Origin: an uncultured delta proteobacterium
Lineage (GTDB): Bacteria; Myxococcota_A; Polyangia; Polyangiales; Polyangiaceae
NCBI GenBank assembly: GCA_903870415.1
Contig: CAIQDA010000117.1
Coordinates: 1-55,420, forward strand
Direction: 5' to 3'
DNA: 55,420 nucleotides
The position numbers and the translations under genes are program-made. Below, piece by piece: positions 1 through 55,420 of the stretch. The notes beneath the pieces were generated by a model. It searched no databases, was not told the DNA's origin, and was given only the letters and a program-made list of their open reading frames with translations. How positions within the stretch are numbered: position 1 is the first letter of the stretch; each line of letters begins with the position of its first letter.

Positions 1-24
1 CGTGGCGAAAACGATGGGGCGCAT
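1..24 (-). CDS. 5' end of a truncated CDS starting MRPIVFAT (possibly UspA-like)
   Basis: Reverse complement of 1-24 reads atg cgc ccc atc gtt ttc gcc acg after a TTGGAG-like sequence. Only 8 codons are visible, so this is a guess. Confidence 0.2.
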
Positions 25-264
25 AGGGACTCCAAGAATCTCAACATAGACGCCCCGCCGCGGCCCAGCATTCAGCGGTTTCCTGTCACCGAACGGGCGA
101 CATGAACTCGCCGCGGGCTTAACCGCAGTCAACGCGCAAGAGCCTTCCGTACGCTTCGTCGCCTCGGAGCACGCGCGTTCGCCACGCAACAAAACGTCCA
201 ATCCCGCGGCGCGAGGCGCGCGGCCTATCGCGTTGGGACGCTCGACGCCCTTACGGCAGAACGA

Positions 265-1149
265 TCAGCCGGCTTGTGTCGGCACCGCGTAACGTGACCG
301 GCCACGACCGGTGACGCGGTAGACGAAGCCGAAGGGAAGGAGCGCCTCGGGCTGATTGCGGAAGTAGAAGCGAGCGACGGCACGCACTTCTTCGAGAGCT
401 TGGACCACGAGCGCGTAGCAGCGGTTGCGCTTGCGCATCGAGGACATCACCGCGTCGTCGTGGCGCTCGCCTTCGCATTCCGTTGCAAGACGGGTTGCGA
501 TTTCCTTCGCGCGGGCGATGGCCTTTTGCGTGCCGCCCGTGAGGTCGACGATGGAGAACTTCGACGGACGCGACTTCGCGATCGTCACGAGCACGTTGAG
601 GTCTTCGACCAAGTCGTCGAGCGCGTCGCCGTCGCTCACCGCGGACAACTGCGCAAAGATCTGCGGCTCGTCACGAAGGAGAAATTGGGCCGCGGTCAAA
701 AGCTCGCGCTTGAGCGTCTCGGCCTCTTCGCGGAGCGGACGCAGGTCCGTCTTGAGACGTGCCAGTCGCGCTGCCCGGTACTCTTCATCGGCAGCGGCGA
801 GCGCATGGGCGCGGGCCTCGAGCGTGTCGAGGAGATCGATCTTCGTCGGCAACTTGCGCATCTTGTTGCGGTGCGGCCGGGCTGCGCGGGAGACCTGCTC
901 CGCTTCGCGCACAATGAGCTCCACAGGAACCTCGGGAGGCAGCCAGGCCACGTCCGGAGCGAGGGCTCGAATCGCCTCGTCGAGATTGAACACCACGCGC
1001 GGCGGCGGCTCCATTTCTTCCGGCGGCTCCGCTACGGGGCGCGCCGGCTTTGCGAGACGTGTCGGCGCCTTCGAGGGCGTGGCGCGCTTGATGCTCGCCG
1101 CGGTGGACTCGCTTCGCTTGACCGTCGTCTTCGTTGCCGCTTTCGCCAT
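265..1149 (-). CDS. hypothetical protein (Lys/Ala-rich N-terminus, coiled-coil-like)
   Basis: Long ORF; start trimmed to MAKAATKTTVKRSE at 1149; stop at 265-267. Confidence 0.65.
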   Translation of the reverse strand: MAKAATKTTVKRSESTAASIKRATPSKAPTRLAKPARPVAEPPEEMEPPPRVVFNLDEAIRALAPDVAWLPPEVPVELIVREAEQVSRAARPHRNKMRKLPTKIDLLDTLEARAHALAAADEEYRAARLARLKTDLRPLREEAETLKRELLTAAQFLLRDEPQIFAQLSAVSDGDALDDLVEDLNVLVTIAKSRPSKFSIVDLTGGTQKAIARAKEIATRLATECEGERHDDAVMSSMRKRNRCYALVVQALEEVRAVARFYFRNQPEALLPFGFVYRVTGRGRSRYAVPTQAG

Positions 1150-1260
1150 AGGTGCTCCCTCTGAAATCCCGCGCAAGCTACCACCAATTGGCGCGCAGAG
1201 GGAGATGACCGTTACGGTCGGCGCACATCGTCGCCGGATGCGTGCAAAGCGCACACGACA

Positions 1261-1293
1261 CACCTCGACGATTTCCGGGGGTTCGTCGAGGTG
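1261..1293 (-). terminator. hairpin downstream of the PhoH-like gene
   Basis: Perfect 11-bp inverted repeat CACCTCGACGA / TCGTCGAGGTG with an 11-nt loop, between the phoH-like stop and the next gene on the same strand. No strong U-tract. Confidence 0.5.
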
Positions 1294-1348
1294 CATCGCA
1301 CGCGGTCACGCACGCGCAAACGCGCGTCAAATGAACGGCTCGCTTGAC

Positions 1349-2659
1349 TCAGAGCAGGTTCGCCGCGAGTTCGGCGAGTTCGCTTCGCTCGCCCTTCGTC
1401 AGCACGATGTGCCCCGCAAGCACCTGGCCTCGGAAGCGGTCGGCCACCACGGTGAGGCCGTTCGACGCCGCGTCGAGAAACGGGTTGTCGATCTGGTTCG
1501 TGTCACCCGTCAGCACGATCTTCGTGCCGTCGCCCGCGCGGGTGATGATGGTCTTCACCTCGTGCGGCGTGAGGTTCTGCGCCTCGTCGACGATGATGAA
1601 CTGTTGCGGAAGCGAGCGACCGCGGATGTAGGTCAGCGGTTCCACTTGCACCTGCCCCGACGCGATGAGATCGGCGTAGGCGCGGCTTCCCTTCTTGTTT
1701 CCCGCGCTGAAGATCATTTCGAGATTGTCGAAGATGGGCTGCATCCACGGGTTCAACTTTTCGTCGACGTCACCGGGGAGAAAGCCGAGGTCGCGGCCGA
1801 GCGGCATGATGGGACGCGACACGAGCACGCGCGTGTAGGTTGCATCTTCCACGGTGCGCTTAAGGCCCGCAGCGAGCGCGAGAAGCGTCTTGCCCGTGCC
1901 CGCTTTGCCCGCGAGCGTCACGATGCGAATCGAGTCGTCAAGGAGCACGTCGAGCGCGAAGGCTTGCTCTTTGTTGCGTGGACGAAGGCCCATGACGCCG
2001 TCTCGCGGAACGCGAAGTGCGACCACCGCTTTCTTCACCGAGTCGTAACGACCGAGCGCGGTGTGCGCCGCGTTGAGCTTGTCGTGAAGGACGATGCCGC
2101 CGTTTGGCCGAAGGCGATCGTCGTCCATCGCCACGAACCCATCGCGAAAAAACGCGTCGATGACATCTCCGTCCACCGCGACGTTGCGAAGCCCTGGTTC
2201 GAGCGCGTCGTCGACGTCCACGCGCTGGTTCTCGTAGGTCTCCGCAGGCAGTCCGAGCGCGTCGGCCCTGATGCGAAGGTTCGTGTCCATGGTCACGAAC
2301 ACCGTGGGCGACCCCGGGTCCGAGGCGCGCACGTCGAAGGCCGTTTGCAGGATGGCCGCGTCCATCGCCGTCTTGTCGATGGCGCTCGGAAGCTCGGGCT
2401 TCTTCGAGGGAACGGCCACGGTAAGACGCCCGCCGCCGTCGAGGGTTACACCCTGCGAGAGAGGCCCTCGCTCCCGAAGCTCGTCGAGAAATCGGGTAAC
2501 TTGGCGCGCGTTGCGACCGCGCTCGCTCGCCTCACGCTTGAATTGATCGACCTCCTCGATGACGTAGATCGGGATGACCACGTGGTTGTCGTCGAAGCGA
2601 AATATCGCTCGCGGGTCGTGGAGCAGAACGTTGGTGTCGAGGACGTAATTCTTCTTCAT
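1349..2659 (-). CDS. PhoH family protein: N-terminal PIN domain plus PhoH-like ATPase
   Basis: MKKNYVLDTNVLLHDPRAI (PIN), LAGKAGTGKTLLALA (Walker A), IIVDEAQNLTPHEVKTIITRAGDGTKIVLTGD. Confidence 0.92.
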   Translation of the reverse strand: MKKNYVLDTNVLLHDPRAIFRFDDNHVVIPIYVIEEVDQFKREASERGRNARQVTRFLDELRERGPLSQGVTLDGGGRLTVAVPSKKPELPSAIDKTAMDAAILQTAFDVRASDPGSPTVFVTMDTNLRIRADALGLPAETYENQRVDVDDALEPGLRNVAVDGDVIDAFFRDGFVAMDDDRLRPNGGIVLHDKLNAAHTALGRYDSVKKAVVALRVPRDGVMGLRPRNKEQAFALDVLLDDSIRIVTLAGKAGTGKTLLALAAGLKRTVEDATYTRVLVSRPIMPLGRDLGFLPGDVDEKLNPWMQPIFDNLEMIFSAGNKKGSRAYADLIASGQVQVEPLTYIRGRSLPQQFIIVDEAQNLTPHEVKTIITRAGDGTKIVLTGDTNQIDNPFLDAASNGLTVVADRFRGQVLAGHIVLTKGERSELAELAANLL

Positions 2660-2863
2660 CGCATTACCTCCGGTCAGCAAGGGGGCCGAGCCGAGCAGCA
2701 CGCCTCTTCATCGTCCGCGCGGATCGTCGTTGTTGCAACCTCAGACACGCGCTTGCCGCAAAGAATCCCGCCTCCGACGTCGCTCGCACCTGAAGAGCGC
2801 GTTCCTCGTTCCAATTGCGTCGTTCCCGTCGAGAATGCGCCGTCGCGCTGCTAGGCGAGCCCG

Positions 2864-3928
2864 ATGGCGACCGCCGAGCGTCCATGGCTACCGCGCGTCG
2901 CAGCGATGCTTCGTGAAGCTACTGTGACGTGTCCGCTCGCGTTGGCAATGGTTCCAACCAACGCACGTGAGGAGCGCTTGCGCTGCGCCACGACAAGGGA
3001 AACGCCTCGCTGGACGTATGCCGCGCCACCGCATGATGCGCGCGGTGAAACGCTCGATGCCCTCGCCTCGCATCTGTCCGAAAAGCCCGACGCGCTCGCG
3101 CAACTTCTCGCAGCTCGCGCCGACGAACTTGCATTCCACACGCACCTCGCGGGCGCCGTCGGAACGCCGCGCTTCTCCGCACTCGCGACGACAAGGCGCA
3201 TTGACGCAAGCAAGTCACTGCCTCTCGCTACTGCGTGGGCCGCTTCCAAACCGCGATCCGAACCAAGGCAATCGCGGGGAACGTCCGGACCGGGCTTGAC
3301 GCTCGAATCCGCACTTCGCTCGCGACTGGCTGCACTCCGCATCGATTGGCCTGTGCTCGTGCGCCCTTCCCTCGCGGCGCTCGCGGCCACAGGAGAAGGC
3401 TTCGTCGCCGTCGCAGCCGATCGCTTGATCGATGAAGAAACCCTCGAACGAACCGTGGTTCACGAGGTCGACGGTCACGTTCTTCCTCGCGTCGAGGCCC
3501 TTCGGCGCGGCCACGTTCTCGCGGGCATCGGAAGCGCAGGCGGCATCGCGGCTCAAGAGGGTTGGGCCATCCTCTGCGAAGAGCGCGCGGGGTTTCTCAC
3601 GGACGGGCGCAAACGCGAACTCGCGTGGAGGACCATCGCATGCGAGCGCATGCACGAAGGCGCGACGTTTCAATCCGTTTCGACGGCCCTTGAAGCAGAA
3701 GCAATTCTTGAACGCGATGCAGCGTATTTGCTGACCGAACGCCTCTTTCGCGGGAGCCTCGGTGCACGACCTGGCTTCGGCCGTGAAGCGTCTTACCTCG
3801 CATACTACCTACGCATACGTGATCACCTCGCGTCGCATCCGGAGGACGAAACGTTCTTCCGGAGCGCGGTCCTCGCACCAGAAGCGTGTGCGCTGCTGCG
3901 CAGGGCGGCAGACGAGGCGCGCGCCTAA
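2864..3928 (+). CDS. DUF1704 / QEGLA-motif (MATCAP-like) putative metallopeptidase
   Basis: VVHEVDGHVLPRVEALR (HExxxH motif) followed by AAQEGWAILCEE, resembling the QEGLA motif. Confidence 0.75.
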   Translation: MATAERPWLPRVAAMLREATVTCPLALAMVPTNAREERLRCATTRETPRWTYAAPPHDARGETLDALASHLSEKPDALAQLLAARADELAFHTHLAGAVGTPRFSALATTRRIDASKSLPLATAWAASKPRSEPRQSRGTSGPGLTLESALRSRLAALRIDWPVLVRPSLAALAATGEGFVAVAADRLIDEETLERTVVHEVDGHVLPRVEALRRGHVLAGIGSAGGIAAQEGWAILCEERAGFLTDGRKRELAWRTIACERMHEGATFQSVSTALEAEAILERDAAYLLTERLFRGSLGARPGFGREASYLAYYLRIRDHLASHPEDETFFRSAVLAPEACALLRRAADEARA

Positions 3929-4032
3929 GCCCCGACCGAGGGCATCGCCGCGGCCACGAGCCTTGCTGAATTCTTCAACGCAAAGCGTCACTCGGCACGC
4001 AACATCCGAACATTTCGCGCTAAGCCGACGCC

Positions 4033-7000
4033 ATGGCTCACGACTCGGAAGCGCTCCTTCGTTCCGCCCTTCAGCGCCGCATCCTCGTCCTCGACGGGGC
4101 GATGGGGACGATGGTCCAGCGCGAGCGCCTCGATGAAAACGATTTCCGCGGCGACCTGCTGAAGCACCACGGGCGCGAGCTCAAGGGCAACAACGACCTC
4201 CTCGTGCTCACGCGGCCCGCGGTCATCGCCAAGATCCACGACGCGTACTTCGCTGCAGGCTCGGACATCGTCGAGACGAACACGTTCTCGTCCACCGCCA
4301 TCGCGCAGGCGGACTACGGCCTTGAGCACTTGGCGTTCGACCTGAACGTCGAGGCCACGCGAATCGCAAAGAAGGTCGCCGCGGAGTGGTCCGACCGCAC
4401 CCCGGACAAACCGCGCTTCGTTGCGGGAGCCATTGGCCCGACCAATCGCACGCTTTCCATCTCGCCCGACGTGAACGATCCTGCGTTTCGCGCCGTGTCG
4501 TTCGACGAAGTCCGAGCGGCATACGAGCTCCAAGTGAAGGGCCTCGTGGAGGGCGGCGCGGACCTCATCCTCGTCGAAACCATCTTCGACACGCTCAACG
4601 CGAAGGCCGCACTCGTGGCCATCGACGACGCCTTCCGCGCCCTTGGCCGCCGCTTGCCTGTGGGCATCTCGGTCACGATCACCGACCGCAGCGGACGCAC
4701 GTTGAGCGGTCAAACGGTCGACGCCTTTTGGACGAGCGTGCGCCACGCCGACCCGATTTTTGTCGGCTTGAATTGCGCGCTCGGGGCGAGGGAAATGCGG
4801 CCGTACCTCGAAGAGCTGTCGACGATCGCGAGCACGGGCATCTCTTGCTACCCGAACGCCGGCCTCCCGAACGCGATGGGCGAGTACGACGAGACGCCGG
4901 AGCAAACGGGTGCATTCCTCAAGGACTTTGCGGACCACGCCCTCGTCAATGTGGTGGGCGGATGTTGCGGCACCACGCCCGATCACATCGCGGCCATCGC
5001 CAAAGGTGTCGCGCACATCGCCCCTCGACCCATCGAAGCCAAGCCCTTCGATGCCATCACGCACTACGCGGGACTTGAGCGACTTTCGGTCACAAAAGAC
5101 GCGAATTTCCTCATGGTCGGCGAGCGAACGAACGTCACGGGGTCAAGCCGTTTCGCCAGTCTCATCAAGGCCGGAGACTTCAACGCCGCGCTCAGCGTCG
5201 CGCTCGATCAGGTGCGCGGAGGAGCGAACATTCTCGACGTCAACATGGACGAAGGAATGCTCGATTCGGAAGCGGCGATGGTGCGCTTTCTGAACCTCAT
5301 CGCCTCCGAGCCCGAGATCTCGCGCATCCCCATCATGATCGACAGCTCGCGCTGGACGGTCCTCGAGGCGGGTCTGCGATGCGTTCAAGGCAAGGCGATC
5401 GTCAACTCCATCAGCATGAAGGACGGGGAAGAAGCCTTCCTTGAGAAAGCACGCATCGCGAGGCGTTTCGGCGCCGCCGTTGTGGTCATGGCGTTCGACG
5501 AGAAGGGGCAAGCCGACTCGTCGCAACGCAAGATCGAGATTCTCGAGCGTGCGTACACGTTGCTCCTCGAACGCCTCGCCTTCGATCCGCACGACATCAT
5601 CTTTGACCCCAACGTCTTCGCGGTCGGCACGGGAATCGAAGAGCACGCGCGCTACGCGATCGACTTCATCGACGCCATCAAGGCACTCAAGGTGCGCTGC
5701 CCCGGTGCGAAATTCAGCGGCGGCATCTCGAACCTTTCGTTCTCGTTCCGAGGAAATCAGGTCGTTCGCGAGGCGATGCACGCGTGTTTTTTGTTTCACG
5801 CCATTCGCGAAGGCCTCGACATGGGCATCGTCAACGCGGGGCAGCTCGCGGTCTACGACGCGCTCGAACCGGCCCTCCGCGACGCGGTGGAAGACGTGCT
5901 CTTCGATCGTCGCTCCGACGCGACCGAGCGCTTGCTTGGGCTCGCGGAACAGTTCCGCGGTGCGGGCACGAAACGCGAGGTCGACGTGCGATGGCGCGAA
6001 GCCCCCGTCGAGAAACGCCTCGAGCACGCGCTCGTTCACGGAGTCCTCGATCACCTTGAGCTGGACGTCGATGAAGCCCTGGAAAAACTCTCGTCACCGC
6101 TCCTCGTGATCGAAGGCCCGCTCATGGCGGGGATGCAGGTCGTGGGCGATCTTTTCGGCGCCGGAAAGATGTTCCTTCCCCAAGTCGTCAAGAGCGCGCG
6201 CGCGATGAAGCAAGCGGTCGCGCGACTGACGCCGCACCTTGAAGCCGCGGGCAAGAGCGGCATGGTCCGCAAGAACGGCAAGGTGCTTCTAGCGACCGTG
6301 AAGGGCGACGTTCACGACATCGGCAAGAACATCGTGGGCGTCGTGCTCGGCTGCAACCACTACGACGTCGTCGACCTCGGCGTCATGGTTCCAGCTGAGA
6401 AAATCCTCGCGGCCGCAGAGCGCGAACAGGTCGACGTCATTGGCCTCTCGGGCCTCATCACGCCGAGCCTTGACGAGATGGTGCACTTTGCACGTCAGAT
6501 GAAGGCCCGCGGATTGAACCTGCCTCTGCTCATCGGCGGCGCAACCACGAGCAAGCAACACACGGCGGTGAAGATCGCCCCCGAGTACGCAGGCATCGTG
6601 GCTCACGTGCTCGACGCATCGCGCGCGGTGGGCGTGGTCTCGAAGCTCCTGAACGACGAGAAGCGAGCGGTCTTCGCGAAAGAGCTTTGCGACGAACAGG
6701 CCATCATCCGGGCCGCCTTCGCCTCGCGCACGGGCCGTGATTTGCTCACGATCGGTGAGGCTCGCTCCCGTCGTCCCGAAATTGCCATCGGTGAGGCCGC
6801 GAAGCCCGCGTTCTTCGGCGTGCGTCACATCGACATTCCACTCGAGGCCATCGTGCCGCTCATCGACTGGACATTTTTCTTCACGAGTTGGGAACTGCGC
6901 GGCCGCTTCCCCGACATCTTGAACGACCCGGCGCAGGGCAAGGCGGCGCGCGAACTCTACGCCGACGCCACGAGCCTGTTGGAGAGCCTCGTTCGCGAAA

Positions 7001-7683
7001 AGAAGCTCGCCGCGAAGGCAAGCTGGGGCATCTTTGACGCGTGGTCCGAAGGCGACGATCTCGTCATCGCATCAGACGAAAACCAGGAGAAGCGCTTCCC
7101 GATGCTGCGCCGGCAGCTCGCAGGAAAAGAGGGCAACCTGTGCCTCACGGACTTCGTGGCCCCGAAGGGCAGCGGCATTCGCGACACGGTTGGCGCGTTC
7201 GCGGTGACCGCGGGACTCGGCGCGGAGGAACTTGCCAAGGCGTACGAAGCGAAGCTCGACGACTACCGATCGATCCTCGTGAAGGCCCTCGCCGACCGCC
7301 TGGCCGAGGCCTCCGCCGAATGGCTCCATCGCGAGGCACGCAAGGCCTGGGGCATCGAACCCGAAGCAGGCCTTTCCCTAGAAGATTTGCTGGCCGAGCG
7401 CTTTCGCGGAATTCGTCCAGCCTTCGGCTACCCCGCGTGCCCCGATCACCTGCGCAAGGTTGCGCTCTTCGAGATGCTCGACGCCTCGAGAAGCGGCATG
7501 GCCCTCACCGAGTCCATGGCCATGACGCCCGCAGCGAGCGTGAGCGGGCTCTTTTTCGCGCATCCGAAAGCGCGCTACTTCACCGTCGGGCGCATCGGTC
7601 GCGACCAACTCGAGGACTACGCGGCGCGGTGCGAAATCTCCCTCGACCAAGCGGAGAAGTGGCTCGCGTCAAACCTTGGGTAA
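4033..7683 (+). CDS. metH: cobalamin-dependent methionine synthase
   Basis: 1216 aa. [61 protein letters not shown] (B12 site) and a C-terminal activation domain. Confidence 0.97.
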
Positions 7684-7812
7684 ACGCTCGTCTTCACGCC
7701 ATCAAGGCGCCGCGGCGCGCGACCGCCAGGTTCGACGTGAGACCCTCGCCTCGCACAGAAGTTCGAACGGATCTTCGCCATCGGTTTCGCGCGCGCGCTA
7801 CCTTTTCGAACC

Positions 7813-8667
7813 GTGCCCTCCTCGCCTCCCGACGCCCTGATCGAAGCCGCACGCAACCTCGGCCGCGCAAAGGCCCTGCTCATCACCGCGGGCGCAGGCA
7901 TGGGCGTCGATTCGGGGCTCCCTGACTTTCGCGGGAACGAGGGGTTTTGGAACGCGTACCCGCCCTTCCGTGAGCGCGGGCTCTCGTTTTCTGACCTCGC
8001 CAATCCTCAGTGGTTTTCCAGGGATCCAGAGCTTGCTTGGGGCTTCTATGGGCACCGACTGAACCTCTACCGGGCAACCGTGCCCCATCGCGGTTTCGGC
8101 GTGCTGCGCGCTTGGGCCGACGCGCTGCCTCATGGCGCGTTCGTCTTCACGTCGAACGTCGATGGGCAATTTCAGAAAGCGGGCTTCTCCGATGAGCGCA
8201 TCGTCGAGTGCCACGGGTCCATCCATCATGTACAATGCACGGAACCTTGCGCAGACCTCATCGAGTCCGCCGCCTCGCTTCAGGTGACCGTCGACGCTCG
8301 GTTTCGAGCCGCGCAACCGCTTCCGCGCTGCAGCAGGTGCGAAGCGCTCTTGCGGCCTAATATCCTCATGTTTGGTGATGCGTCGTGGGTCGACACGCGC
8401 ACGCTCGCCGAGCAGCAACGTTTCGGCAAATGGCTCGCGGCGCTGCCTCCGGAACCGGGAGCCCTCGCGATTGTGGAGCTTGGCGCAGGCACGGCCGTCC
8501 CCACGGTGCGCCTCACGAGTGAGCACCTGATGCGGCGTGCGAACGCCTCGCTTGTGCGCATCAACGTGCGCGAGCCCGAGGCGCCTCATGGAGCCGTGGC
8601 CCTCGCCCTTGGAGCCGAAGACGCGCTCCTCCGCATCGACGCGGCGCTGTCGCGGGGTGATCAATGA
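7813..8667 (+). CDS. Sir2-family NAD-dependent protein deacylase
   Basis: LLITAGAGMGVDSGLPDFRGNEGFW, FVFTSNVDGQFQKAG, ECHGSIHHVQC and a four-Cys zinc site. Confidence 0.93.
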   Translation: MPSSPPDALIEAARNLGRAKALLITAGAGMGVDSGLPDFRGNEGFWNAYPPFRERGLSFSDLANPQWFSRDPELAWGFYGHRLNLYRATVPHRGFGVLRAWADALPHGAFVFTSNVDGQFQKAGFSDERIVECHGSIHHVQCTEPCADLIESAASLQVTVDARFRAAQPLPRCSRCEALLRPNILMFGDASWVDTRTLAEQQRFGKWLAALPPEPGALAIVELGAGTAVPTVRLTSEHLMRRANASLVRINVREPEAPHGAVALALGAEDALLRIDAALSRGDQ

Positions 8668-9011
8668 ACGTTTGGCTCGTCGCCGCAGCCGGTGCCGCCG
8701 GAACACTCGCACGCTATGGCCTTGGTCTTTTGCTGCTCGGAACCATCTTCGGCGGTCCCGCGGGCACCTTCGCGGTCAACGTCGTCGGCTCTTTCGCGAT
8801 GGGGATCGTGTCGGCGGCCTTCGCAGGCCATCCGCGCCTCGTGGTCGCCACAACGGGTTTCCTCGGAGGGCTCACGACCTATTCGGCGTTCAACCAAAGC
8901 CTCGTGAGCTCCCTCGCGTCGGGCTCGATCGCTCGTGCCGCCAGCTACGCCATCGGAACCGTGGTCGCATGCCTTCTCGCTGGAATGGTTGGAAATCTTC
9001 TCGCGCGCTGA
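8664..9011 (+). CDS. crcB: fluoride efflux channel CrcB/FluC
   Basis: GTLARYGLG, GTFAVNVVGSFAMG, TTGFLGGLTTYSAFN; ATGA overlap with the sir2 stop. Confidence 0.93.
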   Translation: MNVWLVAAAGAAGTLARYGLGLLLLGTIFGGPAGTFAVNVVGSFAMGIVSAAFAGHPRLVVATTGFLGGLTTYSAFNQSLVSSLASGSIARAASYAIGTVVACLLAGMVGNLLAR

Positions 9012-9140
9012 GCGGCGCAGAACTTGTCGATACGGGCACGCTTCCCTAAAAGGCTCGATGGGAAACCGCTGGAACGCCCGACCCGCCGACGCGTCGAGGT
9101 GTCGAGCAGTTGCCCAGCATCCCCCTCCAGGAGACAACCC

Positions 9141-9473
9141 ATGAGTGATTCGATCGTGACCAGCCGCCGCTCGTTCCTTGGCAAAAGCCTCGCCGTCCTC
9201 GCCGCCGGTGGCGCTGTCGCGGCGTGCGGAAAGAAGGAGTCCGCAGGCCCGAAGTCGCTCGCGTGCAACGACACGTCGAGCCTCGCACCCGCCGACGCCC
9301 AGATGCGCACGACGCTCGGCTACGTCGACGTGTCCGTGCAACAGGGCAAGGCCTGCTCAGGCTGCCAGCTCTACAAGGCCGCCCCCGCCGAGGGCCAGTG
9401 CGGCGGCTGCGCCGTCCTCAAAGGAACCGTCAATCCGAACGGGTACTGCAACAGCTGGACCCCCAAAGCCTGA
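9141..9473 (+). CDS. high-potential iron-sulfur protein (HiPIP)-like, Tat-type signal
   Basis: MSDSIVTSRRSFLGKSLAVLAAGGAVAACG, then CSGCQLYKAAPAEGQCGGCAVLKGTVNPNGYC; upstream aggaga. Confidence 0.85.
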   Translation: MSDSIVTSRRSFLGKSLAVLAAGGAVAACGKKESAGPKSLACNDTSSLAPADAQMRTTLGYVDVSVQQGKACSGCQLYKAAPAEGQCGGCAVLKGTVNPNGYCNSWTPKA

Positions 9474-9515
9474 TCGCTCCGCAGCCCTGCGGCTGCACGC
9501 CCCGAATCGTCGGTC

Positions 9516-9557
9516 GGCCCCCGCTCCAGCTACATCGCAGTAGCTATCGCGGGGGCC
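9516..9557 (+). terminator. two-tier hairpin, probable terminator
   Basis: GGCCCCCGC-tcc-AGCTAC-atcgca-GTAGCT-atc-GCGGGGGCC: outer 9-bp and inner 6-bp stems, both perfect. A smaller GCAGCC-ctgc-GGCTGC hairpin lies at 9481-9496. Confidence 0.55.
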
Positions 9558-9620
9558 TTCCTAGCTTCTGGGCGTTCGCTCGCAGGTCGGCTCCGCTCTT
9601 GTACGGCGGGGCGCAGGGAG

Positions 9621-9780
9621 CAGGAAATGGGAGTTTGGGGTCGGAGAGAGAGAGAGCGCACAGCGCCAGGGGATGGGCGTTTGGGGTCGGAGAGAGAGCG
9701 CGCAGAGAGCCAGGGGACGGGAGTTTGCGGTCGGAGAGAGAGCGCGCGCAGAGAGCCAGGGGATGGGGATTGGAGAGCGC
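9621..9780. repeat. GA-rich tandem repeat, about 3.5 copies of a 44-46 bp unit
   Basis: Units at 9621-9666, 9667-9710 and 9711-9756 plus a truncated unit 9757-9780. Core: CAGGGGATGGGAGTTTGGGGTCGGAGAGAGAGCGCGCAGAGAGC. Confidence 0.85.
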
Positions 9781-9793
9781 ATCTCGCTGCGAT

Positions 9794-11104
9794 TTACGGG
9801 GTTTTGGGGCCCCTTAGGAGCGGCGCGTCGAAGGCGTCGATGATCGTTCCCGTGTCGTCGACCGCGTCCATGTGCAGCTTCGTCCCCTCGGAATGGACGC
9901 GCATCAGATGGTAGTACGCGCCGCCCTTCGTTCGTTCGTTGCAGTATGCACGGTTCATGTTTTGGTTCGGGTCACGAATCGCGCCACCGCCACCGCCCGT
10001 GACCACCCACGGACGCCCGCCGTGATCGAAGCGCTCGTAGCCGTGCATGTGGCCCGCAAAGACCGTGGCCACGCCCGCCGCGATGTAGCGAGGCTCCCAG
10101 AGCGCAAGCAGCGGCGCGTTGTCGTAGGTGTCTCCGCACGTGAGAAATGGCTTGTGAAAGCCAACGACGGCTCCGCGGTAATCCGCATCGTTCTTGCGGG
10201 CTTCGAGCGCCGAGAGCGTGCTTTTCATCCAAATGCCCTGCTCGCTCGCGTCGTCCATTGGCGACTCGGTGTCGAGAATGATGAACGCAATGCCCGCGCT
10301 CTCGAACATGTGCCAGCGGTCGGTGCCCTTGAAGCCCGTGCTGGCGAAAAACCGCATGAAGAACTCAGGAAAGTCCGTCGGATTCTCGAACTCGTGATTG
10401 CCGATGACCGGAAAGAAACCGCCAAGACCGAGAAGCGGTTGCATGAGCGGAAACCAGCTCGCCCACGTTTCGAGACGTGAGTCGTAATACTGAATATCCC
10501 CGAGGTGGATGACGAAGTCCGGGGCGAACGAAGCGGTCTTCCCGAACGGCAAGAGAGGCCCCGTGCGCAAGAGGCCCGGGTTCGTGTCGCCAATGGCCAC
10601 GAACTGAAGCTCGTCGGTCGGGGCACGAAGCGTGCAGAATGCACCCGTCTTCGTCGCGTCGCCATCGAGCGAGTACGTCCCGCAGGTGCCCGCGTTCAGC
10701 CCGTCGACCACCGCTTCATGGGTCCAAACCATTCCCGCGTAATCCTTCGGGGCCTTCGGCGCGAGCACCGCGTCGTGATCGAGCGAGAGCGTGAACGGCG
10801 TCTCGCGGCCCTGAACGGCGCGGGCCGTCGCTCCTGCGGTGGTCGCATGAATCCCAAGCGGCGAACCCGCTCGGCACGTTTCCCAACGCACGATGACCGA
10901 GGTCAGCGACGCGCCGGCGACCCATGGCCCCTTTTGAATGCCCGCACCCTCGCATGGCACGCCGGCGTCGATGACTTCGTCGAGGCCCGCGTCGTCGCCC
11001 GCATCGGCGTCGTCGAGAGCGGTCGTCGCAGACGGGGACTTCGAGCAGGAAAACGCGATGAGCGCGGCAAGCGGCAGCGCGACGAACGGGAGAAACTTAC
11101 GCAT
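9794..11104 (-). CDS. metallophosphoesterase lipoprotein (purple acid phosphatase-like)
   Basis: Lipobox-like LIAFSC; VAIGDTNPG, IHLGDIQYYDSR, GNHEFE, FAGHMHGYERF. Confidence 0.85.
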   Translation of the reverse strand: MRKFLPFVALPLAALIAFSCSKSPSATTALDDADAGDDAGLDEVIDAGVPCEGAGIQKGPWVAGASLTSVIVRWETCRAGSPLGIHATTAGATARAVQGRETPFTLSLDHDAVLAPKAPKDYAGMVWTHEAVVDGLNAGTCGTYSLDGDATKTGAFCTLRAPTDELQFVAIGDTNPGLLRTGPLLPFGKTASFAPDFVIHLGDIQYYDSRLETWASWFPLMQPLLGLGGFFPVIGNHEFENPTDFPEFFMRFFASTGFKGTDRWHMFESAGIAFIILDTESPMDDASEQGIWMKSTLSALEARKNDADYRGAVVGFHKPFLTCGDTYDNAPLLALWEPRYIAAGVATVFAGHMHGYERFDHGGRPWVVTGGGGGAIRDPNQNMNRAYCNERTKGGAYYHLMRVHSEGTKLHMDAVDDTGTIIDAFDAPLLRGPKTP

Positions 11105-11226
11105 GGGGCGATCCTAGCCTCACCACAAACGACGAGGAAAAAACCTGTGAAGTTCTTGGTGTGCGACAATTCGTACCTCATTTGACTTGCGCGCACCTCA
11201 TACCTGAGTCACTACGCGCCATCCCG

Positions 11227-12864
11227 ATGAACTTCCCTCGTTCGTTTCGCTCCGTCGCCTCCGTCTTCGCGCTCGCCGTGGCCGCTTGCTCCGGGGTGCC
11301 GGACGGCGAGAGCCCCGCCACGGTCGACGGTTCCGGCGACTCGCTCACGTCGTTGACCGGCGTCGAGCGACCCGTGCAGTTTCAGTCGTACGTTTACCAG
11401 CCCGTGTCTGCATCGGACGAAGCCATCGCCGTCGCCATCGCGCACCAAGTGAAGACGGCGCTCGGGGCCCTGCGCTCGCCGCAAATTGGGCTCCGCGATC
11501 GCGCCGCCTCGAACGCGACGAATCCGAGCAAATGGACCCGTGAAACGGTCACGCTCATCGACACGCGCTCCCCTGCTGCGCTGCCCGTGCCGACGCTTCG
11601 CGTTCGCTACACCTACGACGATCGCGCCATCGTCTCGCGACGCTACGATCGACTCTCGACCGCCCCGCTCACGCTGCTCTTCGGCGACTACGAGGCGAAG
11701 GCCGACACCGTGCGCGCGTCGTGCTCCGACGACCGAGCGAGCGCGACGGACTCGCTTTGGTACCACTTCGCCCCGGAGCTCGCCGCGTGCCGAACGCTGC
11801 AGACGCGAGAGGCCTCGACGCTCGCCGCCGAGCGAAAGGTGCTGGGCGCGAACCTGCTGAAGATCGGGCCGTCCGAAGCAAGTCGCCTCTTCATGCCCCT
11901 GACGATGAAGCTCGGCTCGGCTGTGGCGGGGTCATCCACCGCAGCACCGGAGTACGACCGGCTTTATGGTCTCGGCACCGATCGCACGACCGTTCAGGTC
12001 TACGCGTTCTTCGGGGTCGACGCCGACGACACGCTGCCGGACGACGCGCTTGGCCGTGAGGCGGTGAGCTTTTTCCGAAGCCTGCTCCGCGCGGTCCCGA
12101 ACTTGCGCGTCGTCAACACCGCGCCGTTCGCGATGCTGCTCGACCTTTTCGTCGACGGCACGAAGCTCGACAACGTGACGTACGACCAGCTCACGGGCTG
12201 GATTCTCGGGGACTTGGCATACCCCGCCGTCGTCGGAAGCGACCCCGCGAAGGTCCTTGCATTCCGCAAGCAATGCCTCGAGAAACTGACGGAGCGCGCC
12301 ATCGATCTCACCGTCCCGCTCACCGTGTCGCGCGGAACCGAGACCGTCTCCCGCCGCCTGAATGTGCGCTTCTTTTATGGCTACGAAGACGGCAGCGCGG
12401 TGGCTCGGCAACGGGCGCAATGGCGATACCTTGAGGCGTTTTGGAGCGGCGACGTGTTTCTCTACAACGGTCACTCGCACTTTGGGCACGGCCCCCTCGA
12501 GCCCACCGCGTTCACCTCCGCCAACTTCAACGATCGCTACCAGTTGATGCTCGTGAACTCGTGCCTCTCCTACAACTACTACCACGACGATTTTTTCGCC
12601 CTAAAGCCTGGCGGAACGAAGAACCTCGACAAGATCGTCAACGGCCTTCCGTCGAGCGTTGTGGGCAGTGGAGCGGTCACGGCGGCGCTCCTCGCGGGAC
12701 TCTTCAACGGCCGGCAAGTGCCTTACGCGACGCTGTTGCAATCGATGCAGTCTGCATCTCCCTCGCAGATGGACGCGCTTCGTCTCGTGGACGGCGAACT
12801 CGACAACGTCTTCACGCAGACGCGAACGCCGCTCGCGATCACGGTCGGCGCGCCGGTTTACTGA
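11227..12864 (+). CDS. putative lipoprotein with a caspase/gingipain-like (clan CD) His-Cys arrangement
   Basis: Signal MNFPRSFRSVASVFALAVAACSG; VFLYNGHSHFGHG followed by YQLMLVNSCLSYNYY. Confidence 0.6.
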   Translation: MNFPRSFRSVASVFALAVAACSGVPDGESPATVDGSGDSLTSLTGVERPVQFQSYVYQPVSASDEAIAVAIAHQVKTALGALRSPQIGLRDRAASNATNPSKWTRETVTLIDTRSPAALPVPTLRVRYTYDDRAIVSRRYDRLSTAPLTLLFGDYEAKADTVRASCSDDRASATDSLWYHFAPELAACRTLQTREASTLAAERKVLGANLLKIGPSEASRLFMPLTMKLGSAVAGSSTAAPEYDRLYGLGTDRTTVQVYAFFGVDADDTLPDDALGREAVSFFRSLLRAVPNLRVVNTAPFAMLLDLFVDGTKLDNVTYDQLTGWILGDLAYPAVVGSDPAKVLAFRKQCLEKLTERAIDLTVPLTVSRGTETVSRRLNVRFFYGYEDGSAVARQRAQWRYLEAFWSGDVFLYNGHSHFGHGPLEPTAFTSANFNDRYQLMLVNSCLSYNYYHDDFFALKPGGTKNLDKIVNGLPSSVVGSGAVTAALLAGLFNGRQVPYATLLQSMQSASPSQMDALRLVDGELDNVFTQTRTPLAITVGAPVY

Positions 12865-13040
12865 CCCTCGCTGTCGCCGCATCGGCCACGAACGACGGAA
12901 AAAAGCAGCACTCTCGCGCGTGAAACGACGGGGCGGTGCCCAAGATGAAACACGGTCGACGCAAGTTGTTGCCGGTACGGAACAGAAGGCGACCCAGGAG
13001 TCTGCTTGGGTAGGCGAAGCACTTCACCACGGAGTCTACT

Positions 13041-13403
13041 TTGCTCTCTCCCCCCCTTTTCGATGATGACCATCTCGCGTCGCTTCGCGCTCTCGTTCAT
13101 GCGCTTGCGTCGCATCCCGGAGATGCGATTGAGCGCCTTCACGCCGCGCGCCGCTGCTGGGCTGACCTCGACGAAGCCTCGTTTCGCGACGAAGACCGCT
13201 TCGAGTTTCGCCACCTCTCCATCGCCCTTGAGCGCCCCTACCCGCGGGGCATGAGCCCCGAAGAGACCCTTCCGTGGGCCGCGCACCTGTGCTCGCGTCT
13301 CGTGGACTTTTCCGAGCGATGGCGAATCGAGGCCCTTGCCGCACGACCGGGCCTTCGTTCCGGTGTCCGTATTCGGTCGACCCCGCGCGTCCTCGGCACC
13401 TGA
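13041..13403 (+). CDS. hypothetical protein
   Basis: 120-aa ORF immediately upstream of and co-directional with recN; no family recognised. Confidence 0.45.
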   Translation: MLSPPLFDDDHLASLRALVHALASHPGDAIERLHAARRCWADLDEASFRDEDRFEFRHLSIALERPYPRGMSPEETLPWAAHLCSRLVDFSERWRIEALAARPGLRSGVRIRSTPRVLGT

Positions 13404-13443
13404 GGACTGCAGCGCACACGTCCCATGGGCTATGCGGTGGTCC

Positions 13444-15177
13444 ATGCTGCGTCAGCTTTCCGTTCGCAACCTCGTGCTCATCGAAGCGCTCGACCTTGAG
13501 CTCGGGGCGGGATTCAACGTCGTCACCGGGGAAACCGGCGCCGGAAAGTCGATGGTCGTCGACGCGCTAAGCCTCGTGCTCGGTGGCCGCGCAAGCCCTG
13601 AGCTCGTGCGCGCGGGCTCGAAGGAAGCCGAGGTCGAAGCGCTTTTTGACCTGGAAAAAGGCTCACGTGCAGCGTCGTTGCTTGAAGAGTGGGGCGTGCC
13701 CCAAGACGGCGAGGTCGTCGTTCGCCGCGTCGTCGCGCAAGAGGGTCGAAGCCGCGCCTACTTGAATGGTCGGCTTGTGACCGCGGCGCAGCTCGCCGAA
13801 CTCGGCGGCGAACTTGCGGACATCGCTTCGCAGCACGAAAGCGTGCGCCTCACCGACGCCGCCACGCACCTTGAGTACCTCGATGCGTTCGGTGGTCTTT
13901 CGGAAAAGCGCTTGGCGCTGACGGAGAAAGTCGACAGCCTCGCCGCGGTGGTCGCGGAACGTGCGCGGGTGCTCGAAGCGGAGAAACATCGCCTCGAACG
14001 CGAGGAATTTCTCACGTTTCAGCTACGCGAGATCGACGACCTGAACCCGCAAGAAGGTGAAGAACGCGACCTCGAAGCGGAGCGTTCGCGCCTGCGCCAT
14101 GCGGACAAACTTGGGCACGCCTCGCGCCACACCTGCGACCGGCTCTACGATGGAGACGAGGCCGTGTGCGACGCGCTCGGTCGCCTCGCCGCCGAACTCG
14201 ATCGCGCTGCCGAACTCGACCCTTCTCTTGCGGGCCATGCTCGCACGCTCGACGAGGCCAGGAGTCAACTCGTCGACGTCGCCCGAAGCCTCTCGGCTTA
14301 TGCATCGAGCGTCGAGGCCGATCCCGCGCGCCTCGCCGAGGTGGACGATCGCCTTTTTCGCCTGCAAAAGCTGCTGCGCCGTCATGGGCCGACCACGGCC
14401 GAGCTCCTCGGGCACCGAAGGGCGATCGCCGCGGAGCTTGAAGGTCTCGCGCATGCGGGTGAGCGCCTTGAGGAACTCGAAACGCAACAGAAAGCGATCC
14501 TTGCAGGATGCACGACTCTCGCGCGCCAACTCTCGCGAAGCCGCAGAGAGACCGCTGAGGCCCTCGCCGACGCCGTGGCGCGAGAACTTCATGCGCTCGG
14601 CATGGGTCGCGCTCGCGTGGTCGTCTCCGTCGGTGAAACCGCAGGACCGAGCGATTTGCCGCTCGTCGACGGTGCGCGCCTTTCGCGTTCGGGCATCGAC
14701 CGGGTCGAGTTTCTCATCGCGCCGAATGCGGGCGAAGAGCCGCGAGCCCTTCGCAAGATCGCCAGCGGTGGCGAACTTTCGCGCGCGCTTCTCGCCATCA
14801 AGAAGGTGCTCGCGGAGAAAGGACCCGCGGGGCTTTATGTCTTCGACGAAGTGGACGCAGGCGTCGGCGGCGCCATTGCCGAGGTCATCGGCCGATCGAT
14901 GGCCACGATTGCCGATCATCGCCAGGTCTTCTGCATCACGCATCTCGCGCAAATTGCAGCTCTCGGCGCGCGTCACTACGTCGTCGACAAGAGCGAGAAC
15001 GGCGGCCGAACCAAGAGCCGACTGCGCCTCCTCACGCCCGACGAACGCGTCGAAGAGGTCGCACGCATGATGGGTGGCACGACCATCGGCGAAGGCACAC
15101 GCCAGGCCGCGCGCGAGATGCTCGGCCCACGCGCCGCCTCCGCCCCGTTGAAAAAGGCGAAGGCAAAAAAGCCCTGA
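13444..15177 (+). CDS. recN: DNA repair protein RecN
   Basis: MLRQLSVRNLVLIEALDLELGAGFNVVTGETGAGKSMVVDALSLVLGGRAS; LRKIASGGELSRALLAIKKVL; YVFDEVDAGVGGAIAEVIG. Confidence 0.96.
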   Translation: MLRQLSVRNLVLIEALDLELGAGFNVVTGETGAGKSMVVDALSLVLGGRASPELVRAGSKEAEVEALFDLEKGSRAASLLEEWGVPQDGEVVVRRVVAQEGRSRAYLNGRLVTAAQLAELGGELADIASQHESVRLTDAATHLEYLDAFGGLSEKRLALTEKVDSLAAVVAERARVLEAEKHRLEREEFLTFQLREIDDLNPQEGEERDLEAERSRLRHADKLGHASRHTCDRLYDGDEAVCDALGRLAAELDRAAELDPSLAGHARTLDEARSQLVDVARSLSAYASSVEADPARLAEVDDRLFRLQKLLRRHGPTTAELLGHRRAIAAELEGLAHAGERLEELETQQKAILAGCTTLARQLSRSRRETAEALADAVARELHALGMGRARVVVSVGETAGPSDLPLVDGARLSRSGIDRVEFLIAPNAGEEPRALRKIASGGELSRALLAIKKVLAEKGPAGLYVFDEVDAGVGGAIAEVIGRSMATIADHRQVFCITHLAQIAALGARHYVVDKSENGGRTKSRLRLLTPDERVEEVARMMGGTTIGEGTRQAAREMLGPRAASAPLKKAKAKKP

Positions 15178-15243
15178 CGCGTTTGCTCTAGCTCGCAGAA
15201 GCCGCGACGGAGCCGGGCCGAAGCGCGATGCGAGCGGCGCGAA

Positions 15244-16758
15244 CTATTCGACGCGCCCGAACGGGTAGTCGTTGTCGTCGACCCTCGCGCTGCCCTTGAG
15301 CCACGGCCAAACGTTGACGAGCGACCGGTGCATTTCCTGGGCGATGGCACGGTACGAGGGATGCCCCGCCTTCGACGAGCGAAGCTCCACCACGTGGTAC
15401 CACTCACGCAAGTTTAGGTACCACGACGTACGTATACGGTACGCAAGAGGTACGACGTACTGAGCCTGCCACGGGCACTCGTCGACCATTGCGCGCCAGA
15501 CGGGAGCCACCGCGTCGAGCGCCTGCGCAACCTCTTCCGCGAAGCCCATTTGCACGAGCTCCGGGGGCACGACGAACCCAAGGTCGCAGCCAAGGCGCTG
15601 CAAGAACGGCGAAACAAGGCGATGCCGTTGCAGGTCGCGCCACGCGCCGTAGTCCACGATGATCTCGAACGCGAGACGAGCCGCCTCGAACGCGCGCGGC
15701 ACCGGGTCGAAGCGACCTCGCTCAAGGAGCGATGCGCGGAAAAGTTCCTCTTTTTCGTCGAGCGAAACCTCGCTCACGGCGCCGGCAATTTGCTCCGACG
15801 ACATGACCATTTCCGAGGCCTCCATCGCGAGCGCCGAGATGACGCGGTCGAGTCCGTTTCCGTCGTAGTCGAGCAAATCTACGCCGCTTCGAGGCTCGGC
15901 CGCGAAGTGGCTCGGAGGCGGAAGCGCGAGGGCCGTCATCGGCGCCACGGTCTCTCGAAGCGCCACGCGGTAGGCGTTCTTCTCGACGTATTTGACGAGC
16001 GTCGGTGCGACCGCTTGCGCTTCGCGATGCATGGCTTCGGCGAGGGCGGTGACCTCCGGAAGCGGACTGGCGAGCATTTTAGAGAGCAGGATCTCGAGGC
16101 TGCGTGCGTTCGCCGTGATCCCGAGATTCGTCCGCGTCGACGCAGGCAGGAGCCCTCGGAGCAGATCAAACGTCTTGGCCCGAATGGAACTTTCGTACGC
16201 GCGTTCGGACTGCTTTTCGCCTCGCGGAATAGCCTCGCGAAGCTTCTCCTCGACCCGCGGAATCAGCCCGAGGTACGTGCGAAAAAGCGCGCGGCACGAG
16301 GCGCTGTAGCGAGCCTCAAGGGCCGGCGGCAGCGAAGGGAGCGGCACGAAGCTGCCCTCGTCGAAGGCGACGTAGCGGGTGCTCTTCTCGGTGTAGCTCC
16401 CGAGGCGCATGTCCTCGATGGCCTTCGTGGCCACGATGCTCACGTTCTCAACGGCAAGATGCACGACCGCGTGTTCGGCCACGGACGCATGGCCGTAACC
16501 GACGACCCACTTCTCGTGAAAGGCCTTCGCCTTCTCGCTTGCGAAGCGAAAGTTCGAGACCGCAGCCGCACTGTCGATCTCGTCCTCCGTGAGCAGCTTT
16601 GCGAGATTCGTGCGCAAATCCTCGCGAGAGCGTGAGTAATACGCAAACAGTACAGCAACAACCTCTTCGGGCAATCCCGCGAGGGCGAACACATCACGGT
16701 CGAGGTTCGACACATACGGGGCGATGCGCTTCGCGTCGTCTTCCGAAAGGCTCATCAT
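15244..16758 (-). CDS. tandem ThyX-like (FAD-dependent thymidylate synthase family) protein
   Basis: N-half YGHASVAEHAVVHLAVENVS...SYTEKSTRYV; C-half IIVDYGAWRDLQRHRLVS. Start trimmed to MMSLSEDD. Confidence 0.8.
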   Translation of the reverse strand: MMSLSEDDAKRIAPYVSNLDRDVFALAGLPEEVVAVLFAYYSRSREDLRTNLAKLLTEDEIDSAAAVSNFRFASEKAKAFHEKWVVGYGHASVAEHAVVHLAVENVSIVATKAIEDMRLGSYTEKSTRYVAFDEGSFVPLPSLPPALEARYSASCRALFRTYLGLIPRVEEKLREAIPRGEKQSERAYESSIRAKTFDLLRGLLPASTRTNLGITANARSLEILLSKMLASPLPEVTALAEAMHREAQAVAPTLVKYVEKNAYRVALRETVAPMTALALPPPSHFAAEPRSGVDLLDYDGNGLDRVISALAMEASEMVMSSEQIAGAVSEVSLDEKEELFRASLLERGRFDPVPRAFEAARLAFEIIVDYGAWRDLQRHRLVSPFLQRLGCDLGFVVPPELVQMGFAEEVAQALDAVAPVWRAMVDECPWQAQYVVPLAYRIRTSWYLNLREWYHVVELRSSKAGHPSYRAIAQEMHRSLVNVWPWLKGSARVDDNDYPFGRVE

Positions 16759-16771
16759 GGCTCCGAAACGC

Positions 16772-17755
16772 TCAGTGGCCCTTGGCTGACTTCTTCTTGG
16801 GCTTCTCGGGCCGAGGTGCCGAGCCCGCGTTTCCCGCCGTCGGGTCCGAGATTCCGCCGCTCGTGGCGCCCGCGACTGCGGGGTCGAGGCTGAACGGGTC
16901 TTCGACCTTGTGCGTGCGTCGGGCCGCAACGTTGTCGTAGATGCGGCGCTCTTCGACGACGAAACCAACGACGTTCGGCGTGTCCGGACGCTCCACGAGC
17001 CTCACGCGTACGATGTCGTCTTGCCAGTCAATTTGCGTGGAAACAACGCCGTCGCCTTGACCCGCCGTGCGCACACGACCCATGGCGCCGAAGGTCGACG
17101 CGACGCGGTTCAAGGCGTCTTGAAAGTCTTTCCCGAAGGGCGACGAGGCACCGAGGGGAAGCTCTTCGTAGATCTTCCAAAGCGCCTGCGAGTCGCCAAC
17201 GCCGCCGAAGAAGAAGAAGAAGCGCTTGATGCGCGGATCGATTGCGCCAACGCCGACGCCCGACTGGACCTGCAGAAGCGACTCGCCGTTCGCGTATGTG
17301 TACTCGCGGCTCTTCCACAGGAAGGTCGCGTCGTAGCCCGTGTGCTTGTCGTCAAACTCCGTGAAGAGCTGGCCCGAAAGCACCCGCTCGTTTTCGCGCT
17401 CGGCCTCGATGGCCTGCATCTTCGAACCCGGCGAAACCTTGCGCAATTCCGGATCAAAACGCTGCTCGATGAGACCACCGGCACGCGTGTAGACCTCAAG
17501 CACCTCACGCTTCGTCGCTCCCCAGCGAAACCCCTCGAGCGCGACCGAGACGTTCGTCTTGATCGGGCACTTCGCCGCGTCGGTGTCGCCGCAGCGCCAC
17601 TTCTGGAGCAGAGCGTTCACCGATTCGACCGCCTGCGGGTTTTCCGACTGAACGACCTCAGCGGGCTTTTTTGCGCTTCGCTTGTCGGCGGCAAAGGCGC
17701 CGGAGTGGAGCGTGAGCGAGATGATGAGCGAGAGAGCGAGGGCGTGACGTGGCAT
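16772..17755 (-). CDS. secreted hypothetical protein
   Basis: Signal peptide MPRHALALSLIISLTLHSGAFA; 327 aa; FFFFF run encoded by a (GAA/TTC)5 tract. Confidence 0.7.
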   Translation of the reverse strand: MPRHALALSLIISLTLHSGAFAADKRSAKKPAEVVQSENPQAVESVNALLQKWRCGDTDAAKCPIKTNVSVALEGFRWGATKREVLEVYTRAGGLIEQRFDPELRKVSPGSKMQAIEAERENERVLSGQLFTEFDDKHTGYDATFLWKSREYTYANGESLLQVQSGVGVGAIDPRIKRFFFFFGGVGDSQALWKIYEELPLGASSPFGKDFQDALNRVASTFGAMGRVRTAGQGDGVVSTQIDWQDDIVRVRLVERPDTPNVVGFVVEERRIYDNVAARRTHKVEDPFSLDPAVAGATSGGISDPTAGNAGSAPRPEKPKKKSAKGH

Positions 17756-17816
17756 GGTGTCCGATCGGGCTAGCGGCCTCTGGCCTTCCGGTGCGTCTAA
17801 CGCTACTCACCCTTTC

Positions 17817-18332
17817 ATGCGACGGAAAGCAGCAGCATTTCTGGCGATCGCTCTGAGCGCCTGCGGAGGGCTCGACCCAGCCGAGAGCGCGGTGAACGCA
17901 AAAGAGGTCGAACGCCTCTTTGACGACGCCCTTGAGCCGCCCGCGGTAGGCATTACGCTTGGGTCTTACGAAGACCGCAGCGACGGGACCTTCGCTCCGC
18001 GTGCACGCCTTGCGGAGGTCATCTACCGCGCGCAAGTCACCGGTCTTCTGCCCATTGCCGCGGACGGCGTGGCGGGCGGGTGGCTCGTGGAGCTCACGTC
18101 CACCGACGTCATTCGTGGCGGATCGCTCGTCCCGGCGGTGCTTGAGGTCGAGGCTCCCGCGGGTTCTCCCACGGCACTGCTCGTCGGAAACTTCCGTTCG
18201 AGCTTCGAGCGCGCCCATCTTTTGGTGTTCGCCAGACGCTACACGCGCCCGAACGATCGCTTTCGCTGGCACGTTCACACGGTCGCCGACACGGCCGAAG
18301 CCCGAGAAATGCTCGAACGTTCGGCTCAGTAG
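17817..18332 (+). CDS. hypothetical lipoprotein
   Basis: MRRKAAAFLAIALSACGG signal/lipobox. Confidence 0.6.
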   Translation: MRRKAAAFLAIALSACGGLDPAESAVNAKEVERLFDDALEPPAVGITLGSYEDRSDGTFAPRARLAEVIYRAQVTGLLPIAADGVAGGWLVELTSTDVIRGGSLVPAVLEVEAPAGSPTALLVGNFRSSFERAHLLVFARRYTRPNDRFRWHVHTVADTAEAREMLERSAQ

Positions 18333-18430
18333 CGAGCCGCTTACGACTTTTCATCACCGACAATGACGGTGCTTTCTGTCGACACTCCCGCGTGCGGCGA
18401 CTAGCCGCGCCGTCTACCGCAAAGGCTCAC

Positions 18431-19231
18431 GTGACCCGTTCCTCCATCAGCTCGCCGAAAGAAATCGAAAGCATGCGCCTGGCGTGTGCAAAGGCTGCGG
18501 AAACGCTCCTGGCCGTCGGCGAGTTTTTGCAGCCCGGCATGACGACGGACGACATCAACCGCTTCGTGCACGACGACACCGTCAAGCGCGGCGGGTGGCC
18601 AGCTCCGCTCAACTACCGAGGCTTTCCAAAGAGCGTTTGTACGTCGGTCAACGAGATCGTTTGCCACGGCATTCCGAACGCGGACGTCGTCAAAGACGGC
18701 GACATCATCAACATCGACGTGACGACCATCTACAAGGGGTTTCACGGCGACACGTCGGCGACGTTCTACGTAGGCAACCCCTCGACGACGGCGCGCAAGG
18801 TGACCGAATGCGCCCGACGTTCGCTCGCGCTCGGCATCGAAGCGGTCCACGAAGGCGCGACGCTCGGTGACATCGGGGCTGCGATTCAGCAGTACGTCGA
18901 GGGCGAAGGCTTCAGCGTGGTGCGTGACTTCGTTGGTCACGGCATCGGCCGCAAGTTCCACACCGACCCGCAAGTGAAGCACTACGGCAAGCGCGGAACC
19001 GGCGAGCGCCTTCGCGCGGGAATGATCTTCACCATCGAGCCCATGGTGAACCAAGGCACCTACGCCGTGGAGATCGATCCGGCGGACAAGTGGACGGTGC
19101 GCACCGCCGACCGTGGACTCTCGGCGCAATTCGAACACACGGTGCTCGTTACGAAGAGGGGCTGCGAAGTCCTCACGGCGCGAGGCAGCGTTCTCCGCAA
19201 CTCTGAAAATATCGCGGCGGTCTTCGTTTAG
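18431..19231 (+). CDS. map: type I methionine aminopeptidase
   Basis: SVNEIVCHGIPN, GDIINIDVTTIYKGFHGDTSATF, GHGIGRKFH, GMIFTIEPM, SAQFEHTVLVT. Start approximate (GTG at 18431 or another in-frame codon). Confidence 0.92.
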   Translation: MTRSSISSPKEIESMRLACAKAAETLLAVGEFLQPGMTTDDINRFVHDDTVKRGGWPAPLNYRGFPKSVCTSVNEIVCHGIPNADVVKDGDIINIDVTTIYKGFHGDTSATFYVGNPSTTARKVTECARRSLALGIEAVHEGATLGDIGAAIQQYVEGEGFSVVRDFVGHGIGRKFHTDPQVKHYGKRGTGERLRAGMIFTIEPMVNQGTYAVEIDPADKWTVRTADRGLSAQFEHTVLVTKRGCEVLTARGSVLRNSENIAAVFV

Positions 19232-19272
19232 CGCCCACGCCGTCACGCGGCGCGATGTTTGATTCACGCCTG

Positions 19273-19290
19273 ACGTAAACGCGTTTACGT
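19273..19290. promoter_or_regulatory. perfect 18-bp palindrome ACGTAAACGCGTTTACGT, operator-like
   Basis: Exact self-complementarity. Two further 10-bp palindromes nearby: ACGTTAACGT (19316-19325) and ACACGCGTGT (19422-19431). Confidence 0.5.
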
Positions 19291-19447
19291 ACGCCGCGCG
19301 CAAGACCTTCGTCTTACGTTAACGTGGTTGCGACGCGCCATGCGCGAACGGCGCAAAACCCGCTGGTGCGAGCGCCCGCGAAAAAGCACCTTCACGGTGT
19401 CCGAAGCGCATACGCGGTATGACACGCGTGTGCGTCGAGGTGCTTCG

Positions 19448-19735
19448 TCAGGCTCGCGCGGAGCCGACACGCATGCGGCGCGCACCGCCCGGAATGAGGG
19501 CGCCCGTGGTCGTGCGGACAGGCGTCGTTGGCGCGAAGACCCGAAACGCAGGAACGACGAAGTGGTCGTGGGTCAGCGTCGCGCCGGGGCAGCCGGAGCA
19601 CATTCCCGACAAGTGCAGGTGAATCGCGGTCGTCGAGACGGAAACGAGCCAGAGCTCTCCTCCGTCGCCTTCGACGAGTGGGCTCAGCACTTCCGCGCAA
19701 ATCCGCTCGATTTCGGTGACAAACGCCTGCGACAT
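19448..19735 (-). CDS. NifU-like (C-terminal domain) Fe-S scaffold protein
   Basis: EIERICAEVLSPLVEGDGGELWLVSV...LHLSGMCSGCPGATLT (CxxC). Confidence 0.85.
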   Translation of the reverse strand: MSQAFVTEIERICAEVLSPLVEGDGGELWLVSVSTTAIHLHLSGMCSGCPGATLTHDHFVVPAFRVFAPTTPVRTTTGALIPGGARRMRVGSARA

Positions 19736-19867
19736 TGGAGCGGAGACTACGCCGTCGCCTCGCGAGATTCAACGAAAGTCGCCTGCGCCCTCGCGGTCGC
19801 TTGCTTCGAGGGCCCTCGCTTCGATATCGTGGAGGAGCGTTCTCTTCGAGCGTGTGGCACGACCCCT

Positions 19868-20752
19868 ATGCGTTTTCGACTCCGGTATCTTCAACACGAT
19901 TTCGAGATGGGTGAGGGCGAGTTCCTCATCGGTCGCAGTCCATCGTGCCAGCTTTCGCTCGACGACCCACTTGTGTCGCGACGTCATGCCCTTCTCATCG
20001 TCACCTCGTCCGACGTGTCCACCGAGGATCTCGGCAGTCGGAACGGCGTCCTCGTCAACGGTCAGCGAATCAACGGCCGCCACACGTTGAACGTCGGCGA
20101 TCGAATTCTGATCGGCGCGCAAGAGATGACGTTGCTCGAGTCGAAGAGCGAAGAGCAGCCCGGCATGACCTCGACCGCACGCCTCGCGCGACTGTCGATC
20201 TCGAAGATCCCGAAGCAAGCGCTTGCGCCCGGCACAGCCACGGCTTCGCACTTCGCCACAGCGCCGCCGGCGATGAACTCGGTGAACCCCCGCGAAGACA
20301 CGCTGCAAGGCCCGCGACGCCCCGTCGGTGGCTTGTCGGTCATCGCGTCCGTGGCTGAAAAATCCCTCAGCATGAACCGCGTCGAGGAGGCCGAACGCAT
20401 CATCTCGGCATCGCTCCACGACGTGCTTGAGCAAGTGCGCTCCGGCCAACACGTGGGAAGCGAGGTGGTCGACTTGGCCGCACGCCTCGCCGCCCGCCTC
20501 GCGAGCGCCACCGGCAAGGGCGCGTGGGTCGACTACGTGGTCGAGCTGTACTTCCGTGAGGCGAGGCCATGCCCCGCACCAGTCATCGACGAACTCTACA
20601 TCGCCCTCCGCAAAGTCAACGCGGTGCAAACGCAACAACTCCGCGACTACGTCGGACGCTTGCGCGAGCGCGTCAGTTCGTTCGGCCCCGCAGAACGCTT
20701 CCTGTTTCAGCGACTCGAGGGCCTCGAGCGTCTGGCCGGGCTGCGCGGATAG
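19868..20752 (+). CDS. FHA domain protein
   Basis: FLIGRSPSCQLSLDDPLVSRRHALL...EDLGSRNGVLVNGQRI. Confidence 0.9.
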   Translation: MRFRLRYLQHDFEMGEGEFLIGRSPSCQLSLDDPLVSRRHALLIVTSSDVSTEDLGSRNGVLVNGQRINGRHTLNVGDRILIGAQEMTLLESKSEEQPGMTSTARLARLSISKIPKQALAPGTATASHFATAPPAMNSVNPREDTLQGPRRPVGGLSVIASVAEKSLSMNRVEEAERIISASLHDVLEQVRSGQHVGSEVVDLAARLAARLASATGKGAWVDYVVELYFREARPCPAPVIDELYIALRKVNAVQTQQLRDYVGRLRERVSSFGPAERFLFQRLEGLERLAGLRG

Positions 20753-20821
20753 TGGAAGGCGTGGCGACGGCGAACCGTCCCGCAAACGCGACGTCACGAG
20801 CTCAGGCGAAGGGGGAATTGT

Positions 20822-22354
20822 ATGCATAGTACACGCCCGCCGTCACTCTCCTTGCCTCCGGGCCACGGGTCGATGCCCCCAGCGGGTTTCGCCTCGACGC
20901 CGCACTTCGCCTCGTACGGAGCCCCTCCGCCCGAGGAGCCCACGCCTCGCGAGCAGATGGCGCGCCTGAAGACGCTCGCACGTCGTTCGCTCGGGCACTG
21001 GAAGCCTGCCGCCGCGATTATGGTGCTGGGGTGCGCGGCATCCGTCGGACTCGCGCTTCAGCAAAAGCTGATTTTTCGCAGCGAATGCAGCGTCAGCTAC
21101 CGCCTCGGCAAGGGCGAGTCAGACGAGTCCGGCGTCGATCGCGTCATGCGCCTCGCGCCTCGCTTGAGGCAGGTGCTCACGACACGGGCACGTCTCGAGA
21201 GCATCGTTCGCGACTTCGCGTTGTACCCGCGCATCGTCGATGGCCGCGGCATGGGCGAGGCGGTCGACGAAGCGCGCGAGCACATCGAGGTTCGCGGGCG
21301 CGACAGCGAGACCTTCTTTCTGTCGTTCGAATCGGAATCCGCGGAAACCGCGCAGCAAGTCACCCAGCGCCTCGCCGAGGACATGATCAGCGAGTTCGAG
21401 AGCCAGAAGGTTCTCCAGGCCAAGCAGAAGGCGGAGTTCGTCGCGCGCGAACAAGAACAAGCGGAATCGCGGATGGACGACGCCGAAAAAGCGCTGTCGA
21501 CGTTCGCGGGCGAGCACCCCGTCATGGCGGCAGCGGTGAGAGGTTCTCTTCCTGGCTCTGCGGATCTGCTCGTCGCCGCGCAACAAGCGACCGTAACCAA
21601 GTCCGTCAGCATGCGAAGCGGTTCTGCGGCAACGGGGGCCTCGCCCGAGAACGCACTCCCAAACTCGGTTGGAGCGGTCCTCGCCCAGCTCACCGCAGCA
21701 CGCGATGACGCCGCCGCGCGCGTCGCTCATGCGCAGCAAGAGTTGCAGGACAAGCTTGCAAACTACACAGAGCAACACCCGGACGTGAGCGCGGCACGAA
21801 GCGACCTTGGCGTCGCACAGCGCGCGCTCGAGACCGCGTCGGGACGTCTCGATCGGGCGAAAGCCGAAGCGCAAGCGACGGCCCCGTCGACGGCGACCAG
21901 CAAATCGTCAGCTCCTTCGGTCACGCGAACGCGTACCCAGCCCCGAACGCCCCCCGCGCCCCCGGCCCTTTCTCCCTCGGGCGAGGCCGAAGTGCGCCTC
22001 GAATTCGAACGACGCCTGCGAGGCGTGCGCGATGCGCGTGAACTCTACACGCAACGGCGTGAGTCTCTCGAGAAGGCGAACCTCGAACTGTCCGCAGCGC
22101 GCGCGACGGCCAACGAGTCGATGGCCATTCTGGACCCCGCGAACCTGGCGTCGAAACCCTACAAGGGCGGCCGGTCCAAGGTGGCGTTTGCGGGCGGTTT
22201 TGTGACGTTGATTCTTGCTCTTGGATACGCCGTCGCGCGCGTCCTGCTCGACGACCGAGTTCACGATCCGGGAGACCTGCGCCAACTGGGGCTGCGGCCT
22301 CCGCTCGGCGTCGTTCCGCGCATTTCTTCAGCCCCGCGAGGTCGCCGTGGATGA
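20822..22354 (+). CDS. Wzz/GumC-like polysaccharide chain-length determinant
   Basis: N-terminal TM LGHWKPAAAIMVLGCAASVGLAL, long coiled coils, C-terminal TM KVAFAGGFVTLILALGYAVARVLLDDRVHDPGDL. Confidence 0.85.
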   Translation: MHSTRPPSLSLPPGHGSMPPAGFASTPHFASYGAPPPEEPTPREQMARLKTLARRSLGHWKPAAAIMVLGCAASVGLALQQKLIFRSECSVSYRLGKGESDESGVDRVMRLAPRLRQVLTTRARLESIVRDFALYPRIVDGRGMGEAVDEAREHIEVRGRDSETFFLSFESESAETAQQVTQRLAEDMISEFESQKVLQAKQKAEFVAREQEQAESRMDDAEKALSTFAGEHPVMAAAVRGSLPGSADLLVAAQQATVTKSVSMRSGSAATGASPENALPNSVGAVLAQLTAARDDAAARVAHAQQELQDKLANYTEQHPDVSAARSDLGVAQRALETASGRLDRAKAEAQATAPSTATSKSSAPSVTRTRTQPRTPPAPPALSPSGEAEVRLEFERRLRGVRDARELYTQRRESLEKANLELSAARATANESMAILDPANLASKPYKGGRSKVAFAGGFVTLILALGYAVARVLLDDRVHDPGDLRQLGLRPPLGVVPRISSAPRGRRG

Positions 22355-23099
22355 CGATTCCACCACCGTGATTGTGCACGCGCGAAGCGTCGCAATGGAA
22401 GCCCAGGCCGACTCACCGGTCCGAACCATCCGCGTCGACGCGCGCCCGCCTTCCCCCGACTTGCTCGCGATGCTCCCCGGCGGCCCCCAAGAAACGGCCA
22501 GCGCGCTGCGGCTTGTGCGCCAGCGCCTTGAGCTGCGTCAGCCCCTCGGTCAAAAACTCATTGGCATCGTGAGCGCGCGTCCCGGCGAGGGAAAGAGCGT
22601 GTTCGCGGCACAATTGGCGCTCGCACTTTCCGAAGCGCAGCGTGCGAAGGTTCTGCTCGTCGAGGCGAACTTCCACGCGCCGTCGCTCGCGAATCTTCTC
22701 GGCGTCACGGTTCCCACTCACCAGGGTTTTTCCGTGCAACTCGCGCGCCGCATGCAGAACCGAAACGACCCATGGGTCGAACTCGCGCTGGGCCCGAGCC
22801 TGCACGCGCTCCTCGAAGAGCCCGGCATCGGCTACGCGCAAGCGCTCTACAGCACGCACTTTCTCCAGGCGCTCTTCTTCCTCGCGCCCGCGTACGACTA
22901 CGTGGTCATCGACGGCCACGCGGTGATCGGCTCGGGCGATGCGAACGTGCTCGCACAAGGCGTCGACGCACTCCTCGTCGTGGCACGCAGCGGCACCACA
23001 CGCGGCGCCGATCTTCTCGCAACGATGCAGCAGCTCGGCGAGCACAAACCCGCCGACGTCATCCTCTGGGACGTCCCGGCGAGCGAGCACCGCGCGTGA
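22347..23099 (+). CDS. CpsD/CapB-like ATPase (BY-kinase family), degenerate Walker A'
   Basis: IGIVSARPGEGKSVFAAQLALAL, VLLVEANFHAPSLANLLG, YDYVVIDGHAV. GTG start at 22347 overlaps the upstream gene. Confidence 0.8.
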   Translation: MDDDSTTVIVHARSVAMEAQADSPVRTIRVDARPPSPDLLAMLPGGPQETASALRLVRQRLELRQPLGQKLIGIVSARPGEGKSVFAAQLALALSEAQRAKVLLVEANFHAPSLANLLGVTVPTHQGFSVQLARRMQNRNDPWVELALGPSLHALLEEPGIGYAQALYSTHFLQALFFLAPAYDYVVIDGHAVIGSGDANVLAQGVDALLVVARSGTTRGADLLATMQQLGEHKPADVILWDVPASEHRA

Positions 23100-24214
23100 T
23101 GGCCTCGCTCGCGCGAAAGCTCGAGGAAAAGCAGCTGCACCGCTGGGTCGGCGCATGGGCTCGCGACAGGCTCTCGCGAAGGGCGCGGGATGCCGAGTCG
23201 ATCACGGACGTGCTCTTTTGCCTTTGCGATCACCACGAGCCGCTGTGGGGTGGAGAGCCTCGCGAGCGCGCCCTCGAACGCGTCGAGCGCTGGCGCACCG
23301 GCTACCCGAAACTCGTCCGAGGTCTCGAAGACGCAGGCGGGCGCGGACCACGGCACACGTTTTTTTACCCCGGGGATCACTACGACCCGGACCTCGTCGA
23401 AGGGCTCGCGGAGCTGGCTCGCACGGGCCATGGCGAATTCGAAGTGCACTTGCACCACGAGAACGACACGGCGACGACGCTCCGGGCGATGTTCGAGGAA
23501 ACGCTGGAAAACTTCGGACGTCATGGGCTCTTGCCGATCGTCGATGGCAAGCCGCGTTGGTGCTTCATCCACGGAAATTGGTGCCTCGCAAACGCACGCG
23601 CCGACGGACGTCATTGCGGCGTCGATGACGAGTTGCCGCTGCTCTGGGACCTCGGGTGTTACGCCGACTTCACCTTTCCGAGCGCGCCGGACGAGAGCCA
23701 ACCAGGCCTCGTCAACGTCATCGCCCAACCCACCGGAGACCTCCGTCGCAGGCGTTCGTACGAGCGTGCCGAACCTGTTCGCGTTGGCACCCGGCGCCGC
23801 GAAGAGTTGCTCTTCGTCCAAGGTCCTCTCGCGCTCGCGAGACGGCAAGGCTCCCTGCGCGTGCGCATCGAGAACGGCGATTTGCAGGGAAACGATCCCC
23901 CAACGCTCACGCGCTTTCGCTCTTGGCTTGCGCAGCACGTGCACGTGGCAGGGCGGCCCGAGTGGTCCTTCATCAAGGTCCACACGCACGGGTCACCGGA
24001 GAAGAACGCGTTCGCGATGCTCGGCGAACCGACTCGGCGCTTCCACGAAGAGATGCTTGCAGAGTGCAAGGAGCGTGGACTCCGCCTTCACTACGTGAGC
24101 GCTCGCGAGATGGTGAACGTGGCCGAGGCCGCGATGGCGGGCGAGAGCGGAGACCCTCGCGCGCACTTTGATCGACGCGTTCCGCGTGCAGCCGTGGTTG
24201 GCGACCGTTCGTAA
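23099..24214 (+). CDS. polysaccharide deacetylase-like protein of the exopolysaccharide cassette
   Basis: FFYPGDHYDPDLVEGL, VHLHHENDTATTLRAMFEETLENF, CFIHGNWCLANARADGRHCGVDDELPLLWDLGCYADFTFPSAP. Confidence 0.65.
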   Translation: MASLARKLEEKQLHRWVGAWARDRLSRRARDAESITDVLFCLCDHHEPLWGGEPRERALERVERWRTGYPKLVRGLEDAGGRGPRHTFFYPGDHYDPDLVEGLAELARTGHGEFEVHLHHENDTATTLRAMFEETLENFGRHGLLPIVDGKPRWCFIHGNWCLANARADGRHCGVDDELPLLWDLGCYADFTFPSAPDESQPGLVNVIAQPTGDLRRRRSYERAEPVRVGTRRREELLFVQGPLALARRQGSLRVRIENGDLQGNDPPTLTRFRSWLAQHVHVAGRPEWSFIKVHTHGSPEKNAFAMLGEPTRRFHEEMLAECKERGLRLHYVSAREMVNVAEAAMAGESGDPRAHFDRRVPRAAVVGDRS

Positions 24215-24243
24215 GGCGCCGCCACAGGTCGCTTCGGGCCTTG

Positions 24244-25446
24244 TCAGTTTACCTTCGGCGCGCAGCCGAGGACGATCTCGACCTTGCCCGCAGACGCTGC
24301 TTTCACGCGGTCACACCAGCCGCCCGTGAGGATGACCTTCGTTGGGTTCGACGGGTTGTCGTATTCCCAGCCGCTCGTCACGTTCTTCGGCACCTCGGTG
24401 GCGGTGCCGTTCTCCGTGAAGGTCACGCTCACGAGGTTGGGATCCACGGTCTGGCCCGCGGGCACCGTGAAGCCGTATTCGCATGACGCTGCCATGCCGC
24501 GAATCGCGTTGATGGCGGCGAGGAAGTCGCTCGCGAGCTGCTGCGCACTGCCGCCCGGCGTGAGCTGAAAGTGGCACATGCGCGTCGGGTCCGAGACGTT
24601 GTTCACGTCGCAGTTCGCGCGCGCCGTGCCCCCCGCGACGGCCACCTGGGCCATGAACTTGGGGTCGTACCCGGACGTGCTGCCGCCGAGCGGTCCCACG
24701 CCAACGGAGAACGTCGTGATGGCCAAGTCCGCGGGTTGAATGTTCGCCTGTTGGCGCGCGAGGTTCACGACTTGCGACTGCTCCGACGAGCCGCCGTTTG
24801 GAACGCCGTCGCTGATGAGAACGATGACTTTTTTGCCGCCGTTCTGGAGAGGAGCCGCTGGAGCATACGCCGCCATGTTTGGGTAAGCCGCGCTCATCGT
24901 CTCGAACGTTGGCGTGCCGCCACTTGGGCTCGAACCCGTGAGACGAGCCGACAGCGAGGACGACTGCGCCGCGTCGACGAAGCGGACGGGGACTTGAATG
25001 ACGCGACGGCCGCCGAAGCTCGACTCGCGCGAATCCGAAAACACGGTCATGCCGAGGCCGAAGCTGTCGTCGTTCGACGCCTGCACCTGCGTGAAGAAAT
25101 TCATAAGGGCCGTGCGCGAAGCGGTCCACTTGCTGTCCGAGGACATGGACCCGGAGCCGTCGAGCACCACGAGCATGTAAACGGGCGACCGCTTCGCTTC
25201 GGACTTCACGCCCGCGCAACCCGCATCGGCCGAAAGCCGACCCGCGTCTTCTTCTTCTGTCGGACCGACAACGACAGGGTCGTCCGAGCCGCCGCCACCA
25301 CCGCCACCACCGCCGCCCGTCGACGCACCTGCGTCCACGCCCGACGCGGAGTTGAAGGTGCTCGGGCTGCTCCCTGCACACGCGGCAGCAACGAGACCAA
25401 GAGTGAGAACGGAGAGCGGGTAACGAAGGCTCGAGGCAAAGCGCAT
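24244..25446 (-). CDS. VWA-domain lipoprotein
   Basis: Lipobox LVAAACAGSS; VYMLVVLDGSGSMSSDSKW (MIDAS DxSxS); poly-Gly linker. Confidence 0.9.
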   Translation of the reverse strand: MRFASSLRYPLSVLTLGLVAAACAGSSPSTFNSASGVDAGASTGGGGGGGGGGSDDPVVVGPTEEEDAGRLSADAGCAGVKSEAKRSPVYMLVVLDGSGSMSSDSKWTASRTALMNFFTQVQASNDDSFGLGMTVFSDSRESSFGGRRVIQVPVRFVDAAQSSSLSARLTGSSPSGGTPTFETMSAAYPNMAAYAPAAPLQNGGKKVIVLISDGVPNGGSSEQSQVVNLARQQANIQPADLAITTFSVGVGPLGGSTSGYDPKFMAQVAVAGGTARANCDVNNVSDPTRMCHFQLTPGGSAQQLASDFLAAINAIRGMAASCEYGFTVPAGQTVDPNLVSVTFTENGTATEVPKNVTSGWEYDNPSNPTKVILTGGWCDRVKAASAGKVEIVLGCAPKVN

Positions 25447-25551
25447 GGGAGTGTCGACACGATGACGCGGGGACCAGGCTCTACGCAAGCCAAACGTGTC
25501 CGCGGCCGCCGCAGCGTTGCTCGACCACGGCAGAATCGCTTCACGCTGGAA

Positions 25552-26709
25552 CTAGGCCGAGCGCAGATGAATCAGCGCGATCTCCGCGGGGGCCCCGAGG
25601 CGCATCGGCGGGCCCCAGTAACCGGTGCCTCGGCTCACGTAGATCTGCGTGCGCTCGTTCACGCGTTCGAGCCCCGCCACGTAAGGCTGCTGAAGACTCA
25701 CCAGGTACATGAACGGGAAGATCTGGCCGCCATGCGTGTGGCCGGAAAGCTGCAAATCAACGCCCCTCGCTTGGGCCTCGCGGATGCTCTTGGGCTGGTG
25801 CGCGAGGAGGACCACAGGGCGTTCGGGATGAGCGTCGCGCAAGGCGGCATCCATGTCGTGCTTGTGTCCGGGGGCGACGCGCTCGAACTGGTGAGCTGTC
25901 CAATCATCGACGCCCGCGAGCGTGAAGCCATCGTCGTCGCCGATGGGAACCGACTCGTTGCGCAATACACGGATACCGAGCGTCGCCAGATGCTCGCACC
26001 ACTCGACCGCGCCTGAGTAGTACTCGTGGTTTCCCGTGATGAAGTAGACGCCGTGGCGCGCCACGATGCGCCCGAGGGGGGCCACGTGTTCGGCGAGGCT
26101 CGCGACCGATCCGTCGACGAGGTCGCCGGTGATGACCACGACATCGGGAGCTTGCGCGTTCACCCGATCGACCACGCCCGCGAGGAATTCACGGCCGATG
26201 GTGGGGCCCACGTGCACATCTGTAATCTGCACCACGCGCCACGAACGCCCGCCACGCAACCGCGGGAGAACGACCGGGACCTCGACGACACGCACGGCCG
26301 CACGCACGTTGGCGGCTCCCTTCACAGCCGCCGCCATCGCCGCGAACGCCGCGACGCCTGAGACCACGCGCGCCAAAAGCAGACGGCGCTCTTCGTCAAC
26401 GGGCGCGGGCAGCGCAAGGCGAAGCAGGTCCGCGAAGGCGAACGACGCCACCAAGAAAAACGCGACGCCCATCCACGTGAACGCGACCCACGCCAGGGGC
26501 CGCACCGTTTCTCGCGCCGCACTCCTCACGAGAATCATGGTTCCGACGATCGACGTGAGCAGCATCACGAGCACAACGGCCACGCCGCGCTGCGCGAAGG
26601 ACGACCAGCCCGGGTCCCGAGCCAAGCGCACCCACAGGTAGCGATGGAGGCCGTACGAGGTACCGATCATCGTCACGACGAAGAACACGAGGCGCATCAC
26701 AAGCATCAT
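25552..26709 (-). CDS. membrane-anchored metallophosphoesterase (YkuE-like)
   Basis: N-terminal TM helices; QITDVHVGPTIG, VITGDLVDG, ITGNHEYYSG, LSGHTHGGQIFPF. Confidence 0.92.
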   Translation of the reverse strand: MMLVMRLVFFVVTMIGTSYGLHRYLWVRLARDPGWSSFAQRGVAVVLVMLLTSIVGTMILVRSAARETVRPLAWVAFTWMGVAFFLVASFAFADLLRLALPAPVDEERRLLLARVVSGVAAFAAMAAAVKGAANVRAAVRVVEVPVVLPRLRGGRSWRVVQITDVHVGPTIGREFLAGVVDRVNAQAPDVVVITGDLVDGSVASLAEHVAPLGRIVARHGVYFITGNHEYYSGAVEWCEHLATLGIRVLRNESVPIGDDDGFTLAGVDDWTAHQFERVAPGHKHDMDAALRDAHPERPVVLLAHQPKSIREAQARGVDLQLSGHTHGGQIFPFMYLVSLQQPYVAGLERVNERTQIYVSRGTGYWGPPMRLGAPAEIALIHLRSA

Positions 26710-27989
26710 GGGCGTTTTCGGGAAGCACGGGCTTTCGGCGTTTGGATGGTCACACGCTCACGTGCGTCGCAGACTTCCGCCAAGCGCTCGAGATGATCGA
26801 GCACGAGCTTCGGCCGAAGCGTGCCCTTGAAGACGTAGAGCGCCGACGGAGCCTCTTTCGGAAGCGCCTCCCGGCTCACGCGCAGTCGCTCGCTCACGGC
26901 GAAGAGCACCGGCTCCGAGAGACCTTTCTCGACGGCCTCGACCCGCGCCCACGCCGCGCTTCGGTTCCAATATCCGAGAAGCTCAAACGCGATGCGAAGT
27001 CCGTCATCGCGCACGAATTCCAGGTCGGGAACGCACACCGTCACGCCGACAAGGTCGATGAGGCGCGTGGACCTTGCGGCGGTCCATCGCGAGGCCAACG
27101 CCGGAAAACGTTCGAGCAAGTCGTCGACCTCTGCGCGAGCAGGAACCTCGCCAGTGAGTCGCGTCGCTTCGTCCGAGAGCTCACGCAACGTCACGTCGTC
27201 GACGAGGAAACTGCGCTTCGGGCGAAGCTTGAGGTCTGCAACGATACGCGTGGCACCCGCAACGATCATCGCGGGAACGAGGAGCGCATACCGAAGGCCG
27301 TACTTCGTCGTCGGGTCGAAGAGACTCGACGCACCATCGATTCGGATAACCGCCCCCGCGCCCGCGTTGACTTCGACGACGTGAAGCAACTGCTGAAATT
27401 TGAGGGCCCGCAGCAACTTGCGAAGCGCGTTCGGCTCAGGGTGTCCAAGCTCGATCGTGATGGCCGTCGATCGCAAGAGAAACGCCTGCACCCGACCAAG
27501 CTCCCACCGCGCCACAAGGGCCTCGCCCGTCGAGAAGCCCGCGGCGATGAGACGCTCCTCTCGCTTGCGATCCGCATAGAGATCCCGATCGACCGATTCC
27601 GCATCGAGGCCTTGTGCGCGCGCGAACGACTCGAGGACCTCCGTCCGCTCGAACACGTCGCCAGCGGCGTCTTCTTTTCGGCGTCGTGCCGCGTATTCAA
27701 AGAGAGCAAGCCTTCGGCCGACCGTCGCCTCTCCGCCTCCACCTTCGAACGTACTGGCGTCGTCGAAGACCACCGCGAGGCCCTTGGCGAAGAGCTTTTC
27801 GCGCTGGGATTCACCTTCTGCCGCGCGAAGCAGTTCGAGCTCGCCGCGGGTCCGCCCGACGCTTGCGAGGCCCACGTCGACGATGCGCGCCGCCATCTCA
27901 AGGAGCGCACGCCGGGTCTCGTCGCCGAGGCCCTCAAGGACGTGATGGTCGCCCTTCTTGCGCAAGCGCACGAGGTCAGCGGTAAGCAC
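26706..27989 (-). CDS. DUF790 family (Bax1-like) putative nuclease
   Basis: MLTADLVRLRKKGD; VCVPDLEFVRDDGLRIAFELLGYWNRSAAWARVEAVE (PD...E core); adjacent to an XPB-like helicase. Confidence 0.85.
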   Translation of the reverse strand: MLTADLVRLRKKGDHHVLEGLGDETRRALLEMAARIVDVGLASVGRTRGELELLRAAEGESQREKLFAKGLAVVFDDASTFEGGGGEATVGRRLALFEYAARRRKEDAAGDVFERTEVLESFARAQGLDAESVDRDLYADRKREERLIAAGFSTGEALVARWELGRVQAFLLRSTAITIELGHPEPNALRKLLRALKFQQLLHVVEVNAGAGAVIRIDGASSLFDPTTKYGLRYALLVPAMIVAGATRIVADLKLRPKRSFLVDDVTLRELSDEATRLTGEVPARAEVDDLLERFPALASRWTAARSTRLIDLVGVTVCVPDLEFVRDDGLRIAFELLGYWNRSAAWARVEAVEKGLSEPVLFAVSERLRVSREALPKEAPSALYVFKGTLRPKLVLDHLERLAEVCDARERVTIQTPKARASRKRP

Positions 27990-29346
27990 TGTGCTCCCGG
28001 CGCCGCTCGCTCGTCTTGGTTTCGGCAGTGCCCGCGGTCACCAGCTCGTAGAGCACGGCGCGCTTTCCGTCTTTCTTGCGAAGCACCCGCCCGAGACGCT
28101 GAACGTGTTCGCGGACCGAGCCGCTCCCCGACAGCACGATGGCCACGTTTGCATCGGGCACATCAACGCCTTCGTTCAACACCTTCGCCGTGGCGACGGC
28201 GGTGAAGGTTCCCGACGCGAGCCCGTCGAGAATGTGCGCGCGCTCCGCTTGCTTCGTCTCGTGCGTGATGGCCGGAATCAGAAAGCGACGGGAGACGCCG
28301 TACGTCGTCGCCGCATCTTGCGAAAAGACGATCGCCCTGTCGTGACGATGGCGGTCGAGAAGGTGTTCGAGAAACTCGAGCTTCGCCGAGGCGGCAAAGG
28401 CTATTTGACGGCTTACGAGGTACGCATCAAAGGCTCGTCGCCCTCGCGTCGACCTGGAAACGGCCTGGAGAAAGCGCGCCCACCCATCCGGGCCTCCGAT
28501 GGGAATTCGCTCGTCCGAGAGAAAGTCGCGAAAGAGCGCTCGCTCCTCATCGTAACGGGCGCGCTCGTCCGGCGTCAGGTCGACCTCGATGCGCTCGACC
28601 TCGTAGTCCGACAGAAATTCACCGCTCAGCTCGACGATGTCGCGGCGGTACGCAATCGCACCAATGAGCGCGGGGTAGTCGGATTCACGCCCGTCGGAAC
28701 GCTCGGGTGTCGCACTCAGACCGAGGCGAAACGGCGCAAGACTTTGCTTCGCCGCAAGCGCATACGACTCGCTTGGCAAGTGGTGAGCCTCATCGAAAAC
28801 GAGGAAGCCGAAGCGAGCACCCAGGTGCTCCATATGGGCGTACGCCGAGTCGTAGGTCGACACGGTGATGGCCTCGACGTGATGCTCTCCACCGCCGAGC
28901 GCACCTATGGGAATACGAAAACTAGCCGACAGTAAGCCGCGCCACTGACGCAAGAGATCGAGCGTGGGCACGAGCACGAGCGTCGAGCGTCGCGCATCGG
29001 CGATCGCCATGACCGCGAGGTGCGTCTTCCCTGCCCCCGTTGGCAAGACCACGACCGCACGACGTCCTGCTTTTTTCCACGCAACAAACGCCTCGGTTTG
29101 GTACGGCCGCGGCTCCCGACGCACCGCTTCTGCGAACGCCGTGACCTCGTAGGCTCGTGCGAGGTCGTCAAGCTCAAGCCCCTTATCGCGCAAGGCGAGA
29201 ATCGTCGCGGCGTACGCAAGCGCCGGCGCGCGCCAACATGCGGAGCGCTTGTCCCATGCCCACATCGTGGTCGGGGCTTCGGCCGTCTCGTCGAGACCGC
29301 GAAGCTCAAGCGTCCCTGCGCGAAATCGGAGCTCGAGCGACGCCAT
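27976..29346 (-). CDS. XPB/Rad25-like DEAH-box helicase
   Basis: RPYQTEAFVAW, VVVLPTGAGKTHLAVMA, FLVFDEAHHLPSE, LGLSATPERSDGRE, FTAVATAKVLNEGVDVPDANVAIVLSGSGSVREHVQRLGRVLRKK. Confidence 0.92.
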   Translation of the reverse strand: MASLELRFRAGTLELRGLDETAEAPTTMWAWDKRSACWRAPALAYAATILALRDKGLELDDLARAYEVTAFAEAVRREPRPYQTEAFVAWKKAGRRAVVVLPTGAGKTHLAVMAIADARRSTLVLVPTLDLLRQWRGLLSASFRIPIGALGGGEHHVEAITVSTYDSAYAHMEHLGARFGFLVFDEAHHLPSESYALAAKQSLAPFRLGLSATPERSDGRESDYPALIGAIAYRRDIVELSGEFLSDYEVERIEVDLTPDERARYDEERALFRDFLSDERIPIGGPDGWARFLQAVSRSTRGRRAFDAYLVSRQIAFAASAKLEFLEHLLDRHRHDRAIVFSQDAATTYGVSRRFLIPAITHETKQAERAHILDGLASGTFTAVATAKVLNEGVDVPDANVAIVLSGSGSVREHVQRLGRVLRKKDGKRAVLYELVTAGTAETKTSERRREHSAYR

Positions 29347-29441
29347 GGCCGAAGAGGCATAGCCATCGCATCGATCCGGTTCAATCGCCGCACGAAGGAT
29401 TCGACGGGGATTTACTCACGCCGTCGCACGAAGGCCGCGTG

Positions 29442-30011
29442 TCAGCCGCCCGCGAGGCTCGCGCACGCGCTTTGGCAGTTTTGGCCGAGGCACTGAAGCA
29501 GCCCGGCGATGGTCTGGAATTCCGACGGAGGGATGTTGCACGCCTGGACGCACGCGAAGCCGCCTCCACCGGCGCCGCCGGCGAAACACTGCGCCGCACA
29601 CGAGAGCCCCTGCATGCACGAGACGCTCGAGAAGCACGTTCCCGCTTGCTGCGGGCACGACTGAAACGCACACGCGCTGCACGTGGCGAGGCTGCTTCCT
29701 GCGTCGGGCGTCGGCGTCGTGCCGGAATCGCGGCGTCCACCATCACGGCCACCGTCTCGTCCACCATCGGACGGCGGAGCGCCTGCATCAACGGGAGGCA
29801 CCGACCCGTCGACGGCATCGACACTTCCGTCGAGCTCGAGGGCCGCATCCGCTTGCACGCCCCCGTCCGTCGCCACAGCACCGTCCGCAAGCGCGCCACT
29901 GTCCGCGAGCGTCAGCGCATCGGAGGCAGGGTCGACGAGGTCCGTGCGTGCCCCGCACGCGGCCAAAACAGTGATGACGAAAGGCGAGAGGAAAGAAGCA
30001 GCGCGACGCAT
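29442..30011 (-). CDS. Cys-rich lipoprotein with Asp/Gly-rich spacer
   Basis: MRRAASFLSPFVITVLAACGART; DGGRDGGRDGGRRDSG; 11 Cys in the last ~85 aa. Confidence 0.75.
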   Translation of the reverse strand: MRRAASFLSPFVITVLAACGARTDLVDPASDALTLADSGALADGAVATDGGVQADAALELDGSVDAVDGSVPPVDAGAPPSDGGRDGGRDGGRRDSGTTPTPDAGSSLATCSACAFQSCPQQAGTCFSSVSCMQGLSCAAQCFAGGAGGGGFACVQACNIPPSEFQTIAGLLQCLGQNCQSACASLAGG

Positions 30012-30119
30012 GGTGCCGTGTGTAAGCCGCTCCGCGCGAGACACAAGGCACCGAAGGTCACTCGCGCGGAGGACTTCAGTGCAAGCACCCGGGAGCGCAT
30101 GAAGCTGTAACGCCGCTCG

Positions 30120-31391
30120 TCAGCGCGAAAGCAGAACGCCCGCGACCGCAATCGCGAGAAGGCATGCGCCGACGATCACCGGAACGACCCACGCGGGACG
30201 CGACGATGCAGCCTTTGGCGCGTCGTCTGTGGGCCACGCGATGCGCTGCGGAGGGGCGTCGACCTCGCCTGCCGCCGGACCGGAACGGAAAGCCGCGTCC
30301 ATGTTCGCGCCAAGAGAGACGGGTGCCGGAGCGGCAACCATGGCCTGAGCATGGGCCGCCGTGATGCGCGCTTCGAGGTCGGCGATGGGCGTTTTTGCCC
30401 ACATGAGCGAGTCGCCCTCGAGGCCGAAACCGCGGCCGAGTTCCGTCGCGAACGCGCCGACCGTTGCGGTGCGGATGTCGGGCTTCTTGGCGAGGGCATG
30501 TTCGATCGCGTCGTCGACGCCCGGCGGAATCTCCACGCCGGTTCCCGCGAGCACTTGGCTCGGGAGACGCGGTTCGTTCATGAGAATCGCCATGAGAACT
30601 TGCGGCCCGTTCGGACCGTCGAAGGGACGCTTGCCCGTGAGGCACTCGCACGCAATGGCTCCGCACGCGAACACGTCTGCGCGACCGTCGAGGGTCTGCG
30701 AGCCGCTCGCTTGCTCGGGCGCCATGTAAAATGCCGTGCCGATGGTCGTTCCCATGGCCGTGAGCTTCTTGACGTCGCCCTTGTTCACACGAACCGAGCC
30801 GAAGTCGAGAACCTTCACGAGGTCGCCGTCGCGCGTGCCGCAGAGAAAGATGTTCTCTGGCTTCAGGTCACGGTGAACGAAGCTGCGTCGATGGGCCTCG
30901 TCGAGGCCGATCGCCATTTGCGAAAACATGCGCACGAGACGCGCAGGCGACATCGTCGTGTCGCGTTCGAGGTGAGTCCGGAGCTCCTCGCCCTCGAGGA
31001 ATTCCATCGAGAGAAACCAGCTTCCAACGGTTTCGTCGTGCTGAAAGTCGTAGACCGCGATGATGTGATCGTGCGGAAGCGACGCGCTGATTTCGAACTC
31101 GCGCTGAAAGCGTGCGCGAGCCACTTCGTCCTTCGCGACGTTCGGATGAAGGACCTTGATCGCGACGCGCTCGTTCCGCTTTCGATCGATGCCCTGGTAG
31201 ACCCGCCCCATGCCGCCGTCGGCGACGAGCCGGCGAACCTCGTGATGTCCGCCCAACGTGCGCCCGATGAGTGGGTCGCTGTTCTGCGGCGCCGGAGGCA
31301 CCAAGCTCGCCGACGTGAGCTTCGCCCCGTCGAAAGGGCAGAAGCCGGAGTTGTCGGGAAAGACCCGCTGGCAGGTAGGGCAGCTCTTCAT
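30120..31391 (-). CDS. Ser/Thr protein kinase with N-terminal zinc ribbon and C-terminal TM
   Basis: CPTCQRVFPDNSGFCPFDG; VADGGMGRVYQGID, VAIKVLHP, FVHRDLKPENIFL, VLDFGSVRV; TM VVPVIVGACLLAIAVAGVLL. Confidence 0.93.
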   Translation of the reverse strand: MKSCPTCQRVFPDNSGFCPFDGAKLTSASLVPPAPQNSDPLIGRTLGGHHEVRRLVADGGMGRVYQGIDRKRNERVAIKVLHPNVAKDEVARARFQREFEISASLPHDHIIAVYDFQHDETVGSWFLSMEFLEGEELRTHLERDTTMSPARLVRMFSQMAIGLDEAHRRSFVHRDLKPENIFLCGTRDGDLVKVLDFGSVRVNKGDVKKLTAMGTTIGTAFYMAPEQASGSQTLDGRADVFACGAIACECLTGKRPFDGPNGPQVLMAILMNEPRLPSQVLAGTGVEIPPGVDDAIEHALAKKPDIRTATVGAFATELGRGFGLEGDSLMWAKTPIADLEARITAAHAQAMVAAPAPVSLGANMDAAFRSGPAAGEVDAPPQRIAWPTDDAPKAASSRPAWVVPVIVGACLLAIAVAGVLLSR

Positions 31392-31398
31392 GGAAATG

Positions 31399-32109
31399 TC
31401 AGGGGTTCGCGGCGTAGATGAGACGCTGGCAAGACGGGCATTGATCGATGATCGCGTCGCGTCGAAGCTTCTGGAAGAAGGTCGGAGGCAACGCCATCTG
31501 ACAGGAATTGCATCGGCCGCCGAACGCCTTCGCGAGGGCGGTGCCGCGGCGCTCGCGCACCTGATCGTACTTGCGAAGAAGCGGTGGTGCGAGCTGCGTT
31601 TCGATCGCGCGACGCTCGGCAATTTTTCCGTCGCGCGCGCCTTGCGCCTCACCGGCCGTGCTCGCGTAACGGTCGCCGTCGCCGCTGATTTCCTTATCGA
31701 GAGCCTTCTCGCGAACGTTCAGCGCTTCGGTCTCTGCGCGCAAACTCGTGAGGAGTGCATCTTGATGCTCGACCTCGGTTCGCTTGTCGCGCGAAAGCCG
31801 CTGAAGCTCCTCACGCTCGCGTTCGACCGTCTGCACGTCGACGAGCTTGTGAACACGAAACTGACGGTCGCGCGCTTGCTCGCTCTGTCGTCCAAGGTTT
31901 CGCACCTCGTCTTCGAGGGCGCGCTTCTTGACTTCTTCGTCGTGCTGCCTCGTCTCGAGGACCTGGTGCGCCACCACGAGCGTGGCTCGCTCCGCTGCAA
32001 TCTTTTGAAGGCGCCCTTCGGACTGCGCGAGTGTCGTGGTGAGGGAAGCTATGGACTCGTCTAGGGCCGCAAGCGCCTCGAGGAGGGCAATCGATGCGGA
32101 AGCACTCAT
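31399..32109 (-). CDS. coiled-coil protein with C-terminal C4 zinc ribbon (DUF164-like)
   Basis: Long heptad-rich N-terminus; C-terminal RCNSCQMALPP...QCPSCQRLIY. Confidence 0.88.
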   Translation of the reverse strand: MSASASIALLEALAALDESIASLTTTLAQSEGRLQKIAAERATLVVAHQVLETRQHDEEVKKRALEDEVRNLGRQSEQARDRQFRVHKLVDVQTVEREREELQRLSRDKRTEVEHQDALLTSLRAETEALNVREKALDKEISGDGDRYASTAGEAQGARDGKIAERRAIETQLAPPLLRKYDQVRERRGTALAKAFGGRCNSCQMALPPTFFQKLRRDAIIDQCPSCQRLIYAANP

Positions 32110-32129
32110 GGCCGTTATCTTTCGTGAAG

Positions 32130-32203
32130 TAGGCCCACCTGGATTCGAACCAGGACGAACCCGGTTATGAGCCGGGGGCTCTGACCAATTGAGCTATGGG
32201 CCC
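32130..32203 (-). tRNA. tRNA with CAT anticodon (Met elongator or Ile2, undetermined)
   Basis: Reverse complement GGGCCCATAGCTCAATTGGTCAGAGCCCCCGGCTCATAACCGGGTTCGTCCTGGTTCGAATCCAGGTGGGCCTA: cloverleaf stems present, anticodon loop CTCATAA, CCA not encoded. Confidence 0.93.
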
Positions 32204-32487
32204 GGTGCGCCGTGGGCGACGTGCACGCAAGAGATCGAGCGTGACCGGCAACCACCAGCGGCGCACGTTAGCGAAGACGGGCCATTGGCGGAAGCACTCC
32301 GTGCCCATGCCTCGGGAATAAGGGCGGCGCACACACGCGAATGACGCGCGTCCGAGGCTTCCTCGCCGCGCAACCCCTGACGTCGAGGCCCGCAGAACTC
32401 CAGGCACACACACGCGAGCCGGCGAACGCGACGAGACGCTCCAATCGCCCACGAAAGGGCCTCTTCCGCATCGCGAGAACCTCGCGG

Positions 32488-33711
32488 TCACTCGCGGGGC
32501 ACAGCCCACGTGCATCGGTGTCGGCGCGCGGAACTTCCGGTCTCGTCGTCGCGCGTGAACCAGACATCAAGAACCGGCCCCGCGACTCGCGCTCCGATCA
32601 CCGCCTCGACACTTCCGAGCGGCAACGACCCCGCGCGAGGCCCAAGGACCGCGAGGCGACAGTCCACCAGTTCGAGCACGTCGGACCCAACGCCTGTCGC
32701 AACGGCGAGGTCTTCAACAGGGAAAACCCTGCTTCCCCGACGAACGGGCACCTCGGCGACCGCGACTTTTTTTCCGGCGGCCATCACCGCTTCGACCGCG
32801 GCGATCGTCCCGCCACGGATGACCCGCCGCGACATCACGAGCAGCGCACGACGCGCCAGCGTAGGTCCGATCCATTCGGCGCCGGTCGCGAGCGGAAAGG
32901 CCCCCAAGCGCGCCCCGGCCGCGTCGAACACCACGAGACTCGCCGCGCCGCGCTCTTCTCCGGACCCTTCGAGCGCCGCAACCGGAACGTCTCGCTTCAC
33001 GTCGGCTTTCGGAAGGTCACCTTCCACGCGCACCGCAACCGCGAGCGCGCCGTTTGGCCCGAGGAGCAGCGTGGGTGACGACGCGTCCGCGAGGACGACT
33101 TCTTGATTTTTTGCTGACGCCGTCACGACTCGGAGGACAACGCCACGCGCGTCGGTTGCGGCCACGACAACGCGACCGTCTGCGAGCGCGAGCGCATCGA
33201 GCGCAAGCTCATCGCCCAGGACGAGCGGCGACTCCGCCTCGGTGCGCTCCGCCGCGGAGAGAACCCAGCGCGGAGACCCGCCAAGCACAAGCCGCACAAA
33301 TCGCGGTCGATCGGTTGCGCCGACCGAGACCCAGGGCGGAGCGTCTCCGTCGACGAGAGGGCCTTCGAAGGGGGCCGATGCGGACCGTGCAAGCACGAGC
33401 GACCGATGCGTGCGCGCGCGCCCTTCGCCCGCTTGAAACGTGAGAGTGAGGGCTTCTTCATCGGCAGGCAACGAGGATATTCCCAAGGAAATCTCGTGCG
33501 GAACCGGCGCCTCGGCAAGGGCCTTCGCCTCGCAGCTCCACCGCGCGCCGGGGCCCGAGTCACCGGCGTCGAGCGTCACGGCGTCGGTCGCCGCACCGGA
33601 GCGCGTGAGAGACGGGTCAACGTGACGCTTGCATCCTGCAACCAATACGAGAGCGACCGATGTCGCCATCGGCCAGAACCTGAAGGCCCGCGCGAGGGCG
33701 CTGCGCCTCAT
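32488..33711 (-). CDS. hypothetical lipoprotein
   Basis: Lipobox VALVLVAGCKR; 407 aa. Confidence 0.7.
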   Translation of the reverse strand: MRRSALARAFRFWPMATSVALVLVAGCKRHVDPSLTRSGAATDAVTLDAGDSGPGARWSCEAKALAEAPVPHEISLGISSLPADEEALTLTFQAGEGRARTHRSLVLARSASAPFEGPLVDGDAPPWVSVGATDRPRFVRLVLGGSPRWVLSAAERTEAESPLVLGDELALDALALADGRVVVAATDARGVVLRVVTASAKNQEVVLADASSPTLLLGPNGALAVAVRVEGDLPKADVKRDVPVAALEGSGEERGAASLVVFDAAGARLGAFPLATGAEWIGPTLARRALLVMSRRVIRGGTIAAVEAVMAAGKKVAVAEVPVRRGSRVFPVEDLAVATGVGSDVLELVDCRLAVLGPRAGSLPLGSVEAVIGARVAGPVLDVWFTRDDETGSSARRHRCTWAVPRE

Positions 33712-35591
33712 GGTGTGACGAGGTAGCCGTCGACGACTTCGAGGGCGAGCTCATGGCGTTCGAGGGGCGGCATGATGTACGCGCCCGCGATGCGTCCGTG
33801 AAATTGCGCAAGCATTTCCCTGGCGATCGCAACGCCTTCTTTTCTCGCCGAGACGCCGGTTCCCGCCTTGCGCATGCGCTCCCGCACGGGTTCCGGAATC
33901 TGCATTCCCGGCACTTCGTTGTGCAGGAACTCGGCGTTTCGCGACGACGCAAGCGGCAAGAGACCAAGGAGCACCGGGATGCCAATCGCCTCGGCGTCTC
34001 CAAGAAAGCGCTCGACAGTGTGTGCATCATACACAGGCTGCGTCATGACGAACTCCGCACCCGCAAGCTTCTTTTCCTTCAAGCGACGAAGCTCTCGCTC
34101 GTAGTCGAGGGCCGCAGGCTCCGCGCCCGTTGCGAGCACGAAGGCAGTGCCAGAACCCAGCGGTTTTCCAGCGGGATCGATGCCGTGGTTCAGACGCGTG
34201 GCGAGCTTGAGAAGGCCAATCGAGTCGAGGTCGTAGACCGCGGTCGAGTCCGGAAAGTCGCCCATCTTCGGCGGGTCGCCGGTGATGATCACGAGGTTGC
34301 GAATGCCGAGCGCGTGCGCACCGATGAGATGCGCGATTTGGGCGAGCAAGTTTCGGTCGCGACCACACACATGAAGGATGGCTTCAACGCCCGACTCCGC
34401 GAGACGCACCGCCATCGCGAGGTTGCTCATGCGCGCCTGCGCCCTTGCGCCGTCGGCGATGTTCACGACGTCGACGCCGCCGGCCACGAGCCCCTTGGCC
34501 GCAGCGATGGTGCGCGCGAGATCGACGCCCACCGGCGGGTTCACTTCAACGCTGACGATGAACTTCTTGCCCAGCTTTTCTCCGAGCTTGCTGCGCTCGG
34601 CGATGGGAGGCGGGCGCACGCTCGCCGAGGTGGTGACGTCGTACGCGACGCCCCGAGCTTCGCTCTCGTCTACCGCTTCGTCGCCGTCGGTCGCCTTGGC
34701 CATGCGAGCCGCCGCGGCCACGCGTTTGATGTGGTCCGCCGTGGTACCGCAACACCCGCCTACGGCCGCGACACCTACCTTAAACATACGACGCGCATAC
34801 ACGCCAAAGTATTCCGGCGTCGTCACGTAAACCATACGCTCATCGACCCGCTGCGGGAGGCCTGCATTCGGGTACGCGATGACCGGCAGCCCCGCCGCGG
34901 TCATGCGCCGAACGGCCTCGAGGACGTGCATGGGACCATCGCTGCAGTTTACACCTACCGCCGAGGCACCCCATTCGCGCGCAAGTCGTGCAATTTCCCC
35001 TGCGTCCGTTCCGTCGGCCATTCGGCCCGCTTCGTCGAGGGTCACGACCGCGAGCACGGGAAGCTTATGCCCCGACGCCGCGAGCGCCGCTTCAATGCCC
35101 ACGCGAAGCTCGACCGGCTGACGCATCGTCTCGACGACAAGCCCGTCGATGCCCGCTTCGCAAAGCGCGTCCGCCTGTTCGCGGAGCGCGTCGCCCACTT
35201 TCGACAAGTCGTCCGCGCCTGCATCACCAAGGAAGTAGCCGCTCGGACCGATGGCCCCGATGACGAAGGCGCGACCTTCTGCCGCCTCGCGCGCGACGGC
35301 AACACCCGCGCGATTGAGCTCCTTCACGCGGTGCACCGCCCCGTGACGCTCAAGGCGAAGGGCGTTGGCCCCGAAGGTGTTCGTCTCGAGAATTTGCGCA
35401 CCGGCGAGCACGTAGTCCCGATGGATGGCGGCGATGAGTTCCGGGCGCGAGACGTTCAGACCCTCGAAAAGCGCGCTGTAGAGCACGCCGCGCTCGTAGA
35501 TCTGCGTCCCCATGGCACCGTCGAGCACAAGGGGCTCGCGACCAAGAGTTTCGAGTAAGGATCGTTCGCCAGGCCTCTGATTGACCGCCAC
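33708..35591 (-). CDS. bifunctional homocysteine S-methyltransferase / 5,10-methylenetetrahydrofolate reductase
   Basis: [44 protein letters not shown]-like VSVEVNPPVGVDLARTI...ITGDPPKMGDFPDSTAVYDLDSIGLL...FVMTQPVYD. GTG start at 35591 preferred to 35663, which overlaps the divergent gene. Confidence 0.92.
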   Translation of the reverse strand: MAVNQRPGERSLLETLGREPLVLDGAMGTQIYERGVLYSALFEGLNVSRPELIAAIHRDYVLAGAQILETNTFGANALRLERHGAVHRVKELNRAGVAVAREAAEGRAFVIGAIGPSGYFLGDAGADDLSKVGDALREQADALCEAGIDGLVVETMRQPVELRVGIEAALAASGHKLPVLAVVTLDEAGRMADGTDAGEIARLAREWGASAVGVNCSDGPMHVLEAVRRMTAAGLPVIAYPNAGLPQRVDERMVYVTTPEYFGVYARRMFKVGVAAVGGCCGTTADHIKRVAAAARMAKATDGDEAVDESEARGVAYDVTTSASVRPPPIAERSKLGEKLGKKFIVSVEVNPPVGVDLARTIAAAKGLVAGGVDVVNIADGARAQARMSNLAMAVRLAESGVEAILHVCGRDRNLLAQIAHLIGAHALGIRNLVIITGDPPKMGDFPDSTAVYDLDSIGLLKLATRLNHGIDPAGKPLGSGTAFVLATGAEPAALDYERELRRLKEKKLAGAEFVMTQPVYDAHTVERFLGDAEAIGIPVLLGLLPLASSRNAEFLHNEVPGMQIPEPVRERMRKAGTGVSARKEGVAIAREMLAQFHGRIAGAYIMPPLERHELALEVVDGYLVTP

Positions 35592-35648
35592 GGACCTGTC
35601 GGTAGGCTCCTTGAGGCCCTGACGCAAGGGGCCGGAGATGCGGAGACC

Positions 35649-36719
35649 ATGAAGATCCTTCACCTCGTTCAGTCACTCGCCCTCGGCGGGCAAGAGATGC
35701 TGATCGTGCGCTTCGCCGACGCGTTTCGATCGCGTGGTCACGAGATCGTCGTGGTGCCCCTCATCCCAGGCGGAATACTGGAAGATCGCTTGCCGGCGCG
35801 CGAGCTCATGCCGGTGCCTCGACGCCACGGTCGCGACCCGCTTCTCATCGCTCGGCTTGCGTGGGCGATGCGTCGTGCGAGGCCCGACGTGGTCCACACG
35901 CACAACGACTCGCCTCTCGTTTATGGCGTCCCCGCGGCGAAGCTCGCAGGGGTGCCGCGCGTCATCCACACGAAGCACGGGGCGAAGGCGCCTCCGCGCC
36001 ATGGGGCGTTGCGCACGCTCCTGTGCCGCGGCCTCGATGCGTTCGTGGCGGTCTCCGGCGAAACAGCCGATCGCGCTCGGGCCGATGGGGTGCCACCATC
36101 GAAGCTCGTCACCATTTCGAATGGCGTTCCGACGAAGGATTTTGCAGCCGATCCGCAGGCGAGAGTCGCGGTGCGCGCTGACCTTGGAATTGCGAACGAA
36201 GCCTTCGTCGTCGGAACGCTTGGTCGCCTCGTTCCCGAAAAGTGCCCGGAACTTTTGCTCGAAGCCATGGCTCCGCTTCTCACGAAAGGTGCACACCTCA
36301 TCTATTGCGGCGACGGTCCCGAGCGCGCCCGCCTCGAGCAGTTGATTGCACGGGACCAGCTGCCAAACGTGCACGTGCTCGGAGCTCGCCGCGACACGGC
36401 TCGGGTTCTCGCCGCCCTCGACGTCTTCGCACTTTCGTCGGCCATCGAAGGTCTTCCGCTCGCGCTCGTGGAAGCCATGGCGACGTCGCTTCCGGTGGTG
36501 GCCGCGGACGTCGGAGGCATTCGCGAAGCCACGCTCGATAACGCGCGTATCGTGCCGCCCGCAGACGCCGAGTCGCTGCGAAGCGCGATTCTCGAACTGT
36601 GGATTTCGCCTAGCCTTCGCGGCGCCCTCGGAGCGGCGGCGTGCGCGCGGGCCCGAGAGCACTTTGACTTTGAGCGCGTCGTCGATCGCTACGAGGCCTT
36701 GTACGAAGGTCGCACATGA
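35649..36719 (+). CDS. GT4-type glycosyltransferase
   Basis: MKILHLVQSLALGGQEMLIVRFADAF, PDVVHTHNDSPLV, SNGVPTKDF, VGTLGRLVPEKCPELLLEA, LSSAIEGLPLALVEAMATSLPVVAADVGGI. Confidence 0.93.
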   Translation: MKILHLVQSLALGGQEMLIVRFADAFRSRGHEIVVVPLIPGGILEDRLPARELMPVPRRHGRDPLLIARLAWAMRRARPDVVHTHNDSPLVYGVPAAKLAGVPRVIHTKHGAKAPPRHGALRTLLCRGLDAFVAVSGETADRARADGVPPSKLVTISNGVPTKDFAADPQARVAVRADLGIANEAFVVGTLGRLVPEKCPELLLEAMAPLLTKGAHLIYCGDGPERARLEQLIARDQLPNVHVLGARRDTARVLAALDVFALSSAIEGLPLALVEAMATSLPVVAADVGGIREATLDNARIVPPADAESLRSAILELWISPSLRGALGAAACARAREHFDFERVVDRYEALYEGRT

Positions 36720-36747
36720 GGTCGCCCGAAGCGGGGACTCTTGGTAG

Positions 36748-37164
36748 GTGGGCCCGGTGACAAGCGAGATCCCGACCTGCACCATTGCGGCCTTCCCCCT
36801 CACACTCCTCGGCGTGACGGGCTTCGTGACGTCCGTCTTCACGCTCGTGCTGATGCTCATGCCGTCGAAGCATTCGCGCATCGCCGCCACCGTCGCGACG
36901 TTCGTCGGCGTGTTCACGATTGGTTACGGAAACCTCGCGCGAACCCGCATGGACAACGCTGTCGAGGCCGCGCGCGGAGCGGTCACCGACGAGGACATCG
37001 CGTTTGGGCACCAGGGCGCTCTCACCTGCGCGCGGACGGGATTTCAGACGGGCATGATGCCGCTGACCGCAGGCATCGTCGTGTTCGTCGTCACGGCGAT
37101 TCGACGCGCGAAGGGCAAAGAGCACTTCATCGAGGACGAGGACGACAGCGCGTCGCCGAGCTGA
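36748..37164 (+). CDS. small membrane protein
   Basis: GTG-start ORF with predicted TM segments (TLLGVTGFVTSVFTLVLML; IAATVATFVGVFTIGYG; GMMPLTAGIVVFVVTAI). Confidence 0.6.
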   Translation: MGPVTSEIPTCTIAAFPLTLLGVTGFVTSVFTLVLMLMPSKHSRIAATVATFVGVFTIGYGNLARTRMDNAVEAARGAVTDEDIAFGHQGALTCARTGFQTGMMPLTAGIVVFVVTAIRRAKGKEHFIEDEDDSASPS

Positions 37165-37179
37165 ACGCCCCTCGCCCGT

Positions 37180-39858
37180 TTACGCATCAAGCAAGAGTCC
37201 GAGAGGCAGGTCATCGCCGGCCGCTTCAACGCGAGCGCGAACCGTAGGAGCCGCTCCATCGGCAATCGCGGCGTGCGCATGCGGGGCACCTTCCGTTGAC
37301 GGAAACTGAGCGATTCGTGCCAGAAGACGCTCTCGCATCGACGCGCTCACATCGCGTCGGCGATCCCCTGTACGGCGGGCGAGGCGAGCCACCGCGTCGA
37401 CCCATGCAGGATGCACGGACCAGTTTTCGCGCAACGCCAAGTCGCACCATCGCTCCACAACGAGGGATGGAAGCGCTTGGTCGTGGCCCGCAGGAAACGG
37501 GTCTCGCTCCCCGAGCAGACCGAGGCACCTGCGCAGGTAGCCCGAAGAATCGCCGCCCATGCACCTGTCGAACACGGCGTCACCGAGAGCGACGCGACGG
37601 CGCGGGTCCACGCGGTCGAGGTGCCCGGCGAGTTCCGCGAGCGAGGCATCGAAGAGATATGAGCTGGGTTTCTTCTGCTTTTTGATCCCAAGCGCGAGTT
37701 CCGCTCGTTCGAAGAGCACGCCCTGGCGTCGCGCATCGAGCCCGAGCACGCAACGGCGCCACGCATGGAAATACGCCTCCCATACGCGGGCTTCCTCCGT
37801 ATGTGTCACGCGATCGTGTTCGAGTTTGAAGAGGCGATCGATGCGCTCGTCGTCCCCGTCGGCGCCGGTGCCAGGCCTGAGCAGAAAGCCCGAGAGCTGC
37901 CAGAAGACGCGCTCATGATCGGCACTCTTGCGCCGGGCCTTCGAGCGAACCCCGAGCACGTCAAAGAGCGCGCGACACAGAGACAGAGACCAGGTTTTTC
38001 TCGGGCCGAATCGTGCCTCGAGCGTGCGCCAAAGGTCCTTCACCGCCCGCTCCGATCCGCCCGTCGCGTCGAGCGGAAACGATGCGGCAAAGAGTGACTC
38101 GGCCGCCTCAACGAGCGGAAGAACACCGACGTCGAGGCGCGCTTGCCGAAGCGCTTTGGTGCCCCGCGCCCTCGTTTCGAACGTGCAGACAAGCGGCGTC
38201 GTCAGCTCCGGCGACTCGCAAACGAGATGCACGCACCCCAAGTCATCGAGACTCACGCGGAGCGACACGGGAACACGCGGCGAACGGCCCGCGGGCACGG
38301 CGACGGAAAGCGACGGAAGCCGCTCGACCGCGACGTCACCATCGAGAAATTCTCCTGGTTTCACCGGGGCGCCATCGGTCCACGCAAGTTCGAATCGCGC
38401 ACGCTCGCCGGTGCGGAGCGCGAGGTCCTCGACGGAGACGCGATGCTCTTCAGCCTCGGGCGAACCCGATGGAAGGACCGCGAGGTACGCGGCCACACCT
38501 CCAGGCCGCTCGACCCGCAGGAAGAGATTCCGCGCGGCTTTCCCCCGAAGTTGAGACAGCCCTTGCTCCAGCGCTCTCGCGTGGGCGGCCGCTCCTAGCG
38601 CCACGGCCACGTCACCCGCTTCGTTCGGCAGCACGCCGGCGAGTGGTACGCCCAAGCGGCGAAGGGCCTCCGCGAGCCTTTCGACGAGCACCGCAGACTT
38701 GAGCGTGCCGCCGTTGGGCAGAAGAAACACAGGGCCATCGAGAAGCGCACGATGGCGCTCGAGGAACTCCCACGCGTGGCGCGTGACCGCGGCGTCGCGC
38801 TCGTAGGTCAAACCGAAACCAAGAAACGCACTCCGCGACGGCTTGACCGTGAACGCGTCGGGCATCGGAAAGAATTCATGCAGAACGCATGCATCTGTCA
38901 TCTGCCTCGTCACGACGCCCGAACGCAACCCGCCGATGAGCTTGCTTCCGGGCAGAAGAACACGCACCGCGACCTCGTCGAGGGTTGCGTCCGAGAGAAG
39001 GAGCTCCTTCGCTCGACGGCACTCGCTCACGAGCGAGGAAAAGGCTCGCGGGCTGAGGTTTCGCAGGGCTTCATGGGCCTCGGCCACGCGATGGGCGAGC
39101 GCGAGATCGATGTTGTCTCCACCGAGAAGCAAGTGCCGTCCGGTTGCCACGCGCTCGAAGAGCGGCGAGCGGCCTCCCTGAAGCACGCGCACGAGCGCGA
39201 AGTCCGTCGTGCCTCCTCCAATATCGGCGACGAGGACAAGGGCGCTTCCCGCCTCCTTGCACCGGCGCGCCACCGATTCGGGCAAGTGCAAACCCGCGTG
39301 CAAGAGCGCCGCCGTGGGCTCCTCAAGCAGCGAGGACCGCGGGGCAATGGCGCGCGCCGCCGCGAGGACGAGCTCGCGAGCGAACGGGTCGAAAGAAGCG
39401 GGGATGGTCACGACGACGCGCTGCGCGGAGAATGGAGCCTCTCGGTGCGCGCTATCCCAAGCTTTTTCCAGGGTTCTCAGAATGAGCGACTGCGCGTCCG
39501 CGGGCGAAAGTCGTGGCCCGTCGTCGGCCTCAAGATCGATGTCCGTCGCGAGAGGAAGGAACGCGGCCGAGCGATCGACGCGCGCCTCCGTGAGCCAGCT
39601 CTTCGATGACGCGATGGCGAGTTCCGGGTCGCGTTCATGCATCGCTCGCGCGAACGCCCCGACCTCCCACGCGCCCGACTCCTTTTGGAACGCGAGAAAC
39701 GACGGCAGAAGGTCGCACGCTTCGCGCTGATCAGCGGCGATGCGCTGCGGCACCGGAAAGACCCGTGGGGCCCCTCCGTCCTCAAGAGAGGCCGCCGCGA
39801 GCACCGTGTTCGTGGTGCCGAGGTCAATGCCGATGGCGTAGGCCGCGCGTGCGCCCAT
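37180..39858 (-). CDS. Hsp70-family protein with long C-terminal extension (DUF3731-like)
   Basis: IGIDLGTTNTVLA, VVVTIPASFDPFARELVLAAA, VLVADIGGGTTDFALV; 892 aa. Confidence 0.88.
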   Translation of the reverse strand: MGARAAYAIGIDLGTTNTVLAAASLEDGGAPRVFPVPQRIAADQREACDLLPSFLAFQKESGAWEVGAFARAMHERDPELAIASSKSWLTEARVDRSAAFLPLATDIDLEADDGPRLSPADAQSLILRTLEKAWDSAHREAPFSAQRVVVTIPASFDPFARELVLAAARAIAPRSSLLEEPTAALLHAGLHLPESVARRCKEAGSALVLVADIGGGTTDFALVRVLQGGRSPLFERVATGRHLLLGGDNIDLALAHRVAEAHEALRNLSPRAFSSLVSECRRAKELLLSDATLDEVAVRVLLPGSKLIGGLRSGVVTRQMTDACVLHEFFPMPDAFTVKPSRSAFLGFGLTYERDAAVTRHAWEFLERHRALLDGPVFLLPNGGTLKSAVLVERLAEALRRLGVPLAGVLPNEAGDVAVALGAAAHARALEQGLSQLRGKAARNLFLRVERPGGVAAYLAVLPSGSPEAEEHRVSVEDLALRTGERARFELAWTDGAPVKPGEFLDGDVAVERLPSLSVAVPAGRSPRVPVSLRVSLDDLGCVHLVCESPELTTPLVCTFETRARGTKALRQARLDVGVLPLVEAAESLFAASFPLDATGGSERAVKDLWRTLEARFGPRKTWSLSLCRALFDVLGVRSKARRKSADHERVFWQLSGFLLRPGTGADGDDERIDRLFKLEHDRVTHTEEARVWEAYFHAWRRCVLGLDARRQGVLFERAELALGIKKQKKPSSYLFDASLAELAGHLDRVDPRRRVALGDAVFDRCMGGDSSGYLRRCLGLLGERDPFPAGHDQALPSLVVERWCDLALRENWSVHPAWVDAVARLARRTGDRRRDVSASMRERLLARIAQFPSTEGAPHAHAAIADGAAPTVRARVEAAGDDLPLGLLLDA

Positions 39859-39863
39859 GGCTC

Positions 39864-41624
39864 CTACGACGCGTCACGAACAGCGAGATCGACCTGGAAT
39901 TCTTCGCCATTCGCCGTGCGGGCGCGAAGGACGAGGGTGCCCTGTTCGGTGACCTCGCTCTCGAGTCGCACGGAAACGACCTCGCCTGCGGGCGCGCGTG
40001 TGGATGCAAAGTGCAACTGAATCGGAGCCAGTTCGACGAGGTCGTCTTTGCCCTCGCGGTGCTCGAACATCGCGCCGACGGCATCGCTCTTGCGCGACGA
40101 CGACACGAAGAACCGGAGCTGCACGGCCTCACCGACAACGACGCCGATGGAGTCCGTGGGAAGCGCCGTACTGACGCCCTCTTCCATCCCCTGAGGAGCA
40201 ATGCAGAGTGCATGAATAGGCGCGGTCATGCCTGGAACCGCAGGCCACGCGCTCTCGATGCCCACGTAGTAGCTGAGCACCGTGGCTCCGCGAATGCGCA
40301 TGCCACGACCCGCTCGCGCCCGCGCAAAGGCCGCCGCTCCTCGGCTCACGGCGAGGTCGAGGTCTTCACCGGGAAGTACCCGCGGTTCGGGAGCTCCGGC
40401 CGCCAAGGACCACGCACGAAAGAGTTCGAGGACCCGCGCGCGCAAGGCCGAGCCCTTGAACACGCCGCCATTGAACAGCACGGCAGAAGGCATCGGAGCC
40501 TCCGCGCCCGTGTGCGCCGCGAGAAACGCCGCCAGATGGCGCGAGATCGCCGAATCGCTCGCGTACGGCAAACCAAGCTGCGCGAGCCCCGATCGCACGC
40601 GCTGTTGCGGGCGGGCGGACGCGTCCACCATCGGGAAGAAACCGTCGACGGCAATGGCGTGAACCTCGTCGCGCGAGAGCTCGGTGCGCAACGTTCCGCC
40701 GAAGAGTTTCGAGCCGCGCGTGGCGAGAGCGATGGGAAACGTGTCGCCAGCATCGTCCGCAAGCAGCGCTTCTTTCGCCGAACGCGCCAGCGCCACGAGG
40801 GCCGAAAACTGCGCGCCTTCCACGGTCTTTCCGAGAGCTTCGAGCTTGGTTCGCGCGACGTGAGCAAGCGCCAAGTCGACGTTGTCGCCGCCGAGCAGCA
40901 AGTGATCGCCCACCGCCACACGCTCGAGAACAAGGTTGCCTCCGTCGTCCGCGACGCGCAGAAGACTGAAGTCCGTGGTCCCTCCGCCGACGTCGATGAC
41001 GAGAACGCGGTCGCCGAGCCGCAGCTCTTTGCGCCACTTGTCCCCGAGGCTGTCCATCCACGCGTAGAACGCCGCTTGTGGCTCTTCGAGCAGGGTAATC
41101 GATGAAAGACCCGCTTCGCGCGCAGCCTCAACGGTGAGCTCGCGCGCGACCGCATCGAACGACGCGGGCACCGTCACGACAACGTCTTGCTCCCCGAGCG
41201 CGCTGCCATGCGCGGCCTGCCACGCGCCCGCAAGATGCGTGAAGAATGCACGGGCTACGTCGACCGGCGAGACCTTGCGAATGCCCTCGTCCGAAGCCGT
41301 CGGCAACAGCGCCGAGCGCCGGTCCGCGGACCGATGAACGAGCCAACTTTTGCTGCTGCCTACGACGCGTCCCGGTGCCACGGCGAGCTCTTGCCGAGCA
41401 AATTCGCCAACGGAATCGGATACGCTCCCCCATGGAAGCGTGTCGCCATCGGCCGCGCCCGCGTCGAGTCGGAGCACACTCGGGAGCAGGAGCCGTGACT
41501 CGACGAGGTCCCGCGCCACGCGCTGAGGAATCGAGAGCGAAGCTATCGCGTCCGTTTCACCGGCAAACGCGAGCGCCGTGTGCGTGGTCCCAAGGTCGAT
41601 ACCAACGAACATGCGCGCCATCAC
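39864..41624 (-). CDS. Hsp70-family protein
   Basis: VGIDLGTTHTALAFAGE, VVVTVPASFDAVARELTVEAAREAGL, VLVIDVGGGTTDFSLL; 586 aa. Confidence 0.9.
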   Translation of the reverse strand: MMARMFVGIDLGTTHTALAFAGETDAIASLSIPQRVARDLVESRLLLPSVLRLDAGAADGDTLPWGSVSDSVGEFARQELAVAPGRVVGSSKSWLVHRSADRRSALLPTASDEGIRKVSPVDVARAFFTHLAGAWQAAHGSALGEQDVVVTVPASFDAVARELTVEAAREAGLSSITLLEEPQAAFYAWMDSLGDKWRKELRLGDRVLVIDVGGGTTDFSLLRVADDGGNLVLERVAVGDHLLLGGDNVDLALAHVARTKLEALGKTVEGAQFSALVALARSAKEALLADDAGDTFPIALATRGSKLFGGTLRTELSRDEVHAIAVDGFFPMVDASARPQQRVRSGLAQLGLPYASDSAISRHLAAFLAAHTGAEAPMPSAVLFNGGVFKGSALRARVLELFRAWSLAAGAPEPRVLPGEDLDLAVSRGAAAFARARAGRGMRIRGATVLSYYVGIESAWPAVPGMTAPIHALCIAPQGMEEGVSTALPTDSIGVVVGEAVQLRFFVSSSRKSDAVGAMFEHREGKDDLVELAPIQLHFASTRAPAGEVVSVRLESEVTEQGTLVLRARTANGEEFQVDLAVRDAS

Positions 41625-42262
41625 TCCACCTCCGCGGCCTGAAGAACTGCCCCGTCATGGCCCGAGGTCAGCGTTGGAAGTTCGTCGTGCGCGAGGCGCC
41701 AACCTCGGTGAACGACTGTAAAAGTCCCTTCGCGTGCGCGCGCAGCGCCGGCCAAGGTCACGTTCTCCTCGGTGCCAGCGAGCACCACGCGGGCGCCTTC
41801 ATCTTCCGCGAGAATCGGCGTCACCGTGATGCGACCCGCCAAGGCTTTCTTGCATCCTGCATGCACCACGCGTGCGGCGGCCCCCACGTCGGCATCGGAG
41901 AACCCGTCGACCGGTTGCTCAAGAAAGTCCACGAAGCGGCCTTCTCGCTGCAAGAGCGCAAGCAGCACACGGGCGCTCGCTCGCGGGTCAATAACCGGCA
42001 CCGGCGCAGGCGCTTCGAGCTTCGGGACCGCGGCGCGGGATTCGAAGTCGGATGCGGGCGCGGGCGCGGGCGCGGGCAAGTGCTTCGACGGTTCCCCGGT
42101 GGAGGCGTCGTCCAGCCCGTGTCCGTGCACCAATCGCCGCACGGCCGCCGCAAAGCGCGCGTCGACGAGAAGACGAACAAAGCAGCCTACAGCGAAGACC
42201 AGACGGGAGATGAATCCAGGCTCGTTCACGGGGCTACGCATAGCGCGCTTTCGCGATTTCAT
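41621..42262 (-). CDS. DUF2760-like protein
   Basis: N-terminal hydrophobic segment, APAPAPAP linker, LLALLQREGRFVDFLEQPVDGFSDADVGAAARVVHAGCKKAL; 4-bp overlap with the Hsp70 gene. Confidence 0.78.
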   Translation of the reverse strand: MKSRKRAMRSPVNEPGFISRLVFAVGCFVRLLVDARFAAAVRRLVHGHGLDDASTGEPSKHLPAPAPAPASDFESRAAVPKLEAPAPVPVIDPRASARVLLALLQREGRFVDFLEQPVDGFSDADVGAAARVVHAGCKKALAGRITVTPILAEDEGARVVLAGTEENVTLAGAARAREGTFTVVHRGWRLAHDELPTLTSGHDGAVLQAAEVE

Positions 42263-42452
42263 GGGAATGGACACGCCGGCCCTTGGTCGCGAGTGCCTCG
42301 CCTGCGGACCGCCGCCCGATGAGCGGAGGAACCGTCGGGAGTGGTCACGCCGCGTGAGCAGGAGTGGATCCATGCGCCGCTGGCAACGTTCGGAGGCCAG
42401 CACGAATCCAGGGCTTTCCTGCAGCGCCATCTCGCGCGACTCTTGCAGTGCC

Positions 42453-44699
42453 ATGCGCATCATGACCGTTCGCTTGTCCTCGTTCGCCCTCGGCTCCGTT
42501 CTCGCCCTCGCCTCCGCGACGGCGGGCCTCGCGGCAGCTTGCAGTTCAAGCAGCGGCGGCGGTGGCGGGTCCACCTTCGTCGAACCGGTCCGTGATGCAG
42601 CACCGGACCCGGGCATCGACGCAGCGTTCACGACGGAGGATGCGGGGTCGACGATACGGACGACACGGGTCCTCGACGTGCATATCGAGACGCCGAACGA
42701 CTGCACCGCGTCTTCTTCTCCTGCTCTTGGCCAGTGCACGCTCGATCCGGCTCACGCAGGACAAACGCTGAACTTTACCGCGTCTGAACACGGGTCGACG
42801 GCGCCGCTCACCGGAGTGCTTTGGTATGTCGATCCGCCCGCGGCAGGGACCATCGACACGACCGGGCAGCTCGCGCTCTCGGGCAACGTCGCGGGGCAAG
42901 TACGCGTGTTCGCCGAGGTCTTGAACGGCGTGGGGCAAGGCGCGCTCGACCTGCGACTCGTCGCTCGGGACGGTGAAAACTCCATCGATGCGACCACGAA
43001 AGCACGCCTCGATGCGGCCGTGCTCGCAGCGTCGAGCGGCTCTCCGGCGCTGCCAACGGATGCAGCCTTCACGTTCTTGTACCCCTACGATGGCACCGTG
43101 TTTCCGCGCGGACTCCAAGCTCCGACGCTTCAGTTTGGCGGTGCCACGGCCGCGGGGTACCACGTCGGCGTGATCGTGAAGAATACACGGACCGGCGTTT
43201 CGCCCCTCGTGTTCGACGGCTACTACCCAGGCTCGACTCCGGGCCGTGTGCGCCTCGGCGCAGCGCGATGGAAGACCATCACCGAGAGTGCCGGCGCTGA
43301 CGATACGGTGTCGGTCGAGGTCATCAAAGTCGATGCCACGCGAGCGTATGCCCCGCTTCGCGTCACGTGGACGGTCGCGCCCGGAAGCCTTCGCGGGTCG
43401 GTTTTTTACAACAGCTACGACTCGCGCCTCGCTCAACTTCAGGCGAATGGAACGGGTGGTGCCATTCTGAAGGTTCGCCCGAACTCGGCGCAACCTGAGG
43501 TACTTCTCGGCGGCGGAACTCAGTGCACCGTGTGCCATGCGGTGTCCGCGAACGGCGCCGTGCTCGCGCTCTCGAACGGGCATCTCGATGATCGCGCCTA
43601 CGACCTCTCGCCCACCGGAGCGCCGCGCCAACGCTCCTCGGTGACGCGCTACCGCTATGGCTTCGGCGCGCTTTCACCGGACGGCCACTGGCTCTTGTCG
43701 TCCGCGGGCGTCAGCGACATTCCCGCAGGCGTCGAAGGATGCGGGGCCGGCAACTGGCGCGGAAACGTCGCAAGCGTGCGCGAGCGCTTCGACTCGCAAT
43801 TGCTCGACACGTCGTCGGGGCAAACGGTGGCATCCTCGACGTTCACGACGAATGTGCGGCAGGCGCTGATGCCGAGCTTTTCCCCAGACGGAAAGCGCAT
43901 CGCGTTCAACCACTTCGATGCGGCGCAGGGCGGCAGCGGCCACTCGCTCGCGGTCATGGAGACGGACCTCGTCGTGAGCCCGCCGATCTTCCGCGGCCTT
44001 CGAACGGTCGTACGCAAAGACGATGCGTTCCTCGGCTGGCCTGCGTTCGTGCCGAGCGGGAGCGCGCTGCTTTTTCAGAACGGAACGTCCGACGACTACG
44101 GCACGTGGTGCGACGAATCGGGGTTCTTGCAGATTGCAGACATCGCCACGGGCCTCGACGTGCAGCTTCGCCGACTCAACGGCTGGAAAAGCACGGGAAC
44201 CGGCTGGCAAACGTACCTTCCGACCGAACGCGAAACGCGCCTAAACTTCGAGCCCACGGTGCTGCCTGTGCCCGTCGGCGGCTATTACTGGGCCGTGTTC
44301 ACGAGCCGCCGAACCTTCGGCAACACCATCACGACGGCGGACTCGACGGACCCCTTGCGGAAGAAGCTCTGGGTCGCGGCGATCGACATCAAGAATCGCT
44401 ACGACGACGATGCCTCGCACCCGGCGTTCTACCTCGAGGGGCAGGAGATCGAGTCGGGCAACTTGCGCGGCTTTTGGGCGCTCGACGCATGCAAGGCGCT
44501 CGGCCAAACGTGCGAAAGCGGGGCCGAATGCTGCGACGGCGGGTGCCGCCCCGTCCTTCGAAACGGGCAGGTGCAAAACGAATGCTCGAAGCCCGGGGAC
44601 TGCGCCCGCACCGAGGAGCGATGCACGTCCGCCGCCGACTGCTGCGACTCGACCCAGGCCTGCATCAATGGCTTCTGCAGCGTGGCGCAAATTCGCTGA
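42453..44699 (+). CDS. TolB/PD40-like lipoprotein with CxxCH motif and Cys-rich C-terminus
   Basis: Lipobox LAAACSSSSGGGGG; MPSFSPDGKRIAFNHFD; GGTQCTVCHAVSANG; tail CKALGQTCESGAECCDGGCRPV...RCTSAADCCDSTQACINGFC. Confidence 0.75.
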   Translation: MRIMTVRLSSFALGSVLALASATAGLAAACSSSSGGGGGSTFVEPVRDAAPDPGIDAAFTTEDAGSTIRTTRVLDVHIETPNDCTASSSPALGQCTLDPAHAGQTLNFTASEHGSTAPLTGVLWYVDPPAAGTIDTTGQLALSGNVAGQVRVFAEVLNGVGQGALDLRLVARDGENSIDATTKARLDAAVLAASSGSPALPTDAAFTFLYPYDGTVFPRGLQAPTLQFGGATAAGYHVGVIVKNTRTGVSPLVFDGYYPGSTPGRVRLGAARWKTITESAGADDTVSVEVIKVDATRAYAPLRVTWTVAPGSLRGSVFYNSYDSRLAQLQANGTGGAILKVRPNSAQPEVLLGGGTQCTVCHAVSANGAVLALSNGHLDDRAYDLSPTGAPRQRSSVTRYRYGFGALSPDGHWLLSSAGVSDIPAGVEGCGAGNWRGNVASVRERFDSQLLDTSSGQTVASSTFTTNVRQALMPSFSPDGKRIAFNHFDAAQGGSGHSLAVMETDLVVSPPIFRGLRTVVRKDDAFLGWPAFVPSGSALLFQNGTSDDYGTWCDESGFLQIADIATGLDVQLRRLNGWKSTGTGWQTYLPTERETRLNFEPTVLPVPVGGYYWAVFTSRRTFGNTITTADSTDPLRKKLWVAAIDIKNRYDDDASHPAFYLEGQEIESGNLRGFWALDACKALGQTCESGAECCDGGCRPVLRNGQVQNECSKPGDCARTEERCTSAADCCDSTQACINGFCSVAQIR

Positions 44700-44766
44700 G
44701 GGCCGCACGCCGGCTCCACACCCGCGAGGCTCCCCGCCGACGTCAAGCTGTGCCATAGAGCTCCGC

Positions 44767-45285
44767 ATGAGCCCCGCGCGCACCATCGCCATCCTCTCGA
44801 CCGGCGGCACCATCGAGAAGACCTACAACGAGAGCGACGGGACGATCACAAACCAGCGTTCCGTCCTGGAGATCATGCTCGCGGGCCTCGTGCTCCACGG
44901 CGTGCGCATCGTTCGCATCCCGGTCATGAACAAAGACTCGCTCCTCATGACAGCGGACGATCACGACACCATCGTCACCGCGGTCGCCGGGGCCCTTGAG
45001 TCCTACGAGGGTGTCATCGTGACGCACGGAACCGACCGTCTTCAGCACACGGGCGAACGCTTGGTGGAGCGCTTGGGCTCGACGCTCAAGCACCCGGTCA
45101 TCTTGACGGGGGCCATGCGCCCCTACGAACTGCGAACCACCGACGCGCTCCAAAACCTGACCGAGGCGCTCCTCGCCGTGCAAATCGCCGCGCCGGGCGT
45201 CTACGTCGCCATGCACAACGAGGTGCTTCAGTTTCCAGGAGTCGTCAAGGATACGAAGCGTATGCGCTTTGTACGCTCATCGTAA
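44767..45285 (+). CDS. short single-domain asparaginase-family protein
   Basis: TIAILSTGGTIEKTYNE, GVIVTHGTDRLQHTGERL, VILTGAMRPYE; ends after about 172 aa. Confidence 0.8.
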   Translation: MSPARTIAILSTGGTIEKTYNESDGTITNQRSVLEIMLAGLVLHGVRIVRIPVMNKDSLLMTADDHDTIVTAVAGALESYEGVIVTHGTDRLQHTGERLVERLGSTLKHPVILTGAMRPYELRTTDALQNLTEALLAVQIAAPGVYVAMHNEVLQFPGVVKDTKRMRFVRSS

Positions 45286-45307
45286 GACGAAGAACGTACG
45301 TCACGCA

Positions 45308-46198
45308 TCAGCGCGGAATGTCGATGGGCGCGGACGTGGTCGACCCCGCTCCAAAGAAGCTCAGCGACGAGGGCGCGTTGGGGATCGCGAGGTCGGTGAT
45401 GCGCAGCGTTGTGCGATCGAACTCGACGCTGAAGAGCTTGCCGGCGTCGGTGAATCCGTAAACGGTGCCCGCCCAGAACGCGAGACCGAAGACCGAGCTG
45501 TGATCCACGGAACCCCAGTTTTTTACCAGAGCTCCGGTGGCTGGGTTCACCTCAAGGAGGCAGTCGTTGCAGCCTCCGTTCGGCCCGCCTTTCGCGGTGA
45601 GGTACGTGGCGCCGCCGATGACGCTCACGATGTCGCCGCTTGACTGGTAGCCGCCGCCGAGGGTGCCGATGGTCGTGATTGCGCCGCTTGTCGGGTTGAT
45701 TCGAACGTACGTGCTGCCCTGATAACCGACGAGGGCCTCGCTCGTAGCGTCGACCGTTCCCGCGGGAACGAAGCTGAGCGAGTTCGGGTAAGTGCCGTTG
45801 GCGATGATGGTGCACACGGCCGTCGTGCGATCGATCGCCACAAGGCTCGAGTACGTGGTGCCGTAGAGCTTCGAATTTTTGTCGAGCGCGATGTCGATGA
45901 CTCTGTCGCCGCAGCCCGAGAAAACGCCCACGGTCGTGAGGGCTTTCGTCGTTGGGTCGAGGCGAAAAAGCGTGTTGCCGCTTTGTCCGAAGACCTCCGA
46001 GATGACCCTCGGCGGCGTCACCCCACCGTCCACCTCCGAGCCTGGCCCCACGACGACCGGGCCGCCCGCATCGCTTTCCGTGACAGGCGTAGGCGTGGTG
46101 CCCGCGTCGGTTGAAGCTCCGGTGCCCGAGAGTCCAGAAGGAGTGGAACCGGAGCAGCCCGCCAAAAGCAGAGCCCCGCACAGCGCGCGTCGAATCAT
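45308..46198 (-). CDS. lipoprotein with beta-propeller-like repeats
   Basis: MIRRALCGALLLAGCSGS; repeated segments such as TLFRLDPTTKALTTVG, TYVRINPTSGAITTIG, LLEVNPATGALVKNWG. Confidence 0.7.
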   Translation of the reverse strand: MIRRALCGALLLAGCSGSTPSGLSGTGASTDAGTTPTPVTESDAGGPVVVGPGSEVDGGVTPPRVISEVFGQSGNTLFRLDPTTKALTTVGVFSGCGDRVIDIALDKNSKLYGTTYSSLVAIDRTTAVCTIIANGTYPNSLSFVPAGTVDATSEALVGYQGSTYVRINPTSGAITTIGTLGGGYQSSGDIVSVIGGATYLTAKGGPNGGCNDCLLEVNPATGALVKNWGSVDHSSVFGLAFWAGTVYGFTDAGKLFSVEFDRTTLRITDLAIPNAPSSLSFFGAGSTTSAPIDIPR

Positions 46199-46235
46199 CG
46201 TGCGAGGGTAGCAGGCACCTGCGGGGGCGCGAAAC

Positions 46236-48005
46236 TTAGGAGCCGTTCGTGGGTCGATCGTCTCGGCGAATGCCGCCCCATCCGGCGCTGAGCTCGTGAA
46301 TGAGCTTGGCCTCAAGCTGCATCGCAGGCTCGGGCGCCCCGAGAAAGTGGCCCTGCGCCTCCGTGCAACCGATCGCACGAAGCTGCTCGATTTGCTCGGA
46401 ACTCTCGACGCCCTCGGCGACGACTCGAAGCTCCAGCGCTCGCGCGAGCGCCACGATACCGCGGGTGACATGTTCGCCGTCGCGGCCCTGCGCGAGGTCG
46501 CTGACGAACGTGTGATCGATCTTCACCGCGTCGATGGCGAAGCGTCGCAAGTACTTGAGCGACGATGACCCCGTGCCGAAGTCGTCGATCACGACCGTCG
46601 CCCCAACGGCGTCGAGTTCCTCGATGCGCGCAAGACTCGCGTGGACGTCGTGCATCGCCACACGCTCGGTGATCTCCAGCTCGAGCGCGCCCGTGGGAAG
46701 CCCCGAGGAGCGGAGCGCTTGATCGACCGTTCGAGGGAGGTCGGGATCGAGGAAGTGACGCGCGGACACGTTCACCGCCATGCGGAATCGCCGCCCCGTG
46801 AGTTCACGCCACGCACGCAACTGACGGCACGCGGTGTGGAAGACCCAACGCTCCACGTCGACCATGCCGCCGCTCGCTTCGAGTGCTCGAACGAACTGTG
46901 CAGCATGCACGAGTCCATGACCCGGTCGCGACCAGCGAAGGAAGGCTTCGACGCCCGCAAGTTCGTTCGTTCGCAGGTCAAACTGTGGCTGGTAATGGAG
47001 CACGAACTGCTCTTGCGCGAGCGCATCGCGGAGCGCGTCGAGGAGCGAACGTTCCGCCGAAGTTCGGTCCACCGTGCGATTGGACGCAAGCACAGCCTGG
47101 CCGGGACTCGTGCGTTTTGCCAAGCGAAGAGCTTCGTCGGCCACCTCGCACAGGCGGTCGACTTGCTCGCCGTCCACCGGGTAGAGGGCGACGCCTGCGG
47201 TAACGGCCGGCCGCACCTCGTGCTCACCGTATCGCCATACGCGCGAGACCGAGGCGAGAAGAGCGGCCACCACCGTCGAGGCTTCGCTTGGTTCGGTGAT
47301 GCCGTCGAGGCGCACGAAAAACTGATCGTCTCCGCGACGCGCAACGTGAGGATCATTTTCGCAAGCGTCGACGATGCGCGTGCCCACCTCACGGAGAAGC
47401 TCGTCTCCCGCGTGCCGCCCCAGGCGATGGTTCAAGTCTCGAAAGCCGTCGATGTCGAAAACCGCGAGGGCGAATCCGCGACGACCATGCCCCGAATGCT
47501 GAATCGCGTGCGCCGTCTGACGCCGGAACGCGTGAACGTTCGGCAAGCCCGTGAGCGGGTCCTCGAGGCGAAGTCGCTCGATCTCGTTTTCGGCGTCGCG
47601 ACGCAAGAGCGCGTAACGAATTGCACGGAGAATCCCTCGCGAAACACATTCGTCAACGCCAAGAACCGCGTGCGCACCGAAGCGAAGGAGGGCGTCGCCT
47701 TGCGCGTCGTCATCGGCGCTCACGACACCGATCACCGCCTCGGTCGGAAACTCCCGCTGCACCTCAAGGAGCCTCGCCAAAGGGTCGCCGCCATAAGACG
47801 CGTCGACGATCACAAGGTCGATGCCCTGCACCTCGTCGCCCGCGCGAATCGGCCCGAGCGCCAAGGTGGATTCGGAACCGAGAACCTGCCGAAGCACGGC
47901 ATGCCATGACGGAACCGCCTCGCCGCAAACAAGCCTTGCGCGTAGCGACGGAGCCTCGCCCGAGGACCTGTACGCCTCATTCGTGGTCGCGGGCTCGCTG
48001 TTCAT
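46236..48005 (-). CDS. pseudo-receiver / degenerate GGDEF / EAL protein
   Basis: LRLEDPLTGLPNVHAFRR, RRGDDQFFV (in place of GGDEF), VEAFLRW (EAF), ELEITERV, VVIDDFGTGSSSLKYLRRFAIDAVKID, VVAEGVE. Confidence 0.9.
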   Translation of the reverse strand: MNSEPATTNEAYRSSGEAPSLRARLVCGEAVPSWHAVLRQVLGSESTLALGPIRAGDEVQGIDLVIVDASYGGDPLARLLEVQREFPTEAVIGVVSADDDAQGDALLRFGAHAVLGVDECVSRGILRAIRYALLRRDAENEIERLRLEDPLTGLPNVHAFRRQTAHAIQHSGHGRRGFALAVFDIDGFRDLNHRLGRHAGDELLREVGTRIVDACENDPHVARRGDDQFFVRLDGITEPSEASTVVAALLASVSRVWRYGEHEVRPAVTAGVALYPVDGEQVDRLCEVADEALRLAKRTSPGQAVLASNRTVDRTSAERSLLDALRDALAQEQFVLHYQPQFDLRTNELAGVEAFLRWSRPGHGLVHAAQFVRALEASGGMVDVERWVFHTACRQLRAWRELTGRRFRMAVNVSARHFLDPDLPRTVDQALRSSGLPTGALELEITERVAMHDVHASLARIEELDAVGATVVIDDFGTGSSSLKYLRRFAIDAVKIDHTFVSDLAQGRDGEHVTRGIVALARALELRVVAEGVESSEQIEQLRAIGCTEAQGHFLGAPEPAMQLEAKLIHELSAGWGGIRRDDRPTNGS

Positions 48006-48292
48006 CGCCTCAAGTATCGGCGTTCTTTGCGGCCAGCGCAACGTGCGCGCAACCAAGTTGGCAGCGCCCCGGGCGAAGACCCGCAGAGGCCCCTACTCGC
48101 CTCGCTTCCGCCGCACTGCGCCCCTTCGATGACGCAGGCGGCCGCGAGCGCCATGCGATCGCCTGACCACCTGAACGAGCGATTCCGGGGGCCAGCCATC
48201 GCGTGAACCGTTGACGATGCACGCCCGCGCCTTCATGCATTCTGCACACTTCGAGCGAACGCGTGTCGCGTGTCGCCGACGCGAATTCCAAA

Positions 48293-48326
48293 GTTGCGAA
48301 AAGCTATCGCAACGTGGGCTTTTCGC
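48293..48326 (+). promoter_or_regulatory. overlapping, mutually exclusive hairpins upstream of the SelL-like gene
   Basis: GTTGCGA(48293-48299)/TCGCAAC(48307-48313) competes with GCGAAAAGC(48296-48304)/GCTTTTCGC(48318-48326). Confidence 0.4.
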
Positions 48327-48376
48327 TGCTCACGGTTCTCAAGCGCGATACCCCTTAGGAATCTTCGGAGTTATCG

Positions 48377-48910
48377 ATGGTCGCCGACACGCTCCATTTC
48401 GCCCTCAGCCAAACCACCACGACGACAGGCGTGCCGCTTGCGGCGATCGCGGACGAGCGTCCTTCGCTGTTCGTCTTCCTTCGTCACTTCGGGTGCACGT
48501 TTTGCCGCGAGGCCGTGAGCGACCTCGTGCGCATGCGCGCCGCGATCAACGAGCGTGCGCGACTCGTCGTCGTGCACATGGGATCGCCCAGCGAAGGTAC
48601 GACGTTTCTGACCGAGCGAGGACTCCCCGGCGTCGACCACGTGAGCGACCCGAAGGCCCGGCTTTACGAAGCCTTCGGCCTTGAGCGCGGCACCGCGTCG
48701 CAGCTCTTCGGACCGGCCGTGTGGAAACGAGGTCTTGAGGCAGGGGTTCTCGCAGGTCACGGCATCGGGCTTCTCGCGGCCGACGGCTTTCGTATGCCTG
48801 GGGTTTTCCTTATTTTTCGCGGTGAACTCTTGCGGTCGTTCGTTCACCGAAACGCCGGCGAACGGCCCAGTTACGCGGACTTGGCTGTGTGCCCGACCTC
48901 CGCGCGATGA
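48377..48910 (+). CDS. thioredoxin-fold peroxiredoxin-like / SelL-related protein
   Basis: SLFVFLRHFGCTFCREAVSDL (CxxC) ... FGLERGTASQLFGPAVWKRG ... PGVFLIFRGELLRSF. Confidence 0.8.
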   Translation: MVADTLHFALSQTTTTTGVPLAAIADERPSLFVFLRHFGCTFCREAVSDLVRMRAAINERARLVVVHMGSPSEGTTFLTERGLPGVDHVSDPKARLYEAFGLERGTASQLFGPAVWKRGLEAGVLAGHGIGLLAADGFRMPGVFLIFRGELLRSFVHRNAGERPSYADLAVCPTSAR

Positions 48911-48985
48911 GCCTCGCGTTTCTTGTTCCGCTCAGGGATTCGAATGGTACCGTAGCGGTCTCGTAGGCATCGCCTCGGAAATCGC

Positions 48986-49882
48986 ATGAACGGAAACAAC
49001 CAAGCTCTCCTCATCGGCAATCCCGACAGCGTCGTTCACGCGGTCGACCGTCGCTTCCAGGCGCTCGGCTTGCCGTGCGTCGCCATCTCCGACGCCAGCG
49101 AGGCTGTCGATGTGATCCGCGAGGGCCGCGTCGTGACGTTCGTCGCGATCGATGAAGCCATCGGCGAAACGGCTGCAGCGGAGGTGCTCTCGGCCTCGAA
49201 GACGCTTTACCCCGAGGCCCCGGTGCTTTGGGTCGGCGCCGACCGCGGTCCCGAGCGTTTTCTCTATCCGCCTGACGCGGTCGTTTCACCGACAAGCAAG
49301 CCGAACGAAGTCGAGCGCGCAGGCGAGCGTTTGCTTCGCGCGGTGTTTTATCCAGACAACCTCGTCGCAGCTTTCGAGACGTCGCTCCAGACCGTGCTCA
49401 GCGGCAGCTTCGACGTGCACGCGAAGCTCGACGACGTGTACTTGCGATCGAACCGCAACGTCCTCGCGTTCGTGAACACGCTGCTGCCCTTCGCAGGCAA
49501 AAAAGTCAGCGGGCGCCTCGCGGTGTCCTCGTCGCTCCTCTACTTGAAGTCCGTCCACAAGCGCATCTTCGGTGCGGACGTGCCGGCGACCATCGACGAC
49601 GCGGAAGATATCGCCGCGGAAATGTGCAACCAAACGCTTGGAACGCTGAAGGTGTTTCTCGCGCGGCGCGGCATCACGATCGAGTCGGGCTTGCCCATGA
49701 TGATCCGCGGCCAGCAGGCGGAGATTCGTTACAAGGCGACGCACCCGGCCCTCGTCTTTCGCCTCGAAGAGCCGCAGGGAACGCTCTTCTTCGAAGCGTA
49801 CTTCGACATCTTCAACGTCGCCGAACTGAGCCGACCGATCGACGGCGACTTCATCAAACCGGGCCTCGTGACGACACTCTGA
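48986..49882 (+). CDS. CheX-like protein with N-terminal receiver-like region
   Basis: VSGRLAVSSSLLYLKSV...DDAEDIAAEMCNQTLGTLKVFLARRGITIESGLPMMIRGQ. Confidence 0.72.
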   Translation: MNGNNQALLIGNPDSVVHAVDRRFQALGLPCVAISDASEAVDVIREGRVVTFVAIDEAIGETAAAEVLSASKTLYPEAPVLWVGADRGPERFLYPPDAVVSPTSKPNEVERAGERLLRAVFYPDNLVAAFETSLQTVLSGSFDVHAKLDDVYLRSNRNVLAFVNTLLPFAGKKVSGRLAVSSSLLYLKSVHKRIFGADVPATIDDAEDIAAEMCNQTLGTLKVFLARRGITIESGLPMMIRGQQAEIRYKATHPALVFRLEEPQGTLFFEAYFDIFNVAELSRPIDGDFIKPGLVTTL

Positions 49883-49922
49883 CCATCCGGTTTCGGGCAG
49901 GCGTTCATCGGGGGGAGCGAAC

Positions 49923-50567
49923 GTGAGCGGAGGAGTCGTCGACGTCGCGCTGTTGCCGGCCGTGCTTGCGCGCGAGCCGGTGGCGATGCGTTCGTTCATT
50001 CGCAGCGCGAAGGTCGTTGTCGAAGCGCGTATCGCTCGCACGCTCGTTCGCTCCGGACGTCGCCATGGGGATCGCGACGCACGGCAAGAGGTCGCGGACA
50101 TCGCGCAGGAAGTGTTTCTTCACCTCTTCGACAACGACAGCGCGGTACTTCGATCGTGGGATCCCCATCGCGGTCTCTCGCTCGCGAACTTCATCGGCCT
50201 CGTGTCCGAGCGCGACGCCGTCTCCATCTTGCGCAGCGGACGACGATCGCCGTGGACCGACGACCCGACGGACTTCGCGCTCGAACATGACCTCTCCGAC
50301 GCGAGCACCCCGTCGCTTCACCGCGTCCTGCATTCGCGCGAGATGCTGCTCAAGGTCGTCGACCGGCTGCGCGAGGAACTGAGTCCGCGCGGGTTCGAGC
50401 TCTTCGTTCGCCTGTATGTCGACGAGGCCACCGTCGACGAAGTCTGCGCAGGTTTCGCGATGCAAGCCGACGCGGTCTACGCGTGGAGAAGTCGCTTGGC
50501 CAAGCGGGTCCGCAGTCTGGTCGATGAAATTTTTCCGCCCGATTCCACGTCAGATTCGCTCGCGTGA
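49923..50567 (+). CDS. ECF-like sigma factor
   Basis: VADIAQEVFLHLFDNDSAVLRSWDPHRGLSLANFIGLVSERDAVSILR (region 2-like) and a C-terminal region 4-like segment. Confidence 0.75.
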   Translation: MSGGVVDVALLPAVLAREPVAMRSFIRSAKVVVEARIARTLVRSGRRHGDRDARQEVADIAQEVFLHLFDNDSAVLRSWDPHRGLSLANFIGLVSERDAVSILRSGRRSPWTDDPTDFALEHDLSDASTPSLHRVLHSREMLLKVVDRLREELSPRGFELFVRLYVDEATVDEVCAGFAMQADAVYAWRSRLAKRVRSLVDEIFPPDSTSDSLA

Positions 50568-50594
50568 CCGCGAAGTTCTCTGCGTGAGGTTCCC

Positions 50595-51242
50595 ATGAAC
50601 GACGACGAACTCCTGAAGCGTATTGGTCGCGAACTTCGCGATGACGCCGCGCGTGCGCCGAGCGCCGACGAAGACGCACTTTCTGGAAGCCTCGACGCGG
50701 CGTTCGAGGATCGCCTCTTTGAAAAATTGGCCCTCGCCGAAACGAAGGTGGAGGCGCCGCGGAACTTGATTCCCTTTCCTCCGAACCGTTCGAGCCTTCG
50801 CTCCCGATGGACCGCCGGCGTCGGAATCGTGTTCGCCGCGGCCGCTGCTTTCTTTCTCGTGCAACGTGCCCCCTCCGCCGCTCTCGGCTCCTACGAACTT
50901 TCCTCGTCCAGCGAGAGCATGGAACGGGGCGCGGAGAATGCGCCGCCGGCCCTCATCACCGCAACGGTCGGTCGCCCGCTGACGCTCGTTCTCAGGCCCA
51001 CGACGAAGGCCTCGGCGACGCCCGACGTCCACGTCTTTTCGGTCTTCGGCCGTGAGCGCACCGCGTGGATTTCCAAGGTCGAGACGGCCACGTCCGGTGC
51101 CTTGCGCGTCACGACCGAACCGGCGCACGCGGGTCGCGGTGAGCTTGAGGTCGTCGTGGTGCCGAAGGATCAACGCGCGGACGCGGAGCCCCGTCTTGTG
51201 TTCACGAAGCCCCTCGACGTTCGAGCGTCATCAAAAGAATGA
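50595..51242 (+). CDS. single-pass membrane protein, possible anti-sigma partner
   Basis: 27 bp after the sigma-like gene; TM WTAGVGIVFAAAAAFFLV; no classic zinc-binding anti-sigma motif seen. Confidence 0.55.
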   Translation: MNDDELLKRIGRELRDDAARAPSADEDALSGSLDAAFEDRLFEKLALAETKVEAPRNLIPFPPNRSSLRSRWTAGVGIVFAAAAAFFLVQRAPSAALGSYELSSSSESMERGAENAPPALITATVGRPLTLVLRPTTKASATPDVHVFSVFGRERTAWISKVETATSGALRVTTEPAHAGRGELEVVVVPKDQRADAEPRLVFTKPLDVRASSKE

Positions 51243-51268
51243 GGGGACTCGCTTTCGCCAGCCCCCTC
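51241..51268. terminator. hairpin between convergent genes
   Basis: GAGGGG (51241-51246) / CCCCTC (51263-51268), overlapping the stop of the preceding gene. Confidence 0.4.
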
Positions 51269-51321
51269 GTTCACTAACCTAGCCGACGGATGACCGAAGG
51301 CTTACCTCAACGCTACAGCGC

Positions 51322-52371
51322 CTACTCGGCGGGTGCGTCCGCGAGGGGATCCCAGTTCAGGTCGTTGGTGGCCGGCGCCGGGTATTGGTACTTTCCCGTC
51401 GTCTTCGAATACGCGCCCCAGATCGTCGTTTCGATGGGCGCGTTTGCGCGCTCGAAATGACCGTTCGCCTTGAGGAAGGCATGGACCTTCGGCAGGTTGA
51501 AGAACGGCACCGACGGGTACATGTGGTGCTCAAGATGGTAGTTGATGTTGTGGTAAAGGAACGTGAACCACGGGTGAATGCGTGAGCGCGTGTCCCGGAG
51601 AATGCCCTCTTCGAGGCCCGCATGCTCCACGTACGGCCGCAGGCCCGAGTAGTGCACGACCACAAGGTGCGGGAGCACGACGCAAATGATGCCCGTCGCC
51701 AGGTCCTTCATCGTGATCCAGATGTAGAGGCTCGCGTAGGCGCCCGTGACGAGCAGGTTCAAGACCGCAAGAGCCGTCGTGGCCCGCTTCGAGAATGGAA
51801 GCTTCACCTTCAAGGGAAGGTCGAGGCCCATCGAGAGACGAGCGCCGTAGATGGCGTACTTCATGTCGGCGTCGAGGCGGGCGAACATCACGCGCGAAAG
51901 AAACGTCTTGTACTTTGCAAAGACTTTCGCGTCGGGGTCCGAGGCCTGGTTCGTGTAGCGATGGTGGTTCCAGTGCGACGCCGCGAAGCCGGTCACGCTG
52001 AAGCCGATGATCACCGACGAAGAGATGAGGCCCGTGATGGCGCTCAGGTACTTGTTCTTATGGAGCGAGAGGTGAAAACCCTCGTGCCCGACGAGGCCGA
52101 GGATCTGCATTCCCTGGCCTGAGAGAAACACGAACGGCGCCATGAGAGCCACGCGCAAGGCCACGTGCAGCGACGCGAACGACCAAATGGTTCGCGAGAT
52201 GGCACCGAAACCGAGAACGAACGCGAGCCCGTAGGCGATGAAGCCGAGGGTGCGGAGGAAGTTCGGTTCGTAGAACTCGCGCGGCAGAATGGGCGGGCGA
52301 GCGTAACGGGCAGAGGGGACAGTTTCAGCTTGGATGCCACTGTCGGGCTTGGTCCATTGGTTCGGACGCAT
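51322..52371 (-). CDS. fatty acid desaturase
   Basis: GHEGFHLSLHKNK, HWNHHRYTN, NINYHLEHHMYP histidine boxes. Confidence 0.93.
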   Translation of the reverse strand: MRPNQWTKPDSGIQAETVPSARYARPPILPREFYEPNFLRTLGFIAYGLAFVLGFGAISRTIWSFASLHVALRVALMAPFVFLSGQGMQILGLVGHEGFHLSLHKNKYLSAITGLISSSVIIGFSVTGFAASHWNHHRYTNQASDPDAKVFAKYKTFLSRVMFARLDADMKYAIYGARLSMGLDLPLKVKLPFSKRATTALAVLNLLVTGAYASLYIWITMKDLATGIICVVLPHLVVVHYSGLRPYVEHAGLEEGILRDTRSRIHPWFTFLYHNINYHLEHHMYPSVPFFNLPKVHAFLKANGHFERANAPIETTIWGAYSKTTGKYQYPAPATNDLNWDPLADAPAE

Positions 52372-52451
52372 GACGACCCCGGGGGCGAGAGGATTCTAGA
52401 ATTGTGGAGGGCAACCACGAAGCCGTCGAGATCGTTCCATGCGAAGATTTT

Positions 52452-52889
52452 TCACGTCCTGACGCGCCGCGAAAGCTTACATGCACCCATATGTAGGATG
52501 TGTGCAAATTCTTCGCTCGTCACCGGGACCACGGAAAGGCGCGATCGCTTCAGCATCGCCATCTCCGCGAGCGTCGAATCGGCCTTGATGGCCGCGAGCG
52601 TGACGGGCTTTGGCAGCGCAACGACAGGCTCCACGTCCACCACGCTCCAGTCTTCGTCGGTCGTCGGGTCTTGGTACGCGGTGCGGGAAACGCGGGCGAC
52701 GCCGACCACCTCTTTGCCCTCATTCGAGTGGTAAAAAAGCACGAGATCGCCCTTGGCCATTGCCCGGAGGTTGTTGCGCGCTTCGAAGTTGCGCACGCCG
52801 TCCCACGAGGTGCGCCCGTCGGCGACGAGCTGGGTCCATGGGTACTTGGAGGGCTCGCTTTTCGCGAGCCAAGTGCGGGCGGCCGTCAT
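52452..52889 (-). CDS. EVE domain protein
   Basis: WLAKSEPSKYPWTQLVADGRTSWDGVRNFEARNNLRAMAKGDLVLFYHSNEGKEVVGVARV. Confidence 0.93.
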   Translation of the reverse strand: MTAARTWLAKSEPSKYPWTQLVADGRTSWDGVRNFEARNNLRAMAKGDLVLFYHSNEGKEVVGVARVSRTAYQDPTTDEDWSVVDVEPVVALPKPVTLAAIKADSTLAEMAMLKRSRLSVVPVTSEEFAHILHMGACKLSRRVRT

Positions 52890-52999
52890 CGTCGTAGGAT
52901 GCCAGAGACCCCTTCGCGGCTTGCGATGGAATCGTCGCTGAAGTTTTTTCGTCCGCCCCTTTTGAGCCCGCCGTGACCCTAGGCTCTGCCGCGGTCCCG

Positions 53000-55420
53000 A
53001 TGAGTCCCCTCCAATCGCTGCCGTCCCATCTGTCGGAACGGGTGCGTCAAACCGACGCCGCGGGACGCCCGTGGGTTTCGGGTCCCGTCGTGTGCTGGCT
53101 GCACCACGCGATGCGCCTTGACGAGAACCCCGCGCTCGATGCGGCGCGCATGCTCGCGGTCTCGGCGGAGCGTCCGCTCGTGGTCGTTCAGATCGTCTTC
53201 GAGCGCGAACCGTATGCAAACGATCGGCATCACACGTTCATCCTCGAGGGCGCGCGCGACTTTGCTCGCGCGGCGGATGCGGCAGGAATCGACTTCCGTT
53301 TGCATGTCGAACGCCCGGGGCATCGCACGGCCGTCCTCGACGACCTCGGGGCCATGGCCGGAGCCATTGTCACCGACGACATGCCCATCGCGTGGTGGAA
53401 CGATCGCTACGCGCACCTTGAGCGTGCGGCGACCTGCGCGGTGCTCGTGGTCGATAGCGCGTGCGTCGTGAGCCACAACCTCGTCGGCCGCGCGCACGAC
53501 CGAGCGTATGCGTTTCGTCGCGCGACAGAAACGTGGCGTCGCGAGCGTATCGTTCGCCCGTGGCCCGACGCGCCGCAAGCCCTCGCCCGTCGTGACGCGC
53601 CCGTGCCTTTCGCCTCGGTGAACCTCGGACAAGCACGGTTGCACGAACTCGTGGCTTCGTGCGCCATCGACCACAGCGTCGCGCCGGTCGGCCATACGCG
53701 TGGAGGCGCCATCGTAGCTACGGCACGATGGGCTGCGTTTCGAAACGATCAGCTTGTGCACTATGCACGTTCCCGAAACGACGTTCTCACACCGTCAACG
53801 TCGCAGCTCTCCGCGTACCTCAACCACGGGCACATCAGCCCACTGCGCGTGGCGCGCGAAGCCGCTCTCATCGGTGGACCGGGCGTCGACAAGTACCTCG
53901 ACGAGCTCGTCATTTGGCGCGAGCTTGCGTACGCATTTGCCCGCTTTTTTCCAGAGCACAGTACGCCGGCGGCAATCCCCGACTGGGCCAAGCGCACGCT
54001 CGCCGACCACGCGCACGAACGCCCGGCATCCCTCAACCGCGAGGCTCTCACCGCCGCGCAAAGCGGCGACGCGTTTTGGGACGCAGCTCAGGTGTGTCTC
54101 GTCCGCCACGGAGGCCTGCACAACAACGCACGCATGACCTGGGGCAAGCAGATCATCCGCTGGTCTCCGGCACCCGAACCGGCCTTCGACTTCATGATGG
54201 AGCTGAACGACCGGTACTCCCTCGATGGTCGAAGCCCTGTCGGGTACTCGGGCGTCCTTTGGTGCTTCGGCCAGTTTGATCACCCGGTGCCCGAAGCGAC
54301 GACGGCGTTCGGACGCGTGCGCGCGCGCTTCACGACGGAACAGGCAAACGTCGTCGAAGCGGCTCGTTTTGCTGCGAGTGTCGCTCCGCCTGCGATCTCG
54401 AAGAAGCATCGCTTTGCCGTCGTCGGTGCGGGGCTCGCCGGAATCACCGTCGCCAGGAATCTCGTCGCGCACGGGCATCTCGCCACCATTTTTGAGAAGA
54501 GCGCCGGCGTTGGCGGACGAGCGGCGACCCGTCGCGCTGGCGAGCGCACCTGGGACCACGGGCCTCCCGCGTTCGAAGTGAGAAACGAAGCACTCCGCGC
54601 GCGCGTTGACGAATGGGTGCGCCTCGGTGTCGTCGAACCATGGCGCCCGAACGTGGGTCGCGCAGGCGAAGGCGGTCTCAAAACCATCGCCGCTCCGATC
54701 GCGGATCAAATGGTCGCGGTTGGCGGAATGGACGGCCTCGCGCGCCACCTCGCGAGCGGCCTCGACGTGCATCTGTCCACAACGATTGAACGCGTTTCGT
54801 TCGACGGGCAAGCCTCCGCGCTTCTCGTCGCCGAGGCCCCGCGACTAGGGCCCTTCGACGGCGTCGTCATCGCGACCCCGCCCGCCCAAGCGACTGCGCT
54901 CATCGCAGCGGCGTCGCCACTTGCATCCTGCATTGATTCGACGACGATGGTTCCGCGCTGGGTTGCGCTCGCGGCGTTCCGCGGCTCGACAGGAATTCAC
55001 GACGTGATTTTCGTCGAGGACGGCGTCGTGGAATTTGCATCGCGACGCGAGAGCCCCGATGGCTCCTCGTGGACCATTCGTGCGACCGATGCGTGGTCGA
55101 GGGAAAACCTTGAGATCGCGCCTAGCGCCGCCGCAGAGACGCTCGCGGCAAGCTTCCTTCGCGCCACAGGATTCAAGGCGCCACTGAACGTCGTCGGGCA
55201 TCGCTGGCGTTACGCTTTTTCCGATCACGATGACCGAGGCGGGAGCTTCCTCGACGAGCATGCGAACCTCGTGGTGACCGGGGACTGGTGCTCGGGATTC
55301 GGGGTCGAGGCCGCGCTCGAAAGCGGCCACGCGGCCTCGGGTCGACTCCTTGGATGGCTCCATGAGCATGACCTTGAGGACCGGCGTGAGACTCCTCCTC
55401 GTGCAAGCGCGGCGGAGATC
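53000..55420 (+). CDS. class II photolyase-like domain fused to a renalase-like FAD/NAD(P) oxidoreductase (C-terminus beyond window)
   Basis: Own translation, frame = 53000 mod 3, no stop to 55420. Photolyase-like: GPVVCWLHHAMRLDENPAL, YLDELVIWRELAYAFARFFPEH, DAFWDAAQVCLVRHGGLHNNARMTWGKQIIRW, ELNDRYSLDGRSPVGYSGVLWCFG. Oxidoreductase: FAVVGAGLAGITVARNLVAHGHLATIFEKSAGVGGRAATRR ... LVVTGDWCSGFGVEAALESGHAAS. GTG at 52973 is an alternative start. Confidence 0.88.
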   Translation, partial: MSPLQSLPSHLSERVRQTDAAGRPWVSGPVVCWLHHAMRLDENPALDAARMLAVSAERPLVVVQIVFEREPYANDRHHTFILEGARDFARAADAAGIDFRLHVERPGHRTAVLDDLGAMAGAIVTDDMPIAWWNDRYAHLERAATCAVLVVDSACVVSHNLVGRAHDRAYAFRRATETWRRERIVRPWPDAPQALARRDAPVPFASVNLGQARLHELVASCAIDHSVAPVGHTRGGAIVATARWAAFRNDQLVHYARSRNDVLTPSTSQLSAYLNHGHISPLRVAREAALIGGPGVDKYLDELVIWRELAYAFARFFPEHSTPAAIPDWAKRTLADHAHERPASLNREALTAAQSGDAFWDAAQVCLVRHGGLHNNARMTWGKQIIRWSPAPEPAFDFMMELNDRYSLDGRSPVGYSGVLWCFGQFDHPVPEATTAFGRVRARFTTEQANVVEAARFAASVAPPAISKKHRFAVVGAGLAGITVARNLVAHGHLATIFEKSAGVGGRAATRRAGERTWDHGPPAFEVRNEALRARVDEWVRLGVVEPWRPNVGRAGEGGLKTIAAPIADQMVAVGGMDGLARHLASGLDVHLSTTIERVSFDGQASALLVAEAPRLGPFDGVVIATPPAQATALIAAASPLASCIDSTTMVPRWVALAAFRGSTGIHDVIFVEDGVVEFASRRESPDGSSWTIRATDAWSRENLEIAPSAAAETLAASFLRATGFKAPLNVVGHRWRYAFSDHDDRGGSFLDEHANLVVTGDWCSGFGVEAALESGHAASGRLLGWLHEHDLEDRRETPPRASAAEI

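Follow-up and report, generated by a model that had tools for sequence, protein, structure and literature searches.

The window analyzed here is a stretch of 55,420 nucleotides and corresponds to the entire contig CAIQDA010000117.1 (C117) of the draft genome (4.69 Mb in 511 contigs) of an uncultured delta proteobacterium of the Polyangiaceae. At its right end, a stop-free open frame extends from a GTG codon at position 52973 to position 55420 (816 amino acids), with ATG 53000 as the likely start codon. This frame encodes a class II cyclobutane pyrimidine dimer (CPD) photolyase and a complete renalase-family FAD domain in one protein. The initial annotation had described an uninterrupted frame running past the window edge; the frame is open to position 55420, which is the edge of the contig, and the 3' end of the gene is missing. 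The features of the locus are as follows.

53000..55420, + strand: photolyase-renalase fusion gene (ATG 53000 likely, GTG 52973 possible as start; open frame, fusion conserved in 80 loci)
53000..54385, + strand: class II CPD photolyase domain, residues 1-462 (TIGR00591, 3umv/2xry, Foldseek match to MmCPDII)
54077..54163, + strand: codons of the Trp triad, W360 (54077-54079), W381 (54140-54142), and W388 (54161-54163), from the MmCPDII alignment
54206..54208, + strand: codon of N403, aligned with the asparagine presumed to face FAD N5 (invariant in 84 fusions)
54278..54322, + strand: bubble-intruding loop, residues 427-441 (D428 and R441 equivalents kept; R429 replaced by H, W431 by V)
54386..54409, + strand: short linker, about residues 463-470, between helix 454-461 and strand 471-475 of the model
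54410..55390, + strand: renalase-family FAD domain, residues 471-797 (4zcc, Pfam Amino_oxidase and NAD_binding_8, Foldseek)
54425..54442, + strand: GAGLAG dinucleotide-binding motif (sequence)
55034..55081, + strand: residues 679-694, where W212 and SKPxR of renalases are lost in the window genus (sequence comparison)

A relative was found in a sister genome (G001; 70% identity to the window fusion), in which the gene is also broken by a contig end, its halves lying on two contigs, one of which ends at the residues (MNNL) with which the other begins. The position of the stop codon in G001 implies that the window gene lacks only roughly 10 to 30 codons. Upstream of the fusion, the window carries genes for an EVE-domain protein (52452-52889, - strand; divergent to the fusion), a fatty acid desaturase (51322-52371, - strand), a CheX-like protein (48986-49882, + strand), and a GGDEF-EAL protein (46236-48056, - strand). 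Elsewhere, the window genome encodes a second class II photolyase (G000:C296:7704-8987, - strand) and a DPRP (i.e., prokaryotic 6-4 photolyase-like) protein (G000:C269:977-1594, + strand).

The class II photolyase-like domain proposed in the initial annotation was identified by TIGR00591 (residues 35-451; 248 bits; E = 2e-73) and by PDB entries 3umv (E = 6e-44) and 2xry, a solved class II enzyme, and Foldseek placed MmCPDII among the best matches of the window model. The TIGR00591 score is below the curated cut-off (550 bits), which bars the automatic name of that model; it reflects a divergent clade in which the active-site features are present. Mapping on MmCPDII located N403, which we take to be the asparagine facing FAD N5 in class II photolyases and which was invariant in 84 fusions. 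The Trp triad of class II photolyases (W381-W360-W388; PMC5885780) is also complete in the window and was retained in 82 to 84 of the 84 fusions. The window has all seven of the residues that contact the CPD in the Methanosarcina mazei enzyme (R164, R256, N257, E301, W305, M379, and W421; PMC6126647), and these contacts, like the triad and N403, were nearly invariant among the 84 fusions.

The fusions share the fold, Trp triad, N403, and CPD contacts of the known class II CPD photolyases (MmCPDII, 2xry; rice enzyme, 3umv), but they differ in bearing a C-terminal renalase domain, in forming their own clade, and in several residues. Residues typical of the whole clade are N376, T380, E372 (replaced by G in the window), and, in most fusions, H404 (D in the window genus); 81 of 84 fusions carry F at the position of W431. 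In the bubble-intruding loop, the window retains D428 and R441, while R429 is replaced by H and W431 by V in the window genus; the former is among the replacements listed for this loop and the latter is not (PMC6126647). The altered class II signatures reported in the initial annotation were quoted with the correct letters, but most of these differences are clade-wide and not catalytic: MTWGK is common to the whole fusion clade, and SPVGY and the HPV loop are restricted to the window genus. A loss of photolyase chemistry through these alterations was rejected in view of the residue mapping on MmCPDII. Because the Trp triad, N403, and every CPD-contacting residue are kept, the photolyase half is most likely a working photolyase, and a reading of the altered signatures as marks of a dark-active enzyme or a redox/light sensor finds no backing in these residues.

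Regarding the second half, the proposal of a renalase-like Rossmann-type FAD domain was borne out. The bacterial renalase 4zcc matched residues 481-797 over its full length (E = 3e-43), Pfam Amino_oxidase and NAD_binding_8 matched the same domain, and renalase was ranked first by Foldseek; the GAGLAG motif, previously placed at about 54420, lies at 54425-54442. The full-length fold and the FAD-site residues (G9, G11, K33, G39, R40, D52, G54, G301, D302, and E310) are shared with the Pseudomonas renalases (4zcc/4zcd/3kkj), from which the window domain differs in being fused behind a photolyase and in the absence of Q56, P107, W212, and SKPxR. These residues are lost in both the window and G001 and are present in most other fused and standalone renalases. 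Given their absence, we classify the window domain as renalase-like, and its chemistry is uncertain. The substrate may have changed in the window genus, and this is the least certain point of our reading because the substrate region is altered. By these comparisons, the window genus departs from its clade in two places, the bubble-intruding loop of the photolyase half and the presumed substrate region of the renalase half. Between the window and G001, dN/dS was 0.22 in the photolyase part, and two pieces of the renalase part gave 0.28 and 0.32; both halves are therefore under purifying selection in the window genus. Pseudogenization or decay in this genus was ruled out by the same ratios (0.22 to 0.32).

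To find relatives, a profile of six fusions was compared with contigs from 85,000 genomes, which resulted in 328 relatives, and the best 80 were kept. Both halves were encoded in one open frame in all of the best 80 of 328 relatives (80/80), so the in-frame fusion reported initially is real. The fusion relatives showed 35 to 70% identity. The best 80 loci were mostly from Planctomycetota and also from Myxococcota, Gemmatimonadota, Alpha- and Gammaproteobacteria, and Desulfobacteria, and the strain-named records with the fusion included Stieleria sedimenti ICT_E10.1, Rhodopirellula sp. SM50, and R. sallentina SM41. In evenly drawn samples, the fusion was present in about 22 of 284 Myxococcota genomes and in 7 of 249 Planctomycetota genomes. 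One member, L010 (in G029), is a fast-evolving fusion with W360 replaced by F, R441 replaced by S, and gaps in the renalase half, and it may no longer be functional.

In the photolyase tree, the fusions formed a fully supported clade apart from the remaining class II sequences. Two sequences without a renalase half (L106 and L107, the contig of the latter ending soon after) were placed inside this clade, a state consistent with later loss of the renalase half; the tree of the photolyase half fits one fusion gain and two losses. Fused and standalone forms were intermingled in the renalase tree (about 10 changes, of which at least 2 were forced; support was weak in places), and the Pseudomonas renalase 4zcc and a fused form shared one supported group. 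A single shared history of the two halves was rejected on the basis of this intermixing, which makes repeated fission or domain exchange likely. In genome G064, the halves occur as separate, distant genes, with the photolyase at L106:3660-5060 and the renalase on another contig (G064:C147:8892-9854). This pair is possibly a natural fission, and its separation argues that the halves are able to act apart.

The AlphaFold2 models of the window protein and of a Rhodopirellula relative had the same values (mean pLDDT, 93; pTM, 0.93). In the model, about nine residues lie between the final helix of the photolyase (454-461) and the opening strand of the renalase (471-475). The pTM of 0.93 in two proteins implies a predicted defined mutual arrangement of the two domains.

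We also analyzed the gene neighbors of the fusions and of standalone renalases. The fusion neighbors included DPRP-type photolyase-related genes (17 loci), short-chain dehydrogenase/reductase (SDR) genes (17 loci), Fpg/Nei glycosylase genes (8 loci), and DUF2256/DUF3253 genes (8 loci); some of these neighbors were close and on the same strand. Of 44 standalone renalases sampled from Myxococcota, Gammaproteobacteria, and Planctomycetota, 7 had a photolyase-superfamily gene of another class within 0.75 kb on the same strand, and 37 had no photolyase neighbor among the queries used. Under a rough null of 0.2% per locus, such adjacency has a P value of about 1e-11, with loci that are not fully independent. 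The neighbors were class I photolyases (L113 and L114), PF03441-only (i.e., FAD-binding domain) photolyase-like genes in Gammaproteobacteria (L159:4670-5554, + strand; L162:4771-5988, - strand), DPRP genes (L160 and L179), and an apparently broken class I-like gene (L155). In the two Myxococcota loci with a class I CPD photolyase (L113:4385-7559 and L114:4207-7562), a MerR-type regulator directly upstream of the renalase, the renalase, and the photolyase are consecutive and overlap or nearly touch, and the row ends with a YbgA-like (DUF523/DUF1722-type) gene. The L114 regulator has a weak, subthreshold similarity to B12-binding domains. This gene row is an unfused counterpart of the photolyase-renalase fusion. 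A related arrangement has been described in Pseudomonas mendocina, in which a photolyase, an SDR, and an FAD oxidoreductase are encoded in one region and phrB and ufaM are light inducible (PMC9758184). This class II LitR light-responsive region resembles the fusion loci in bringing these three functions together, but there the genes are separate and the photolyase is of another class (PMC9758184); the oxidoreductase may or may not be a renalase.

Renalase clears faulty forms of NADH, and the bacterial enzyme of Pseudomonas (4zcc/4zcd/3kkj) is a 2-/6-dihydro-NAD(P) oxidase; to our knowledge, its cellular role is unsettled. We propose, with moderate confidence in the reading as a whole, that the fusion is a bifunctional photodamage-repair flavoenzyme. 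The FAD of the photolyase half would be photoreduced via the Trp triad, and this half would flip out a CPD and split it with blue light. The renalase half would oxidize a dihydronicotinamide compound; homology points to the off-pathway 2- or 6-dihydro-NAD(P) isomers as its substrate and to O2 as the acceptor. The two active sites would be neighbors in a fixed assembly, each working on its own, so that both DNA and nicotinamide cofactors would be repaired under light stress. The whole renalase fold and its FAD-site residues, the retained catalytic and CPD-contacting residues, the purifying selection, the fixed arrangement in both models, and the repair-type neighbors favor this proposal, as do the 7 of 44 standalone renalases beside other photolyase-family genes, two of them behind a MerR-type regulator, and the separate genes of G064. 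The fusion, its spread, the conservation of the active sites, and the neighbor association are observed, and both activities, the renalase substrate, and the physiological reason are inferred. A counterpoint is that nearly all members of the clade have kept the fusion: a co-regulated operon would serve two independent activities equally well, and retention thus suggests something more physical. The loss of Q56, P107, W212, and SKPxR in the window genus and the 37 of 44 standalone renalases lacking a photolyase neighbor among the queries used also weigh against it.

A rival explanation is flavin-to-flavin coupling, in which the renalase-like domain would pass electrons from (dihydro)nicotinamide to the photolyase FAD and so hold it as active FADH- in the dark. 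The very short linker and the domain arrangement confidently fixed in the models speak for this possibility, as do the retention of the fusion almost throughout the clade, the repeated occurrence of renalase together with photolyases of several classes, and the clade-specific surroundings of the electron path (T380 and H404, with E387 not kept). However, the Trp triad is conserved in 82 to 84 of 84 fusions, which argues that ordinary photoreduction of the photolyase flavin is still used, and unfused clade members exist (L106 and L107). We regard coupling as less likely than independent activities, but as a serious rival. Speculatively, and with similar reserve, renalase could be a dedicated photolyase partner that draws on reduced or mis-reduced nicotinamide to charge the flavin of the photolyase without light, the fusion being chemically primed and the unfused neighbor pairs being two-component versions.

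An account of about the same probability as coupling is that the second domain is an FAD oxidoreductase for a substrate other than dihydro-NAD(P) and was taken on to cope with light or oxidative stress, while the photolyase half still repairs CPDs. Members of the flavoprotein superfamily of renalase act on many substrates, and in the window genus renalase-specific positions are altered while FAD binding and purifying selection remain. Nevertheless, the best full-length match is a renalase and not another amine-oxidase-like enzyme, and typical fusions retain the positions shared with renalases.

A photolyase-derived light or redox sensor without repair activity is far less probable than the bifunctional repair enzyme. 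The aromatic residue of the bubble loop is gone in the window genus (W431 to V), and the second class II photolyase and the DPRP protein of the window genome could handle repair; however, every CPD-contacting residue is retained, a signaling domain is absent, and the relatives have DNA-repair neighbors. An indel or misassembly joining two genes, for which the only argument is that the genome is a draft (511 contigs), was ruled out for practical purposes by the single-frame fusions in the best 80 of 328 relatives and in about 22 of the 284 sampled Myxococcota genomes.

Both halves belong to known families, and their combination appears to be new. The initial annotation had left room for an architecture already common and characterized; it proved common, and a characterization was not found in the literature searched. 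No paper with both "photolyase" and "renalase" was found in that literature, which covers few subscription journals, such that an earlier description is possible, and other searches of the same coverage for such a fusion returned nothing relevant.

The fusion defines a widespread, apparently undescribed family of two-flavin proteins that is found in planctomycete strains. Together with the separate association of neighboring genes, it links bacterial renalase to light and DNA photorepair and hints at the purpose of this enzyme. Whether renalase is a photodamage enzyme, and whether a photolyase can be reduced by a fused nicotinamide-oxidizing domain, are now testable questions; electron transfer between the two flavins, if true, would be a more surprising outcome than two independent activities.
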